In this document: positions 1 to 64,000 of the stretch, piece after piece
How the letters are laid out: each line of letters opens with the position of its first letter
Numbering within the stretch: the first letter of the stretch is position 1
DNA from: Thermus amyloliquefaciens
Lineage (GTDB): Bacteria > Deinococcota > Deinococci > Deinococcales > Thermaceae
Direction of reading: 5' to 3'
Length of the DNA: 64,000 nucleotides
NCBI RefSeq assembly: GCF_000744885.1
Contig: NZ_JQMV01000003.1
Span: 1,674,001 to 1,738,000, forward strand
Notes under the pieces: model-generated
What the model was told of the DNA's origin: nothing
What the model saw: the letters and a program-made list of their open reading frames with translations, nothing else
Database searches by the model: none
Made by a program: the position numbers and the translations under genes

Positions 1-33
1 GGTCCGGAGCTACTAAAGGCGTAGGATGGCCCC

Positions 34-588
34 ATGACCCGCCTCGAGGTGCCCCGTCCCGCCACCTTCGTAAGTCTCACCGGCTTCATGGGGGTGGGGA
101 AAAGCCGCATCGGCTGGGAGCTCGCCCGCGCCCTCATGCTCCACTTCATCGACCTGGACCGCTACATCGAAAGGCGCACCGGCCTCTCCATCCCCGACAT
201 CTTCCGCCACCTGGGGGAGGAGGCCTTCCGGCGCATGGAGAAGGAGGCGGTGCGGGAACTGGTGGCCAAGGACTTTCTGGTCCTCTCCTTGGGCGGGGGC
301 ACCTTCGTGGACCCGGAAAACCGGGCCATGCTCCTCGGGCGGGGCCCCGTGGTGGCCCTTTGGGCGAGCCCCGAGACCATCCTGGAGCGGGCCACCCGCA
401 AACCAGGGCAAAGGCCCCTCCTACAGGTGGAAAACCCCCTGGAGCGCATAAGGACCCTCCTCGAGGCCCGCAGGCCCATCTACCAGGAGGCCCACATCCA
501 CGTCTCCACGGACGGCCGGAAGGTGGAGGAGGTGGTGGAGGAGATCGTGGAGAAGCTTTGGAGCCATGCAAAGGCTAAGCGTCCGTAA
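34..588 (+). CDS. aroK: Shikimate kinase
   Basis: Phosphorylates shikimate to shikimate 3-phosphate with ATP, in the cytosol, in the chorismate pathway. The 184-residue product has the P-loop GFMGVGKSRIG near residue 20, the DLDRYIE shikimate-binding strand near residue 40 and the LGGGTF motif near residue 85, all in the family order and normal length. The ATG lies 6 bases after a TAGGAT box (22-27) with no Shine-Dalgarno site, so the message is probably leaderless. The 3' end overlaps aroB by 23 bases, so the two are very likely co-transcribed and translationally coupled. Confidence 0.95.
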   Translation: MTRLEVPRPATFVSLTGFMGVGKSRIGWELARALMLHFIDLDRYIERRTGLSIPDIFRHLGEEAFRRMEKEAVRELVAKDFLVLSLGGGTFVDPENRAMLLGRGPVVALWASPETILERATRKPGQRPLLQVENPLERIRTLLEARRPIYQEAHIHVSTDGRKVEEVVEEIVEKLWSHAKAKRP

Positions 589-1618
589 ACCCTTTCCCTA
601 CCCCATCCGAATCGGAAAAGGGGTGCTGGCCGAGGTGAACCTGCCCGAGGGCCCCAAGGCCCTCCTCTACGACCGCAAGGTGGAGGGCTTCGCCCAGGAA
701 GTGGCCGAGGCCCTAGGGGTACCCCACCGCCTGGGGCTGGAGGGGGGGGAGGGGGCCAAGACCCTGGAGGTCTACGGCCGGGTCCTTTCCTGGCTGGCAC
801 AACGGGGCCTCCCCCGGAACACCACCCTGCTGGTGGCAGGCGGGGGCACCCTCACCGACCTGGGGGGCTTCGTGGCCGCCACCTACCTCCGGGGCATCCC
901 CTACCTTGCCTTCCCCACCACCACCCTGAGCGTGGTGGACGCCAGCGTGGGGGGCAAAACCGGCCTCAACCTCCCCGAGGGGAAGAACCTGGTGGGGGCT
1001 TTCCACTTCCCCCAAGGGGTGTATGCGGAGCTCAAGACCCTTGGCACCCTCCCGCCCTTCACCTTCAGGGAGGGCCTGGTGGAGGCCTTCAAGCACGGGC
1101 TGATCTCCGGGGACGAGGGGCTTTTGGAGGTGGAAGGCCTCACCCCGGAAAGCCCCAGGCTGGAGGCCTACCTGGCCCAGGCGGTGGGGGTGAAGATCGC
1201 CATCACCGAGCAAGACCCCTTGGAAAAGGGGGAAAGGCGCCTCCTCAACCTGGGCCACACCCTGGGGCACGCCCTGGAGGCCTACACCCGCCACGCCTTG
1301 CCCCACGGGGCGGCGGTGGCCTATGGCCTCCTCTACGCCGCCCTGTTGGGTCGGGCCCTGGGAGGGGAGGACCTGGTTCCCCTCACCCTCCGCCTCCTCC
1401 GCTGGCTGACCCCACCCCCCCTGCCCCGGCTGGCCTGGGAGGACCTCCTCCCCTACCTGGCCCGGGACAAGAAGAAGGTCTCGGAAAGCCTCCACTGGGT
1501 GGTGCCCCTGGGCCTGGGCCGGCTCGTCGTCCAGCCCCTTCCCGAAAAAACCCTAAAGGAGGCCTTCGCCTCGTGGCGGGAGGCCCTCGAGGGGCTTGGC
1601 CTTTTTGGCGAAGGTTAG
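566..1618 (+). CDS. aroB: 3-dehydroquinate synthase
   Basis: Converts DAHP to 3-dehydroquinate, the second step of the shikimate pathway, using NAD and a divalent metal. The 350-residue product shows the family glycine-rich NAD segment GGGTLTDLGGFVAATYLRG, the conserved SVGGKTG/NLPEGKN stretch and the metal-ligand region around LGHTLGHALE. Length is normal. The start overlaps the end of aroK, which supports an aroKB operon. Its TAG stop (1616-1618) is also the first bases of a dispersed repeat that follows the gene. Confidence 0.95.
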   Translation: MQRLSVRKPFPYPIRIGKGVLAEVNLPEGPKALLYDRKVEGFAQEVAEALGVPHRLGLEGGEGAKTLEVYGRVLSWLAQRGLPRNTTLLVAGGGTLTDLGGFVAATYLRGIPYLAFPTTTLSVVDASVGGKTGLNLPEGKNLVGAFHFPQGVYAELKTLGTLPPFTFREGLVEAFKHGLISGDEGLLEVEGLTPESPRLEAYLAQAVGVKIAITEQDPLEKGERRLLNLGHTLGHALEAYTRHALPHGAAVAYGLLYAALLGRALGGEDLVPLTLRLLRWLTPPPLPRLAWEDLLPYLARDKKKVSESLHWVVPLGLGRLVVQPLPEKTLKEAFASWREALEGLGLFGEG

Positions 1619-1692
1619 GTGCCAAGGGGTTGCCGCCGTAGCCGGGGAATAAAGGGCATGCCCAAGGCTTTTCTCGGCTGAAAGCCTAAGGG
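1616..1692 (-). repeat. Dispersed stop-codon-associated repeat, copy 1
   Basis: A diverged copy of a short repeat found seven times in this window. The shared core, read on the minus strand, runs from a CAGAAARGCYTTGGGCAT-like block through CCCTTCTTCCC-like sequence to GGCGGCAACC. Here the outer end (TAGGTGCC on the plus strand) contains the aroB stop codon. The other boundary is uncertain because the far end is degraded. No gene is visible in the rest of the gap to 1803. Confidence 0.6.
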
Positions 1693-1802
1693 CTTCCCAT
1701 CCATGGCCCCCAGGCCCTCCCCGCCCCAGGCTTCCCGGAAGTCAGCGGGGCCCTTTTGACCACGAGGAAGCCCTGAAAACCCTAGGGCGTGCGGTGCGAA
1801 GC

Positions 1803-3692
<1,890 letters not shown>

Positions 3693-3715
<23 letters not shown>

Positions 3716-3848
3716 GGGCGTAGGCGTAGCTCTCCCCCTTGCCCGCCGCCAAAGCCCCTCGGACCATGTTCCAAAGAGCAAGGAGCGCCAGGTGGGCCAC
3801 CACCGCCCAGGTGCGCTCCGCCTCCGTCAAGGGAGGGGGTTGCTCCAT
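3693..3848 (-). CDS. Small hypothetical protein, DUF4870-like N-terminus
   Basis: A 51-residue frame beginning [20 protein letters not shown]. The [16 protein letters not shown] stretch resembles the start of DUF4870 small membrane proteins, but the usual two or three further membrane segments are missing. It may be a truncated remnant. The same frame stays open upstream through a dispersed repeat (3879-4005), which may have displaced the original 5' region. There is no convincing Shine-Dalgarno site. Overlaps acpS tail-to-tail. Confidence 0.4.
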
Positions 3849-3878
3849 GAAAAGGGGGGCTCGAGGCTCCCGCTTGCC

Positions 3879-4005
3879 TAAGGGGCGGTGCATGGGGGCT
3901 GCCCCAAGCCACGGGCTTTGCCTGGGACCCCTGGGCAGAAAAAAAGGGGGATGCCCGAAGCTTTTCTGGAGCACCATCGTGGCGCAAACCACCCCGGGGC
4001 GCTTA
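3879..4005 (-). repeat. Dispersed stop-codon-associated repeat, copy 2
   Basis: Longest copy (127 bp) of the repeat family. The left end is TAAGGGGC and the right end GGGGCGCTTA. The right-end TTA (4003-4005) is the reverse complement of the TAA stop of the acyltransferase gene. The core with CCAGAAAAGCTT, GGGCAT and CCCTTTTTTTC is recognisable on the minus strand, followed by a diverged segment. Confidence 0.65.
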
Positions 4006-4575
4006 GGCCACCACCTCCTCCTCATCCCGGATGCGGATGGGCCCTTGCTTTTCCGGCCTAAGGCCCACCTTGTCCTGGTAAAAGGCCCGGATGGATTCAA
4101 AATCCCGCTTTATGTCCCCACTGGGCCAAAGGTAGCCCCCAATCCCCACCTCCTTCCTCCGGAAATCCACATAGCCCAGCGCAATGGGAACCTGGGCCTT
4201 GAGGGCCATGTGGTAAAAACCCGTCCGCCAGTAAGGGGCCTTCCCCCGGGTACCCTCTGGGGTAATGAGGATGGCCATCTCCTCTTCCCGGCGAAAAACC
4301 TCCGCCACGCTGTCCACCAGGTTGTTCCGGCGGGAGCGGTCCACGGGGATGCCGCCGAGAAGCCTCAAGAGCCAGCCCAAGGGGGGTCGGAAAAGCTCCT
4401 TCTTCCCCAACCAGCGGGCGCGAATCCCCAAGGCCCATAGGGCCAAAAGGCCAATCGGGAAATCCCAGTTGGAGGTGTGGGGGGCACCGATGAGGACGTA
4501 CTTCCTGCTGGGAGGGGGCGGCATGTGGTACCGCCACCCCAGGCTCCGCAACACCAGACCTGCCAGCTTCCGCAT
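4003..4575 (-). CDS. PlsC-like 1-acylglycerol-3-phosphate acyltransferase
   Basis: Acyl-CoA/acyl-ACP-dependent acyltransferase of the PlsC superfamily, expected at the membrane in phospholipid synthesis. The 190-residue product has the catalytic HTSNWD (HX4D) near residue 33, a GIPVDR substrate-binding motif, and PEGTRGK, in the correct order. It is somewhat shorter than typical PlsC, resembling the small acyltransferases common in Thermus. The start ATG lies 8 bases after TATACT, so the transcript is probably leaderless. Its stop codon lies in the end of a dispersed repeat. Confidence 0.82.
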   Translation of the reverse strand: MRKLAGLVLRSLGWRYHMPPPPSRKYVLIGAPHTSNWDFPIGLLALWALGIRARWLGKKELFRPPLGWLLRLLGGIPVDRSRRNNLVDSVAEVFRREEEMAILITPEGTRGKAPYWRTGFYHMALKAQVPIALGYVDFRRKEVGIGGYLWPSGDIKRDFESIRAFYQDKVGLRPEKQGPIRIRDEEEVVA

Positions 4576-4583
4576 ACCCTGAA

Positions 4584-4611
4584 AGTATACCCCCTGTGGT
4601 AGACTGTTCAA
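4584..4611 (-). promoter_or_regulatory. Promoter of the PlsC-like gene
   Basis: On the minus strand a TTGAAC -35 (4611-4606) and a TATACT -10 (4589-4584) are separated by 16 bases. The predicted start of transcription falls on the ATG at 4575. The same 80-bp gap must hold the der promoter. Confidence 0.7.
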
Positions 4612-4654
4612 AGGCGGGGTGGGGGCTTCCCCACCCCGGTTTGTTGGGGTGAAG

Positions 4655-5953
4655 ATGCATAAGGTGGTCATCGTAGGCCGGCCCAACGTGGGCAAATCCA
4701 GCCTCTTCAACCGCCTCCTGGGCAAAAGGAGCGCGGTGGTGGCCGATGTTCCCGGGGTTACCCGCGACCTCAAGGAAGGTGTGGTGGAAAGCGAGAAGGG
4801 ACGCTTCCTCCTGGTGGACACCGGGGGGCTTTGGTCGGGGGACCGCTGGGAAAAGAAGATCCAGGAAAAGGTGGACCAGGCCTTAGAGGACGCCGAGGTG
4901 GTCCTCTTCGCCGTGGACGGCCGCGCCGAGCTCACCCAGGCGGACTACGAGGTGGCGGAGTACCTGCGCAAAAAGGGCAAGCCCGTGATCCTGGTGGCCA
5001 CCAAGGTGGACGACCCCAAGCACGAGCACTACCTGGGCCCCCTCTACGCCCTGGGCTTCGGCGAGCCCATCCCCACCTCCAGCGAGCACGCCAGGGGTTT
5101 GGAGGAGCTCCTCGAGGCCATCTGGGCCAAACTTCCCGTCAGGCACATTGAGTCGGAACCGGAGGTGGCGGGCATCAGGCTCGCCATCGTGGGCCGGCCC
5201 AATGCCGGGAAAAGTAGCCTCCTCAACGCCATTTTGGGGGAGGAACGGGTCATCGTTTCCGAGGAACCCGGCACCACCCGGGACGCCATTGACGTCCACT
5301 TCACCTTCCGCGGCCAGCCCTTCATCCTGGTGGACACCGCCGGCATCCGCAAGCGCCCGGAAACCTTGGTGGAGGAGCTGGCCATCCGGCGAAGCCTCAA
5401 GGCCATTGAGGAAGCGGACGTGGTCCTTCTGGTCATAGACCCCTTCCAGGTGGGAGACCGGGAACTCAAGCTGGCCAACCACGCCCTGGAAAAGGGAAAG
5501 CCCGTGCTCCTGGTCATCAGCAAGTGGGACCTGGTGCGGAAGGAGGAGGCCCCCAAGGTGCGGCGGGAACTGAAGGAAAAGCTCGCCCACCTGGAGCACC
5601 TGCCCCGCGTCTACACCTCCGCCTTTACCCGGCAGAACCTGGACAGGATCTTCAGTGAGGCGGTGCGCCTCCACGAGCTCAACCACACCCGCATCCCCAC
5701 CGCCGAGCTCAACCGCTGGCTTTCCGTGTGGACCGCCAAGGTCCAGCTTCCCAACTTCAAGGGCAAGCCCCTCAAGATCCTCTACGCCACCCAGCCCGAG
5801 GTGGCCCCACCCACCTTCGTTTTCTTTGTGAACCACCCCGAGTTCGTGACCCGGGCCTTTGAGAACTACCTGAGAAACCGCATCGGTGAGGACCTGGACC
5901 TTAAGGAAATCCCCTTCCGCCTGGTCTTCCGCGGGCGCCGGGAGGAAGGCTAG
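4655..5953 (+). CDS. der: Ribosome biogenesis GTPase Der (EngA)
   Basis: Tandem-GTPase assembly factor for the 50S subunit. The product has 432 residues. G domain 1 starts VIVGRPNVGKSS near residue 8 with a DTGG G3 motif. G domain 2 starts AIVGRPNAGKSS near residue 175 with DTAG and SKWD motifs. A C-terminal KH-like domain ends FRGRREEG. The ATG at 4655 (MHKVVIVG) is preceded by GGGGTGAAG and fits homologues better than an in-frame ATG further upstream. Confidence 0.96.
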   Translation: MHKVVIVGRPNVGKSSLFNRLLGKRSAVVADVPGVTRDLKEGVVESEKGRFLLVDTGGLWSGDRWEKKIQEKVDQALEDAEVVLFAVDGRAELTQADYEVAEYLRKKGKPVILVATKVDDPKHEHYLGPLYALGFGEPIPTSSEHARGLEELLEAIWAKLPVRHIESEPEVAGIRLAIVGRPNAGKSSLLNAILGEERVIVSEEPGTTRDAIDVHFTFRGQPFILVDTAGIRKRPETLVEELAIRRSLKAIEEADVVLLVIDPFQVGDRELKLANHALEKGKPVLLVISKWDLVRKEEAPKVRRELKEKLAHLEHLPRVYTSAFTRQNLDRIFSEAVRLHELNHTRIPTAELNRWLSVWTAKVQLPNFKGKPLKILYATQPEVAPPTFVFFVNHPEFVTRAFENYLRNRIGEDLDLKEIPFRLVFRGRREEG

Positions 5954-6188
5954 CGCCAAAGAAGGAGCACCAAGGCCGCCACCCCAAGCCCCCACGCCGG
6001 CCCCTCAGGGAAGAGGCCCGGGCCAGAAGGCCATCCAGAACATCCAAGGTCCAGCCCAAAAGGAGCAGGCGGACCACGCTCGCCAAGGCCTCGGGCCCTT
6101 CCCCTACCCGGAGGAGGACCAGGACCACCACCCCACCCCGGGCCAAGGTGGCGAGATCAGCAAGAAGCCGGGTCCAGGCCATCCTCAT
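5950..6188 (-). pseudogene. Small membrane protein with a CDP-alcohol transferase-like motif, possibly frameshifted
   Basis: Starting inside the 3' end of the sirtuin gene, this frame encodes two hydrophobic segments and then DVLDGLLAR, which resembles the start of the CDP-alcohol phosphatidyltransferase signature D-x2-D-G-x2-A-R. The frame continues with low-complexity sequence. One added base near 6010 would instead join it to PEGPAWGLGVAALVLLLWR and a stop touching the der stop. That gives about 79 residues, far too short for a complete enzyme. I suspect a broken or reduced membrane protein; low confidence. Confidence 0.3.
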
Positions 6189-6909
6189 CCAAAAGGGCCC
6201 CCAACCCCTCCACCGCCCCCATCCTTAGGGAGAGGTGGGCCAAGGGGGTAAGGGGGGTGGGCTCGGGGTTCACCTCAATGAGGTAAGCCCCGGAAGCGTA
6301 GGCAATGCGCCCCAGGGAGGCGGCGGGCTCCACCTCGGCGCTGGTGCCCACCACCAGGGCCACCTCCGCCTGGGCAAAGGCGGCCTCCGCCCGCTCCCAA
6401 GCCCCTTCCGGCAGGAACTCCCCGAACCAGACCACGTCGGGCCGGGCCCTATGCCCACAGCGGGGGCAGTGCGGGGGCGGGATGAAGGGCTCCGGGAGGG
6501 GGAAACGGTGCCCGCAGGCCTCGCACCGGGCGCGAAGAAGGTTGCCGTGGAGCTCCACCAGGTTCCGGCTGCCGGCGCGGGCGTGGAGGCCGTCCACGTT
6601 CTGGGTGACCAGGAGAAACTCCCCCCCTCGCGCCAAAACCTCCTCTTCCAGGCGCACCAGGGCCAGGTGGGCGGGGTTGGGAAGGGCCTCCCGCACCTTG
6701 GCGATGCGCCAAGCGTACCACCCCCAGACCTTCTCCGGATCCCTGGCGTAGGCCTCCGGGGTGGCGTAGTCCAAGGGATTGAACTCCTTCCAAAGCCCTT
6801 CGGCATCGCGGAAGGTGGGGATGCCCGAGGGCTTGGAGATGCCCGCCCCCGTTAGGACCGCCACCCTCCGGGCCTCCTTAAGCCGCGAACGAGCTTTCCC
6901 CAACCCCAT
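6157..6909 (-). CDS. cobB: NAD-dependent protein deacylase, sirtuin family
   Basis: Removes acyl groups from lysines using NAD, releasing nicotinamide and O-acyl-ADP-ribose. The product has 250 residues. It shows GAGIS near residue 21, GIPTFRD, the catalytic TQNVDGLHARAG region with His in ELHGN, and a zinc-ribbon CEACG...CPRCG. VVGTS and IEVNPEPT complete the Rossmann fold. The ATG sits 6 bases after TACCAT (leaderless layout) and is divergent from nnr. Its 3' end overlaps a small membrane ORF. Confidence 0.93.
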   Translation of the reverse strand: MGLGKARSRLKEARRVAVLTGAGISKPSGIPTFRDAEGLWKEFNPLDYATPEAYARDPEKVWGWYAWRIAKVREALPNPAHLALVRLEEEVLARGGEFLLVTQNVDGLHARAGSRNLVELHGNLLRARCEACGHRFPLPEPFIPPPHCPRCGHRARPDVVWFGEFLPEGAWERAEAAFAQAEVALVVGTSAEVEPAASLGRIAYASGAYLIEVNPEPTPLTPLAHLSLRMGAVEGLGALLDEDGLDPASC

Positions 6910-6944
6910 AAATCCATGGTACTTTCCGGAGTATTCTGGAAGCC

Positions 6945-8404
6945 ATGGCCACCTCCCTGAGGCTCTTTACCCCTGAGGCCATGCGGGAGGCCGACCAGAA
7001 GGCGGCCGAAATGGGCTACCCCACCCTCCTCCTCATGGAGTGGGCGGGGATGAAGGCGGCAAGGGTCTATAGGGAGCTATTCGGAAAGGCCCCCGCCGTG
7101 ATCCTGGCGGGCAAAGGGAATAACGGCGGCGACGGCCTGGTCCTGGCCCGGCACCTCCTCCTGGAGGGGGTGGCGGTGCGGGTCTACGCCGCAGAGGGCC
7201 AGCAGGGGGATGCCCTCCTGGCCCGAGGGGCTCTTCAGGCCCACGGGGTGAAGATCCGCTCCCTGGAGGAAGCCGCCTGGGACCGGGAAGAGGTGTTGGT
7301 GGACGCCCTCTTCGGCACCGGGCTGAAGGGGCCCCTGGAAGGCTTCCACAGGGGTCTGGTGGAGCGGATGAACGCCTCCGGCCTGCCCATCTTGGCCCTG
7401 GACCTGCCCTCGGGGCTCCCCTATTCCCCCCATGTGCAGGCCACGGCCACCGTGGCCTTCGCCGCCTTCAAAACTCCCCATTTCCTCAAGCGGGAGGCCT
7501 GCGGGCAGCTTTTCCTGGCGGGGATCGGCCTACCCAAGGCCCTTCTGGAGCGGGAGGACCTTCCCGAGGTGGCCACCCCGGAGGCCCTCCTGCCCCTCCT
7601 GCCAAGACGCCCCCTCACCGCCCACAAGGGGAGCGTGGGCCGGGTGGGGGTTTTAGGGGGGTTTCGGGGCGAGGGGCTTCGCTACGCCGGGGCCCCGGTG
7701 CTTTCCGCCCTGGGCGCCTACCGCATGGGGGCGGGGCTGGTGCACCTGGTGGCCCCGGAAGGGACGCCCCTGGAGCCCCTCGAGGCCGTCTTCCACCCCG
7801 TCTTGGCCCCCGCCTTGCCGCCCATGCGGGTGGAGGCCCTGGCGGTGGGGATGGGCGGGGGCCTTGGGGGCGGGAGTGGGCCCTGAAGGCCCTGGAAGCC
7901 CGGCTCCCCACGGTGCTGGACGCCGACGCCCTCCAGCCTGAGGTGGTTGAGGCCTACCGCAAGGCGGGGATCCCCACCGTCCTCACCCCCCATGCGGGGG
8001 AGGCGGGCAGGCTCCTTGGGAAGGCCCCCGAGGAGGTGGCCCAGGACCCCTTGGCCTCGGCCCAGGCCCTGGCGGAGGCCACGGGGCAGGTGGTGGTCCT
8101 GAAGGGAAACCCCACGGTGGTGGCGGAAGGTGGCCGCCTCTCCGTGAACCCCACCGGCAACCCCGCCTTGGCCACCGGGGGAACGGGGGACGTGCTCTCT
8201 GGGGCCATCGCCGCCCTCCTGGCGGCAGGCCTTCCCCCTTTTGACGCCGCCCGGCTTGGGGTTTACCTCCACGGCCTGGCAGGGGACCTTTTAGCGGAGG
8301 AAAAGGGGGTCGGCCTCCTGGCCCGGGAGGTGGCGGAGGCTCTTCCCCGGGCGCGGAGGCTTTTGGAAGGAGGGCAGGCGCCCTGGCCCTTTTCCCGGGT
8401 ATGA
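6945..8404 (+). pseudogene. nnr: Bifunctional NAD(P)HX epimerase/dehydratase, frameshifted
   Basis: Repairs hydrated NAD(P)H. The N-terminal YjeF_N epimerase domain is seen in EADQKAAEMGYPTLLLMEW and GKGNNGGDGLVLARHL. The C-terminal ADP/ATP-dependent dehydratase (carbohydrate-kinase-like) has TPHAGEAGRLL, LKGNPTVV and NPALATGGTGDVLSG. The frame breaks near 7870 in a GGGGG run: one extra G would join VGMGGGLGGR to EWALKALEARLPTVLDADAL. The second half has no start of its own. It is either a true one-base deletion or a homopolymer error. The ATG lies 7 bases after TATTCT. Confidence 0.88.
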
Positions 8405-8424
8405 GCGCCTCCTCCTGCCCTCAT

Positions 8425-8793
8425 TCAGCGGATAACCTTACCCTCGGCCTTGCTATATGAGTAGAAAAGGAGCTCGCCCAGGAAAAGCCCCAAAAAATAC
8501 GGGGTACCGGCGGGTCCTTGAAGGAAACGGGTCCAGTACCCCGGGCTAACCAGCTCAACGAAATAACCAACCGCCAAAGTGGCTGCTAGGAGAGCCACCA
8601 CTTCTATCCTGTTCGTTAAGCGCACCTGCCCAAGGGAGACATAGTCCAACAGGGCCCCGGAGATAACCCCAAGGGCAAAGGTAGCGGGTCCGAGGACACC
8701 CTCAAACCGGAGGGCTAAGAGCCCTAGCCCAACAGAAATGCCCAAGGCTAGCGTTCTCTTTGCAAGACCCCAAAGCCTTTGAAATCTATCCAT
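8425..8793 (-). CDS. Small polytopic membrane protein of the Cys-rich island
   Basis: I do not recognise this 122-residue protein. It shows about four hydrophobic segments (ALGISVGLGLLAL, ATFALGVISGALL, VVALLAATLAVGYFVEL, PYFLGLFLGELLFY) with a basic N-terminus, so it should sit in the cytoplasmic membrane. A strong AGGAGGT Shine-Dalgarno site precedes the ATG, and only 11 bases separate it from the upstream Cys-rich secreted protein gene. Base composition is lower in GC than the surrounding genes, suggesting transfer. It could be an immunity, export or anchoring partner of the Cys-rich proteins; this is inference. Confidence 0.65.
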   Translation of the reverse strand: MDRFQRLWGLAKRTLALGISVGLGLLALRFEGVLGPATFALGVISGALLDYVSLGQVRLTNRIEVVALLAATLAVGYFVELVSPGYWTRFLQGPAGTPYFLGLFLGELLFYSYSKAEGKVIR

Positions 8794-8804
8794 AGCAGCA
8801 CCTC

Positions 8805-9218
8805 CTACCTACAAACATTTTGGCAAACCTCGGTACAAACAATTCGCGAAACGGCCTCGCAAGACCACGCACCCCCAACGCGCCTACAAGCATACTCAAC
8901 AACCGGTCGGCAAACCTGTCGACAGACAAGGAAGCAGACAGGATTGAGGCTTGATCCACCTCCGCCACCCCCGCCATCCCCCGGATCCAGACAAGGCTGG
9001 GCGCCACAGCTGAGGGGCGAAACCTGCTCCTCCACCCCCGCTTTCTCAAAAGGTTTCACCATCTCATTGCCCGGCAATGGGCAAGAAGGCCCTTCTTGAG
9101 GGAAGGGCATGGCCTGAGCCATGGCCACCGGCAAACCCAAGACCATAAACACAAGCCCTCCTAGCAAGGATGCTGGTAGAAGGCGGGCTGGTAAGCGGGT
9201 CTGTACTCCGCCACCCAC
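8805..9218 (-). CDS. Cys-rich secreted protein B
   Basis: Unrecognised 137-residue protein. A Sec signal peptide (LLGGLVFMVLGLPVAMAQA) is followed by a segment MPFPQEGPSCPLPGNEMVK identical to that of the paralogue at 9936-10334. After it come a run of seven glycines and a C-terminal domain with eight cysteines spaced 3-3-7-8-7-3-3, a mirror-symmetric pattern suggesting two disulfide-linked helices. The GTG start is a choice: the leader seen in the paralogue is altered here (TAGGGGTGGGTGG), and the N-terminal 15 residues differ. It should be exported and oxidised outside the cytoplasm. Confidence 0.7.
   Translation of the reverse strand: MGGGVQTRLPARLLPASLLGGLVFMVLGLPVAMAQAMPFPQEGPSCPLPGNEMVKPFEKAGVEEQVSPLSCGAQPCLDPGDGGGGGGGSSLNPVCFLVCRQVCRPVVEYACRRVGGAWSCEAVSRIVCTEVCQNVCR
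9051..9165. repeat. 115-bp direct repeat, copy 1
   Basis: Identical base for base to 10206-10320. It covers the signal peptide and the conserved pro-like segment of the two Cys-rich proteins. Sequence on both sides diverges abruptly, so a conserved cassette is joined to different C-terminal domains. Confidence 0.9.
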
Positions 9219-9233
9219 CCCTACCGGTCCCCT

Positions 9234-9614
9234 TCAAACACTCGAAACACGCCCTGGGCGAAAAAGAAGCAGGGCCAAGACGACCCCTATAGCGTAGGGC
9301 TCCACGGCCATATCGCCCAGGCGACAGGCAAAAGTCCCAGGAAATACCAAATCCAGGAAGAGGTAAAAGAGGATTACGGCAAAGAGGGAGAAGACCAAGG
9401 CTTTCGGGAAGTTAAGGACCACGCCCTTACCCCAGCCCAGGTAGAAGGCCAAAATCGCACCCAAGCCCAACAGCAGCTGCAACCCACCCCAAATGCCCTT
9501 CTGTTCAAGAAGAAACGCAAGAACCGTGAAAATCACAAATAGCCCAAATGAGAGGAGTCTTTTTGGGACTTCTCGGTTCCGAAAGGCCATCCCAACACCC
9601 CCCTTCGCTTTCAT
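9234..9614 (-). CDS. Small polytopic membrane protein with the shared leader
   Basis: Unrecognised 126-residue protein with about four membrane segments (LLSFGLFVIFTVLAFLLE, LQLLLGLGAILAFYLGW, ALVFSLFAVILFYLFLDL, YAIGVVLALLLF). The 30 bases before and including its ATG are almost identical to those of Cys-rich protein A, with the same GGGGTGGAGGTGG Shine-Dalgarno region and an upstream CTT repeat, so the two are expressed under the same leader type. It is followed 15 bases later by Cys-rich protein B and probably forms an operon with it. Confidence 0.65.
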   Translation of the reverse strand: MKAKGGVGMAFRNREVPKRLLSFGLFVIFTVLAFLLEQKGIWGGLQLLLGLGAILAFYLGWGKGVVLNFPKALVFSLFAVILFYLFLDLVFPGTFACRLGDMAVEPYAIGVVLALLLFRPGRVSSV

Positions 9615-9641
9615 TGCACCACCTCCACCCCTAAGATAGGG

Positions 9642-9659
9642 CTTCTTCTTCTTCTTCTT
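9642..9659. repeat. CTT microsatellite, six copies
   Basis: Six perfect CTT units (AAG on the coding strand) lie just upstream of the shared leader of the membrane protein at 9234-9614. The matching site at 10362-10388 has nine copies. Confidence 0.95.
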
Positions 9660-9693
9660 GAGAAACGATCTTTGAAGGCAGCTTCCTGCCTTA

Positions 9694-9960
9694 TCAGTGC
9701 CCGGATTGAAGATAGGCAGCCCAGATCATTCCGAGAAGAGCGCTGGCATAAGGTAGGCCTATGCGCCTATAGGCAAACCAGAGGGTCAGGAGGAGGCAAA
9801 ACACCACGAAAACGTCCCCGGTTTCAAGCCTCTCATTGCGAAAAAGATCATCAAAAACGGAGAGCCACAGCTTAAATTGCAGCGCCGCTAAAGAAGAGTA
9901 GAAAGCAATGTCTACCAAAGTCCGAAACCTTTCCCTTAGCGAACGCAATACGTTTGGCAT
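9694..9960 (-). CDS. Small membrane protein following Cys-rich protein A
   Basis: Unrecognised 88-residue protein. It has an amphipathic, basic N-terminus (MPNVLRSLRERFRTLV), then hydrophobic segments around IAFYSSLAALQF, VFVVFCLLLTLWFAY and YASALLGMIWAAYL. The ATG at 9960 has a perfect AGGAGGA site 5 bases upstream, which is better than a start further upstream. It overlaps the 3' end of Cys-rich protein A by 25 bases, so the two are translationally linked. A role as immunity or export partner is a guess. Confidence 0.65.
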   Translation of the reverse strand: MPNVLRSLRERFRTLVDIAFYSSLAALQFKLWLSVFDDLFRNERLETGDVFVVFCLLLTLWFAYRRIGLPYASALLGMIWAAYLQSGH

Positions 9961-10334
9961 CTCTCCTCCTGCCTCGGGGTGCAAACTTGCTGCCAGTCAT
10001 AGGCAGTGCACACAAAGGCTGTTAATGCACAGACCGCCTTTCCCCTGGGATCTGTGGTCCAATAAACACATGTCGCAGCAAAGGCTGCGCAAACCCATCG
10101 CCACACGCAATTGTTGACCGTTATAGTCTCACACCTTGTAAAGCAATTATAGCTCCCGCATACCGCTGAGCCACCATTGCCGGGGTCCAAGCACTGGTTC
10201 TCTAGAGGTTTCACCATCTCATTGCCCGGCAATGGGCAAGAAGGCCCTTCTTGAGGGAAGGGCATGGCCTGAGCCATGGCCACCGGCAAACCCAAGACCA
10301 TAAACACAAGCCCTCCTAGCGTGGCCAGCTTCAT
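9936..10334 (-). CDS. Cys-rich secreted protein A
   Basis: Unrecognised 132-residue protein: signal peptide (KLATLGGLVFMVLGLPVAMAQA), the segment MPFPQEGPSCPLPGNEMVK shared exactly with protein B, then a domain with eleven cysteines. Its outer spacing, C-x3-C-x7-C near the start and C-x7-C-x3-C at the end, mirrors that of protein B. The ATG at 10334 is chosen because a GGGGTGGAGGTGG ribosome site and a signal peptide follow. The frame is open further upstream through a poly-lysine stretch encoded by the CTT repeat, but that would bury the signal peptide. Low local GC suggests transfer. Confidence 0.72.
   Translation of the reverse strand: MKLATLGGLVFMVLGLPVAMAQAMPFPQEGPSCPLPGNEMVKPLENQCLDPGNGGSAVCGSYNCFTRCETITVNNCVWRWVCAAFAATCVYWTTDPRGKAVCALTAFVCTAYDWQQVCTPRQEERCQTYCVR
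10206..10320. repeat. 115-bp direct repeat, copy 2
   Basis: Identical to 9051-9165, encoding the signal peptide and conserved segment of Cys-rich protein A. Confidence 0.9.
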
Positions 10335-10352
10335 TGTACCACCTCCACCCCT

Positions 10353-10393
10353 AAGATAGGACTTCTTCTTCTTCTTCTTCTTCTTCTTGTCAA
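10353..10393 (-). promoter_or_regulatory. Possible repeat-tuned promoter with a nine-unit CTT tract
   Basis: On the minus strand a perfect TTGACA (10393-10388) runs straight into nine AAG units (10362-10388) and then TCC and TATCTT (10358-10353), just before the shared leader. The spacer is 29 bases with nine units and would be an ideal 17 with five. Repeat number could therefore switch expression of Cys-rich protein A. The promoter assignment is inference. Confidence 0.4.
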
Positions 10394-10436
10394 GACCCCA
10401 GAAAGCTCCTGGTATTCTGGGGGCGGTGTAGGACGT

Positions 10437-11315
10437 ATGGATCACCCAACCCGCCTCTATGTCCCCGCCACCCTGGCCAACCTGGGCTCGGGGTTTGACG
10501 CCTTAGGGGTGGCCCTGGACCTCTACCTGGAGGTGGAGGCCGAGCCCGCAAGGGAGGACGCTTTTTTCTACGAGGGCGAGGACCACGTGGAGGGGACGGA
10601 CAACCTCATCCACCAGGGCTACCGGGCGGGAATGGAGGCCTTGGGCCTCCGCCCTGAACCCCTCCTCATCCGCGCCTTCAACCCCATCCCCCTGGCCAGG
10701 GGGATGGGAAGCTCTTCCGCCGCGCTGGTGGCCGGGGTGGCTTTGGCGGACCGGTACTCGGGGGGAAGGCTGGGACGGGAAGGGGTTTTCCAGGTAGCCG
10801 CCAGCCTGGAGGGCCACCCCGACAACGTGGCCCCGGCGGTCTATGGGGGGTTTGTGGCCGCCCTGGCCGACCCCCCCCTGGCCATCCCCCTTCCCAGGCC
10901 CCAAGGGGTCTACTTTGTCCTGGCCATACCCCCCTATGAGGTGCCCACCCCTTCGGCCCGGGCGGCCCTGCCGGAACAGGTCCCCTTACGGGATGCCGTC
11001 TTCAACCTGGCCCGCAGTGCCCTTTGGCCTGCCGCCCTCTACTCGGGTAGGCTCGAGGCCCTCCGGGAGGCCTGCCGCGACCGCCTGCACCAGCCCTACC
11101 GCGCCCACTTGATGCCGGGGGCGCTGGAGGCCCTCGAGGCCGCCCTGGAGGCGGGGGCCCTGGCTGCCTTCGTGGGGGGAGCGGGTCCCACCGTGGCCGC
11201 CCTGGCCTGGGAGGATAGCCTGGAAAAGGTGGCCAAGGCCTTAGAGGGCTACCGGGGGGAGGGGCGTACCTTAATCTTGGGTATAGGGGAGGGATACTTC
11301 TGGAAGGAAACCTGA
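10437..11315 (+). CDS. thrB: Homoserine kinase
   Basis: GHMP-family kinase phosphorylating L-homoserine for threonine synthesis. The 292-residue product starts RLYVPATLANLGSGFDALG, contains the GHMP motif PLARGMGSSSAALVAG near residue 90, and has EGHPDNVAPAVYGG. The C-terminal FVGGAGPTVAAL motif is also typical. Length is normal. A TATTCT box lies 18 bases upstream of the ATG. The 3' end overlaps the reading frame of the next gene, so they are probably co-transcribed. Confidence 0.94.
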   Translation: MDHPTRLYVPATLANLGSGFDALGVALDLYLEVEAEPAREDAFFYEGEDHVEGTDNLIHQGYRAGMEALGLRPEPLLIRAFNPIPLARGMGSSSAALVAGVALADRYSGGRLGREGVFQVAASLEGHPDNVAPAVYGGFVAALADPPLAIPLPRPQGVYFVLAIPPYEVPTPSARAALPEQVPLRDAVFNLARSALWPAALYSGRLEALREACRDRLHQPYRAHLMPGALEALEAALEAGALAAFVGGAGPTVAALAWEDSLEKVAKALEGYRGEGRTLILGIGEGYFWKET

Positions 11316-12037
11316 ACGCCATCCCCCTGGTGGAGCTTCTGGAACTGATCCACGGCCACCGGCGTTCCGGGGTCTTGGAACTCTCCGTGGGTTACCTGCC
11401 CCTCTCCTTGCGCTTCAGCGGGGGGGAGGTGGTGGGGGCGGCCATTCTGGACTGGGAGGGCCTCGAGGCCCTCTTCAGCTTCCCCCTGCACCCCCAGGAA
11501 GGGGTTTTCCGCTTCGGCGTAACCCCGCCCACCGCAGAGCCACCCCTGATGCCCTTCTCCGCCCTTTTGGGGGAGTGGGCCCGGGTCAACGACGAGTGGG
11601 ACCGGTTCCGCACCCTGGTGGACTCCCCAAGCCGGGTCCTGGAGGCCATCCGCCCCAAACCCCCCTACGAGGTCTTCCAAGGGGGCAAGAGCGTACGGGC
11701 CGCCGCCAAGGCCTGGGGCGTGCCCCTCCTCATCGCCATGGAAAGGGCCTACATGGGGGTGAGGGAGGGGGACCTCTACCCCTTGCGCCGCTACGCCTGG
11801 TACGCCCTGCGGATCAAGTACCAAGGGAAAAGAAGCAAGACCCTGGAGGAGTTCGGTCAGCTCCAGGCCCTCCTAGACGGCACCCGCAACCTGGGGGAGG
11901 TGATCGCCTCAGGGGTCCCCCTCGGCCTGGTGCGCCGCTACCTGGTGCAGGCCCTGGCCTCGGGGGAACTTGCCCCCCCGGGCCGGGGCTGGCTCCTGAG
12001 GGACCTCACCTGGGAGATGGAAAAAGAAAAGGCCTAG
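11294..12037 (+). CDS. DUF4388 domain protein with an unusual start
   Basis: The N-terminal third reads LEGNLNAIPLVELLELIHGHRRSGVLEL, a clear DUF4388 domain of unknown function that is often linked to regulators. The rest is helical, without motifs I recognise (about 247 residues in all). The domain begins upstream of the first ATG/GTG/TTG (GTG at 11330). Homology requires a start at ATA 11294 or CTG 11300. ATA lies 6 bases after TATAGG, and GGGGAGGG sits just ahead of the CTG. It overlaps thrB by 22 bases. The start is uncertain; the gene is solid. Confidence 0.78.
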   Translation: MLLEGNLNAIPLVELLELIHGHRRSGVLELSVGYLPLSLRFSGGEVVGAAILDWEGLEALFSFPLHPQEGVFRFGVTPPTAEPPLMPFSALLGEWARVNDEWDRFRTLVDSPSRVLEAIRPKPPYEVFQGGKSVRAAAKAWGVPLLIAMERAYMGVREGDLYPLRRYAWYALRIKYQGKRSKTLEEFGQLQALLDGTRNLGEVIASGVPLGLVRRYLVQALASGELAPPGRGWLLRDLTWEMEKEKA

Positions 12038-12053
12038 GGGCTTCCCCTAGGCC
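12031..12053 (+). terminator. Hairpin at the end of the DUF4388 gene
   Basis: A 10-bp perfect stem, GGCCTAGGGG / CCCCTAGGCC with a 3-base loop, includes the TAG stop codon. No T run follows, so it is either a weak terminator or an mRNA-stabilising hairpin. Confidence 0.5.
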
Positions 12054-12154
12054 TAAGGGCCCCCTTGGCCTGCGCCCCGGCGGGGGCCCTGCCAGGGGGA
12101 AAAGCCCCATCTTGCGGCAACCCCCATGCCCGGGCACCGCCATGGGCCGAAGGC

Positions 12155-12238
12155 TTACTTCTTTTTGCGCGGACGGTATTTGCCGTAGGTGCCCCGCCAG
12201 ATCTTGCCCCTACGGGTGCGACGGTCGCCCTTGCCCAT
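12155..12238 (-). CDS. 30S ribosomal protein Thx
   Basis: A 27-residue basic peptide, [11 protein letters not shown] then [16 protein letters not shown], which is the Thx (bTHX) protein that sits in the head of the Thermus 30S subunit. The start is fixed by a GGAGGGGGAGG ribosome site. It follows the S20 stop by 10 bases, so both are read from one transcript. It is too short for routine gene finders. Confidence 0.96.
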
Positions 12239-12248
12239 CCTCCCCCTC

Positions 12249-12542
12249 CTAGGCGCTCACCGCGGAAAGGTACTTCTGCACCTTGCGCATCAGGCGCGAC
12301 TTCCTGCGGGCGGCGGCGTTCTTGTGCAGGGTGGACCCCTTGGCCGCCTTATCGATGAGGCTTTGCGCCATGCGCATGATCTTCAAGGCCTCCTCGGCCT
12401 TGCCCTCCTGGGCCAACTGGACCGCCTTCTTGCTCAGGGTCTTGATGGCCGACTTCTTGGCCTTGTTGCGAAGCCGGCGCTTCAAAGACTGCCGGTGCCG
12501 CTTGAGAGCGGAAAGGTTCTTCTTGGGCTTCTTCTGCGCCAT
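12249..12542 (-). CDS. rpsT: 30S ribosomal protein S20
   Basis: Primary 16S rRNA-binding protein of the 30S body. The 97-residue product is very basic and starts [18 protein letters not shown], with the typical [12 protein letters not shown] and [17 protein letters not shown] stretches. GGGGAG precedes the ATG. Downstream is the Thx gene in the same operon. In other bacteria S20 limits its own translation; the leader here has a short hairpin, but I cannot show regulation. Confidence 0.96.
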
Positions 12543-12555
12543 CGTTCTCCCCTCG

Positions 12556-12610
12556 TGCCCCCTAGGGGCAGACCAGGCCTAAGTGTAGCACACCCCGCCC
12601 TAAGGGGCAA
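12556..12610 (-). promoter_or_regulatory. rpsT promoter and leader hairpin
   Basis: On the minus strand a TTGCCC -35 (12610-12605) and a TACACT -10 (12587-12582) lie 17 bases apart. The transcribed leader holds a TGCCCC / GGGGCA inverted repeat (12556-12570) before the ribosome site. Confidence 0.55.
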
Positions 12611-12954
12611 ACTTGGTGGCCACCCAGTCGTAGCGCACCTGGCCCTTGGCCCCCTGAAGCCTAAAGCGGAGGAGGTACTCCCCTGCGTCCACGGGGAAGC
12701 GCACCTCTTCTTGGAAGCTACCCCTGTACACCCGCTCCCCCACGGACCGGCCCTCCTTGAGGAGGGACACGGAGAGCTCGCCTTCCTGCAAGCTTCCCGT
12801 CACCTTGACCTTCACCGCATCGTGGAGGCCACTGACCCGGAGGGCATACCGGGCCTCGCCCGTGTAGTTCCAGTAGAAGACCGGGAGGAAGGGGGGGTAG
12901 CCCACCGCCAGGCCGTAGCGCTCCGCATACCAGTAAAGCCCCAAGGCCAAAAGG

Positions 12955-15461
<2,507 letters not shown>

Positions 15462-15464
<3 letters not shown>

Positions 15465-15539
15465 GCGCCCTTGCCTGGAGGTTGCCGCAATAGGCGGGGA
15501 AGAAGGGCAATGCCCAAGGTCTTTCTGGGGCCCCCCTTA
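15462..15539 (-). repeat. Dispersed stop-codon-associated repeat, copy 4
   Basis: 78 bp filling the whole gap between convergent tyrS and the Rieske gene. The left end TAAGCGCC includes the tyrS stop, and the right end CCCCCCTTA includes the Rieske stop in reverse complement. The core CCCCAGAAAG, TTGGGCAT, GCCCTTCTTCCCC and TTGCGGCAACCTCC reads on the minus strand. Confidence 0.75.
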
Positions 15540-16090
15540 AGAACCCTCCATGGGCCTAAGGGGTACCTCGTGCCCGGTGGCGAAGAGGGTATCCCCCTCC
15601 GCCTCGAGGCGGAGCCGGGGCAAGGGGTAGCGGGGAGGCCCATAGATGGCCTTGCCCGCCAGGAGAGGGTCAAAGGCCCCAAAGTGGCAGGGGCATCCCA
15701 AAAAGGGCCTCTCGTGGCGGAAGTTGTAGAGGATGGAGGCCGCCTCGGGGTCGGGCACGTAGTTCACGGTGCACCCCTGGTGGGTGCAGATGCGGCTTAA
15801 GGCGAGGTAGTGCTCCTCCCCCAGGGAGAGCCCCCCGAGGACGGGCTCGGGAAGGCGGAGGAGGAAGGCCTTTAGGGGCCCAAGGGGCAGGGGGTATTCA
15901 AAGGGCTTCCCCTGCCAAACCCCAAGCTCCCCCCGCCGGGCCACCGCCACCTTGGGCCCCTCCTTCCAGGTGGGCTCCCCCGCCCCGGGTCTGGAGCGGA
16001 AGCGGAGGTTGTAGGTGCGCACCCCAAACCAAGCGAAAAACCCCCGGCCACGGCCACGGGAACGTAGAAGAAGAGGTCGCGCCGCCTCAT
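15537..16090 (-). pseudogene. Rieske [2Fe-2S] protein, frameshifted near its start
   Basis: Membrane-anchored iron-sulfur electron carrier. The cluster-binding boxes CTHQGC and CPCHFGAFD are both intact, with the Pro-rich GPPRYPLP loop after them. The N-terminal anchor MRRRDLFFYVPVAVAGG is in another frame: one more base in the GGGGGTTTTT stretch near 16040 joins it to FFAWFGVRTYNLRF. It is therefore a single-base deletion or a homopolymer error, and the protein would be about 184 residues. Position at the end of the ccm operon, overlapping the TPR-cytochrome gene, suggests a part in cytochrome assembly or electron transfer. Confidence 0.82.
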
Positions 16091-17061
16091 AAGCCCGATA
16101 GGTAGTCCAGAAGGGCCTTAAGCTCCCCCTCGGCCAAGGGCACCGCCGGCATCTGGCCCCGGCCCTTGAGCACGATCTCCCGCACCGCCTCCGGGGCCTT
16201 TACGATGGGGTTTCCTTTCAGCCTGGGCCCAACCCCCCCCTGGGCCTCCGCCCCGTGGCAGGCGGCGCAACGCGCCTGGTACACGCTCTTCCCATCCTTC
16301 CCCCCTTGGGCCCGGGCCATGGCGATGAGGCCCTCCACCCTTTCCCTGGCCTCCCCGCCCACCTCCAGGTACTTCTCCCAGGCGGCGATGGCCTCCTCTG
16401 TCTGGCCCTTTTGGAAGTAGAGGTTCCCGAGGAAAAGCCAGCCCTCCGCCGCCTTGGGGTCGGCGTGCTGGGCAATCTGGAGGAACATCTCCGCCTCCTC
16501 CAGCCGCCCCCCCATGAAAAGGAGAATCCCCACCCGGCGCACCGCCTCCACGTTCCTGGGGTCCTTCCTCAAGACCTCCAGGTAGGCCTCCGCCGCCTGG
16601 TCAAAAGCCTGTAGCTCATAGGCCCGCCTTCCCCAGGCCAGGAGGTCCGCCACCTCCCCCGTGCGCTTGGCCTTGTCCTGCAGGGCCTTGAGCTCCCGGG
16701 CCTCGGCCCGTTGCGTGACCGTGGTCTCCCCGGGAAGCCTGGGCAGGGTGTAGCGCCAAAGCCCTACCCCCAGGAGGACCACCACCCCCAGGGCCAGGGC
16801 CACGGGCCAAGGGTTGAAGGGGCGGGGCGCTGGCGGCCGCCAGCCCTCCAGGGCCCGCTCCAGCTCCACCATCCGGGCCAGGGCCAGCTTCTTCTCCTCC
16901 CCTTCCAGGTTCTGCACCTCTTCTTTCAGGACCTCCAGCTCCCTTAAAAGCTCCTCCCGCCTGGGAGGCTCGGGGAAGGGTTCCCTGGGTCCGCGAAGAG
17001 GCCTCAGGGCCAGGTACAGGCCGAGGAAAAAGAGGACCAGAAAGATCAGGGTAGCCATCAT
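16087..17061 (-). CDS. TPR (CcmI-like) protein fused to a cytochrome c domain
   Basis: The 324-residue protein opens with a membrane segment (LIFLVLFFLGLYLAL), a coiled-coil rich in Glu and Lys, and a second membrane segment (PVALALGVVVLLGVGLW). TPR repeats follow (AFDQAAEAYLEVLRKDP, GRLEEAEMFLQIAQHADP, GQTEEAIAAWEKYLEV). It ends in a class I cytochrome c domain with CAACH near residue 247 and a GQMP Met ligand. The first part matches CcmI/CycH, the apocytochrome chaperone; a heme domain there is unusual. It overlaps ccmH as ATGA. Confidence 0.85.
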   Translation of the reverse strand: MMATLIFLVLFFLGLYLALRPLRGPREPFPEPPRREELLRELEVLKEEVQNLEGEEKKLALARMVELERALEGWRPPAPRPFNPWPVALALGVVVLLGVGLWRYTLPRLPGETTVTQRAEARELKALQDKAKRTGEVADLLAWGRRAYELQAFDQAAEAYLEVLRKDPRNVEAVRRVGILLFMGGRLEEAEMFLQIAQHADPKAAEGWLFLGNLYFQKGQTEEAIAAWEKYLEVGGEARERVEGLIAMARAQGGKDGKSVYQARCAACHGAEAQGGVGPRLKGNPIVKAPEAVREIVLKGRGQMPAVPLAEGELKALLDYLSGL

Positions 17062-17489
17062 GCGGGGGGCTCCTTTAAACGGCGTTCCGCCTCCTCCAAA
17101 AGCTCAGGCGGCAGGGGTTTCTTGGGCCGGAAGTAGGCGAACAGGCCCATGCCCAAAAGGGCCAGACCCAAAACCGGCAGCACCCAGACCCAAAGGGTCA
17201 CCCCGCGCTTAGGGGGTTCGTAGAGGATCCACTCCCCGTACCGGTCCACGAAGAAGGCCTTGATCTCGTCCTTGGTTTTGCCCTCCTGGAGCATCTCGGC
17301 GATGATGCGCCGCATCTCCACCGCCACCCCGGAGTTGGACTCCGCCGCCGACTCCCCCTGGCACACGGGACAGCGAAGCTCCCGGGCGATGGCGAAGACC
17401 TCAGGAGGGAGGTCCGGGGGCGGGGAGGCGGGGCCTTCCTGGGCCCAGACCCCCAGGGCCAGGAAGAAGACCAGCAGCCAAGCCCTCAC
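17058..17489 (-). CDS. ccmH: Cytochrome c maturation protein CcmH
   Basis: Thiol oxidoreductase that handles apocytochrome cysteines for heme attachment. The 143-residue protein has a signal peptide (WLLVFFLALGVWAQ), the RCPVCQ active-site motif near residue 38 with GESAAESNS after it, and a C-terminal anchor (LWVWVLPVLGLALLGMGLFAYF). A KTKDEIKAFFVDRYGEWILYEPP stretch between is typical of the family. The GTG start overlaps the ccmG stop as GTGA. Confidence 0.94.
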   Translation of the reverse strand: MRAWLLVFFLALGVWAQEGPASPPPDLPPEVFAIARELRCPVCQGESAAESNSGVAVEMRRIIAEMLQEGKTKDEIKAFFVDRYGEWILYEPPKRGVTLWVWVLPVLGLALLGMGLFAYFRPKKPLPPELLEEAERRLKEPPA

Positions 17490-18022
17490 GGCAACACCTC
17501 CTTCAGGTACTTCTCCAAGCTTTCCTGGTCAATGGCCCCCGCGTGGCGGAGCAAAACCCGGCCCTCCCGATCGATGAGGAAGGTTTCTGGAACCCCGTAC
17601 ATCCCGTAGTCCACCCCCACCCGGCCCCGGGGGTCAAAGACCTGGGGAAAGGTGAGGCCAAACTGCTCTATGAAGCGCAGGGCATCCCCCTCCTTGTCCT
17701 GGGTGTTGATGCCCACAAACAGCACCTGGTCCTTATACCGGCGCCAGGTGGCCTCGAGGACCGGGGCCTCCTCGTAGCAGGCGGGGTAGCACCAGCTGGC
17801 CCAGAAGTTGAGGAGGATGGGGCGCTGGCCCAGGTGGTCGGCGAGGCGCAGGGTCTCCCCCCACGCCTCCCGGTAGGGGGGGAGGAGGGGAAGGGTAAAG
17901 TCGGGGGCCGGTCGGCGCTCCTTGGCCAAGACCGAGGGCAGCTCCTTGGGGTTGCGCTGCATCCCCCAGTAGAAAAGCCCTCCCAGGGCCAGGACCACCA
18001 GGACCCAGAGCCAGCCCCTCAT
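17486..18022 (-). CDS. ccmG: Thiol:disulfide protein CcmG/DsbE-like
   Basis: Membrane-tethered thioredoxin-fold protein that keeps apocytochrome c reduced outside the membrane. The 178-residue product has one N-terminal anchor (WVLVVLALGGLFYWG), a PAPDFTLPLL start of the fold, and the active-site region LNFWASWCYPACYEEAP. The cis-proline loop YGVPETFLID is present. Here the two cysteines are separated by three residues (C-Y-P-A-C) rather than the usual two. It overlaps ccmF as ATGA. Confidence 0.92.
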   Translation of the reverse strand: MRGWLWVLVVLALGGLFYWGMQRNPKELPSVLAKERRPAPDFTLPLLPPYREAWGETLRLADHLGQRPILLNFWASWCYPACYEEAPVLEATWRRYKDQVLFVGINTQDKEGDALRFIEQFGLTFPQVFDPRGRVGVDYGMYGVPETFLIDREGRVLLRHAGAIDQESLEKYLKEVLP

Positions 18023-19950
18023 GCCGGGCTCACCCCCTTGAGCTCCTCAGGCCTCCCCGCGGGCCAGAGGATGTACAGGGTGGCCAAGGCCAAAAGCCCC
18101 CCGGCCACCCACATCCAGAAGACCAGGGGGGTGACGATGAGCCGGACGGAGGCCCACCCCCCCTTCTCCCGGTCAAAGTCCATGAGGAGGAAGTAGTAGT
18201 CGTTGCCGGGGGTGTAGAGGACCTTGGGGGCGGGCAGGGGGGCGTTCATCTGGGGGTAGAAGTGGAGCCTGGGGCGCACCTCCCCGAAGCGGTCGGTGCG
18301 CAAAAGGGCCTCCACGGCAAAGCGCCGCCCCTCGTCCAAGGCCCGCACCCCCAGGAACTCCATGCGCACCCCACCCGCCTCCCAGGCCTGGCCCCGGTAG
18401 AGGGTCTTTTCCGCCTCGAGGCGGTAGGCCTGGCTGAAGGCGATGCCCAGGCCCATAAGGGCCACGGCGAAGTGCGCCAAAAGGCTTCCCACCCGGCGGC
18501 GGTTCCCCAAGAACCCCCAAGGGGAAAGCCCGGCCCTAAGGCGGGCCAGCACCCCCTCCCGCACCAGAAGGAAGATGGCGGCGGTGTTGTAAAGGAAAAG
18601 CCCCAGGGCCAAGGAAGCCCCCACGGTATAGCCCCGAAGAAGCCCAAGCAGGGTACCCACCAGCAAGACCGCCAGCAGGAGGTACAGGTTGCGGAAGACC
18701 TCCGCCCTAGGCCTCCGCCAGGGCAGGATGGGCCCCACCCCCATGAGGAGGAGGATCCCCACCCCGAGGGGCGCGGAAACCTGGTTAAAGAAGGGGGCCC
18801 CCACGCTCACCTTAGCCCCGGTGAAGGCCTCGGCCAGCAAGGGGTAAAAGGTGCCCAGCACCACCACCAAGGCCCAGCCGGCGAAGAAGAAGGCCCCAAG
18901 GAGCAAAGCCCCCTCCCGGGAAAGGAGCCGGAAGGCCACAGGGTCCCGCACCTCCCGGCTGACCCGGGAGAGGAGGCCCAAGCCCAAGCCGGTGGCGAGG
19001 AGGAAGAAGCCCAAGAAGGCCGGCCCCACCGGCCCCTCGGCGAAGGCGTGCACCGACTGGATCACCCCGCTCCGGGTGAGGAAGGTGCCGAGCACCGTGG
19101 CGGCGAAGGCCAGGGTGACGAAGGCGAAGTTCCAGGCCTTAAAGGCCCCCCGGGCCTCCTGGACGATGGCGGTGTGCAAGAAGGCGGTGGCCAAGAGCCA
19201 GGGGATGAAGCTGGCGTTCTCCACCGGGTCCCAGGCCCAGTACCCGCCCCAGCCCAAAACCTCGTAGCTCCACCACATCCCCGCCACCTTCCCAGCGGTG
19301 AGGAAGCCCCAGGCGATGAGGGTCCACCACCGGGTCTCCCCCACCCAGGTCTGGTAGCGCCGCACCGCCATGGCCGCCACCGCGTAGGCGAAGGGGACGC
19401 TTAAGCCCACGAAACCCAGATACATGAGCACGGGGTGGACGGCCATCATCCAGTGGTTCTGCAAAAGCGGGTTCGGCCCGGCGCCGTCCATGGGGGGGTT
19501 GGGCAGGGTCTCAAAGGGGCTGGCGATGGTGGCCATGACCCCGAAGAAGAAGACCTGGACGCCAAAGAGCACCGCCAGCACCAGGGAGGCCCGCCAAGGA
19601 TCTAAGGCCCTGCGGCTGGCCAGCAGGGTGTAGAGGGTCTGCAGGAGACCCCAGAGGAGGATGCTCCCCTCGAGGGCCGCCCAGGGGGTCACCAGGGTGA
19701 CCCAAAGGGGGTCTTGGGTGGAGTGGTTCCGGGCCACATAGGCCAGGCTGAAGTCGTGGGTGAGAAGGGCCCATTCCAGGGCCAAAAAGGCCACCAGGGC
19801 CGCCAAGAAGGCGGGCAGGACCAAGGCCTTGGCCCCCTTGAGGAAGCGCCCATCCCCTTGGGAATAGGCAAGGAGGGCCAGGGCCAGGCCCAGCAGGCTA
19901 AAGGCCAGGGCCAGGCTGACGCCCAGGTTGCCCAGAAGGGCCGGGGTCAT
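18019..19950 (-). CDS. ccmF: Heme lyase subunit CcmF
   Basis: Large integral membrane protein that ligates heme to apocytochrome c. The 643-residue product has many membrane segments. It carries the WWD heme-handling domain WGGYWAWDPVENASFIPWL, the preceding MWWSYEVLG, conserved histidines in NHSTQDPLWV, and the FLTRSGVIQSVHAF loop. A periplasmic C-terminal domain ends the protein. It overlaps both ccmE and ccmG by four bases. Confidence 0.96.
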   Translation of the reverse strand: MTPALLGNLGVSLALAFSLLGLALALLAYSQGDGRFLKGAKALVLPAFLAALVAFLALEWALLTHDFSLAYVARNHSTQDPLWVTLVTPWAALEGSILLWGLLQTLYTLLASRRALDPWRASLVLAVLFGVQVFFFGVMATIASPFETLPNPPMDGAGPNPLLQNHWMMAVHPVLMYLGFVGLSVPFAYAVAAMAVRRYQTWVGETRWWTLIAWGFLTAGKVAGMWWSYEVLGWGGYWAWDPVENASFIPWLLATAFLHTAIVQEARGAFKAWNFAFVTLAFAATVLGTFLTRSGVIQSVHAFAEGPVGPAFLGFFLLATGLGLGLLSRVSREVRDPVAFRLLSREGALLLGAFFFAGWALVVVLGTFYPLLAEAFTGAKVSVGAPFFNQVSAPLGVGILLLMGVGPILPWRRPRAEVFRNLYLLLAVLLVGTLLGLLRGYTVGASLALGLFLYNTAAIFLLVREGVLARLRAGLSPWGFLGNRRRVGSLLAHFAVALMGLGIAFSQAYRLEAEKTLYRGQAWEAGGVRMEFLGVRALDEGRRFAVEALLRTDRFGEVRPRLHFYPQMNAPLPAPKVLYTPGNDYYFLLMDFDREKGGWASVRLIVTPLVFWMWVAGGLLALATLYILWPAGRPEELKGVSPA

Positions 19951-20375
19951 TTGGCCTCCTCAATCAGCTTGCGCACTTCCTCCGGGGTCCAGCCCGCCTT
20001 GGGCGCCTGGTAGGTTTCGGAGTGCTTCACCAAGAGGTTGGTGCCCCGGAAGATCCCTTCCTGGAAACGGCCCTCCACCACCACCCCCTGCCCCTCCTTG
20101 AACATGCCAGGAGGCGTCCCCTTATGCACCACGGGCACCTCGGCCACCCCGTCGGTGAGGATGAAGCGGAGCTCCAGCTGGTCCTTGTCGTAGCGCACCG
20201 TCCCCTCCTTCACCAAGCCGCCCAGGCGCACGGGACGGTTTTGGTAGCGGGCCTGGTCCTGGAGGTACTCGGAAGGGGTGAGAAAGTAAACCAGGTTCTG
20301 GCCCAGGCCGCCGAAGATCAAGTAGGCCAAGGCCCCCAGGATGACCAAAAGCCCCACCAGGTATTTGGCCCTCAT
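19947..20375 (-). CDS. ccmE: Heme chaperone CcmE
   Basis: Periplasmic chaperone that binds heme covalently and passes it to CcmF. The 142-residue protein has an N-terminal anchor (YLVGLLVILGALAYLIFGG), an OB-fold, and the heme-binding HSETY motif in LLVKHSETYQAP near residue 120 (family H-x3-Y). The ATG at 20375 overlaps the ccmD stop as ATGA; the longer upstream frame would run into ccmC and is not used. Confidence 0.94.
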   Translation of the reverse strand: MRAKYLVGLLVILGALAYLIFGGLGQNLVYFLTPSEYLQDQARYQNRPVRLGGLVKEGTVRYDKDQLELRFILTDGVAEVPVVHKGTPPGMFKEGQGVVVEGRFQEGIFRGTNLLVKHSETYQAPKAGWTPEEVRKLIEEAK

Positions 20376-20470
20376 TTCACCCTCCGGTAGCGCCAGAAGA
20401 GGTAGGCCAGGTAGCCGAAGACCGTGAGGTAGGTGAGGGCGTAGACCCAGGTGACGAAGATTTCGCTCAC
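20372..20470 (-). CDS. ccmD: Cytochrome c maturation protein CcmD
   Basis: A 32-residue single-span membrane peptide. It starts at a GTG overlapping the ccmC stop (GTGA) and ends overlapping the ccmE start (ATGA). The hydrophobic stretch WVYALTYLTVFGYLAYLF followed by basic WRYRRVK fits CcmD, the small partner that helps release holo-CcmE from CcmABC. It is too short for most gene finders, and the call rests on size, topology and position. Confidence 0.85.
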   Translation of the reverse strand: MSEIFVTWVYALTYLTVFGYLAYLFWRYRRVK

Positions 20471-21153
20471 GCCTCCTCCTTCCTGGCCTCGAGGGCGGCC
20501 AAAAGGGCACGGAAGCGCACAAAGCCCAAATAGAGGAGGGTGAAGACGAAGAGGTTGAAAAGAAGGGCCTGAAGCATGGCCGGGTCCATGTGGATCTTCC
20601 CCGTGGTGAGGTCAATGGACTGGGTCTGGTGCAGGCTCCGCCACCATTTCACCGACATGTAGCTGATGGGCACGTTGATGAAGCCCAGGATGCCCACCGC
20701 CGCCGCCGCCTTGGCCCGAAGCTCCGGGTCCTCGATGGCCCCCCGGAGGAGGAAGTACCCCACGTAGACGGCGAAGAGAATGGCGGTGGTGGTGAGCCGG
20801 GGCTCCCAGGTCCAGTAGACCCCCCAGGTGGGCCGGGCCCAGAGCATCCCCGTCACCAGGGCCAGCCCCATGAAGACCAGGCCGATCTCCGCGCTCGCCA
20901 GGGCCACCCGGTCGTACCTGGGGTTCTGCCGGAAGAGGTAGAGGAGGGAGTAGAGGAAGGTGACGAAGAAGGCCAGATAGCCCAGCCAGGCCCCCGGCAC
21001 ATGCAGGTACATGATGCGGGCCAGGTAGCCTTGGTTCACATCGGGAGGAGCGGAGAGGGCCAAATAGAGCCCCACGGGGAGGAGCAAAAGCCCTAGCCCC
21101 AGAAAGACCCAGGTGAGGGCATCCGGCCGGTCGGGTTGCGCTGCCTTTAGCAT
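20467..21153 (-). CDS. ccmC: Heme export protein CcmC
   Basis: Six-span membrane protein that loads heme onto CcmE. The WWD-type motif WGVYWTWEPRLTTTAILF is clear. The conserved histidines are in YLHVPGAWLGYL and SVKWWRSLHQTQS. The ATG at 21153 has GGAGGT 4 bases upstream. A GTG four codons earlier, 7 bases after TATGCT, would be a leaderless alternative. The length of about 228 residues is normal. Confidence 0.94.
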   Translation of the reverse strand: MLKAAQPDRPDALTWVFLGLGLLLLPVGLYLALSAPPDVNQGYLARIMYLHVPGAWLGYLAFFVTFLYSLLYLFRQNPRYDRVALASAEIGLVFMGLALVTGMLWARPTWGVYWTWEPRLTTTAILFAVYVGYFLLRGAIEDPELRAKAAAAVGILGFINVPISYMSVKWWRSLHQTQSIDLTTGKIHMDPAMLQALLFNLFVFTLLYLGFVRFRALLAALEARKEEA

Positions 21154-21222
21154 CTTGACCTCCACGGCCCCCAGCATAGCCAAGGGGAGGGTTAAAAATC
21201 TGTGGCCCCCATACCCCAGGCC

Positions 21223-21945
21223 CTACCCTTCCATAACCACCGGGAAAAGGAGGGCGCTGGCGGTGAGGTAGACCACATCAAAAACCAAGAGGAGTTGCCA
21301 CCAGGCGGAAACCTCCGCCAGGGGTAGGCCTTCCGCCAAGCCCGTGGTGGCCCGCACCGAGGCCAGGACCACGGGCACCACCAGGGAGAAGAGGAGCAGG
21401 GGCAAAAGCACCTCCCGCCCCCTAAGGCGGGCCAGGAGGCCGGCGTAGAAGGTGGCCACGCTGGCGTACCCCAAGACCCCCAGGGCCAGGGTCAGGAAAA
21501 GGGGGAGAAGGCGCTCCAGGGGCAGGTAAAAGAGGCCCGCCACCATCAAAAGGGCCAGGGCGGCCAAGGGCAGGAGGAGGAGCATCTGGAAAAGAAGCTT
21601 GCCCAGGTAGATCCACTCCTTCCCCCCTGGGGTCAGGAGGAGGTCGTCCAAGGTGCCCTCCTCCACCTCGAGGGCAAAGGCCCGGGTGGAAAGCAAGGTG
21701 CTCCCAAAGGCCAAGGCCACCCAGAGCACCCCAGGGGCGGCCCGGCGCAGGGGCTCCTCCTCCGGCCCCAGGGCCAGGGCCATGATGAAGAGCATCACGG
21801 CAAAAAAGGCCAGGATGGAAAGGAGGCCGGCCCGGTCTCGGACCTCGAGGCGCAGATCCCGCAAGGCCAAAAGCCAAATCCGTCCCACCCCGCTTACCCT
21901 ACCGCTTCCCGCGGCTTGCGGCCATCCCTCGGCAGGAAGCCTCAT
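21223..21945 (-). CDS. ccmB: Heme exporter membrane subunit CcmB
   Basis: Membrane subunit of the CcmAB ABC module that powers release of holo-CcmE. The product has 240 residues with six hydrophobic segments. The conserved features are LLALRDLRLEVRDR near the N-terminus and FALEVEEGTLDDLLLTP in the middle. The ATG overlaps the ccmA stop as ATGA, which supports this start, although it adds a short non-conserved N-terminus. A 70-bp gap follows before ccmC. Confidence 0.9.
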   Translation of the reverse strand: MRLPAEGWPQAAGSGRVSGVGRIWLLALRDLRLEVRDRAGLLSILAFFAVMLFIMALALGPEEEPLRRAAPGVLWVALAFGSTLLSTRAFALEVEEGTLDDLLLTPGGKEWIYLGKLLFQMLLLLPLAALALLMVAGLFYLPLERLLPLFLTLALGVLGYASVATFYAGLLARLRGREVLLPLLLFSLVVPVVLASVRATTGLAEGLPLAEVSAWWQLLLVFDVVYLTASALLFPVVMEG

Positions 21946-22508
21946 GCCCCCAGCTCCAAGGCCCGGTCCGCCACCTCCTCCGCCAGGTGGCGGTCGTGGG
22001 TGGCCAGGACCACCCCCGCCTTTTGGCGGGCCTCGGCCAAAAGGGCCAGGAGAAGCCCCCGCCCCTCCCGGTCCAAGGCGGTTTCCGGCTCGTCCAGAAG
22101 CCAGATCTCGGGAGCCAGAAGGCTGAGGCGGGCCAGGGCCAGCCTCTTCCTCATGCCGCTGGAAAAAGCCAGGAGGGGCAGGTCCTCGGGCAGGCCAAAG
22201 CGGGCCAAGGTCCCCTTCCAGTCCCCCCCCTTGCCGTAAAAGGCCAGGTCGTAAAGAAGGTGTTCCCGGGCGGTGAGGTGGCGGTGGAAGGCCGGGGGGT
22301 TGGCCAGGAAGAGGGCCTCCCCCGCCCGCTCCACCCGCCCCCGGGTGGGCTTGAGAAGCCCAGCCATAAGGCGCAAGAGGGTGGTCTTCCCCGAACCGTT
22401 CGGACCCAACAGGGCCACCACCTCCCCCCGCCCCAGGGTGAAGGAAAGGTCCCGGAGCACCCAGTCCCGGCCAAAGCGCTTGGAGATCCCCTGCAAGCGA
22501 AGCAACAT
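21942..22508 (-). CDS. ccmA: Heme exporter ATPase CcmA
   Basis: ABC ATPase of the cytochrome c maturation system. The 188-residue product has Walker A GPNGSGKTTLL near residue 36, the signature FSSGMRKRLALARL, Walker B IWLLDEPETALD and the switch His in LATHDRH. CcmA is usually just over 200 residues, so this is slightly short at the C-terminus. It is first gene of the ccm operon. A TAAACT box lies 9 bases upstream of the ATG. Confidence 0.93.
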   Translation of the reverse strand: MLLRLQGISKRFGRDWVLRDLSFTLGRGEVVALLGPNGSGKTTLLRLMAGLLKPTRGRVERAGEALFLANPPAFHRHLTAREHLLYDLAFYGKGGDWKGTLARFGLPEDLPLLAFSSGMRKRLALARLSLLAPEIWLLDEPETALDREGRGLLLALLAEARQKAGVVLATHDRHLAEEVADRALELGA

Positions 22509-22581
22509 GCCTATACCAGTTTAGGGGTATCCCGGAGGGCCAATCGTCCCCCTGAGGGGGAAAGACCTCCCGGGTTCACCC

Positions 22582-23250
22582 CTACAGGTACTTCTGCAGC
22601 CACTCCGGCGTAATCCGGAGGAAGAAGGCGTTCAGGGCGCTGTAGGTCCCCGTGAGAAGCAAAACCCCCACCACCAGGAGCACCACCCCCGCCAGCAACT
22701 CCACGTAGTGGGAAAGCCGCCCCGCCCGCCGCAGCCACCCCTTGATGCGCTCGGCAAACAGGGCCACCAACAAAAAGGGCACGGCCAGGCCCAGGATGTA
22801 GCTCACAAGCAACCCCACCCCACCCCCCACCGCCGTCAGGGTGAGGATGGCCCCCAGGATGGGCCCGATGCAGGGGGTCCAGCCCAGGGCCAGGGTAGCC
22901 CCCAGGAGAAAAGCCCCCAAGGGGCGGGCCGTCTCCCCCTCGTAGCGCAGGTTCACCCCCCATCGGGGCCTGAGGCCCAGCATATATAGGCCAAAGAGGA
23001 TCAAGACCACTCCCCCCACCCGGGCCAAGGTCTGGCGGTGTTCAAAAAGAAGCCCTCCCAGCAAGGTAAAGGGTAGCCCCAAGAGGAAGAAGACCAACCC
23101 AAAACCCAAAACGAAGAAGAGGGCGTTGAAAAGGGGGCGCCCCCTTTCCCCCCCCAAATAGACCAGGTAGGTGGGCACCAGGGGCAAGACGCAGGGGGAA
23201 AGGAAGGAGAGCACCCCCGCAAAAAACGCCGCCGCCAGGGAAACGCTCAT
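22582..23250 (-). CDS. ccdA: Thiol-disulfide transporter CcdA
   Basis: Six-span membrane protein that carries reducing equivalents from cytoplasmic thioredoxin to the outside for cytochrome c maturation and thiol proteins. The 222-residue product has the paired active-site cysteines in FLSPCVLPLVP and WTPCIGPILG. The location between the Sox cluster and the ccm genes fits a role with the exported thioredoxins CcmG and the Sox-linked one. It follows the soxD-like gene by nine bases. Confidence 0.92.
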   Translation of the reverse strand: MSVSLAAAFFAGVLSFLSPCVLPLVPTYLVYLGGERGRPLFNALFFVLGFGLVFFLLGLPFTLLGGLLFEHRQTLARVGGVVLILFGLYMLGLRPRWGVNLRYEGETARPLGAFLLGATLALGWTPCIGPILGAILTLTAVGGGVGLLVSYILGLAVPFLLVALFAERIKGWLRRAGRLSHYVELLAGVVLLVVGVLLLTGTYSALNAFFLRITPEWLQKYL

Positions 23251-23259
23251 GCCTTCATC

Positions 23260-23808
23260 CTAGGGCAAGGTGAGCCAAGGGAAGCGGCGCTTGGTTTCAG
23301 GATCCAACTCCAGAAGCTCCCGGGCAGGCATCCGCACCTGGGGCAGGGTCTTCTGGTTGATGGGCTCTTGGGCGTCAATGATGCCGTTCATGTAGAGGAG
23401 GAAGGCCACCAGGTGGTAGACCTCCTCGTCCGTGAGGGTGCCGGGAGCGCCGAAGGGCATGGCGCGGCGGATGTAGTCGTAAAGGGTGGTGGCGTACTGC
23501 CAGTAGTTGCCGATGGCGAACTCGGCGGGCTCGGTATCCGGGGTGATGGGGAAGGGCTCCGCCACCAGGCGGTTGAAGGGGTAGCCCTCGCCCCTAGCCC
23601 CGTGGCAGGAGGCGCACTTTTCCGCATAGATCCGCTCCCCTTCCTCCACCCTCCCCTCCCCCGGGGGAAGCCCCCGGCCGTCCGGGAGGACCACGGGCCT
23701 AAGGTCGTACTGGGCCGCAAGCTCCTCGGAGATGGGGGTGCCCAGGTTGTACCGGGCCCCCACGGCCAGGCCCAGGAGGGCCAGAAGGACCAAAACGCGC
23801 TTAGCCAT
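23260..23808 (-). CDS. soxD: Cytochrome c subunit of sulfite/sulfur dehydrogenase, SoxD-like
   Basis: Exported monoheme cytochrome c of about 182 residues with a signal peptide (RVLVLLALLGLAVGA) and CASCHGARGEG near residue 67. A methionine in RRAMPFGAP is the likely sixth ligand. It overlaps soxC by eight bases, so it should be the electron acceptor of the SoxC molybdoprotein. Classical SoxD is larger and has two hemes, so SorB-type naming is possible. A TTG one codon upstream of the chosen ATG is an alternative start. Confidence 0.82.
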   Translation of the reverse strand: MAKRVLVLLALLGLAVGARYNLGTPISEELAAQYDLRPVVLPDGRGLPPGEGRVEEGERIYAEKCASCHGARGEGYPFNRLVAEPFPITPDTEPAEFAIGNYWQYATTLYDYIRRAMPFGAPGTLTDEEVYHLVAFLLYMNGIIDAQEPINQKTLPQVRMPARELLELDPETKRRFPWLTLP

Positions 23809-25084
23809 CAAACACCTCCCCCCCGCATCCGCCCATGGGCCCGAAGGCCTGCTGGCCCAAGGGCCTGTCCCCGTTCACCACCCGGCCGTTGGGCAGAATG
23901 CGCCAGGCCTGGATGGCGTTGTAGTGGTAGCGGTTGTTCCTGCCCCACTTCTTGAAGAACTCCTCCCGGGTGGGCTGGGTATTCCCCTTCTCGTCCCAGG
24001 CCCGGCTCCAAAGCACCACCTCCTTGCCGTCCCAGTGCCAGGGCATCTTGAAGCGCACGAAGGCGTAGCGCTCCACCGGGGGTTCTAAGGTGGCCTGGCG
24101 CCAGGTCCTCCCCTCGTCAAAGGAGATCTCCACCTTGGTGATGCGCCCGTACCCGCTCCAGGCCAGGCCCCGGATCTCGTGGAAGCCCGGCTTGATCTCC
24201 TGGAGGCCGGAGGGGTAGGTGATGATGGACTCCGGGTCCATGACCCAGGTGAAGGCCCAAACCTTGCCGTCCGCCATCACGTCGGTGTACTCGCTGGTCT
24301 CGTCCTTGGCCATGGCGGGGAGGTCCGTGACCAGGATGCGCCTGAGCCACTTCACCTGGATGCTCCCCTCCCAACCCGGCACCACCAGGCGCACCGGGTA
24401 GCCCTGCTCGGGGCGCAGGGCCTCCCCGTTTTGGGCGTAGGCCACCAGGACGTCCTCCATGGCCTTCTCCAAGGGGAGGGAGCGGGTGTACATGGCGGCG
24501 TCCATGCCCTCGGGGATAAGCCACTTGGCCTCGGGCTTCACCCCCGCCTCCTTGAGGAGGAGGGCCAGGGGCACCCCCGTCCAGCTGGCGTTGGAGGCCA
24601 GGCCCCGGCTACGGGTGGCGGTGAGGTTGGGGTCTGGGGGGTTGCGGTAGCCGTTTTGCCCGTTGCCTGCACACTCAATGAAGTAGGTGCGGGTCACGGA
24701 GGGGAAGCGCTTGAGGTCCTCGAGGGTAAAGACCAGGGGGCGCTCCACCATGCCGTGGATCACCAGCCGGTACTTGGCCGGGTCCACCTGCGGCACCCCC
24801 CCGTGGTGGCGCTCAAAGTGCAGGCCGTTGGGGGTGATGACCCCCTCCAGCTTCTCCAAGGGGGCGAAGTCCGCCCCGGAATGGCGGGTGCGCAGGTTGG
24901 GGGAGATGTAGCGCACCACCCCCTCCTCAAAGGGGCTCCTCTGGCCGTACTCGGAAAGGGGAGCCCCCAGGGTCTTCGTGGGGGCAAAGGTCTCCTCGTC
25001 CCAAGGGGCCGTCTGGGCCTTGGCCTTGAGGAGGCCCAGCACGCCCCCCGCGCCTAAGAGCCGGAAGAACTTCCTTCGGTCCAT
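23801..25084 (-). CDS. soxC: Molybdopterin sulfite/sulfane dehydrogenase SoxC
   Basis: Oxidises sulfur intermediates in the Sox pathway with a molybdenum cofactor. The 427-residue product has a Tat signal (DRRKFFRLLGAGGVLGLL) and the molybdenum-ligand cysteine in TYFIECAGNGQNGY. The Mo-binding features SRGLASNASWTGVPL and VPGWEGSIQVKWL are there too, followed by a Mo-co dimerisation domain. The ATG at 25084 has GGGAGGG ahead of it. It lies behind a terminator-like hairpin and is followed by the SoxD-like cytochrome. Confidence 0.93.
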   Translation of the reverse strand: MDRRKFFRLLGAGGVLGLLKAKAQTAPWDEETFAPTKTLGAPLSEYGQRSPFEEGVVRYISPNLRTRHSGADFAPLEKLEGVITPNGLHFERHHGGVPQVDPAKYRLVIHGMVERPLVFTLEDLKRFPSVTRTYFIECAGNGQNGYRNPPDPNLTATRSRGLASNASWTGVPLALLLKEAGVKPEAKWLIPEGMDAAMYTRSLPLEKAMEDVLVAYAQNGEALRPEQGYPVRLVVPGWEGSIQVKWLRRILVTDLPAMAKDETSEYTDVMADGKVWAFTWVMDPESIITYPSGLQEIKPGFHEIRGLAWSGYGRITKVEISFDEGRTWRQATLEPPVERYAFVRFKMPWHWDGKEVVLWSRAWDEKGNTQPTREEFFKKWGRNNRYHYNAIQAWRILPNGRVVNGDRPLGQQAFGPMGGCGGEVFDG

Positions 25085-25112
25085 ATACCCTCCCATCGTA
25101 TCCTTTGCCGGC

Positions 25113-25143
25113 AAGAAAAACCCCGCCCCACTCCGGGGCGGGG
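25113..25143 (-). terminator. Intrinsic terminator between soxF and soxC
   Basis: On the minus strand CCCCGCCCCGG and the matching GGGGCGGGG form a GC-only stem followed by TTTTTCTT, a textbook terminator. It lies inside the cluster, so soxC-soxD-ccdA either depend on read-through or have their own start. Confidence 0.75.
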
Positions 25144-25151
25144 CCCCCGCC

Positions 25152-26441
25152 TCAGGCGGGGCCGAACATGTCGTTCCAAATCCCGGTGGCCCAGCCGATG
25201 GCGGCGGTCCCGTTGGCGGCCGAGCGCTGGTTGTCCACGGAGCTTTGGGCCTTGATCTGCTTGGCCGCCTCGTCCCAGGAGTAGTTGGCCGCCACCCAGA
25301 TGGCCTCCTCCTTGTCCACGAAGGAGTAGCAGATGTTATGGGGAAGCTCAGGGGGGATCTCCGCCAGGGGCTTGCCCTTAAGCCTTTCCACCAGGTGCCG
25401 GGCCACGATGGTGCCGGACACGTAGGCCACCATGCCGCTTTTGGGGTAGGGGGTGTTCCCGGTGATATCCCCCACCAGGTAAACGCGGTCGTCCTTCTCG
25501 GAGAGGAAGTAGGGGATCCTCACGTTGGCCCAGCGCTCCCCCAGGCCCGCGGTGCGCACCAGCTCCCCCGCCTTCATGGGGGGGATGATGTCGGCCACGG
25601 TGAAGGGCACGTCCCCGAGCTCGGTCTTGACCACCTTTCGCCCATAGTCCAAGCCGGTGATGCGGGTGTTGGGCACGTACTCCAGGTAGCCCTTGTAGAG
25701 CTCGTTGTAGGCGGCGAGGAAGCCCGGGGCCTTGGAGACGGGCTGGGGGTTGGCATCCAGGACGATGAGCTTCCCCTTGACCTTCTTCTCCTTGAGCCGC
25801 CAGGCCAGCATGGCCGCCCGCTCGTAGGGGCCAGGGGGGCAACGGTAGGGGGGATTGGGGATGTACATGACCAGCTCCCCGCCCGTTTCATCAAACTGGT
25901 CCAGCTGGCGCCTCAAGGCGATGTGCTCAAAGGGCTTGAAGCCCACCGGCATGAGGTGCTTCACCTCGGCGTAGCCTGGGATGGCCTCGTACATATAGTC
26001 AATGCCCGGGGCCAAGACCAAATAATCGTAGCCGATGTAGCCCCCGCTGGTGCGCACCAGGCGGCGGTCCCGGTTGATGTCCAAGACCCTTTCCTGGACG
26101 AAGATGACCCCGTCCTTGACCACGTTGGTGTAGTCAAAGACCAGCCATTCCAGGGGCTTCACCCCCGCCAGGAAGAGGTTGGACATGGGGCAGGACATGA
26201 AGATGGGCTTCTGCTCAATGAGCACCACCTCCACATCCACCCCGGACTGGGCCAGCTTCCGGGCCACCGTGGTGCCCCCCCAGCCACCCCCGATCACCAC
26301 CACCCGCGGCTTGCGGGTCCGGGGGAGAAGGGTGGCCGGGCGGCTGTAGAACTCCTGGGCGAAGGCCTGCCCGGAAAGGGCCCCCGCCGCGGCCAAGGCC
26401 GCCCCCGACTTGAGAACCTGACGCCGACTAACCTTGCTCAT
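25152..26441 (-). CDS. soxF: Sulfide dehydrogenase flavoprotein, SoxF/FccB-like
   Basis: FAD-dependent subunit of a flavocytochrome c sulfide dehydrogenase, stimulating the Sox system. The 429-residue product has a Tat signal (SRRQVLKSGAALAAAGAL), the FAD-binding VVVIGGGWGGTTVARKLA near residue 48, and the YDYLVLAPGIDY motif. VYLVGDITGNTPYPKSG near the C-terminus binds the flavin. Redox cysteines occur in FMSCPMSN and NPPYRCPPGPYE. No separate FccA cytochrome is adjacent. Confidence 0.88.
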   Translation of the reverse strand: MSKVSRRQVLKSGAALAAAGALSGQAFAQEFYSRPATLLPRTRKPRVVVIGGGWGGTTVARKLAQSGVDVEVVLIEQKPIFMSCPMSNLFLAGVKPLEWLVFDYTNVVKDGVIFVQERVLDINRDRRLVRTSGGYIGYDYLVLAPGIDYMYEAIPGYAEVKHLMPVGFKPFEHIALRRQLDQFDETGGELVMYIPNPPYRCPPGPYERAAMLAWRLKEKKVKGKLIVLDANPQPVSKAPGFLAAYNELYKGYLEYVPNTRITGLDYGRKVVKTELGDVPFTVADIIPPMKAGELVRTAGLGERWANVRIPYFLSEKDDRVYLVGDITGNTPYPKSGMVAYVSGTIVARHLVERLKGKPLAEIPPELPHNICYSFVDKEEAIWVAANYSWDEAAKQIKAQSSVDNQRSAANGTAAIGWATGIWNDMFGPA

Positions 26442-26461
26442 GCTCCCTCCCTTGAACGCAC

Positions 26462-27313
26462 CTATTGGCCAGGACGGTAAGGGCTACCGCCCGTGGCTTC
26501 CAGGATCTGGGACATCACCTGGCGGGCCTCTTGGAGCATGGCCACCGCCGGGCTACCCATCACCCCCGGCATGATGGTCATGAGCATGGGCTCAATGGCC
26601 CCCACCAGCACATCCGGCCCCATCTGCATGGCGAAGAAGCGGCAAGGGGCGGCAAACCCACCCGCGGGTTGCGTGAGGAACATGATGCGGGCCCACTCGC
26701 TCTTGCAGGGCATGATCACCGTGACCGGGCCCACCTTCACGTTGGGGAGGAGGTTAAGCCCGTTGGAGGTGAGCTCGGTCTCCACCATGAGCACCACGTC
26801 CTCCACCTTGGCGGAGGGCACGCGGTAGAGGAGGGCAGGCATCATGCCGCTCCTGGGGTCGGGCATCACCGCAGGGGGCAGGCGGCGCACGATGCCCAGG
26901 CGGCCCAAGGCGGCCTCGAGGCGCCAGGTGAGCCGCTCCACCTCACCCCCGTACACCTGCAGCATGCCGAAGAGGAGCCGCCCGTCAAAGGTGCCCACCT
27001 GGTACTTCTGCCCCTGCCCGGTGATGAAGACGGTGGGGGGCAAGACGATGGCGGCCATGGGGTTCTTGGACACGGCCTCCACGCTTCCCTTCTCGGGCTT
27101 CAGCACCACCAGGCGGTATTCGGGGAAGCCAGGGCCGGTCACCTGCCGCACCTGCTCCCCCAGGTTCAGGACCCGGTCCGGTTCCAGGCCCACCGACCTC
27201 AGGGCCTCCAGGGTCTTAGCCTCCACCTCCTCCAAGGAGCCCCGGACCTCCACCACCAGGGACTGGGCCAGGGAAAGGCCCATCAGCGCCAAAAGAGCCA
27301 GCAGTTTCCTCAT
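26462..27313 (-). CDS. Exported DUF302-like protein
   Basis: A 283-residue exported protein with a signal peptide (KLLALLALMGLSLAQ). Two similar halves each resemble DUF302, a small alpha/beta domain of unknown role often found beside sulfur and redox genes. VGLEPDRVLNLGEQ and a cysteine in VTVIMPCKSEWARIMF are visible; the second half is Met-rich. It overlaps the rhodanese gene by four bases and precedes soxF, so it probably works in periplasmic sulfur chemistry. Confidence 0.6.
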   Translation of the reverse strand: MRKLLALLALMGLSLAQSLVVEVRGSLEEVEAKTLEALRSVGLEPDRVLNLGEQVRQVTGPGFPEYRLVVLKPEKGSVEAVSKNPMAAIVLPPTVFITGQGQKYQVGTFDGRLLFGMLQVYGGEVERLTWRLEAALGRLGIVRRLPPAVMPDPRSGMMPALLYRVPSAKVEDVVLMVETELTSNGLNLLPNVKVGPVTVIMPCKSEWARIMFLTQPAGGFAAPCRFFAMQMGPDVLVGAIEPMLMTIMPGVMGSPAVAMLQEARQVMSQILEATGGSPYRPGQ

Positions 27314-27754
27314 GATCCTCCCTCCACTTCCAGGCCGGCGTCCAGCCAGCCCTTGAAGCCGTGCGCGATGTTCTTGGCGTTGTTGTAACCGAAAGCCTGC
27401 AGGTAGGCCGCCACCACCATGGAGACGCTCCCCGAGTTGCAGTAGACCAAGATCAGGGCCTCCTTGTCCTTGGGAAGCTCCGCCAGGCGGTCCGGCACCT
27501 GCCCGGCGTAGATGTGCACCGAACCGGGGATGTAGCCCTTTTTCCGCTCCTCCTCCGTGCGCACGTCCAGGATAAAGGGGTCAAAGAGGAGAAGGTCCTT
27601 GGCCTCCGTGGGGTAGACCAGGTAGCTGGCCGGGGGTACCCGCTTGAGAAAGGCCCCGAAGGCCACCACCCAGTCCCCCCCCCACGCCCCCTCCCCCCTG
27701 GGCCTGGGCCCAGGGCAGGATGGGAAGAAGGGCGAGGAGGTCCCGGCGGCGCAT
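27310..27754 (-). pseudogene. Rhodanese-like protein, signal peptide out of frame
   Basis: Sulfur transferase with one rhodanese domain: FILDVRTEEERKKGYIPGSVH, then the catalytic loop LVYCNSGSVS with the active cysteine, then FKGWLDAGLEVE. An ATG at 27754 begins a good signal peptide (RRRDLLALLPILPWAQAQ), but it is one base out of frame with the domain. The mismatch falls in runs of six, five and nine G near 27675-27700. A GTG at 27669 could start a cytoplasmic form without the signal. An exported rhodanese fits the Sox context better. Confidence 0.78.
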
Positions 27755-27756
27755 GG

Positions 27757-28563
27757 CTAGCGGGTGAAGAAGGGCAGCTCCTCAAAGGAGTGCCCGGACT
27801 TGGTGGCCTCGGCCAGCATGTACAGGGTGAGGGCGATGTGCACGTCGGAGTAGAACTCGGGCTTGGGGATGGCGATGGACTCGTAGCAGAAGTTGATGCG
27901 GTCCTCCATGGTGTAGAGCTTGTCCTCCTCAAAGCGGTAGGCGGGCCACTCGTTGCCCAAGCCCTGCTTGGGGCTCCTAACGGGGGAAAGCCGCACCCTC
28001 TGGCCCGCGTACTGGTCGTGGCAGATGGCGCAGCTCATGTCCCGGGCCCCGGCCCGGGTGTACCAAAGCTCCCGCCCCAGGTTGTACATGGCAAGCTCAG
28101 CGGGGTGCTTGGGCACCACCTGAATCTTGGCCTTGGAGGAGAAGGAGGCGATGTAGGTGGTGATGGCCTTAACCTCGTCCCGCTTGATCTCGTTGGGTTT
28201 AAACCCCTGGACCGTCTGCATGCAGGTGTACACCCGGGTTTCCAGGTCCTCCACCCGGCGGCTGTCCGGGAAGTACTTGGGCAGAATGGCGTAAACCCCC
28301 TCCAAAACCCCCTTCCCCTTGCCGAAGTCGCACTCCTCGAGGGTCTTGCCGCTGGGCCCCTTGCGGAAAAAGAGCTCCTTGCCCTCCTTAGCGAAGAGCT
28401 CGCCCGGAAGCACCCCAAAGGTTTCCAGATACATCTGCCGCTGGCGCATGGCTTCCTCAAAAGGATCCAGGGGCTTGCTTTGCTGAGTATACGCCACCAC
28501 GCCAGCCAGGGCGCCAAAAGCGACCGCACCCAGAAACATGAAACGCATCTTGTGGCTCCTCAC
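27757..28563 (-). CDS. soxA: SoxA, heme subunit of the SoxAX cytochrome (first pair)
   Basis: SoxAX attaches thiosulfate to the SoxY carrier. The 268-residue product has a signal anchor (MFLGAVAFGALAGVVA), a single CAICH heme site near residue 180 and the conserved C-terminal cysteine in RINFCYESI that supplies the persulfide ligand. The N-terminal domain keeps the fold (ECDFGKGKGVLEGV) without a second CxxCH. It is paired with soxX three bases upstream. A second soxA (31425-32207) is similar throughout but clearly diverged. Confidence 0.9.
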   Translation of the reverse strand: MRSHKMRFMFLGAVAFGALAGVVAYTQQSKPLDPFEEAMRQRQMYLETFGVLPGELFAKEGKELFFRKGPSGKTLEECDFGKGKGVLEGVYAILPKYFPDSRRVEDLETRVYTCMQTVQGFKPNEIKRDEVKAITTYIASFSSKAKIQVVPKHPAELAMYNLGRELWYTRAGARDMSCAICHDQYAGQRVRLSPVRSPKQGLGNEWPAYRFEEDKLYTMEDRINFCYESIAIPKPEFYSDVHIALTLYMLAEATKSGHSFEELPFFTR

Positions 28564-28566
28564 GGC

Positions 28567-29127
28567 TCACCTCCGGTTAATGGGAGAGCTGGGGTCCAAG
28601 AGGAAGGCCACCAGGTCAGCGGTCTCCTCCGGGGTGAAGAGGCCGTGCACCCCTCCCCGGTACATGAGGGAGCAGGGCACGAAGGCCCAGGCGTTGTAGA
28701 TCTTCTCGTAGGTGTACCGCACCACCGCCTCCGAGGTGCCCCGCTGCCCATAGTTGGTCAGGCTCGGCCCCATGGTGCCGTAGGCCACCTCCGTGGCCAC
28801 CCCCGCGTGGCAGGCGTAACAGTTGCCCCGCTTGGGGTCGGTGAAGACCTTCTCCCCGTTTCTCCAGTCCCCCATGAGCTTGCCGCTCGCTGGGTACTTG
28901 ATGAGGGCCTTCTGCTCCGCCAAAAAGCCCGGGATGAGGTCCGCGGGGAGCTTGTCCCGGTATTGGGAGCAGAGGGCCTGCCCCTTGTCCTGGGAGAGCA
29001 TGACCTGGGCGAACTCATGGCCGCCCGCATGCAAAGCCGCCTCAAAGCGGGCTCTGAAGGGGCCCACCTGCGAAAGCCCTAGCCCCAAAAGCAAAAGGCC
29101 GCCAATCGCAACCGCTGTCCTTCTCAT
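28567..29127 (-). CDS. soxX: SoxX, small cytochrome of SoxAX (first pair)
   Basis: Monoheme cytochrome c partner of SoxA. The 186-residue protein has a signal peptide (VAIGGLLLLGLGLSQ), GNCYACHAG near residue 105, GPSLTNYGQRG, and a possible Met ligand near PCSLMYRGG. It ends with the ETADLVAFLLDP helix typical of SoxX. The start overlaps the soxB stop by four bases. A paralogue lies on the other side of soxB. Confidence 0.9.
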   Translation of the reverse strand: MRRTAVAIGGLLLLGLGLSQVGPFRARFEAALHAGGHEFAQVMLSQDKGQALCSQYRDKLPADLIPGFLAEQKALIKYPASGKLMGDWRNGEKVFTDPKRGNCYACHAGVATEVAYGTMGPSLTNYGQRGTSEAVVRYTYEKIYNAWAFVPCSLMYRGGVHGLFTPEETADLVAFLLDPSSPINRR

Positions 29128-30845
29128 CCCTTCACCTCCGGAACCTGATACGTCCTGCCGAGCACGCGCACGTTGGGGTTGGGGAGAACCCTCACCCTGC
29201 CTACCCCCTTCAGGTACTCCTCCAGCACCGCGTAGATGGGCCTGGGCTCGAAGCCCGCCTTGGCCTCCCCCACCCGCTGCAGCCTCCCCCCATAGGCGGC
29301 CACCAGGTACCGGCGATTGGGATCCAGGGGCTTGCCGCCCACCTCCACCTCCCGCACCCGCTGGCCCGTGGGGGCGTCGGGGTCCAGGACGTAGCGCAGA
29401 CCATAGGTGCGGCTCACGTCCCCGCCCTGCTGGTAGAAGGGGTCGGGGCTGAACACGTTGCTGGCGATGTCCTCCAGAACGCCCCGGATCTGCTCCCCCC
29501 GGAGCCAGAAAAGGTGGAGCTCCGGATAGGTGAAACCGGTGTAGGCGTAGAGGTGGTCGCGGGTGATGGCCTGGCCAGGAAGGAGGGTGGTCCCCCAGCG
29601 CACCGCAGGGCTGAAGACCACCTCCACCTCGGGGTAAAGAGCCCGCACCGCCTCCCCCACCATCTGGTCAAAGGTGGAATAGAGGGTATCCCGCTTGTAA
29701 AGGAGGCTTTCGCAAACCGCCAAGGGCTCAAAGAGGTGTTGGCGGTGGGGAGCCACCCGCTCCTGAAGCCACTTTTCCACATCCTCCGCCTTGGGAAGGT
29801 GCTGGGAGAGCACCGGCAGGACCCGCACCCGCAGGTTGGCGATGCCCCCCTTCCAGAGCTTCAGGTCCACCCGCATCAAGGCCTTGCCCGCGGCACTCCC
29901 CGCCACAATCCAGGTCTTCCCCACCCGCCAGGGCCTGGGGGTGAGGTCGTGGGTGTGGCCCGAGAGGATGAGGTCAAGGCCCTTGATCCGCTCCGCCAAG
30001 GCGGCGTCCAGCTGCAAGCCGTTATGGGAGAGGAGGACCACCGCCTCTGCCCCTTCCGCCCGGGCCTGGTCCACCGCCTCCTGCAACCGCCGCTCGTCCA
30101 AGGCGAAGGAAAGCCCCTGGGTGAACTCCTCCGGGTGGGAGACCTTCACGTACGGATAGGTGGCCCCCACCACGGCCACCGCGTGCTTGCCCAGCTGGTG
30201 GATGCGGTAAGCGGGGAAGAGGGGATCGCCGAAAAGCTCGTCCACCACGTTGTAGGAGAGGTGCTCACCCCGGAACCGCTTCAAGAGCTCCTCCACCCGC
30301 TCCCGCCCCAGGGTCCACTCCCAATGGGAGACCATGTGGTCCACCCCGGTGAGGTTCTGCCACTCCACGATGGCCTCCCCCTGGGTGAGCAGGGAAAGGC
30401 CGGAGTTGGTCCAGGTATCCCCCCCGTCCAGGACCAAAGCCTGGCCCCCCTCCGCCTCCACCTGGGCCTTCTGCTGGCGGATCAGGGCCGTCAAGGCGGA
30501 AAGCCCCCCAATGGGGCCAAAGGCCCGGGCCAGCTCCTCAAAATTCACGTAGGAAAGGAGATAGGCCAAGGGCGTGCCCCGCTCCACCCCGTAGTAACGC
30601 AGGATGGCCTCGCCGGTGAGGTATCCGGGGCGGCCCATGAGGGGCTTGGGGGCGATGAGGTTGGGCGGCTCCATGAAGTAGTGGGGGAAGGCCTGCCCGT
30701 GAAGGTCGGAGAAGTAAAGCAGGGTGGCGTCGCCGTAGGGGGGAAGCTCATAGAGCCGGCCAGGGTTTTCCAGGACCTGGGCCAGGGCCTTGGGACCTAG
30801 GCCCGCCAAAGCGGAAAAAAGGTAGAGGAGCTCTCTCCGGTTCAT
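29124..30845 (-). CDS. soxB: Thiosulfohydrolase SoxB
   Basis: Dimanganese hydrolase that releases sulfate from the SoxY-bound sulfonate. The 573-residue product has a Tat-like N-terminus (NRRELLYLFSALAGL) and metal-binding motifs ATLLYFSDLHGQ, VLDGGDTWTNSG, LSHNGLQLD and LSGHTHD in the 5'-nucleotidase fold order. The C-terminal domain follows with GEQIRGVLEDIASN. Length is normal. It overlaps the soxX genes on both sides by four bases. Confidence 0.94.
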   Translation of the reverse strand: MNRRELLYLFSALAGLGPKALAQVLENPGRLYELPPYGDATLLYFSDLHGQAFPHYFMEPPNLIAPKPLMGRPGYLTGEAILRYYGVERGTPLAYLLSYVNFEELARAFGPIGGLSALTALIRQQKAQVEAEGGQALVLDGGDTWTNSGLSLLTQGEAIVEWQNLTGVDHMVSHWEWTLGRERVEELLKRFRGEHLSYNVVDELFGDPLFPAYRIHQLGKHAVAVVGATYPYVKVSHPEEFTQGLSFALDERRLQEAVDQARAEGAEAVVLLSHNGLQLDAALAERIKGLDLILSGHTHDLTPRPWRVGKTWIVAGSAAGKALMRVDLKLWKGGIANLRVRVLPVLSQHLPKAEDVEKWLQERVAPHRQHLFEPLAVCESLLYKRDTLYSTFDQMVGEAVRALYPEVEVVFSPAVRWGTTLLPGQAITRDHLYAYTGFTYPELHLFWLRGEQIRGVLEDIASNVFSPDPFYQQGGDVSRTYGLRYVLDPDAPTGQRVREVEVGGKPLDPNRRYLVAAYGGRLQRVGEAKAGFEPRPIYAVLEEYLKGVGRVRVLPNPNVRVLGRTYQVPEVKG

Positions 30846-31414
30846 TTAGACCCCACCGCAGGCTTGGTGTTGAAGTCCGACTCCGGATCCAGGAGGTAGG
30901 CCACGATGTCCGCAATCTCCTCCGGGGTAAGAAGCCCCTGGGCCCCGAAGCGGTACATGACGGTGCAGGGGAAATAAGCCCAGGCGTTGTAGATGACCTC
31001 GTAGGTGTAGCGCTGGATGGCCTCCGACTGCCCCCGTTTTAGGCCGTACTTCTCCAAGCTGGGCCCCACGTCCCCGCCCAGGTGCACCGGGGAGCCGAAA
31101 TGGCAGGAGAAGCAGTTGGCCTTCTGCAGGTTGTTGAAGATGGCCCCGCCCTTCCTCCAGTCCCCCATGAGCTTGCCGCTTTGGGGGTAGCGGATGAGGG
31201 CCCGTTGCTCCTCCAGGAACTTGGGGAGGAGGTCAGAGGGCAGGCGGTTCCGGTGGATGGAGCAAAGAGCCTGATCCGGCCGCTGGTTCAAGAAGACCTC
31301 GGCATAGGCCTTGCCGCCGGTCTTGACGGCCTCCAGCTCGGGAGGGTTGAGGTACGACTGGGCCAAGGCCCCCACCAGGAACGCGGCCAAAAAGATAGAC
31401 TTCTTCGCCTTCAT
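30842..31414 (-). CDS. soxX: SoxX, small cytochrome of SoxAX (second pair)
   Basis: Monoheme cytochrome c with a signal peptide (KSIFLAAFLVGALAQ), ANCFSCHFGSP near residue 107, GPSLEKYGLKRG and TEE/PEEIADIVAYLLDP near the end. The closest relative visible here is the soxX at 28567-29127, with the shared stretch SGKLMGDWR. ATG 31414 follows GGAGGGGG and is preferred over an upstream in-frame codon. About 190 residues. The presence of two pairs suggests different partner or substrate preferences. Confidence 0.88.
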   Translation of the reverse strand: MKAKKSIFLAAFLVGALAQSYLNPPELEAVKTGGKAYAEVFLNQRPDQALCSIHRNRLPSDLLPKFLEEQRALIRYPQSGKLMGDWRKGGAIFNNLQKANCFSCHFGSPVHLGGDVGPSLEKYGLKRGQSEAIQRYTYEVIYNAWAYFPCTVMYRFGAQGLLTPEEIADIVAYLLDPESDFNTKPAVGSK

Positions 31415-31424
31415 CGCCCCCTCC

Positions 31425-32207
31425 TCAGCGCACAAAAGCCGGCCACTCCTCCACCACCGCCCCGTTGTTGTTGTAGGCCATGAAAAGCTCCAGGGCCAGG
31501 ATGGGCAGGGAATAAAGGTTGGGCTGGGGATGGCCGATGTTGCCGTAGCAGGCCCGGATGCGGTCCTGCATGGTCCAGATCTGGTCGTTGGAGTAGCGGT
31601 AAGCGGGCCAGTGGGTCCAGGACTTGTCCTTGCCCAGGACGTCCGCGTAAGGCAAGACCCCGGCCCGCCTGCCCACGTAGGTCACGTGGCAGGTGGCGCA
31701 ACCGATGTCCCGTGAGCCGCTGCGGGCGTAGAAGAGCTTCTCCCCAAGGGCATAGAGCTCCCTTTCTTGAGGAAAGAGAAGCCTCACCTGGATGGGCTTC
31801 CCCGTGGAGAAGCTGGCGATGTAGAAGGCCACCGCCACCACCTCGGACCGCTTCACCTGTTCCGGCTTAAACCCCTGGACCCGGGTCATGCAGGTGACGA
31901 TGCGGCCGTCCAAGTCCTCCACCCGGTTTGTGTCCAGGAAGTAGCGGGGAAGCCGGGCAGCAGCCCCCTCCAGCACCCCCTTGCCCAGGCCAAAGTCGCA
32001 CTCGGCCATGGTCTTGCCGCTGGGCCCTTTGCGGTTAAAAAGCTCCTTGCCCTGCTCCACAATGAGCTCGGTGGGCAGAATGCCTGCAGTTTCCAAAAGG
32101 AGCTGTTTTTGCCGCTTGGCCTCCTCCCGGGGGTCCACCCCCTCCTGGGCTAGGGCAAGGACCGCCAGGGCCAAAACAGCAGCCGCCAACCACGCCTTAA
32201 GGGGCAT
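31425..32207 (-). CDS. soxA: SoxA, heme subunit of SoxAX (second pair)
   Basis: The 260-residue product has a signal peptide (WLAAAVLALAVLALAQ), one heme site GCATCHVTY near residue 175 and the ligand cysteine in RIRACYGNIGHPQP. It shares KELFNRKGPSGKTMAECDFG with the other SoxA. ATG 32207 has GGAGGAGG two bases upstream. It is separated from soxZ by a strong hairpin, so its level may be lower than that of soxYZ. Confidence 0.9.
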   Translation of the reverse strand: MPLKAWLAAAVLALAVLALAQEGVDPREEAKRQKQLLLETAGILPTELIVEQGKELFNRKGPSGKTMAECDFGLGKGVLEGAAARLPRYFLDTNRVEDLDGRIVTCMTRVQGFKPEQVKRSEVVAVAFYIASFSTGKPIQVRLLFPQERELYALGEKLFYARSGSRDIGCATCHVTYVGRRAGVLPYADVLGKDKSWTHWPAYRYSNDQIWTMQDRIRACYGNIGHPQPNLYSLPILALELFMAYNNNGAVVEEWPAFVR

Positions 32208-32222
32208 ATCCTCCTCCATAAA

Positions 32223-32244
32223 GGCGCCCGGTTTTCCGGGCGCC
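32223..32244 (-). terminator. Intercistronic hairpin between soxZ and soxA
   Basis: A perfect 9-bp stem GGCGCCCGG / CCGGGCGCC with an AAAA loop on the coding strand, followed by only TTTA. It is likely an attenuator or 3'-end protector that lets soxYZ be made in excess over the catalytic genes. Confidence 0.6.
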
Positions 32245-32249
32245 CAACC

Positions 32250-32576
32250 TTAGGCCAGCTCCAGTTTTACCGTGCCCTCACCGGTGTCCCCGTCGGTGTC
32301 CTTCAGCTTTACGGTAAAGGTCCCCACCTTTTCCGCCTTGAACATGAAGCCGTAAAGGGGGTTGGCGCTGGTGGAGGGACCGGGGCGGGCCTCCGCCACC
32401 TTTTCCCCCTCAAAGTAGACCTCCACCAGGTTGATGTACTTGGCCGGGATGAGCTTGCCCTCGGCATCCTTACGAGTGCCGGGCTCGTTGGGATGCTGGG
32501 CCACCACCTGGAGCTTAAAGTTCTCGCCCGCCTTGGGCTTGGCCGGGGTCAAGCGAACAATGGTGCGAATGGGCAT
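32250..32576 (-). CDS. soxZ: Sulfur carrier complex subunit SoxZ
   Basis: Immunoglobulin-like partner of SoxY in the SoxYZ carrier. The 108-residue protein has no signal peptide and presumably leaves the cell with SoxY through Tat. Family features include a basic start IRTIVRLTPAKPKAGENFKLQV, NLVEVYFEGEKVA, and a C-terminal strand TGEGTVKLELA. It follows soxY by 11 bases. Confidence 0.92.
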   Translation of the reverse strand: MPIRTIVRLTPAKPKAGENFKLQVVAQHPNEPGTRKDAEGKLIPAKYINLVEVYFEGEKVAEARPGPSTSANPLYGFMFKAEKVGTFTVKLKDTDGDTGEGTVKLELA

Positions 32577-32587
32577 CCTCTACCTCC

Positions 32588-33040
32588 TTAACCGCAACCA
32601 CCCACGGTCACGCGGGTGCTGGCCGAAGCCAACAGGAGCTTGCCGTCTGCCGTTTCCACCACCGCCCGCACCGCGCTGGTCTCCGCCAGGCGCACCCGGG
32701 TGGCGTAGTAGGGCAGGGCCTTCATGGGCATGAAGGCCACCAGATGGGGGGTGGGGTTCTTGTCGGCGAAGAGGTGGATGGCCTTCACCTGATTGGAGGG
32801 CAGGTTCACCTCCACCTCAGCGGGAACGTTGGCCCCGCTTTCGGCAATGGCCGGCATGGTGAGCTTAATGAGGTTGGAGGGGGTGAGGTCCTTAAACCCC
32901 TTGCCCAAAACTGCCTGCAGGGCCTTCTCCAGGTTGGCCAAGTCCTCGCCCTCTAAACCCTGCGCCCTTACGGGAAGCCCCGCCAAAGCCACGGCCCCGA
33001 GGGCTACGCCGGTGGTCCTTAAAAACGCTCGCCTATTCAC
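32588..33040 (-). CDS. soxY: Sulfur carrier protein SoxY
   Basis: Carries pathway intermediates covalently on a C-terminal cysteine. The 150-residue product has a Tat signal (NRRAFLRTTGVALGAVALAG) and ends VTVGGCG, the swinging-arm motif GGCGG-like with the essential cysteine next to last. GTG 33040 follows GGGAGGT and overlaps the thioredoxin stop by eight bases. Confidence 0.93.
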   Translation of the reverse strand: MNRRAFLRTTGVALGAVALAGLPVRAQGLEGEDLANLEKALQAVLGKGFKDLTPSNLIKLTMPAIAESGANVPAEVEVNLPSNQVKAIHLFADKNPTPHLVAFMPMKALPYYATRVRLAETSAVRAVVETADGKLLLASASTRVTVGGCG

Positions 33041-33476
33041 ACACACCTCCCTTGGCACACATCTGGCGCAGCTCCAAAAGGAACTGCGCCCGGGGCCGGC
33101 TGCCAAAAAGCCGGCCCACCTCTTCCCACGTCCCCTTGCGGTGGACGAGGAAGACAAAGGTGGGGGTACCCGGCACCCTATAACGCCGAGCAAGCTCCTG
33201 GCCTTCCGGGGTCTCCGTACCCACAGAGGCCACCACAAACCGGTCCTCTAGAAGCCGGCTCACCTGGAGATCGGAGAGGACGAAGGTGTTCATCTGATCG
33301 CAGTAGGGGCAATGGGGGGAATGGAAGTATACCATGACCACCCGACCGTGGGCCTGGGCCAGCTCTAGCGCCGTGCCATGGGGATACCACCGCGCAAAGT
33401 CCGGCGCGGCCAGGGTTACGGTCAGGATTAGCACCGAGAGGAGCCAGAGTACCCGGTATGCGTACATGTTATACAC
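33033..33476 (-). CDS. Exported thioredoxin of the Sox cluster (SoxS/SoxW-like)
   Basis: A 147-residue thioredoxin-fold protein with an N-terminal signal or anchor (RVLWLLSVLILTVTLAAP), the active site FHSPHCPYCDQM and the cis-proline loop VPGTPTFVFL. Thioredoxins of this kind keep SoxY reduced and active in other Sox systems; that role is inferred. It is first gene of the minus-strand sox operon. The start could be the ATG at 33476 or the one three codons later. Confidence 0.82.
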   Translation of the reverse strand: MYNMYAYRVLWLLSVLILTVTLAAPDFARWYPHGTALELAQAHGRVVMVYFHSPHCPYCDQMNTFVLSDLQVSRLLEDRFVVASVGTETPEGQELARRYRVPGTPTFVFLVHRKGTWEEVGRLFGSRPRAQFLLELRQMCAKGGVCE

Positions 33477-33503
33477 CGCCTGGGTACACCCAAGGACATT
33501 TGC

Positions 33504-33546
33504 ACCCTAGCATCCCCCCTGGGGCCGTGTCAAGCTCCTTTGACAC
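33504..33546 (-). promoter_or_regulatory. sox operon promoter with overlapping inverted-repeat operator
   Basis: On the minus strand TTGACA (33533-33528) and TAGGGT (33509-33504) are 18 bases apart. The -35 is one arm of a perfect inverted repeat GTGTCAA-N6-TTGACAC (33527-33546), the size expected for a dimeric repressor site. The other arm gives a TTGACA facing the opposite way. No regulator gene is seen nearby. Confidence 0.6.
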
Positions 33547-33639
33547 AAGATCCCCTTCTCATAGGAGTTCGCTTATATGGCCTCTTCCCCCTACCCCCCG
33601 GGGCTATACCCTTAAGAAAACCTAAAGCCCAGGCTTAGC

Positions 33640-34789
33640 CAGACTTGACCGTTATACCCCTTTTGGGGTAAATGATTCCCATGACCCTGCGCGAAGCCCT
33701 ATCCCAGGTTCCCGACCCCCGGGCCCACAACCGCCGCTACCCCCTCTGGGGCCTGCTGGCCCTGGTTCTTTTGGCCTTCCTCTCCCGCGTGGACTCCCTG
33801 CGCGGCGTCTCCCGCTTTGCCCGCGCCAACCCCCACCTCCTCCCCCACCTGGGCCTGCGCAAGGCCCCGGGCCACACCGCCCTCACCCAACTCCTTCACC
33901 GCCTGGACCCCCAGGCCCTGGCGGAGGCCCTGGCCAAGGTCTTCCCGGGAAGGGAGCTGGAAGGGGAAAAGGTCCTGGTGGCCGACGGCAAGGTGCTGCG
34001 AGGGAGCGGGAAGGGCAAGAGCCCCCAGGTCCGCCTGGTGGAGGCCTGGGCCCTTTCCCTGGGGCGCACCCTGGCCCAGGCCAGGGCGGAGGGAAGGGAG
34101 GACAAGGCGCTTCTGGAGCTTTTGGAGCGCCTGGGGGCCGAGGGGCTTGTGGGGAAGGTGGTGGTGGGGGATGCGGGGTTTTTGTACCCCGAGGTGGCCC
34201 GCCAGGTGCGGGCAAAGGGGGGGAGTACCTCCTGGTGCTGAAGGGGAACCAGGGGGGGCTTTTGGGGTGGGTGCGTGAGGTGTTTGCGGGGATGGCGCGA
34301 GGAGCCCTGCCTGGGGAGACGCGGGCGGAGTGGGTGCGGGAGGCAGACGGGGAGGTGAGGCGGTACGAGGTGTGGGCTTCTCCGGTGTTGCCCCCGGAGG
34401 TGGCGGCCTTTCCTGGGGCCAGGCAGGCGGTGCGGCTGGTGCGGGAGGTGGTGGTGAAGGGGACGGGGGAGGTGAGGCGGACGGAGGGGTACGCGCTCAC
34501 GAGCCTTGGGCCGGAGGAGGCGGACGCCCGGGTGCTGGGGGAGATTTGGGTGGGGCGATGGGGGGTGGAGAATGGTTCCTTCTGGGTGCGGGATGTGCTT
34601 TTGCGGGAGGACGCCTTTCAGGTGCGGGGGCGAGGGGGTGAGGTGCTGGCGGTGTTGCGGGCGCACTTGGTCTCGTGGTTGAACTGGAAGGGGGTGCGCC
34701 GGAAGAAGGCGGCCTTGGAGGTTTTCTCCTTCAACCCCCTGGCTGCCCTGCGGTTCCTGGGGCTCTATGCAGAATAGCGGTCAAGTCTG
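33640..34789 (+). mobile_element. ISAs1-family insertion sequence, copy 2
   Basis: 1150 bp, same ends as copy 1 in the opposite orientation, flanked by the direct repeat AGGCTTAGC (9 bp, 10 if one end base is shared). It lies between the sox promoter and cycA, and its right end stops 17 bases before the cycA -35. A few base differences from the other two copies (for example GTGCTG for GTGGTG at the frame junction) show it is not the most recent duplicate. Confidence 0.93.
33672..34777 (+). CDS. ISAs1-family transposase, two frames (copy 2)
   Basis: The same DDE transposase as copy 1. Frame one is 33672-34241 with the two catalytic Asp regions; frame two is 34235-34777 with RWGVENGSFWVRDVLL. 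The join is again a -1 shift at seven G (near 34217), before GAG TAC CTC CTG. Conservation of the break in all copies argues against random decay. Confidence 0.88.
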
Positions 34790-34806
34790 AGGCTTAGCCA
34801 AAGCTC

Positions 34807-34836
34807 TTGACAAGGGGCAAAAGGACAAAATACCCT
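34807..34836 (+). promoter_or_regulatory. cycA promoter
   Basis: TTGACA (34807-34812) and TACCCT (34831-34836) with an 18-base spacer, followed by a short leader with GGAGGG before the cycA ATG. The insertion sequence ends just upstream, so any activator site further up has been moved away. Confidence 0.6.
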
Positions 34837-34855
34837 GATACCCCGGAGGGTAAAG

Positions 34856-35302
34856 ATGAAGCGGACCCTTATAGCTCTCCTCCTTCTCGGCAGCCTGGCT
34901 TTTGCCCAGGCGGACGGCGCCAAGGTGTATGCCCAATGCGCAGGGTGCCACCAGGCCAACGGGCAGGGGCTCCCTGGGGCCTTCCCGCCCCTGGCGGGCC
35001 ACGTGGCGGAGATCCTAGGCAAACAGGGCGGGCGGGAGTACCTGATCAAGGTTCTCCTTTGGGGCCTCCAGGGCCAGATAGAGGTAAAGGGCATGAAGTA
35101 CAATGGCGCCATGCCCGCCTACAACGGCCTTAAGGACGAGGAGATCGCCGCCGTCCTCAACCACATCGCCACCGCTTGGGGCGACGACAAGAAGGTCCAA
35201 GGCTTCAAGCCCTTCACCGCCGCCGAGGTCAAGGCCCTGAGGGACAAGAAGCTGACGCCCCAGAAGGTGCTGGAGGAGCGGAAGAAGCTGGGCTTGAAGT
35301 AA
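34856..35302 (+). CDS. cycA: Cytochrome c552
   Basis: Exported monoheme electron carrier that delivers electrons to the terminal oxidases in Thermus. The 148-residue precursor has a signal peptide ([14 protein letters not shown]) and then [15 protein letters not shown] with the heme site near residue 27. The Met ligand lies in the [12 protein letters not shown] region. The C-terminal tail [18 protein letters not shown] is characteristic of Thermus c552. It is a plausible final electron acceptor for the neighbouring Sox enzymes. Confidence 0.95.
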
Positions 35303-35317
35303 GGATTATCTTCCCTT

Positions 35318-35350
35318 GGAACCCGGGGCCTAAGGCTCCGGGTTCCTTTT
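35318..35350 (+). terminator. Intrinsic terminator after cycA
   Basis: GGAACCCGG and CCGGGTTCC form a 9-bp stem around a GGCCTAAGGCT loop and are followed by TTTTT. Confidence 0.85.
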
Positions 35351-35360
35351 TAATGAAGGG

Positions 35361-36320
35361 GTGCTGGAGCTTTCCCTGGAGAAGTCCTTTCCTGGCTTCC
35401 GGCTCACCCTGGAGCTCACCGCCCAAGAAGGAGAGGTTCTTTCCCTTCTGGGGCCTTCGGGAAGCGGCAAGAGCACCCTCTTGCGGCTCATCGCTGGGCT
35501 CCTGACCCCAGACCGGGGCTTCGTGCGCTTTGGGGGGTTGGACCTCACCCCCCTGCCCCCGGAAAGGCGGGGCGTGGGCTTCCTCTTTCAGGACTACGCC
35601 CTCTTCCCCCACCTCACCGTGGCGGAAAACATCGCCTTCGGCCTGGTGGAGGCCCGCTGGCCCAAGGCCGAGCGGGAAGCCCGGGTGCAAGAACTCCTGG
35701 AGCGGATGGAGCTCCTACCCCACGCCAGGAAAAGGCCCCAGGAACTCTCAGGAGGGGAGCAACAACGGGTGGCCCTGGCCCGGGCCTTGGCCCCAAGGCC
35801 AAGGCTTCTCCTCCTGGACGAACCCTTGGGGGCCCTGGACCTAAGGCTACGGGAGGAGCTCCTCTTCTTCCTCCGGAGGACCCTCCGGGGGGAGGGGGTG
35901 ACCACCCTGGTGGTCACCCACGACCAGGGGGAGGCCTTCCTCCTGGCGCACCGGGTGGCGGTGCTCCGCCAAGGGCGCCTGGTCCAGGTGGGCCGGCCCG
36001 AAGAGGTCTACACCCAGCCCAAGGACGCCTGGACCGCCCGCTTCCTGGGCCACAAGAACCTTCTTTCCCCCGCGGAGAGCCAGGCCCTGGGCCTGCCCCC
36101 CAGGCCCCATCTCCTGCCCCAAGCCGCCCTGCGCCTAGGGGGAGGCCTGGAGGGGAGGGTGGAGGAGCGCCTCTTTTTCGGAAACCGGGTGGGGTTTTGG
36201 GTGCGGCTCGAGGGGGTTAGGCTTTACCTGGAGGCCCTGGAGCCTCTGCCCGACCTTCAGGAAGGGGCCAAGGTCTCCCTAAGCCTAGACCCTTCCCAGG
36301 CGGTAGCCTTGGAGGGATGA
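35361..36320 (+). CDS. ABC transporter ATPase, possibly for thiamine
   Basis: A 319-residue ATPase of the PotA/FbpC/ThiQ class. It has Walker A GPSGSGKSTLL near residue 31, the Q-loop FLFQDYALFPHLT, the signature LSGGEQQRVALARAL, Walker B LLLLDEPLGALD and the switch His in VVTHDQGEA. A TOBE-like C-terminal extension follows. The overlap (ATGA) with thiamine pyrophosphokinase suggests thiamine uptake, but no permease or binding-protein gene is adjacent. GTG start, with AAGGGG ahead of it. Confidence 0.85.
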   Translation: MLELSLEKSFPGFRLTLELTAQEGEVLSLLGPSGSGKSTLLRLIAGLLTPDRGFVRFGGLDLTPLPPERRGVGFLFQDYALFPHLTVAENIAFGLVEARWPKAEREARVQELLERMELLPHARKRPQELSGGEQQRVALARALAPRPRLLLLDEPLGALDLRLREELLFFLRRTLRGEGVTTLVVTHDQGEAFLLAHRVAVLRQGRLVQVGRPEEVYTQPKDAWTARFLGHKNLLSPAESQALGLPPRPHLLPQAALRLGGGLEGRVEERLFFGNRVGFWVRLEGVRLYLEALEPLPDLQEGAKVSLSLDPSQAVALEG

Positions 36321-36928
36321 GGCGCTTTGCCCTTCTCCTAGGGGGTCCCCTCCTGGTCACCGAGGCCCTGCGGGCCCGCCTGCAAGGCTACCGCCTCCTG
36401 GCGGCGGACTCCGGCGGGCGGCACGCCCTAGCCCTGGGGCTCCCCCTGGAGCTTTGGCTAGGGGACTTTGACTCCAGCCCCCCCTGGCTCCAGCAGCTCC
36501 TTCCCGCCCCCAAGGAGGTGCTCCCCCGCGAAAAGGACCTCACGGACGGGGAGGCCTTGGTGCGGAAAGCCCTGGGGTTGGGGGCGGAGGAGGTCCTCCT
36601 CCTGGGGGGCATTGGCGGCCGGCTGGACCACACCTTGGCCCATCTGGAGCTGGCCTTTCACCTGGCGGAAAGAGGGATCAGGGTGGAGCTCACCGAGGGG
36701 CTTACCCGGGCCTTCCCCCTCCTTCCTGGGGGCCATGCCTTTCCCTTGGAAGCCGGGCGTTCCTTCAGCCTCCTGCCCTTCCCCGAAGCCACCTTGGCCC
36801 TGGAGGGAGCCCGCTGGAACCTTCCCCCTACCCCCCTTAAGGCCACCTCGCTGACCCTGGAAAACCAGGCCCTAGGGCCCATCCGGGTTCGGGTGGAGGC
36901 GGGGCGGGCGGTGCTTTACCTCTTCTGA
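36317..36928 (+). CDS. thiN: Thiamine pyrophosphokinase
   Basis: Converts thiamine to thiamine diphosphate with ATP. The 203-residue product has AADSGGRHALALGLPLELWLGDFDS near residue 35 (Asp cluster for Mg), the KDLTDGEALVRKAL motif, and LGGIGGRLDHTLAHLEL with the substrate-contacting Arg-Asp-His. Length is normal. Coupled to the upstream ABC ATPase. Confidence 0.92.
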   Translation: MRRFALLLGGPLLVTEALRARLQGYRLLAADSGGRHALALGLPLELWLGDFDSSPPWLQQLLPAPKEVLPREKDLTDGEALVRKALGLGAEEVLLLGGIGGRLDHTLAHLELAFHLAERGIRVELTEGLTRAFPLLPGGHAFPLEAGRSFSLLPFPEATLALEGARWNLPPTPLKATSLTLENQALGPIRVRVEAGRAVLYLF

Positions 36929-37113
36929 AAAACCCCACCCCCGGAAGCCCAGCAGGGGGCCGGCCGGGAGAGGAAGGTGGCCCCGCCCCTCCTGAACCCG
37001 GACAGACACATGTGAGACTGGACGAGTAAAAATGTGGGGACCACTCCAGGAGAGAGGGGGTCCCCACGGATGCAGCTTACCACGGTTGGCAAAGAGGTTT
37101 TGCGGGGAGCGCG

Positions 37114-38263
37114 CAGACTTGACCGCTATTCTGCATAGAGCCCCAGGAACCGCAGGGCAGCCAGGGGGTTGAAGGAGAAAACCTCCAAGGCCGCCTTCTT
37201 CCGGCGCACCCCCTTCCAGTTCAACCACGAGACCAAGTGCGCCCGCAACACCGCCAGCACCTCACCCCCTCGCCCCCGCACCTGAAAGGCGTCCTCCCGC
37301 AAAAGCACATCCCGCACCCAGAAGGAACCATTCTCCACCCCCCATCGCCCCACCCAAATCTCCCCCAGCACCCGGGCGTCCGCCTCCTCCGGCCCCAGGC
37401 TCGTGAGCGCGTACCCCTCCGTCCGCCTCACCTCCCCCGTCCCCTTCACCACCACCTCCCGCACCAGCCGCACCGCCTGCCTGGCCCCAGGAAAGGCCGC
37501 CACCTCCGGGGGCAACACCGGAGAAGCCCACACCTCGTACCGCCTCACCTCCCCGTCTGCCTCCCGCACCCACTCCGCCCGCGTCTCCCCAGGCAGGGCT
37601 CCTCGCGCCATCCCCGCAAACACCTCCCGCACCCACCCCAAAAGCCCCCCCTGGTTCCCCTTCACCACCAGGAGGTACTCCCCCCCTTTGCCCGCACCTG
37701 GCGGGCCACCTCGGGGTACAAAAACCCCGCATCCCCCACCACCACCTTCCCCACAAGCCCCTCGGCCCCCAGGCGCTCCAAAAGCTCCAGAAGCGCCTTG
37801 TCCTCCCTTCCCTCCGCCCTGGCCTGGGCCAGGGTGCGCCCCAGGGAAAGGGCCCAGGCCTCCACCAGGCGGACCTGGGGGCTCTTGCCCTTCCCGCTCC
37901 CTCGCAGCACCTTGCCGTCGGCCACCAGGACCTTTTCCCCTTCCAGCTCCCTTCCCGGGAAGACCTTGGCCAGGGCCTCCGCCAGGGCCTGGGGGTCCAG
38001 GCGGTGAAGGAGTTGGGTGAGGGCGGTGTGGCCCGGGGCCTTGCGCAGGCCCAGGTGGGGGAGGAGGTGGGGGTTGGCGCGGGCAAAGCGGGAGACGCCG
38101 CGCAGGGAGTCCACGCGGGAGAGGAAGGCCAAAAGAACCAGGGCCAGCAGGCCCCAGAGGGGGTAGCGGCGGTTGTGGGCCCGGGGGTCGGGAACCTGGG
38201 ATAGGGCTTCGCGCAGGGTCATGGGAATCATTTACCCCAAAAGGGGTATAACGGTCAAGTCTG
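37114..38263 (-). mobile_element. ISAs1-family insertion sequence, copy 3 (nested)
   Basis: 1150 bp with a perfect 10-bp duplication GGGGAGCGCG (37104-37113 and 38264-38273). I see no difference from copy 1 in the stretches compared, so the two may be a recent pair. Confidence 0.94.
37126..38231 (-). CDS. ISAs1-family transposase, two frames (copy 3)
   Basis: Same two-frame transposase as in copy 1: frame one 38231-37662, frame two ending at 37126, joined by a -1 shift at seven G near 37685. The catalytic Asp, Asp and Glu regions are all present. It lies on the strand opposite to the IS481 transposase it interrupts. Confidence 0.88.
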
Positions 38264-39296
38264 GGGGAGCGCGGAAGGCCCGGGAACTCCAAGAGGCCGG
38301 GGCCGGCGATCCCACGGTTCAGGAGCGCTTACGGAAGCTCAAACAGGTGGAGGCGCTCAGGAAATACCGGGTGGGCTGGCCCGAGATCCAGGAGCTTTTG
38401 GGGATCAGCCGGGCCACCTATTACCGCTGGCGGAAACGCCTCAAGGAAGAGGGCCTTGCCGGTCTTAAGCCTCGGTCAAGACGTCCTCAGCGCTTGCGGA
38501 GGAGGATTTACTGGTCTTCCGATCTGCTGATCCGGGTGGAAGCCCTAAGGAAGGAGAACCCCACCTGGGGCCGCTGGCCGATTTGGCTGACCCTAAGGAA
38601 GGAGGGCTTTGCGGTGAGCGAGCGCACCGTGGGGCGGATCCTGGCCTACCTTGAAGGGAGCGGACGCGTGGAGAGCGTGGCCAGTTTTTTGGCCAGGAGG
38701 GGAAGGGGAAAGGGAAGGGGAAGACCCAGGAGGCCCTATGCGCAAAGGAAGCCCAAGGGATACGAGGTGGGTCACCCTGGCGACCTTATCCAGGTGGATA
38801 CCCTCACCGTGACCCTGGGCCCTGGGGAGACGATCCAGCACTTCTCGGCCGTCGACCTCTTCACCCGTTTCTCCCTTGCGGAAGTCCACACCCGAGCCAC
38901 GGCCAACCTGGCGGCCAGCTTTCTTGCCCGCCTGATGGTGCAAGCGCCTTTTCCTATCCGTGCGGTGCAGGTGGATGGGGGCAGCGAGTTTATGTCCGAT
39001 TTTGAGGAGGTCTGTGAACGTTTGGGCGTTAAGCTCTTCGTTCTTCCTCCGAGGAGCCCCAAGCTCAATGGTCACGTGGAGCGGATGCAGCGGACCTTTA
39101 GGGATGAGTTCTACACACGGCCGTTGCCTTCACAGATCCCCGAGCTCCAAAGGGAGCTTGACGCCTACCTGGACCACTACAACCGCCGGCGACCCCACCG
39201 GGCCTTGGGGGGCCTGGCCCCTTTAGAGTACCTGGCTAGAATACGGGGGGAGGCGGTCCCCACAGAGTCTCAAATGTGTTGACCGACTACACCTCC

Positions 39297-39325
39297 TTGA
39301 CAGGGCAAAGGGGGAAGGCTAGACT
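39297..39325 (+). promoter_or_regulatory. tRNA-Lys promoter
   Basis: TTGACA (39297-39302), a 17-base spacer and TAGACT (39320-39325), 14 bases before the tRNA. It is close to consensus, as expected for stable RNA. The IS481 end is only five bases upstream. Confidence 0.75.
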
Positions 39326-39339
39326 AGCCTTTGGCGCTT

Positions 39340-39415
39340 GGGCCGCTAGCTCAACCGGTAGAGCAACCGACTCTTAATCGGTGGGTTACAGGTTCGAGTC
39401 CTGTGCGGCCCACCA
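39340..39415 (+). tRNA. tRNA-Lys (CTT)
   Basis: A 76-base cloverleaf with acceptor stem GGGCCGC / GCGGCCC, D-arm with AGCTCAACCGGTAGAGC, anticodon stem ACCGA / TCGGT around the loop CTCTTAA (anticodon CTT), T-arm GGTTCGAGTCC and an encoded CCA end. It reads AAG codons, which dominate lysine usage in this GC-rich genome. Confidence 0.96.
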
Positions 39416-39420
39416 AACGA

Positions 39421-39444
39421 CCCCGGGGAACCCCCGGGGTTTTC
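39421..39444 (+). terminator. Terminator after tRNA-Lys
   Basis: CCCCGGGG, AACC and CCCGGGG form a GC-only hairpin followed by TTTTCCGTT. Confidence 0.75.
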
Positions 39445-39460
39445 CGTTACCATGGGGCCC

Positions 39461-40486
39461 ATGAGGCTCCCCCGAACCCCTTTGGACCTATTGGACCTGG
39501 ACCTCCCCCGGGGCGAACCCTGGGGCTACGCCTTTGCCCAAAGCCTCCTCCAAGCCCCCTGGGCCTGGCGCGCCTTGCGGCCCACCCCGGGGCTTTTGCA
39601 ACTCATGGGGCAGGACCTCGAGGCCCTCTCCCGGGAACTGGAGGAGAGGCGAAGGGCGTACCCCTTGTCCGACCTGGGGGAACGCCCCCCCCACCCCGCC
39701 GAGGAGGAGGCCTTGGCCGCCCTCCTCGCCCGCAACCCCGAGGCCCTGGCCCGGGTGCTTCAGGCCCATGGCCCCTACCCCTTCGCCCTCCACCGGGCCT
39801 TCCGCTTCGGGGGGGAGGTGCGCCCCCTGCCCCAGCCCCGCCTGCCCCGGGAGGGGGAGCTCATCGGCTACGAGGCCCAGCTCCAGGCCCTGGAGGCCAA
39901 CGCCAGGCGCTTTCTCTCCGGCAAACCCGCCCTGCACACCCTCCTTTACGGGGCCCGGGGCACGGGCAAGAGCACCGCGGCCAAGGGCCTCCTGCGCCTT
40001 CCCGAAGCCCGCATGGTGGAGGTGGAGCCTAAGGCCTTGGCCCACCTGGAAAGCCTCCTGGAGCGGCTTGCCCTCCTCCCCCACCGCTTCTTCCTCTTCC
40101 TGGACGACCTCTCCCTGGACCCCGAGGAGGAGGCTTTCCACCACCTGAAGGCCCTCCTGGAGGGAAGCCTCGAGGGGCCCCCGGAGAACGTCCTCCTCCT
40201 GGCCACCTCCAACCGCCGCCACCTGGTGCGCAGGACCGGGGAAAACCCGCTTCCCGGGGAAGATCCCCAGGCCTGGGACGCCCTCCAGGACACCCTGGCC
40301 CTCTCCGAGCGCTTCGGCCTGGTCCTCACCTTCCCGCCCTTTGACAAGGGCCTTTTCCTGCGGGCGGTGGCCCACCACCTGGGCCGCCCCCTGACCCCGG
40401 AAGAGGAAAGGAAGGCCCTCCGCTTCGCCCTACAAAAGGGCTTCTCCGGGCGCGTGGCCCGGCAGTTCGCCCAAAGCCTGCTCTAA
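39461..40486 (+). CDS. DUF815-type AAA ATPase
   Basis: A 341-residue P-loop ATPase of the DUF815 family, function unknown. Walker A is LLYGARGTGKSTAAKGL near residue 170, Walker B FFLFLDDLSLDPEEE. A sensor-like LLATSNRRHLV and ERFGLVLTFPPFDK follow, all hallmarks of this family. The N-terminal 140 residues are helical. ATG 39461 is 7 bases after TACCAT (leaderless layout); an ATG 9 bases upstream overlaps that box. Its TAA stop lies in the end of a dispersed repeat. Confidence 0.85.
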   Translation: MRLPRTPLDLLDLDLPRGEPWGYAFAQSLLQAPWAWRALRPTPGLLQLMGQDLEALSRELEERRRAYPLSDLGERPPHPAEEEALAALLARNPEALARVLQAHGPYPFALHRAFRFGGEVRPLPQPRLPREGELIGYEAQLQALEANARRFLSGKPALHTLLYGARGTGKSTAAKGLLRLPEARMVEVEPKALAHLESLLERLALLPHRFFLFLDDLSLDPEEEAFHHLKALLEGSLEGPPENVLLLATSNRRHLVRRTGENPLPGEDPQAWDALQDTLALSERFGLVLTFPPFDKGLFLRAVAHHLGRPLTPEEERKALRFALQKGFSGRVARQFAQSLL

Positions 40487-40578
40487 GTACCCCGTCGTGG
40501 CCTAAGCCACGACGGGGGCCCCAGAAAAGCGTTGACCAGCGCCCTTCTTCCCTTGCGGCAACCTCCACGCAGCGGCTC

Positions 40579-40581
<3 letters not shown>
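40484..40581 (+). repeat. Dispersed stop-codon-associated repeat, copy 5
   Basis: 98 bp filling the gap between convergent genes. The left end TAAGTACC holds the DUF815 stop and the right end GGCTCTTA holds the pyrG stop. It begins with a perfect 12-bp hairpin CCCCGTCGTGGC / GCCACGACGGGG around CTAA, then the family core CCCCAGAAAAG, CGCCCTTCTTCCC and TTGCGGCAACCTCCA. Confidence 0.78.
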
Positions 40582-42234
<1,653 letters not shown>

Positions 42235-42289
42235 TTAGCCTACCACATCTGGCAAAAGGGGCTAGGGTTATGGTAGAGTTTTCTTTGGC

Positions 42290-42324
42290 GTTCTTGCGGG
42301 GTCCCCCGATCCCCCGGCAAGAAC
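42290..42324 (+). promoter_or_regulatory. Structured leader of the rplM-rpsI mRNA
   Basis: Arms GTTCTTGC (42290-42297) and GCAAGAAC (42317-42324) can extend through GGGG / CCCC with one bulged G, enclosing a C-rich loop. The hairpin sits about 30 bases before the L13 start and ahead of its AAGGAGGG ribosome site. A control site for r-protein feedback is plausible but unproven. Confidence 0.5.
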
Positions 42325-42353
42325 AGGGTGTATCGCTAAGGAGGGCCCTGGAA

Positions 42354-42785
42354 ATGCAGCCCAAGACGTACGTGCCGGAAAAGATTGAACCCCGGTGGGT
42401 TCTCATTGACGCCGAGGGCAAGACCCTGGGGCGGCTCGCCACCCAGATCGCCACCCTCCTCCGGGGCAAGCATCGCCCCGACTGGACGCCCAACATGGCC
42501 ATGGGCGACTTCGTGGTGGTGGTGAACGCCGACAAGATCCGCCTCACGGGCAAGAAGCTGAAGCAGAAGATCTACACCCGGTATAGCGGCTACCAGGGGG
42601 GGCTTAAGGAGATCCCCGCGGAGAAGATGCTGGCCACCCACCCCGAGAGGGTGCTGGAGCACGCGGTGAAGGGCATGCTCCCCAAGGGGCCCTTGGGCCG
42701 GAGGCTCTTTAGGCGCCTCAAGGTCTACGCCGGCCCCACCCACCCCCATCAGGCCCAGAAGCCGGTGAAGCTGGAGGTCAAGTGA
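42354..42785 (+). CDS. rplM: 50S ribosomal protein L13
   Basis: Early-assembly 23S rRNA-binding protein. The 143-residue product has the family stretches [50 protein letters not shown] and [25 protein letters not shown] 42354 has AAGGAGGG upstream. The stop overlaps the S9 start (TGATG), the standard L13-S9 operon. Confidence 0.97.
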
Positions 42786-43171
42786 TGGAGCAGTACTACG
42801 GCACCGGAAGGCGTAAGGAGGCGGTGGCTCGGGTTTTCCTCCGGCCCGGTAGCGGCAAGATCACCGTGAACGGCCAGGACTTCCAAGACTATTTCCAGGG
42901 TCTGGTGCGGGCGGTGGCGGCCCTGGAGCCCCTTAGGGTGGTGGACGCCCTGGGGCGCTTTGACGCCTACATCACCGTGCGGGGGGGCGGCAAGAGCGGC
43001 CAGGTGGACGCCATCAAGCTGGGGGTGGCCCGGGCCCTTCTCCGCTACAACCCCGACTACCGCGCCAAGCTCAAGCCCTTGGGCTTCCTCACCCGGGACG
43101 CCCGCGTGGTGGAGCGCAAGAAGTACGGCAAGCACAAGGCCCGCCGCGCACCCCAGTACTCCAAGCGCTAG
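42785..43171 (+). CDS. rpsI: 30S ribosomal protein S9
   Basis: Head protein of the 30S subunit whose C-terminal tail reaches the P-site tRNA. The 128-residue product shows [34 protein letters not shown] and the basic tail [17 protein letters not shown] ending in the conserved SKR. ATG 42785 is preferred to a GTG one codon earlier by agreement in length with Thermus S9. Convergent with addA, overlapping by four bases. Confidence 0.97.
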
Positions 43172-45876
43172 GGCAGACCTCCCTGGACCCCCGGGGGCAC
43201 CTCCCCGGGGGTCTTCCCCTCTTCCAGCTCCCGGAGGGCCTCCCGCAGCTCCTCGGGGGTAAAGGGGTGCACCCTTTGCGGGCGCAGGTACACGAGCCGG
43301 GCCTCGGCCTCCACCCCCCAGGCCCGGCGGACGGCCTCCCAGTAGAGGGCGAGCTGGAGGCGGTAGGCCTCGGGGCGCACCTCCCGGTCGGTCTTGTAGT
43401 CGTCCAGGTACCACCGCCCCCCCACCCGGTAAAGGCGGTCCAGCACCCCGTACCAGACGGTGCCGGAAAGGGGCAGGACCAGGGGAAGCTCGGCGTGGTC
43501 CTCCTCCCGGGCCTCGAGGGGCGGAAGCGCCCTCCCCAGCATGCCCCGGTGGTTCCGAAGGAGGAGGCGCACCTCGGCCAGGAGGCGCGCCCGCTCCCCC
43601 TCGGCGAAGGGCAGGGCCACCTCCTGCAGGAGGAGGGCCCCCATGGCCCCCTCGTCCTCCGGGTCCAGGTTCCGGGCCAGGGCGTAGTGCACCAGGGTGC
43701 CCAGGGCCCGGGCGAACTTCGGCAACACCTCCCCCTCCATGGCCTCGGCCAGGGGCAAGGGCTCCCCTTCCGCCTTGCGGTGGGCGCTGGGGGAATACAC
43801 CGGGGGAAAGGGCTTGGGTGCCAAGGCCAAGGAGGCGTAAGGGGCGGGAGGGGGCAGAACCCCAGGCCCCGGGGAAGGGGGCGGCAAGGCGCCCCCTGAG
43901 GGGTGGAGCCGCACCCGGGGATCCCGGGAGTCCGGACCCAGGCCCAAGTCCATGAGGGCCTTGGCCCAAGGGCCCGGGTGGGCCGAGCTGCTCCCCGTGA
44001 GCAAAAGGACATCCCGGGCCCGGGAAAGGGCCACGTAAAGAAGCCTCAAGGCCTCCTCCTCCGCCGCCTCCTTCAGGGCCTGCCTCACCTGGGGATAGGC
44101 CGGGGTGCCCCTCAGGGCCACCTCCCCCCCAAGCCCCACCAAAAGGGGCTCCTCCCGGGAGAACTCCCCCCGGGAAAGGTCAAAGACCCCCACCACCGGC
44201 CATTCCAGCCCCTTGGCGGCGTGGACGGTGAGGACGTTCACCCCCTCGCTCCCCTCGGGAAGCTCGGCGGCCTCGGGATCCTGCGCCCGCGCCCTTAGCC
44301 ACTCCAAAAGGGCCTCAAGATCAGGGAAGCGCTCGGAGGCGGCCAGAAGAAGCAGGGTGTCCAGGTTGGTGCGGGCTCTGGCGGAAAGCCGCTTGAGGAA
44401 AGTCTCGTCCCGCACCAGGGTCTTGAGGGCCTCGAGGGGCCGCTTCCCCGCCAGCTCCCTCAGCCAGCCCAGGCGGCCCTTCACCTCCGGGGGCAGGTGG
44501 TCCAGGGGGTTGGGCTGCCGAAGGGCCTCCTCCACCTGCCCCAGGTCCAGGCCCAGGAAAGGACCCCGGAGGAAGGCCAAGAGGGAAAGGCGTTCCTCCG
44601 GGGAAAAGGGCCCCTCCAAAAGGGCCACCTTCAGGGCATGGTACACGTCCCGCACCTCTGGCCGCCTAAAGAAGCTGCGCCCCCTGCGGATCCCATACGG
44701 CACCCCGAGGGCGCGGAAAGCCCGCTCCAGGTGGGGAAGGCTGCTGCGGCTTCGCACCAAGACCGCCATATCCCCAAAAGCGTAGCCCTCCTCCCTGAGG
44801 GCCAGAAGCCTGCGGGCCAGCACCCCCGCCTCCTCCTCCCGCTTCGCCTCCAGCTGCCCCTCCCCCACCACCCAGTGAACCTCCACACGCCCTTCCCCCT
44901 CGCGCCGGGGCTGCACCTGCACCCCTTCCGGACCCGGGAAGAACTTCTCCACAAAGGCGTTTAAAAAGGCGGCCAGCCCCGGGGCGTGGCGGAAGGTCTC
45001 CCCCAAAAGACGCACCTCGGCCCTCGCCAAGGCCTGGCGGAAAACCTCCACCCGGGCGTTGCGGAAAAGGTAGATGGACTGCTTGGGGTCCCCCACGGCC
45101 ACCACCCTGGCCCCCGCCTCCTCCAGGGCCTGGAAAAACCGCGCCTGCAAGGGGTTTACATCCTGGTACTCGTCCAGGAAGATATGGGGAAACCGCTCCA
45201 CCACCCGCTTAACCGCCTGGGGGTTTTCCAGGAGGCGGAGGGCGTGGGCCTCCAGGTCCGAGGGCCCCAAGAGGTCCAGGGTGCGCGCCCGATACCTCCT
45301 GAGGGCCTCTTGGAAAAGGGCCCAGACCCCCTCCGCCCCCGGTAAGGGCGTGAAGGCCGTCGCCAGGGAGCGCTTCTTGTACAGGCCCTGCAGGGCGTCC
45401 AGAAGCTCCCCCTCCTGCCCGGGGTCCAGGCCCTTTAGGTAGAGGAGGCTCCGGGCTTCCTCCAGGAAAAGGGCCTCGGCAAGGAACTCGTCCAAGACGT
45501 TGAAGTCGGGGTCCAGGGAGAGGAAGGGGGCGGTGTGGCGGAGGGCCTCCGCCATGAAGCCGTGGATGGTGGTGAAAAGGGCGCCATAGAGTTCCCGCTG
45601 GGCCAAGTGCCAATGCATGGAGGGTGCCGCCATGGGCAGGGAAGCGGGGCGATGCCCAAAGCCTTTCTGGGGTCCCGGGGCACTTATCCCCGCCTCCCCG
45701 TCCCCAAGGGCCCTCACCTCCTCCAGGATGCGTTCCCTGAGCTCCTCCGCCGCCTTGCGGGTAAAGGTGAGGGCGGCCATGCGCCTTAGGGGTACCCCCT
45801 GGCGCAGGAGGGCGAAAAGCTCCTGCACCAGGGTGTGGGTCTTCCCCGTGCCCGCCGAGGCCACGTAGAGCCTCAC
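43168..45876 (-). CDS. addA: AddA-like helicase-nuclease carrying an in-frame repeat
   Basis: ATP-dependent helicase/nuclease subunit for double-strand break repair. The 902-residue product has Walker [12 protein letters not shown] near residue 7, motif Ia [16 protein letters not shown], motif [36 protein letters not shown], and [13 protein letters not shown]-terminal RecB-type nuclease has YLDDYKTD and [11 protein letters not shown]. About 28 residues near position 65-92 (from [14 protein letters not shown] to SMHWHLA) are translated from a dispersed repeat. The GTG start overlaps the addB stop as GTGA. Confidence 0.88.
45604..45686 (-). repeat. Dispersed repeat copy 6, inside the addA coding sequence
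   Basis: 83 bp, on the minus strand from TAAGTGCC through CCCCAGAAAGGCTTTGGGCA, TCGCCCCGCTTCCCTGCCCA and TGGCGGCACCCTCCA to TTGGCACTTG. It closely matches copy 7. Unlike the other copies, its TAA is read out of frame (as ATA AGT), so no stop arises and addA stays open. Confidence 0.85.
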
Positions 45877-48083
45877 ACGTCCTCCTTTCGGCAGAGGTCC
45901 TGAAGGCCGCAGGTGAAGCAGTGGGGGCCAGGCCGTGGGGAAAACCCCCCCATCCCCCAGCGGCGGAGGGCCTCGTCCACCTGCGGGCGCACCTCCTCCA
46001 CCTGAGGGAGCCTCTCGCCCCTTCGGTAGGGGTTCTTGCGGTATGGGCGGGGCTCCCCCAGAAAGGCCCAGGTCCAGAGGTAAACCTCCCTAACCTCTTC
46101 CCTCTGCAAGAAGGCCCAAAGGGCATACCACTCCGTCCAGCGGTGCCGGGGGCCCAGGTCCGGATCCTTCCCTGGGGGAAGGAGGCGGTAAAGGTGGACC
46201 ACCCGGCCCCCCTCTTCCCGGCGCACCCCGTCCAGGCGCAGGGCGAACCTCTTCCCCGGCCAACGCACCCAAAAGCTCATGGCCTGAAGGAGGTCCTCAT
46301 GGGCCTTGAGCCAAGGGCCCACCCGTGGGTCGGCCAGGAGCCTGTCCCACCCCTCGGGCAGGAGGTGCCAGCCCAAGGCCCCATCCTCCGCCCGGAGGGG
46401 GAAGCGCTCCAGGTAAGCCCGGAAGGGGCACTCCCCGTGGCGGCGGAGCACCTCCAGGTGGGCGGGGGGGGCGCTGGAGGTGGGCAAAGGGGCGGCAAAG
46501 GGCTCCTCCGGCAGGGCCTCGAGGCGGCTTGCCGGGGGCAAGGGCTCGGGCCTCACCCCCCGCTCCAGGGGCGCGTGGGCCCCTGAGGGCCCCGCCTCTG
46601 GGTAGAGCAGGAAGACCTCCTCCCCCCGGGTGGACACCTCCTCCCAAAAAAGGGGGTCAAGGCCCTTGAGGCGCCGGGGTAGCCCCTTCAGGAAACCCCT
46701 TTCCCTAAGCTCCTCCAGGAGGAAGTAGTCCTCCCGCTCCCGCAAGCTGTACCGCCCCGCCACCCAGTCCAGCACATAAGCCCTTCTCGCCCGGATACCC
46801 AGGGCCCTTAAGGGGGGAAGCAGGGCCACCCCCCGGTTGGGCTCCGGGGGAAGGCTTTCGTCCAGCAAAAGGCTCCGCCACCAGGCCAAAGGGTTTCCCG
46901 CATCCGCCCTTAAGGCCAGGCGGAGGCGGAGGAGAAAGGGCTCCTTGGCCGAAACCCCAAGCCGCTCCAGGACCTCCTCCTCCCAGGCCAAGGGGTCGGG
47001 CCCCGGGGTGCGGAGCTCCTGGAAGGCCCTCCATTCCTCGCCAAGCCCCTCCCGCTCCGCCAAGGCCCCCAAGGCCTCCTCCCCCACCAGGCCCAGCCTC
47101 AAGGCCTTCCTCCCCAAGGCGGCAAACCCCAGGGCCAAGAGGTCCCGCCCCGTGGGGAAGGGGTTCAAAAGGGCCAAAACCCGCTCTCCCTCCTCGGTCT
47201 CCCCCAGGGCCCTCTCCCGGCCGTCGTAAAGGGGGAGGCCGTACTCGTCCTTGAGGAGGAGGAGCCCCCCGATGCGCTCCTCCGGGGCCACCACCAGCAC
47301 CTCCCAAGGGTCCAGCCCCTCCCCGCCCATCTCCCTTGGGGCCAGGGCCCGCTTCAAGGCCCTGAGGAGATGGCGGGTTTCCTCCACGGGGTTGGCCAGG
47401 GCCCAGACCTCCTTCCTGACGGGCCTAGGGGGAAGCTCCCGCCAGGGCTCCAGCCCCTCGGGAAGGAGCTCCAGGGTGAGAAGGACGGGCACCTCCCGGG
47501 CCAGGCGCCTTAGGAAGCGCAGGTCCAAAGGCCCCACCTCCCGGAAGCCGTCCACCACCACCAGATCCGGCCTGGGAAAGAGGCGAAGGGGCGCGCGGCC
47601 CGCCCGGTGGCGGACGTCGTCGTAGTCCAGCGCCTTTCCCTTCAGGCGCTCGTAGGTGAGGTAGACCCGCCTGAGCCGCCCCGCCTCCCCCTCCTTGGGC
47701 AGGGCGAAGGGGGAGAGGCCATAGCGCTTGAGTTCCGCAATGGCCCGGGCGAAAAGCCGGGCCTCCCCCGGGGCGATCCCCTCCCCCTGGAGGCTCCTCA
47801 AGGCCTCCCCCACCAGGGCCACCCTTCCCGCCCCGGGAAGCAAGGGGCCAAGCCGGCCCGCCTCGGCCAGGACCCGGTAGTAGAGGGCCTGGAAGGACAA
47901 AAACTCCAGGCCCAGCACCGCCCCCTGGGCCCCGAACAGGCGGTACACGTAGGCCCTTTGGTGGGGCAAGCCCACCCAGTAGACCCTTCCCCTCCGCCCC
48001 AAGACCTCCAAGGCCCATTCCCGGGCCAAGGTGGTCTTCCCCGAGGCAGGGGGGCCCAGGAGGGGATAGAGGCCGGGCTTCAT
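45873..48083 (-). CDS. addB: AddB-like helicase-nuclease subunit
   Basis: Partner of AddA. The 736-residue product has Walker A LLGPPASGKTTLAREW near residue 6, LDYDDVRHRAG, a VVVDGFREVGPLDLRFL Walker B-like strand, and a C-terminal iron-sulfur nuclease signature. The signature cysteines are one in RHGECPFRAYLE and three in HCFTCGLQDLCRKED. It is shorter than the roughly 1100-residue Bacillus AddB. ATG 48083 lies 8 bases after TAAACT (leaderless). A longer upstream frame adds only low-complexity sequence. Confidence 0.82.
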   Translation of the reverse strand: MKPGLYPLLGPPASGKTTLAREWALEVLGRRGRVYWVGLPHQRAYVYRLFGAQGAVLGLEFLSFQALYYRVLAEAGRLGPLLPGAGRVALVGEALRSLQGEGIAPGEARLFARAIAELKRYGLSPFALPKEGEAGRLRRVYLTYERLKGKALDYDDVRHRAGRAPLRLFPRPDLVVVDGFREVGPLDLRFLRRLAREVPVLLTLELLPEGLEPWRELPPRPVRKEVWALANPVEETRHLLRALKRALAPREMGGEGLDPWEVLVVAPEERIGGLLLLKDEYGLPLYDGRERALGETEEGERVLALLNPFPTGRDLLALGFAALGRKALRLGLVGEEALGALAEREGLGEEWRAFQELRTPGPDPLAWEEEVLERLGVSAKEPFLLRLRLALRADAGNPLAWWRSLLLDESLPPEPNRGVALLPPLRALGIRARRAYVLDWVAGRYSLREREDYFLLEELRERGFLKGLPRRLKGLDPLFWEEVSTRGEEVFLLYPEAGPSGAHAPLERGVRPEPLPPASRLEALPEEPFAAPLPTSSAPPAHLEVLRRHGECPFRAYLERFPLRAEDGALGWHLLPEGWDRLLADPRVGPWLKAHEDLLQAMSFWVRWPGKRFALRLDGVRREEGGRVVHLYRLLPPGKDPDLGPRHRWTEWYALWAFLQREEVREVYLWTWAFLGEPRPYRKNPYRRGERLPQVEEVRPQVDEALRRWGMGGFSPRPGPHCFTCGLQDLCRKEDV

Positions 48084-48182
48084 ACGGGGACAGTTTAAAA
48101 CCCAAGGGGCTTTGGGCCTAAACGGGGCTAGGCGACCCAGGGGCAAAGGCCCTGCCCAAGCGCGCAGGCCACCCCGGGGCAC

Positions 48183-48650
48183 CTAAGGGGCACGCTGGGA
48201 GGGGTCCGGGTATGGAAGGGCGTTCCCGGGAGGGAGGGGCAAGGGGGTGAGGTCCAGGCCTAGGCGCAACACCCCCACCACCCGCCCCCGGTGGAGGACG
48301 AAGCAACGGTACTCCCCCGGCAGGGCCACCACCCGCCGGGCCAGGGAAAGCTCCTGCAGAAAGAAAAAGGGGCGCATCCGCACGGGCTTTCCCCGGATGG
48401 GGCCCATGTGGGGCATGGGCCTACCCCCCTCGAGGGCCAAGAGGAGGAGGGGGCTCTCCTTGGCCGCCCTGCCCAGGACCAGGACCAGGGTATCCCCTTC
48501 CCGGTAGAGGGCCTGGACCTCGAGGGTCCGCACCACCGCAAAGCACCGCTCCCGCACCTCCTCCGGGGGAGGGCCTAAACCCCAGGGGCCTTCCTCCCCC
48601 CGGGCCCAGCCCCCGAGGGCCAGAAGGAGGAAGACCCCAAGCCACCGCAT
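48183..48650 (-). CDS. Small secreted protein, unknown
   Basis: No family recognised. The 155-residue product has a signal peptide (RWLGVFLLLALGGWARG). A compact domain follows with two cysteines (VRERCFAVV, EYRCFVLHRG) and alternating strands (DTLVLVLGRAA, SPLLLLALEGGRP). The end is proline-rich. ATG 48650 has GGGAAGG directly upstream and gives the best signal peptide; the longer frame is less likely. Its TAG stop lies in TTAGGTGCCCCGGGG, similar to one end of the repeat family. Confidence 0.55.
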   Translation of the reverse strand: MRWLGVFLLLALGGWARGEEGPWGLGPPPEEVRERCFAVVRTLEVQALYREGDTLVLVLGRAAKESPLLLLALEGGRPMPHMGPIRGKPVRMRPFFFLQELSLARRVVALPGEYRCFVLHRGRVVGVLRLGLDLTPLPLPPGNALPYPDPSQRAP

Positions 48651-48724
48651 CCTTCCCAGTTTGACCGATCTGGCCTTAGGCCCTTTCTCGCCCATACCCG
48701 CCCCGGGATGGGGCTTAACGGGGT

Positions 48725-48751
48725 CCCCACCCTGGCTTGGCCAGGGTGGGG
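48725..48751. other. Strong perfect hairpin beside repeat copy 7
   Basis: CCCCACCCTGGC, TTG, GCCAGGGTGGGG: a 12-bp perfect stem. Outer CTTAAC / GTTAAG flank it as a further inverted pair. It lies downstream of the gene at 48854-49435 on the minus strand and may end that transcript, though no T run follows. Confidence 0.55.
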
Positions 48752-48752
48752 T

Positions 48753-48856
48753 TAAGTACCCCGCCGGGGCTTACGCCACGACGGGGACCCCAGAAAGGCT
48801 TTGGGCATCGCCCTTCTTCCCTGCCTATGGCGGCAACCTCCACCCATCGGCACTTA
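48753..48856 (+). repeat. Dispersed stop-codon-associated repeat, copy 7
   Basis: 104 bp from TAAGTACC to GGCACTTA, the best-preserved copy. The right-end TTA is the stop of the convergent-side gene (48854-49435). It begins with a diverged version of the copy 5 hairpin (CCCCGCCGGGGC / GCCACGACGGGG), then the full core including GGCGGCAACCTCCACCCA. Confidence 0.8.
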
Positions 48857-49435
48857 GAAGCCCCGCTCCGCCGAGATCAGGGCCAAGGCCGCCCGGGCCA
48901 GCAGGAAGGCCCGGTCAGGCTCCTTGGAAAGCCTATTCTTGGCCTCGGCCACCAGGTCCTTCACCAGGCTGTCCTGGGCCCGGTAGTAGGCCAGTTCCTT
49001 CTCCGCCCGGTCCACCGCCGCTTGGGCCCCTTGGGCCAGCCTGGCCTGGGGGGCTACCGCGCGGGGAGGCTGGCCCATGGCGCCCCTATCCCACCGCCCA
49101 TGCCCCCAACCATGGTGCAGGCCCATCCCCATGCGGGGAGCGGCAGGCACCTTTGCCCGCACCTGGAGCTCCCCTTGGGCCGCCCGGAAGAGGAGGAGGG
49201 CCGCCTGGGCCTCACGGGCCGCCTTGAAGTAGGCCTTGGCCTCGTAGCTCTTCTCCGCCCGGGCCTTCACCTCCTTGGCCCAGGTGAGGAACTTCTCCTC
49301 ACCCGTGGCGGTTTGCGCCACCGCCTGGAGCCGGGCCAAGGCCGCCGAGGCCACCGCCGCCTGCCGGTAGTCCACCCCTTGGGCCAGGGAAAGGCCCGCC
49401 AAAAGGAACATCACGCCCAACAACCCTTTGCGCAT
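48854..49435 (-). CDS. Exported helical protein, unknown
   Basis: No family recognised. The 193-residue product has a signal peptide (KGLLGVMFLLAGLSLAQ) and two Ala-rich helical regions (QAAVASAALARLQAVAQ and QAAVDRAEKELAYYRAQ). A His/Gly/Trp-rich linker MGLHHGWGHGRWDRG lies between them and could bind metal. It sits 23 bases after the histidine kinase operon ends and is on the same strand, so it may be co-transcribed and linked to envelope sensing; that is a guess. Confidence 0.6.
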   Translation of the reverse strand: MRKGLLGVMFLLAGLSLAQGVDYRQAAVASAALARLQAVAQTATGEEKFLTWAKEVKARAEKSYEAKAYFKAAREAQAALLLFRAAQGELQVRAKVPAAPRMGMGLHHGWGHGRWDRGAMGQPPRAVAPQARLAQGAQAAVDRAEKELAYYRAQDSLVKDLVAEAKNRLSKEPDRAFLLARAALALISAERGF

Positions 49436-49458
49436 ACCCTCACCTCCAAGGAATCAGG

Positions 49459-50763
49459 CTAGCCCCCCTTCCCAAAGGGCGCACCGGGGGAAACCTTAAG
49501 GGAAGCCAAAGGCAGGTAGAGCCCCACCGCCGCCCCGCCCCGGTTCTCCACCCTCGCCCTGCCCCCGTGGGCCCGGGCCACCGCCGCCACCAGGGCCAGG
49601 CCCAAGCCCGTGCCCTTCCCCCCGTGCACGAAGGGTTCCAGGGCCCGGGGCAGGAGGGCCTCGGGGAAGCCGGGGCCGGCGTCCACCAGCCAGAGCCAGA
49701 CCCCTTCCCCCTCGCGGTGGAGCTCGGCCCGCACGGGGGGTTTTCCGTGGCGACGGGCGTTTTCCAGGATGTTCTCCACCGCCAAAGCCAGAAGCTCCGG
49801 GTCGGCCAGGACCACCCCTTCCCCCGCCACCGCCACCCCCCGCTCCTCCAGGAAGGCCCTAAGGTCCAGGGGCCTGGGGCTTAGGGGGGAGGCCTCGAGG
49901 CGGGAAAGCCGGAGGAGGCCCGAAAGGAGGGCCTCCATGCGCTCCGCCTCCCGCCAAGCCCCCTCCAGGGCCCTTGGCTCGGGGACCCGCCGGAGCACCT
50001 CCAGGTACCCCTTTAGGGCGGTGAGGGGGGTGCGGAGCTCGTGGGAGGCGTGGCGGGCGAAGCGGCGGGCCGCCTCCTCCTTCTGCGAAAGCTCCCGCAA
50101 AAGCCCCTCCACCTGGGCCAGGCGGCGGTTCAGGGCCTCCACCAGGGGCCGGAGCTCCCGGAGGCCAGGGTCGGGCAGGGGGCTGAGGTCCTCGGGGGGA
50201 CGGAGGGCAAGGAGGCGGGCCAGGCCCTCCAGGGGCCGGAGGGCCAGGGAGAGGCCCAAAGCAAAGAGGAGGAAGACCCCAAGGAGCACCCCCCCGCCCC
50301 AGGTGGCGTACAGCCCCAGAAGCCGCCGCCCAAGCCCCGCAACCCCTTCCAAGGGCACCGCCAGCCCAAAGCCCCCACCCGCCTGGGGCAGGGCCACGTA
50401 CAGCGTCCCCCGCCACACCCCTTGGTAAGCCCGCCCCTCCGCCAAAAGCGCGGGGAGGTCCGGGGGCAGGGGGGGCGGGGGCTCCTCGGTGAAGGCCACA
50501 CCCCCCTCCCCCACCACGAACCCCGTCCCGCCCCCGTAGACCTGGGCCAGGCGGAAAAGCTCCAAGAGGAGGGCTTCCTCCTCCCTCGGGCCCTCCTCCC
50601 CTAGGAGGTAAAGCCGGGTGAAGAGGGCCCTCCGCAGGTCCTCGCTGGCCGCCCGTTCCGCCTCCTTGGCGGAGAGGAAGGCCAAGGGAAAGGCCAGGGC
50701 CAGAAGGGCCAGGAAGAGGAGGAGGAAAAGCCTCCCCCTAAGGGAGGAAAAGGCGGTAGCCAT
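49459..50763 (-). CDS. Sensor histidine kinase
   Basis: A 434-residue membrane kinase. It has a first membrane segment (RLFLLLFLALLALAFPLAFL), a short extracytoplasmic domain, a second segment (GGGVLLGVFLLFALGLSLAL) and a HAMP-like linker. The HisKA motif RHASHELRTPLTALKGY carries the phospho-His, followed by the ATPase N-box NILENARRHG and G-boxes VDAGPGFPEALL and GTGLGLALVAAVAR. It overlaps the response regulator by 26 bases. The signal is unknown. Confidence 0.93.
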   Translation of the reverse strand: MATAFSSLRGRLFLLLFLALLALAFPLAFLSAKEAERAASEDLRRALFTRLYLLGEEGPREEEALLLELFRLAQVYGGGTGFVVGEGGVAFTEEPPPPLPPDLPALLAEGRAYQGVWRGTLYVALPQAGGGFGLAVPLEGVAGLGRRLLGLYATWGGGVLLGVFLLFALGLSLALRPLEGLARLLALRPPEDLSPLPDPGLRELRPLVEALNRRLAQVEGLLRELSQKEEAARRFARHASHELRTPLTALKGYLEVLRRVPEPRALEGAWREAERMEALLSGLLRLSRLEASPLSPRPLDLRAFLEERGVAVAGEGVVLADPELLALAVENILENARRHGKPPVRAELHREGEGVWLWLVDAGPGFPEALLPRALEPFVHGGKGTGLGLALVAAVARAHGGRARVENRGGAAVGLYLPLASLKVSPGAPFGKGG

Positions 50764-51382
50764 GGCCGCGCACCGTCTGGATGGGATTGGGCTCCCCCAG
50801 GGCCTTCCTCAGGAGGGAAAGGTGCACCTCCAAGGTGGCGGGCTCCACCTCCTCCCCCCAGACCCGGAGCATCAGGGCCCCCTTGGGGATCACCTCCTCC
50901 GGGGCCTCCAAAAAGGCCTTCAGGAGCAGGAAGGCCTTGGGGGAAAGCTCCAGGCGCCTCTCCCCCCGGTAGGCCTCCATGCGCTTGGGGTAGAGGCGGA
51001 GGTCCTTGTAGGCCAGCACCTCCTCCTTGCGGTGGACCCGGCGGTGGAGGGCCTCGAGGCGGGCCAGAAGCTCGGAGAGGCTGTAGGGCTTCACCAGGTA
51101 GTCGTCCGCCCCCTCCTTCAGGCCCTTCACCCGCCACTCCACCGCATCCAAAGCGGTGAGCATCAGCACGGGCACCTCCGAGCGGGCGCGGATATCCTTA
51201 AGCAGGGAAAAGCCATCCCTTTCGGGCAGGAGCACGTCCAAGACCACCACCTCCGCCCAGGAGAGGAGGTCCAAGGCCTCCTTTGGGCTTTCCGTGGCCC
51301 TGACCTCGTGCCCCTCGAGGGAAAGCCCCAGCTCCAAGGCCTCCCGCACCCCTGGGTCGTCCTCCACCAGAAGCACCCTCAT
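50738..51382 (-). CDS. OmpR-family response regulator
   Basis: A 214-residue regulator. The receiver domain has acidic residues in VLLVEDDPG, the phospho-Asp in VVLDVLLPERDG near residue 51 and the conserved Lys in YLVKPYS. A C-terminal winged helix follows (LSPKAFLLLKAFLEAPEEVI, VHLSLLRKALG, IQTVRGHGYRLFLP). ATG 51382 overlaps the Ser/Thr kinase stop as ATGA, tying the two-component pair to that kinase. Confidence 0.95.
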   Translation of the reverse strand: MRVLLVEDDPGVREALELGLSLEGHEVRATESPKEALDLLSWAEVVVLDVLLPERDGFSLLKDIRARSEVPVLMLTALDAVEWRVKGLKEGADDYLVKPYSLSELLARLEALHRRVHRKEEVLAYKDLRLYPKRMEAYRGERRLELSPKAFLLLKAFLEAPEEVIPKGALMLRVWGEEVEPATLEVHLSLLRKALGEPNPIQTVRGHGYRLFLP

Positions 51383-53334
51383 GCCGGGTTCCGCCAAAGG
51401 GAGAGGCTCCGCACCGGGGCGTACGCCTCCAAAGGCGGCAGGGCCTCCCCGGTCTTCAGGTCTATGCGGTGGATGCGGCTCGCCCCGCGCCGGGCGGCGT
51501 AGAGGATGCCCCCGAAGGGCAAAAGCTCCACCAGGCTCATCCGGTCCTCCCCTTCCAAAAGGGGTAGGGCATAGGAGGCGAGGAGGGACCCGGCCAGATC
51601 CACCACCCGCACCTTGGCCGCCTCCACATCGTAGAGGTAAAGCCTCTCCCCTTCCACCCCCACCCCGCCCAGGAGCCTGAGCTCCTCGCTCTCCTTAGAG
51701 CGGCGGAAGGCATAGCGGGATAAATAGCGGCCATCCAAGGAAAGGCGCTGCACCTGCCGGTTTCCATAATCCAGCACGAAGAGAAACCCGGAAGAAGCCA
51801 CCAGGCCCTTGGGATCCTGGAAGGTGCCCCGCCCCATCCCTTGGCCACCAAAGCGCTCCTGGTACCTCCCCTTTAAGTCCAGCCGGCTCACCGTGGCGGT
51901 CTCCGAGTCCAAAACGAAAAGGCTACCGTCAGCCACCGCCAGGGCCACGGGGAAGAGGAACTCCCCCGGCTTCATGCCATAGGGCCCGGTGGAAAGGAGC
52001 AACTCCCCTTCCGGGGAAAACCGGTGAAGGAGCTTGGCCCCATGTTCAAACACCGAGATCCAGATGCCCCCCTCCCCATCCGCGGCCACGGAAAGGGGAG
52101 GGGCCGGGAAGAAGCCTGGGCCCGAGCCGATGCCGGAAATGAGCCGAGCCGCGGTGCCGGAAAGGTCCAGAAGCCGCACCGTGCCCTTTTTGGCCTCCAC
52201 CCCCACCAGGAGGTAGAAGGGATGGGGCAAGCCCTTTTCCTCCTCCCAGGAACCGGAGAGGACCTGGATCACCTCGTCCAAGGAAGGCCGCTTGGCTGGG
52301 TCCTTCTCCAGCATCTTCAAAACCAGGTCAGAGAGAACCTGGGGGATCTGGGGGTTGAGCTGCTTGGGAGGGGTGGGCACCTGGAAGATCTGCTGGTGGA
52401 TCACGGTCTCGTACCCCCCGGTGAAGGGGGGCTGGCCGGTTAGGGCCTCGTAGAGGACGATGCCCAGGGAGTAGATGTCCGAGCGGTGGTCCAGCTTCTG
52501 CCCCTTAGCCTGTTCGGGGCTCATGTAAACCGGGGTGCCGATCCGGGCCCCGGTGATGGTGAGGCGGGTGAGGACCTTGCCGGCGGCGATGCCGAAATCC
52601 ATGAGGCGCACCCCCCGGGGGTCCACCCCGTCCTCCCTTAGGGCCCCCTTGAGGACCATGATGTTGCCCGGCTTGATGTCCCGGTGGACGATGCCCTGGG
52701 CGTGGATGTGCCTGAGGGCGTCCGCCACCCGGGCCAGGATGGCCGCCGCCTGCCTAAGGGAAAGGCGCCTTTCCTCAATGAGCTTGTCCAGCCCTTCCCC
52801 TTCCAGGAACTCCATGGCGATGAAGTGCACCCCATCCACCTGGCCGTGGTCGTAGACCTTGACGATGTTGGGGTGGTCCATCTTGGCCAAGACCTCCGCC
52901 TCCCGGTGGAAGCGGCGCACAAAGCGGGGGTCACCCACAAAGCGCTCCTGGGGCACCTTGAGGGCCACCAGGCGGCCCGTTTTCTTGTCCTTGGCCTTGT
53001 AGACGGTGGCCATGCCCCCCACCCCCACCTTCTCCAGGATCTCGTACTGCTTTCCCAGAGCCCGGGCCTCCTCGGTGGTTTTGGAGGCGGTGGAGGCCCG
53101 GGCCTGGGTACGGGGGCGCCTTGGGGCCCGCCGCCGGGAACCCAGGTAGACCCTAGGTGCCGCCATGACCCCCAGGCCCAGGAGAAGCCAGGGGAAAACC
53201 GCCTCCGCCCGTACCCCCGTAGCCCAGGCGGCCCCCGAGAGGAAGGCCAGGAGGAACCAAAGGGGCCAAGGGAAGAGGCGTGAGGCCAAGGCGGCGGTAA
53301 GGAGCACCAGGAGAAAAGCCAATAGCCCCTGCAT
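51379..53334 (-). CDS. Membrane Ser/Thr protein kinase with a beta-propeller
   Basis: A 651-residue Hanks-type kinase. N-terminal membrane segments (LLAFLLVLLTAALA, WPLWFLLAFLSGAAWATG, AVFPWLLLGLGVMAA) come first. The kinase domain shows GVGGMATVYKAKD, the ATP Lys in VALKVPQ, IVHRDIKPGNIMV, LMDFGIA and TPVYMSPEQAKG. The last 250 residues form NHL-like repeats (FSPEGELLLSTGPYG, VADGSLFVLDSETATVSRLD, SSGFLFVLDYGNRQVQRLS). The gene start overlaps the PP2C stop (TGATG). Kinase plus propeller on one side of the membrane suggests an intracellular ligand. Confidence 0.92.
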   Translation of the reverse strand: MQGLLAFLLVLLTAALASRLFPWPLWFLLAFLSGAAWATGVRAEAVFPWLLLGLGVMAAPRVYLGSRRRAPRRPRTQARASTASKTTEEARALGKQYEILEKVGVGGMATVYKAKDKKTGRLVALKVPQERFVGDPRFVRRFHREAEVLAKMDHPNIVKVYDHGQVDGVHFIAMEFLEGEGLDKLIEERRLSLRQAAAILARVADALRHIHAQGIVHRDIKPGNIMVLKGALREDGVDPRGVRLMDFGIAAGKVLTRLTITGARIGTPVYMSPEQAKGQKLDHRSDIYSLGIVLYEALTGQPPFTGGYETVIHQQIFQVPTPPKQLNPQIPQVLSDLVLKMLEKDPAKRPSLDEVIQVLSGSWEEEKGLPHPFYLLVGVEAKKGTVRLLDLSGTAARLISGIGSGPGFFPAPPLSVAADGEGGIWISVFEHGAKLLHRFSPEGELLLSTGPYGMKPGEFLFPVALAVADGSLFVLDSETATVSRLDLKGRYQERFGGQGMGRGTFQDPKGLVASSGFLFVLDYGNRQVQRLSLDGRYLSRYAFRRSKESEELRLLGGVGVEGERLYLYDVEAAKVRVVDLAGSLLASYALPLLEGEDRMSLVELLPFGGILYAARRGASRIHRIDLKTGEALPPLEAYAPVRSLSLWRNPA

Positions 53335-54089
53335 CACTCCACCCGTAAGGCGATGGCGGTCACGTTATCGTCCCCGCCCCGGCGCAAGGCCTCGGCCAGG
53401 AGGCCCTCGAGGCTCCCCTGCAGGTCCTTCCCCAAGACCCACTCCTCCTCAGGGACCAGGCCGTAGAGCCCATCCGTGACCAAAAGCACCCCTTCCCCTG
53501 GGGCGAGGCGCACCTCCCTCAGGTCAAAGCGGGCCTCGGGCAGACCCAAGGCCCGGGTGAGGATGTTGCGGTAGGGATGGCGCTCCGCCTCGGTGGGGGT
53601 GAGAACCCCCTCCCTCACGCGCTCCGCCACCCAGGAGTGGTCCTCGGTGAGCCGTTTCAGCCCCCTGGGGGTGAGGTGGTAAGCCCGGGAATCCCCGATA
53701 TGCCCCACCACCCCCTCCTTGAGCCAGTCCGCATAGAGAAAGGCGGTGAGGGTGGTGCCCATACCCCTTTTCCCCAACCTTTCCGCCTCCTTCTCCACCC
53801 GCCTGGCCGCCAGGGTAAAGGCCTTTTCCATCACCTTGGCCAGGCCCACCGCCGGCCGGCCCCCCTTCAGGTGGTCGGCGTAGGCCCGCACCGCCTCGGA
53901 AAGGGCCTCTATGGCCACCTTGCTGGCCCATTCCCCCGCCTCCATCCCCCCCATGCCGTCGGCCACCGCCAGGAGGAAAAGGTGGCCCTGGGGAACCTCC
54001 AGGCGCATGACCCGGTGGAAATCCTCGTTGTTCTGGCGGCGGCCCACGTGGGAAACCGCAGCCACCGTGTAACGGGGGGCAAGGCGCAT
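53334..54089 (-). CDS. PP2C-family protein phosphatase
   Basis: Mn/Mg-dependent Ser/Thr phosphatase expected to reverse the neighbouring kinase. The 251-residue product has SHVGRRQNNEDF, VADGMGGMEAGEWAS, GMGTTLTAFLYAD, VGHIGDSRAYHLT, TEDHSWV, LLVTDGLYG and RGGDDNVTAIAL, the full set of PP2C motifs. ATG 54089 lies 7 bases after a perfect TATAAT; an ATG overlapping that box is rejected. First gene of the four-gene signalling operon. Confidence 0.94.
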   Translation of the reverse strand: MRLAPRYTVAAVSHVGRRQNNEDFHRVMRLEVPQGHLFLLAVADGMGGMEAGEWASKVAIEALSEAVRAYADHLKGGRPAVGLAKVMEKAFTLAARRVEKEAERLGKRGMGTTLTAFLYADWLKEGVVGHIGDSRAYHLTPRGLKRLTEDHSWVAERVREGVLTPTEAERHPYRNILTRALGLPEARFDLREVRLAPGEGVLLVTDGLYGLVPEEEWVLGKDLQGSLEGLLAEALRRGGDDNVTAIALRVE

Positions 54090-54096
54090 CGGACCC

Positions 54097-54104
54097 ATTA
54101 TAGG
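54097..54104. promoter_or_regulatory. Overlapping divergent -10 boxes (PP2C and the 581-residue gene)
   Basis: ATTATAGG gives TATAAT on the minus strand (54102-54097) and TATAGG on the plus strand (54099-54104). Start codons follow at 7 bases (ATG 54089) and 8 bases (GTG 54113). The two transcripts should therefore compete and both be leaderless. Confidence 0.6.
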
Positions 54105-54112
54105 ATGAAGGG

Positions 54113-55858
54113 GTGGAGCACCTGGCCGACCTGGTGGACCTCTACGAGTACCGGGTGGAGGACCTGGTGGCAGGGCGCACCCCCAAGGGGGGCAGGAAGG
54201 CCCTCCTGGCCCTCCGGGCCTTCCTGATCCAGTCCCGTCTGCCTGGCGCCCTGGCCAAACGCTTCCGCCAGGCGGATGCCCGCTTTAGGGCCCTGCGGCA
54301 AGGCCAAAACCCTCCCCCACCCCCGGAGGCCCTGCCCCTGGACCTTCCCATCGCGATCCCCGAAGCCCAAGAGGAACCCGGGCAGGATGCCTCCCCCTTG
54401 CGGGCCCTCGCCCTAAAGGTCTGGCGCCTTCTCACCGTCCGGGAGGTCAAGGCCCGGGCCAAGGAGTTTCTCGCCGGCAGGCGGGAGGAACTCCGGCTCA
54501 TCCATGCCTTTTTGCAGAACTACCTGGACTACCGGGAGAAGGAAACCTTCAAGCGGGATTTCAACCTCTCCCGCTTCCATCCCACCCACCCCATCCCCTC
54601 CCTCTCCGACAGCCTCGTGGACCTCGAGGACCCCAAGGTGGCCGAGGCCCTGGTGCTGGAGTTTTTGGAAACCGCCCTGCGCATTCCCCAGGACCTCCCC
54701 TTGCCCCCCGAGGAAACCCGCACCTACATCCGCCGCTTCCTGAACCGCATCCTGGAATGGGAGGAAGCCTTCGGCCTCCCCCCCAAGCGGGACCTCCTCT
54801 CCTTGAAAAAGGCCCTGGAGGAGGCCAAGCACCTGGGGGCCAGCGCCCAGGAGATCGCCCGGCTGGAGGAGCGCCTGAGGAAGGAAGCCCAGGAGGAAAG
54901 GCGGCGGGCACTTCTCCTGGAGGAGGAAAGGCGCCGTTTCCACGTGGCCCTGGAAAAGGTGCTGGCCCTGCTTCAGCTCCTCCCCACACCCCAGGGGGAG
55001 ACCCCCTGGCCCAAGGTCCCCGAGCCCGGCCAGGGGGAGGAAAGCCTCCTCACCCTCCCCTTGAAGCCCGGCCGGATCACCCTGGGCCCCCTTACCCTCA
55101 CCCTAAGCCAGGTGGAGGGGAACTGGCACCTGGGCATGGCGGGGGAGGACCGCATCCTGGAGGACACCCTGGTGATCCCCTGGGAGGACCTGGAGGTCCT
55201 GGCGGTGCGGGAGGGAGGGCTCCTTCACCTCCGCCTCGAGGCCCGAAGCGGGCTTCGGCTCTACGAGCTCCTCTCCGAGGGGCGGGTGCTGACCCTCCTC
55301 CTGGACCCCGCCCAAGACTATGCCCACCTGCGCCTCTTGCGGGCCCTCTCCGCCCGCCTCAAGGGGGAGTTCACCCCCCAGGCCTTCGGCCCCGAGCTCT
55401 CGGAAAAGTACCGGCAAGCCCCCCCTGAGGCGCTTCAGGACTTTGCCCGTAAGGTTTTGGAACTCGCCACCAGACGCCTGGGGGCCGCCGACCCCGCCCC
55501 CCTCCTCCAGGAGGTGGGCCAGGCCCTGGGACGGGAGCGGGAAGCCCTGGCGTTGGCCTCCGCCCTAAGGGAGTACCTGGGCCGCCGCCCCCCCACCCGG
55601 GAAACCCTCGGGGGGGAGGTGCACCTCCTTTCCCTCGGCGCCGAACCCCTGGCCCTCAAGGTGGGGGCCACCGTCCTTTACGTACGCCCCAGGAACGCCC
55701 CCGCGGAAGACCCCCTGGGGGATGCCCTCTATGTGGGCCAGGCGGGCGAGATGCCGCGCCGCCTTAAGGACCTCCTGGTCTACCGCCTCCCGGAGGGAAC
55801 CGTGGTCCTGGCCCGGGAGGGAAGGCGGCTGGCCTATCTGGTGTTGGATAAACCTTGA
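54113..55858 (+). CDS. Large unknown protein divergent from the signalling operon
   Basis: I do not recognise this 581-residue protein. No signal peptide or membrane span. An N-terminal helical part carries a proline-rich linker (GQNPPPPPEALPLD). A strongly charged coiled coil lies near residues 225-285 (LEEAKHLGASAQEIARLEERLRKEAQEERRR style). A beta-rich C-terminal part includes LPLKPGRITLGPLTLTLSQ and VLYVRPRNAPAEDP. Position next to a Ser/Thr kinase and phosphatase suggests it could be a substrate or scaffold. The GTG start follows the shared divergent promoter. Confidence 0.7.
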   Translation: MEHLADLVDLYEYRVEDLVAGRTPKGGRKALLALRAFLIQSRLPGALAKRFRQADARFRALRQGQNPPPPPEALPLDLPIAIPEAQEEPGQDASPLRALALKVWRLLTVREVKARAKEFLAGRREELRLIHAFLQNYLDYREKETFKRDFNLSRFHPTHPIPSLSDSLVDLEDPKVAEALVLEFLETALRIPQDLPLPPEETRTYIRRFLNRILEWEEAFGLPPKRDLLSLKKALEEAKHLGASAQEIARLEERLRKEAQEERRRALLLEEERRRFHVALEKVLALLQLLPTPQGETPWPKVPEPGQGEESLLTLPLKPGRITLGPLTLTLSQVEGNWHLGMAGEDRILEDTLVIPWEDLEVLAVREGGLLHLRLEARSGLRLYELLSEGRVLTLLLDPAQDYAHLRLLRALSARLKGEFTPQAFGPELSEKYRQAPPEALQDFARKVLELATRRLGAADPAPLLQEVGQALGREREALALASALREYLGRRPPTRETLGGEVHLLSLGAEPLALKVGATVLYVRPRNAPAEDPLGDALYVGQAGEMPRRLKDLLVYRLPEGTVVLAREGRRLAYLVLDKP

Positions 55859-55899
55859 TATGAAAAGGCTCTTGGTATACTCCTGGACAAGGGGGTTTT

Positions 55900-57105
55900 A
55901 TGAAAACCTTGCGGCACAAGGCCTTCGCCCGCCTGATCCTTTCCTACCTGGTTTCCCAGGCGGGGAGCAAGGTACACCGGGTAGCCCTTCTGGTCCTCGT
56001 CTACCTGCTCACGGAAAAGGCCCTATGGGTCTCCTTGGTCCTGGGGGCGCAGCTTCTGGGCACGGTGGTCTTCTCCCCCCTGCTTTCCGCCTGGGCCGAC
56101 ACCCAGGACCGCAAGCGCCTTCTCGTCTGGTCGGATCTCCTGCGGGCTCCCCTGGTGGCCCTTATCCCCCTCCTGGGGGCCAAAAGCCTTCCCGTCCTCC
56201 TCCTTTTGGTCTTCCTGATTGAGCTTTTGCGGGACCTGCACGACCCCATCCAGAACGCCGTGGTCCCCGACCTGGTGCCCAAGGAGGAGGTGGATGAGGC
56301 CAACAGCCTGGTCCTCCTGGCAGACCGGCTTTCCGAGGTGCTCTTCGTGGGGGTGGCGGGGGTGTTGGTGGCGGCGGTGGGACCGGCCTTCGCCTTCTAT
56401 CTGGATGCGGCCACCTACCTGGTCTCGGGGCTCATCCTGATGGGGCTTCCCTCCCTCAAGCCCCAAAGGCTTCCCAAGGCCGGCTTCTTCGCCCGGGTGA
56501 AGGAGGGGATCGGCCACCTGGCAAGCCATCCCGCCCTCCGCCGGGCGGTGGGCACCCTGTTCGCGGCCGCCGCCTTCGGCTCCGTGGAGACCGCCCTTGG
56601 GGTGGTCCTGGCCATCAAGTGGCTGGGGGTGGGTTCGGCGGGCTTCGGTTTCATGGAGGCGGCCATGGCCCTGGGGGCCATCCTGGGGGGCCTCGCCCTC
56701 CCCTACCTCCTAAGGCGCATCCCCAGGGAAAGGCTCTTCCTCTTGGGCCTTTTGCTCTTTGGGATCGTGGAGGCCTCCATCGGGGCCTTCCCCGTCTTCG
56801 CCTGGGTGCTCCCGGCCTTCTTCATCAGCGGCTTCCTCAACATGGCCTTCATCGTCCCCGCCCGCTCCATCCTGCAGCTCAACACCCCCCAGGAGATGCG
56901 GGGGCGGATCTTCGCCGCCTTCGGGGCGGTGATGAACGCCGCCGTCCTGCTGGGCACCATGTGGGGCGGGGCCCTGGAGGGTTCCCTCGGGGCCCCTGGG
57001 GTTTTCCTCCTGGCCGGCAGCCTGGTGAGCCTGGCCGCCCTCTACACCCTCCTCACCGGAGGCATCCCCGCCCCCCGGGAGGCCCACAAGACCCAGGAGG
57101 CCTAA
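55900..57105 (+). CDS. MFS efflux transporter
   Basis: A 401-residue major facilitator with about twelve hydrophobic segments and the loop motif ADTQDRKRLLVWSD after the second span, characteristic of the MefA/EntS-type exporter group. Other conserved spots are DLVPKEEVDEANSL and NTPQEMRGRIFAAFGAVMN. Substrate is unknown. Upstream are a TTGATA and a TATACT (55882-55887) and AAGGGGG before the ATG. Convergent with hemB. Confidence 0.85.
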   Translation: MKTLRHKAFARLILSYLVSQAGSKVHRVALLVLVYLLTEKALWVSLVLGAQLLGTVVFSPLLSAWADTQDRKRLLVWSDLLRAPLVALIPLLGAKSLPVLLLLVFLIELLRDLHDPIQNAVVPDLVPKEEVDEANSLVLLADRLSEVLFVGVAGVLVAAVGPAFAFYLDAATYLVSGLILMGLPSLKPQRLPKAGFFARVKEGIGHLASHPALRRAVGTLFAAAAFGSVETALGVVLAIKWLGVGSAGFGFMEAAMALGAILGGLALPYLLRRIPRERLFLLGLLLFGIVEASIGAFPVFAWVLPAFFISGFLNMAFIVPARSILQLNTPQEMRGRIFAAFGAVMNAAVLLGTMWGGALEGSLGAPGVFLLAGSLVSLAALYTLLTGGIPAPREAHKTQEA

Positions 57106-57122
57106 GCGCCAGGGGGGGATGC

Positions 57123-58103
57123 TCAAGCCTCCTGCAACCAGCGGGCCGCATCCAGGGCATAATAGGTGAGGATCCCCTGGGCCCCGGCCCGCCTAAGGGC
57201 GTAAAGGCTTTCCAGAACCGCCCTCCTTTCCTCCAGCCAGCCCCTTTGGCTGGCCGCCTTCAGCATGGCGTACTCCCCGGAGACCTGGTAGGCGAAAAGG
57301 GGCTTGGCGAAGCGGCCCTTGAGGGCGGCGAGCACGTCCAGGTAGGGCAGGGCGGGCTTGACCATGAGCATATCGGCCCCCTCGAGGTCATCCAGCCCCG
57401 CCTCCCTCAGGGCGTCCCAAAGGCCCGCCTTCGGGTCCATCTGGTAGCCTGTGCGGTCCCCAAACTGGGGGGCGCTCCCCGCCGCCTCCCGGAAGGGGCC
57501 ATAGAAGGCGGAGGCGTACTTCACCGCATAGGAGAGGATGGGCACGTGGGCGAACCCCCCCTGGTCCAAGGCCTCCCGTATGGCCCTGACCTGCCCGTCC
57601 ATCATGGCGCTGGGGGCCACCACGTCCGCCCCCGCCTGGGCCTGGGAGAGGGCGGTCCTGGCCAGGAGCTCCAGGGTGGCGTCGTTGTCCACGTAAAACC
57701 CCAGGGGGCCTTCCCGCACCACCCCGCAGTGGCCGTGGTCCGTGTACTCGCAAAGGCAGGTATCGGCCACCACCAGAAGCCCGGGGAACTCCCGCTTCAA
57801 AAGGCGGATGGCCCTCTGGACAATCCCCTCCTCCGCGTAGGCCCCATGCCCCAGGGGATCCTTCTCCCCCTCGGGCAACACCCCAAAGAGGATCACCCCG
57901 CCTAGGCCTGCCCTAAGGACCTCCTCCCCCAGCCGGGGAAGCTGAGCCAGGGGATACCGGAAAACCCCGGGCATGGAGGGAACCTCCTCCGGCTCCCCTC
58001 CCTCCTTCACAAAGACCGGCAGGATCAGGTGCCGGGGGGAAAGCTCCACCTCCGCCACCAAGGGCCTTAGAAGGGGCGAACGCAGCCTTCTTGGGCGCTC
58101 CAT
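57123..58103 (-). CDS. hemB: Delta-aminolevulinic acid dehydratase
   Basis: Condenses two 5-aminolevulinates to porphobilinogen for heme synthesis, the cofactor needed by the many cytochromes in this window. The 326-residue product has the zinc cysteines in [14 protein letters not shown], the first substrate lysine in [17 protein letters not shown] and the Schiff-base lysine in [22 protein letters not shown] is also diagnostic. ATG 58103 is 7 bases after TATAGT (leaderless), and longer starts run into ybaB. Confidence 0.95.
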
Positions 58104-58110
58104 GCCTTCC

Positions 58111-58118
58111 ACTATACT
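58111..58118. promoter_or_regulatory. Overlapping divergent -10 boxes (hemB and ybaB)
   Basis: ACTATACT gives TATAGT on the minus strand for hemB (7 bases to ATG, leaderless) and TATACT on the plus strand for ybaB, which has a short leader with GGGAGGAGGG. Confidence 0.6.
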
Positions 58119-58133
58119 CAGGGAGGAGGGAGC

Positions 58134-58451
58134 ATGAACCTGCAGAAGCTCTTGAAGGAAGCGCAAAAAGCCCAGAAGAAGGCCGCCGAGATCCAGGAGC
58201 GGCTGGAAACCATGACCGTGGTGGGCACGGCCCAGAACCTGGTGGAGGTGGAGGCCAACGGCCACGGCAAGATCCTGGCGGTCCGCCTGAAACCCGAGGT
58301 GCTAACGAGCTTCCAGGACGACCTCGAGGGCCTGGAGGACCTCCTTCTGGTGGCCATCCAGGACGCCCAGCGGAAGGCCCACGAGCTTTCGGAAAAGGAG
58401 ATGGCCCGGGAGCTGGGGGGCGTGGGGCAGATGCTGGGCAAGCTTTTCTGA
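58134..58451 (+). CDS. ybaB: YbaB/EbfC nucleoid-associated protein
   Basis: Small dimeric DNA-binding protein, usually encoded next to recR as here. The 105-residue product has a long N-terminal helix ([23 protein letters not shown]). Beta strands follow ([21 protein letters not shown]), then LKPEVL and a C-terminal helix rich in Glu. Normal length and a strong ribosome site. A hairpin separates it from recR. Confidence 0.93.
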
Positions 58452-58453
58452 AG

Positions 58454-58481
58454 CCCCGCCAGGGCTAGCCCCCTGGCGGGG
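58454..58481 (+). terminator. Hairpin between ybaB and recR
   Basis: CCCCGCCAGGG / CCCTGGCGGGG, an 11-bp perfect stem with a CTAGCC loop. There is no T run, so partial attenuation or RNA processing is more likely than full termination. Confidence 0.5.
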
Positions 58482-58498
58482 GCCCCGGGAAAGAACCC

Positions 58499-59083
58499 AT
58501 GAAGTACCCTGAAAGCCTCCTGAAGTTGGCCCGCGCCCTTTCCCGCCTGCCCGGGATCGGCCCCAAGACCGCCCAGAGGCTTTCCCTCCACCTGGCCTTC
58601 CACCGGGAGGAGGCCGAGGAGCTGGAAAGGGCCTTGGCTGGCCTCGAGACCTTGGGCGTCTGCCGGATCTGCGGGAACCTGGCGGAAGGGGAGGTCTGCG
58701 CCATCTGCCAGGACGAAGCCCGGGACCGCTCGGTGATCGCCGTGGTGGAGACGGTCTCCGACCTCTACGCCCTGGAGCGGAGCGGGGAGTTCCACGGGCT
58801 TTACCACGTGCTGGGGGGATCCCTAAACCCCCTGGAGGGGGTGGGGCCCAGGGAGCTCAACCTGGAAAGCCTTTGGGCCAGGCTTTCTGGGGTGGAGGAG
58901 GTGGTCCTGGCCACCTCCATGACCGTGGAGGGGGAGGCCACCGCCCTCTTCCTGGCGGAGGAGCTCAAGCGGCGGGGGATCAGGACCAGCCGCCTGGCCT
59001 ACGGCCTCCCCGTGGGGGGAAGCCTGGAGTACGTGGACGAGGTCACCTTAGGCCGGGCCCTGGAGGGTAGGAAACCCCTCTAG
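58499..59083 (+). CDS. recR: Recombination mediator RecR
   Basis: Works with RecO/RecF in loading RecA at gaps. The 194-residue product has the helix-hairpin-helix RLPGIGPKTAQRLSLHL and the four-cysteine zinc site CRICGNLAEGEVCAICQD. A Toprim domain follows, with VVETVSDLYALERSGEF, YHVLGGSLNPLEGVGP and the C-terminal Walker B-like end. Normal length. ATG follows AAAGAACCC without a strong Shine-Dalgarno site. Confidence 0.95.
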   Translation: MKYPESLLKLARALSRLPGIGPKTAQRLSLHLAFHREEAEELERALAGLETLGVCRICGNLAEGEVCAICQDEARDRSVIAVVETVSDLYALERSGEFHGLYHVLGGSLNPLEGVGPRELNLESLWARLSGVEEVVLATSMTVEGEATALFLAEELKRRGIRTSRLAYGLPVGGSLEYVDEVTLGRALEGRKPL

Positions 59084-59100
59084 GCGCTGGGGAAGGGGGT

Positions 59101-59499
59101 ATGGAGGAGCTTTTGCAACACCTCCTGGACCAGGTGGAAGGCGCCTTTGCCGCCGCCATCGGGACCCTGGACGGGCTCTTGGTGGAAGGGGCCAGGCGCA
59201 GGCGGGTGGACCTCGAGGCGGCCGTGGCCGAACATGCCGCCCTTCTGCGCCAGGCCAAGGCCGCCTACGCGGGAAGCCTGGGCACCCCTAGGGTGCAGGA
59301 ACTCCTGGTGGGAGGCCACCCCGTGGTAGGCTATGCCCACGTGGTGCGCAGGGCAGGTCCAAACCCTCAGCGAGGCACGGGCCCAGAGGAACTCTTCCTC
59401 CTCCTCCTCATGGGGCCGGATGCCAACCTGGGCCAGGCACGCTGGCAGACGGCCAAGGCCGCGGGGAAGCTGGCGGAGGTGGCAGGATGGCTTACCTAG
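59101..59499 (+). CDS. Roadblock/LC7-like protein 1
   Basis: A 132-residue protein whose layout (an N-terminal helix, FAAAIGTLDGLLVEG strand pair, a long helix, ELLVGGHPVVGYAHVV, a FLLLLMGPDANLGQARW strand and a C-terminal helix) fits the roadblock/LC7 fold, seen in regulators of small GTPases. Sequence similarity to the next two genes is low but the fold pattern is the same. Overlaps the next gene by 13 bases. Confidence 0.7.
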   Translation: MEELLQHLLDQVEGAFAAAIGTLDGLLVEGARRRRVDLEAAVAEHAALLRQAKAAYAGSLGTPRVQELLVGGHPVVGYAHVVRRAGPNPQRGTGPEELFLLLLMGPDANLGQARWQTAKAAGKLAEVAGWLT

Positions 59500-59816
59500 A
59501 GAGCCTAGGGCCCTTTGGCGTCAAGCGGGCGGTGCTCACGGGCCTGGACGGCCTGGTCATCGAGGCCTTAGGCCGGGGCCACCCCCCGGCCGAGGTCCTG
59601 GCGGCGGAGCTGGCCTCCCTGGTGCGGCATATGACGCCCTTGGCGGAGGCCCTTTCCGGGGAGGTGCGCCGGTTTACCCTGGCCACGGACACCCACGAGA
59701 TCCTGGCCCTACGGGTAGGGGAGTACATCCTGGGGGCGGTGGTGGAGCGGGGCATGGACCGCAAGGCCATCGGCCAGGAGCTTTCCCGCATCGCCCTTAG
59801 GGTGCAAAACCTCTGA
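59487..59816 (+). CDS. Roadblock/LC7-like protein 2
   Basis: A 109-residue protein: VKRAVLTGLDGLVIEALGRGH (first strand pair), AAELASLVRHMTPLAEAL (central helix), RRFTLATDTHEILALRVGEYILGAVVERG (strands) and a C-terminal helix. This is the standard roadblock/LC7 layout as in MglB. Cytosolic. Second of three in a row. Confidence 0.75.
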   Translation: MAYLESLGPFGVKRAVLTGLDGLVIEALGRGHPPAEVLAAELASLVRHMTPLAEALSGEVRRFTLATDTHEILALRVGEYILGAVVERGMDRKAIGQELSRIALRVQNL

Positions 59817-59830
59817 GCCATTAAGGAGGC

Positions 59831-60193
59831 ATGGTGGAGGAAATCCTAAAAGAACTCCAGGCCACCAAGGGGGTGCGGGTGGCGGCCCTCCTCAGCGAGG
59901 ACGGGTTCGTGGTGGAAGAGGTGAAGGAGATGGGGGCCCCCGAAGCCAGCCTTCTTTCCGCCCGGGCCGCCACGGCCTTGGGCACCGCCAAGGCCTTGGC
60001 CCAGACCCTGGGCCAGGAAGGGGTGGAGGAAGTCATGGTAGAGTATCCGGAAGGGGCCCTGCTTTTGGTGCCCCTTTCCGGCTACCACCTGCTCCTGCTC
60101 CTGGACAGCGTGCGAAGCCTGGGACGGGTGCGTCTGGCCTTGAAAAGGGCCGTTCCCAAGCTAGAGGTTCATCTGGGGCAGGGACCCCAATGA
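59831..60193 (+). CDS. Roadblock/LC7-like protein 3
   Basis: A 120-residue protein with VRVAALLSEDGFVVEEVKEMG, SLLSARAATALGTAKALAQ, EEVMVEYPEGALLLVPLSGYHLLLLLD and a final helix. It is the clearest roadblock/LC7 pattern of the three. ATG follows AAGGAGG. No MglA-type small GTPase is encoded in the window, so the partner would be elsewhere. Confidence 0.78.
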   Translation: MVEEILKELQATKGVRVAALLSEDGFVVEEVKEMGAPEASLLSARAATALGTAKALAQTLGQEGVEEVMVEYPEGALLLVPLSGYHLLLLLDSVRSLGRVRLALKRAVPKLEVHLGQGPQ

Positions 60194-60205
60194 GGAGGCG
60201 CTTAG

Positions 60206-60472
60206 ATGAGCGAGCTGAAGCTGGATATCCAAATCGATAAGGACATCGCCCTGGGCCGCTACACCAACCTGGCCCTCATCGCCCACACCAAGAACGAGTT
60301 CATCCTGGACTTCGCCCTGTTGCAGCCCCAAGGGGGGGCCATGGTGGTGAGCCGGGTCATCACCAGCCCGCAGCACGCCAAGGCCCTTCTCCGGAGCCTG
60401 GCGGAAAACGTGGCCCGGTACGAGGAAACCTTCGGCCCCATCCCCGAGCCGGTGGCGGAAAGCCAGGCCTAA
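60206..60472 (+). CDS. DUF3467 protein
   Basis: An 88-residue protein with KLDIQIDKDIALGRYTNLAL, HTKNEFILDFALLQPQGG, VVSRVITSPQHAKALLRSLAENVARYEETFG, the standard DUF3467 pattern of unknown function. It follows the roadblock genes by 12 bases with GGAGG upstream, so it is probably part of that operon. Confidence 0.85.
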   Translation: MSELKLDIQIDKDIALGRYTNLALIAHTKNEFILDFALLQPQGGAMVVSRVITSPQHAKALLRSLAENVARYEETFGPIPEPVAESQA

Positions 60473-60486
60473 GGGTTCGGGCCTTT

Positions 60487-62295
60487 CTAGAGGTTTTCCC
60501 GCCACCAGTCCAAGTAGGCCTTGAGCCGGGCCATCCGGCGGTCTGGCCTGCCGGAGCGGGAAAGCTCATGCCCCTCCTCGGGCACGCGGAAAAACCGGGT
60601 CTTGACTCCCAGGTGAAGGAGGGCGGTGTACCAGGTTTCCCCCTGGTCTATGGGGCAACGGTGGTCCTGCTCGGAGTGGACCACCAGGGTAGGGGTCCGT
60701 ACCCGGTGGACCAGGCGCAGGGGGCTCTTCTCCCAGAGGACCTCCGGCCTCTCCCAAGGCTTGGCCAAAAGCTCCAGGAAGGTGAAGCGGGGGCCAATGT
60801 CGCTGGCCCCGAAGAAGCTCAGCCAGTTGCAGATGCTGCGGTCGGTGACCGCCGCCCGGAAGCGCTCGGGGTGGCGGGCGGTGAGCCAGTTCACCATGTA
60901 CCCCCCATAGCTTCCCCCGGCCACCCCCACCCGGGCGGGGTCCAGGGGGAAGTGGGCCAGGACGTGGTCCAGGAAGCCCAAGAGGTCCTCCTCGTCCCTC
61001 TCCCCCCAAGCCCCCTCCAGGAGGGCGAAGTCCTGGCCGTAGCCCGTGGAGCCCCGCGGGTTGGCAAAGGCCACGGCATACCCCGCCTGGCGGAAGAGCT
61101 GGAACTCCAGGATGGGCGCCTGGCCGAAGGCGGTGTGGGGCCCCCCGTGGATGTAAAGGATGACCGGGTGGGGGCCCTCCCCCTCCGGAAGGAGCACCCA
61201 GCCCGGCACCCGGTGGCCCTGGGGGCTTTTCCACTCGGTGTAGACCGGCTCGGCCAAGGGTAGGGAAAGCCCCTCGTTGGGATCAAAGGTCCCCAGGGGC
61301 CCCTCGAGGCGGGCCGGGCGGGTAAAGTCCTCGGTGAGGAGGAAGAGGCCCCGCTCCGTAAGGGCAAAGGAGAGGACGCTTCCCCCTGCGGAAAGGGCCT
61401 CGGCCTCCCCCCCTAGCCCCACCCGGTAAAGCCTGCCCCTCCCCTCCTCCGTGCGCACCACATAGACCCCATCCCCGCCCCACCTGGGCCCCTGGGGGTG
61501 GGCGCCGTGGCGGAGGTCGGAGTTGAGGGAGTTCTGCAGGCTACCCTCCAGGATCACCCGGGCCTCCCCGCCCCGCAGGTGGTAAAGCCGGGCCTCCGTG
61601 CCCCCTCCCCGCTCAAAGGCGTGGCCCAGGAAGAAAAGCCCCTCCGGGCTCCATTCCAGGGCGAAGATGGGGCCAAAGCCCCCGTAGACCTTCTCCAAAG
61701 CGCCCTCCCTGAGGAGGTAGAGGGTGTCCTGCCCTTCCGCCTGGGCCCGGATGTCCTCCGGCATCACCAGGTAAAGCCCCTCGGGGGCGAAGACCATCTC
61801 CTTGGGGGCGGGGTAGCGGTCCAGCAGGAGCTCCTGCCTGCCCTCCCTAAGGGCGTAGAGGGCCACCTTCCCCTCGGGCAGAAGGCCCCGCCCGTCAAAC
61901 TTGAAGGGCCACCCCTCGTAGACCCGGGGGCTTCCGGGCTTGAGCGCCTCCTTGAGGGCCAAGTAGACCACCTCGCCCGTAGGCCCCAGGGCGAAGTCCA
62001 AAACCCCAGGGGTTTCCGTAACCCGCTCCGCCTCCCCGCCCCTTACGTCCAGGCGGAAAAGCTCCTGGACCTCCCCCACCCTCCGCAGGAAGTAGATGTA
62101 AGGATGGGCGTAGCGGGGCTTTTTGGCCTCCTCCTGGGTGAGAAGGCGCAAGGTGCCGTCAAAAAGGGCGAGCCGGGAACGGTACCGGGGAGGATCCCCT
62201 TCCACGATATCCGTGAGAAGGAAGAGGGGAAAGCCTTCAGGACCAGGGGTCAGGTCCGAGAGGAAGCGGAGCTTAAGGAGGATTTCCGGTTCCAT
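60487..62295 (-). CDS. S9 family prolyl oligopeptidase/acylaminoacyl peptidase
   Basis: A 602-residue serine peptidase: an N-terminal beta-propeller, then an alpha/beta hydrolase. The oxyanion region is LYIHGGPHTAFG and the nucleophile lies in VAGGSYGGYMVNWL. The Asp is in VVHSEQDHRCP and the His in PEEGHELSRSG. Cytosolic, likely degrading short or N-acylated peptides. ATG 62295 lies 6 bases after TATCAT and is preferred over a longer frame with no support. Confidence 0.92.
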   Translation of the reverse strand: MEPEILLKLRFLSDLTPGPEGFPLFLLTDIVEGDPPRYRSRLALFDGTLRLLTQEEAKKPRYAHPYIYFLRRVGEVQELFRLDVRGGEAERVTETPGVLDFALGPTGEVVYLALKEALKPGSPRVYEGWPFKFDGRGLLPEGKVALYALREGRQELLLDRYPAPKEMVFAPEGLYLVMPEDIRAQAEGQDTLYLLREGALEKVYGGFGPIFALEWSPEGLFFLGHAFERGGGTEARLYHLRGGEARVILEGSLQNSLNSDLRHGAHPQGPRWGGDGVYVVRTEEGRGRLYRVGLGGEAEALSAGGSVLSFALTERGLFLLTEDFTRPARLEGPLGTFDPNEGLSLPLAEPVYTEWKSPQGHRVPGWVLLPEGEGPHPVILYIHGGPHTAFGQAPILEFQLFRQAGYAVAFANPRGSTGYGQDFALLEGAWGERDEEDLLGFLDHVLAHFPLDPARVGVAGGSYGGYMVNWLTARHPERFRAAVTDRSICNWLSFFGASDIGPRFTFLELLAKPWERPEVLWEKSPLRLVHRVRTPTLVVHSEQDHRCPIDQGETWYTALLHLGVKTRFFRVPEEGHELSRSGRPDRRMARLKAYLDWWRENL

Positions 62296-62370
62296 GCCCC
62301 CATGATACTGACCGGTCATTCGCCACGCCCCGCCTGGCATCCCCCGGCCGGGGTGGGTAAGCTAGGCCCC

Positions 62371-63713
<1,343 letters not shown>

Positions 63714-63720
63714 TGGCCCC

Positions 63721-64000
63721 ATGGGCCCTTCTTTCGCCCGGTGGCTGGCCCCCTTGGTCCTGGGGCTTGCGGCCCTCGCCCAGGGCTTAACCTTCCCCAA
63801 GAGCACCCTTTACGTGGAGCAAGGGGGAAAACGCCACACCCTGAGGGTGGAGGTGGCCGACACCCCCGAGCGCCAGGCCCAGGGGCTCATGTTCCGCAAG
63901 GCCCTGGCAGAGGACGAAGGCATGGTCTTCCTCTTCCCCACCCCCACCCACGGGGGCTTCTGGATGAAAAACACCCTCATTCCCCTCTCCATCGCCTTCT
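63721..64000 (+). CDS. DUF192 exported protein (cut by the window end)
   Basis: The first 93 residues are visible: a signal peptide ([15 protein letters not shown]), then [20 protein letters not shown] and [19 protein letters not shown], the conserved core of DUF192, a small beta-rich exported family of unknown role. ATG 63721 lies 6 bases after CATAAT (leaderless layout). The 3' end lies beyond the window. Confidence 0.85.

Follow-up and report, generated by a model that had tools for sequence, protein, structure and literature searches.

Two old and diverged SoxXA pairs flank soxB in Thermus amyloliquefaciens and differ mainly in the catalytic segment of SoxA

The sox cluster of Thermus amyloliquefaciens encodes two diverged SoxXA pairs, one on either side of soxB, and the comparisons described below make it likely that they are specialised paralogues with a division of labour. 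We regard this as the best reading because both pairs are old and have been kept, and because their differences fall at the site of catalysis. SoxAX starts the oxidation of thiosulfate; its reaction is the oxidative conjugation of thiosulfate to SoxYZ. The duplicated-pair arrangement is already in print; what is new is that the differences fixed between the two SoxA paralogues are clustered in the catalytic segment.

The window analysed is a stretch of 64,000 nucleotides (64 kb) of the 2.16-Mb genome. Thirteen minus-strand genes follow one another in the order soxW-Y-Z-A1-X1-B-X2-A2-rhodanese-hypothetical-FCSD-C-D, so that a complete Sox set (soxY, Z, A, X, B, C and D, with the order in T. brevis PS18 as a further basis for naming C and D) is present in one cluster:

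33033..33476, minus strand: soxW-like thioredoxin
32588..33238, minus strand: soxY, a frame from TTG whose real start is probably internal
32250..32576, minus strand: soxZ, by profile match
31425..32219, minus strand: soxA1, the upstream SoxA, by open frame and profile match; a second ATG lies at 32207, where the preliminary description placed the end
30842..31435, minus strand: soxX1, heme motif CFSCH, a frame from TTG with a likelier start at the ATG at 31414
29124..30845, minus strand: soxB, the thiosulfohydrolase between both pairs, by open frame and profile match
28567..29127, minus strand: soxX2, heme motif CYACH, by open frame and profile match
27757..28563, minus strand: soxA2, the downstream SoxA, by open frame and profile match
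27310..27669, minus strand: rhodanese-domain protein
26462..27313, minus strand: hypothetical protein with a DUF302 match under its cut-off
25152..26441, minus strand: FCSD, flavocytochrome c sulfide dehydrogenase flavoprotein
23801..25114, minus strand: soxC, a molybdopterin-binding oxidoreductase; the name follows from its position and from the available text of the HB8 and PS18 papers (PMC10318464, PMC13019369)
23260..23811, minus strand: soxD, cytochrome c, named in the same way (PMC10318464, PMC13019369)

As listed, soxA1 and soxX1 overlap by 11 nt, or are separated by a 10-nt gap if soxX1 begins at its ATG; soxB overlaps soxX1 and soxX2 by 4 nt each, and 3 nt lie between soxX2 and soxA2. 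Because the five genes from soxA1 to soxA2 overlap or abut, a single transcription unit is suggested. Between positions 22900 and 34200 there were 0 promoter-like sites (1.0 expected) and 12 terminator-like sites (11.4 expected), and the 64-kb window held 4 matches to the TTHA1953 operator with at most 3 mismatches (2.07 expected).

The NCBIfam profile for SoxA (TIGR04484, curated cut-off 110) gives 225.6 bits for SoxA1 and 225.4 for SoxA2, that for SoxX (TIGR04485, curated cut-off 61) gives 84.3 for SoxX1 and 83.4 for SoxX2, and SoxB reaches 709 bits (cut-off 550). Genome-wide, soxA1 and soxA2 were the only two SoxA matches at E≤0.001. For structural reference we used PDB entries 3oa8 and 3ocd, presumably Starkeya novella SoxAX, and the label 'type II' is taken here to mean single-heme SoxA. 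A single CxxCH motif occurs in each of SoxA1, SoxA2, SoxX1 and SoxX2. All 34 aligned A1 rows and all 37 A2 rows are single-heme by having one CxxCH, C-terminal and accompanied by a downstream Cys ligand with Arg at −4 (the rows are related, so these and the following row counts are not of independent events). The ligand Cys lies within RIRACY in A1 and RINFCY in A2 and aligns with that of 3oa8, the same position being Met in the otherwise matching chain of 3ocd. The motifs and this alignment bear out the claim of the preliminary description that heme sites and ligand cysteine are intact in both pairs, as do identities of 51% for A1/A2 and 56% for X1/X2 its claim of clear divergence. Compared with six Thermus relatives, dN/dS was 0.09–0.19 for A1, 0.10–0.23 for A2, 0.12–0.21 for X1, 0.11–0.19 for X2 and 0.12–0.19 for B, and purifying selection is similar on both pairs. 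By eye, the residue before the signal-peptide Gln is often Thr or Ser in A2 and often Ala in A1.

Two published Thermus clusters have the same layout. T. brevis PS18 carries a 13-gene sox cluster in the order found here, with two copies each of soxA and soxX that are about 50% identical, and its sox genes are among the highly expressed (PMC13019369). In T. thermophilus HB8 the cluster runs from TTHA1422 to TTHA1410, with the same gene order by locus tag, and in a mutant of the regulator TTHA1953 the genes TTHA1419 to TTHA1415 rose 25-, 33-, 8-, 16- and 9-fold (PMC10318464). Since all five rise, neither pair is silent at the transcript level in HB8, silence of one pair in every strain having been named beforehand as a sign against two roles. 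The available portions of both papers do not take up how the active sites diverged, where the pairs came from or whether deletions occur in nature (PMC13019369, PMC10318464). Among the papers listed by literature searches for paired or named SoxXA paralogues, none outside the Thermus papers cited here dealt with two SoxXA pairs.

In order to see how widely the arrangement is distributed, we searched 111 genomes of the phylum. SoxA is carried by 45 of the 50 genomes of f1, the family code of T. amyloliquefaciens, and none of the 45 is without pair-2 soxA, eight unfetched ones being judged by profile range. The gene is in two pieces in G064, whose assembly is 65% complete. Loci were fetched from 38 genomes picked among those with a SoxA match, and 32 of them, including G050 with a frameshifted X1, have the order A1-X1-B-X2-A2; the remaining six comprise three without pair 1, two of family f4 with a single X-A pair, and G069, which is split at contig ends. 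Recurrence in 32 of 38 means that the order is not due to chance, and together with the open frames it upholds the transcription order soxA-soxX-soxB-soxX-soxA given in the preliminary description. The term mirror order used there is right for the sequence of genes and wrong for the strands, as all five genes are on the minus strand. SoxB exceeds its cut-off in 40 of the 42 genomes having pair-1 soxA, the two exceptions being G064 (SoxB in pieces in a fragmented assembly) and G069 (contig ends).

Pair 1 is lost or broken in four genomes (G048, G050, G054 and G055), and pair 2 alone was lost in none of those examined. In G054 (T. brockianus YIM 77927) and the related G055 an in-frame deletion has removed most of A1-X1 and left soxB intact; the remnant is a 60-residue frame, 47 residues from the A1 N-terminus fused to 13 from the X1 C-terminus, and it overlaps the soxB start; in G054 the DNA on either side of the deletion matches A1 and X1 of G050. 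Both genomes retain FCSD, soxC and soxD. The X1 frameshift in G050 could be a sequencing error. In G048, W-Y-Z and an A1 leader remnant are followed by X2-A2; A1, X1 and soxB are gone within a 2.07-Mb contig, a search of this genome with the SoxB profile gave nothing over the cut-off (best 114 bits), and its FCSD, soxC and soxD are 89–92% identical to those of T. amyloliquefaciens. The idea that G048 preserves an ancestral Y-Z-X-A arrangement is ruled out by the position of its A2 and X2, which nest beside G062 within Thermus; because of this nesting, its lack of pair 1 and soxB is on tree position a secondary loss. The losses in G048 and in the clade of G054 may be recent ones en route to loss of the whole pathway. 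The f4 genomes, G017 and G020, read FCSD-Y-Z-X-A-C-D, and no SoxB over the cut-off was found in either, an absence that is weak because the assemblies are 84% and 71% complete.

For the active site, SoxA positions were counted back from the ligand Cys, −14 being the equivalent of Arg109 of A. vinosum TsdA. The reference residues in TsdA are Arg109, Arg119 and Cys123; according to the available text, the SoxA equivalent of Arg109 is Lys or Ser, Arg119 is invariant, and Arg232 (precursor numbering) is also termed invariant in SoxA (PMC4423706). At −14 the three solved chains have Ser, Lys and Lys, in agreement with that account (PMC4423706). The residue is Ser in 34/34 A1 rows and both f4 rows, and Glu in 37/37 A2 rows; the 18 type-II outgroup rows have Ser (14), Gly (3) or Thr (1), and the other Pseudomonadota (32 parsed of 36) have Lys (18), Glu (11), Arg, Gly or Pro (1 each). 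Thus A1 has the Lys-or-Ser trait and A2 does not, and the trait does not define the family, 11 of the 32 other SoxA rows also having Glu. Position −16 is Arg in all 34 A1 and 37 A2 rows, Thr in both f4 rows and Phe in 2 of the 32 other rows; we infer that this Arg corresponds to Arg232 (PMC4423706). A further site lies 13 residues past the first heme-motif Cys (residue 190 in the 1h31 chain), where the alignment has Gly in 34/34 A1 rows and Arg in 37/37 A2, 2/2 f4 and 18/18 type-II rows. The type-II rows are one residue shorter around this site.

Over the whole of SoxA, the two paralogues differ by a ≥95% criterion at 13 columns (34 A1 and 36 A2 rows), and 10 of these lie between the heme motif and just beyond the ligand. 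Of the columns fixed in both paralogues, two gap columns excluded, 9 of 22 differ in the catalytic segment (A1 174–228) and 2 of 56 elsewhere (Fisher p 1e-4, with segment limits chosen after the columns had been listed and columns that are not independent). The f4 SoxA has the pair-2 residue at 7 of the 13 columns and the pair-1 state at 3. In SoxX there are 4 paralogue-fixed columns; so small a number runs counter to specialisation. Outside Thermaceae, among 19 non-independent rows with loci of ≥8 kb, soxB was absent in 6 of 7 rows with Glu at −14 and in 4 of 12 others (Fisher p 0.057), a comparison in which duplicate SoxA cores had been reduced to one, often the one with the shorter locus (as with L131, which has Glu and soxB); a link between Glu and the absence of soxB is a lead only.

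The specialised-paralogue reading draws on these fixed residues, on the similar purifying selection and on the induction in HB8 (PMC10318464), all of which agree with the earlier proposal that two intact and diverged pairs probably have different roles. It would start from an old duplication of a type-II-like, single-heme SoxXA pair, one that became fixed no later than the Thermaceae ancestor; the two co-expressed thiosulfotransferases that resulted would differ in their active sites and draw on a common SoxYZ carrier and a common SoxB. A rather unlikely alternative is redundancy or dosage, in which near-equivalent SoxXA complexes boost flux through the loading step and the residue differences are lineage drift. 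Strains with pair 2 only and with SoxB, SoxC and SoxD (G054 and G055), the packing of both pairs into one gene run with a single SoxYZ, and their joint induction in HB8 (PMC10318464) would all suit this alternative; however, the SoxA differences concentrate in the catalytic segment instead of being evenly spread, each residue state is invariant within its clade, and the observed losses strike one pair only, pair 1.

A phylogeny of SoxA and SoxX had been proposed in the preliminary description as a check on whether the pairs are an old duplication, and its answer is an old duplication. In a quick SoxA tree (70 rows) A1 and A2 each form one clade (98 and 98), and a concatenated SoxA+SoxX tree (65 rows) supports each pair as a clade at 100/99 and separates the Thermales rows at 100/100 from the outgroup of 18 Pseudomonadota type-II rows; Aquificota lay outside the sampling, and in both trees the outgroup includes rows flagged for long branches. 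Because the G026 row and the rows of code g4 except G028 branch off from the Thermus-like rows in both pair clades, the duplication is, on these sequences, at least as old as Thermaceae. Within the sampled rows the trees rule out a recent acquisition of one pair. The single orientation of all five genes, along with the two old clades in the trees, rules out an inverted (mirror) duplication. That crown Thermus obtained a replacement soxB by transfer is unsupported; the Thermaceae SoxB form one clade, within which a long inner branch (0.42) subtends crown Thermus.

It is unlikely that an early ancestor of Thermaceae instead obtained pair 1, or the block A1-X1-B, from another lineage, with insertion between soxZ and a soxX-A pair already in place. 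Such an insertion would make the mirrored order; it concerns origin and is compatible with specialisation. In its favour are the order Y-Z-X-A-C-D in the f4 genomes, without SoxB over the cut-off, the grouping of the f4 XA with pair 2 at 91/63 in the concatenated tree, and the pair-2 residue at 7 of the 13 fixed columns of the f4 SoxA. This grouping is not firm, however, since the data also tolerate f4 outside the two pairs (p-AU 0.41) and, narrowly, f4 with pair 1 (p-AU 0.08); the f4 SoxB absence comes from incomplete genomes, and G048, which has the same order as f4, is a case of secondary loss. The outgroup loci have soxA before soxX in 18/18 and Y-Z-A-X-B in 11/18, an order that would suit acquisition of the block and by which Y-Z-A1-X1-B is the commoner arrangement and X2-A2 an unusual, order-reversed extra. 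Against acquisition, both pairs lie together, separate from the 18 type-II rows, in a tree without Aquificota and other phyla. Aquificota are suggested as donor in the available text of the T. scotoductus SA-01 paper (PMC3235269), and one pair could have been acquired anciently from an unsampled phylum such as this. Cross-combination of subunits (A1 with X2 and so on), or a larger assembly with one SoxA merely an electron relay, is plausible given the 56% identity between SoxX1 and SoxX2 and the small number of paralogue-fixed columns in SoxX, but is very unlikely with the ligand Cys, Arg −4 and Arg −16 intact in both SoxA proteins and pair 2 standing alone in three genomes (G048, G054 and G055).

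If the pairs are specialised, pair 1, in the commonest type-II order Y-Z-A1-X1-B, may be the standard enzyme that loads SoxYZ with thiosulfate, working in concert with SoxB, and pair 2 may have a different state in the cycle as its target, such as sulfane-bearing SoxYZ or a sulfide-derived input linked to FCSD and SoxCD, perhaps still carrying the pathway where pair 1 is gone. This assignment is a guess, and a somewhat unlikely one. It is favoured because pair 2 outlasts the loss of SoxB beside SoxCD and FCSD in G048. A second reason is an unexplained finding in Paracoccus, where SoxAX was unexpectedly required for thiosulfate-independent oxidation of sulfane-bearing SoxYZ (PMC5336275, in its available part). 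Counter to it, pair 2 stands alone in G054 and G055 alongside SoxB, SoxC and SoxD. Nor need Glu at −14 signal a new substrate, because 11 of the 32 other Pseudomonadota SoxA have it, two of them (L131 and L137) next to soxB; and the effect of the Ser/Glu swap may be mild, because R109A in TsdA shifts Km only moderately (PMC4423706). The split may lie between substrates, as put forward earlier with thiosulfate against longer sulfur chains as an example; a division by carrier state or by partner enzyme would account for the findings equally well. A sharper version, in which A1X1 would load thiosulfate for SoxB and X2A2 would prime or turn over sulfane-bearing SoxYZ, or take sulfide-sulfur from FCSD, and run with SoxCD without SoxB, is improbable. 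It points to G048 (W-Y-Z-X2-A2, FCSD, SoxC and SoxD, with no SoxB over the cut-off) and to the two f4 genomes, in which no SoxB was found, and it places the Glu of A2 in the substrate pocket. If true, action of X2A2 on sulfane-bearing SoxYZ would explain the need for SoxAX in thiosulfate-independent oxidation.

In the available text of two papers SoxAX has resisted mechanistic study and the SoxYZ species that it targets is unsettled (PMC4423706, PMC5336275). Thermaceae offer two natural SoxXA versions per cell, and species cleanly without one, which makes the role of each testable. The genus Thermus has a genetically tractable laboratory member. Gene disruption in HB8 is on record (PMC10318464).

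Among known systems, TsdA of A. vinosum has a catalytic domain homologous to SoxA and, unlike SoxAX, joins two thiosulfates to tetrathionate without SoxYZ (PMC4423706, in its available part). The SoxAX structures 1h31 and 2c1d (Rhodovulum sulfidophilum and Paracoccus) have in common with Thermus SoxA the Cys ligand and Arg at −4 and −16, but they have Lys at −14 and two hemes (the PDB entry describes 1h31 as a diheme cytochrome c), whereas Thermus SoxA is single-heme. The best solved match of both profiles is 3oa8 (SoxA E 3e-63, SoxX E 2e-38). The SoxA of 3oa8 and 3ocd has Ser at −14, the same as Thermus A1, whereas A2 has Glu there; on the other hand, 3oa8 has the post-heme Arg that Thermus A1 is without. 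What sets Thermus apart from the 3oa8/3ocd system is the presence of two pairs around soxB.

The gap between soxZ and soxA1, and the flank immediately upstream of the sox genes, contain the following features:

32220-32249, minus strand, perfect 9-bp GC hairpin in the soxZ-soxA1 gap
33672-34241, plus strand, frame with a DDE_Tnp_1-associated (transposase) domain, immediately upstream of the sox genes

When loci were compared, a stem of at least 9 bp followed soxZ in all 19 loci of the genus of the window and likewise lay 3' of soxZ at loci L036 and L052, and no stem of this length was found after soxZ in the remaining 17 loci compared, where stems were at most 5 bp. The soxZ-soxA1 hairpin is possibly an RNA processing or attenuation site. 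Locus L036, together with L072, belongs to Allomeiothermus silvanus DSM 9946, in which the sox cluster is carried on a plasmid record of 347,854 bp; a second, partial run from soxA2 to soxD is present at the start of the same record.

In the SoxB tree, the crown Thermus sequences, including that of the window gene (29124-30845), sit on a long inner branch (0.42). The SoxB of genome G071 clusters with rows of codes g2 and g4, and that of genome G057 stands apart at an unresolved fork. This branching pattern may reflect either fast evolution or replacement.

Position -16 of SoxA, counted back from the heme-ligand Cys, would correspond by residue numbering to the Arg called invariant in SoxA, and is Thr in the SoxA of family f4 (loci L053 and L054).

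Among Pseudomonadota, genome G359 carries two soxA genes separated by about 1.2 kb, plus a soxX (L134:5693-8102), and no soxB was found in 14 kb. Two-heme SoxA with Glu at -14, the position equivalent to Arg 109 of TsdA, occurs at Pseudomonadota loci L136, L138, L139, L140, L149 and L150; across 10-11 kb, none of these loci showed a soxB. With the exception of that of L140, the genomes of these loci encode at least one additional SoxA scoring over the cut-off (TIGR04484, 110 bits).
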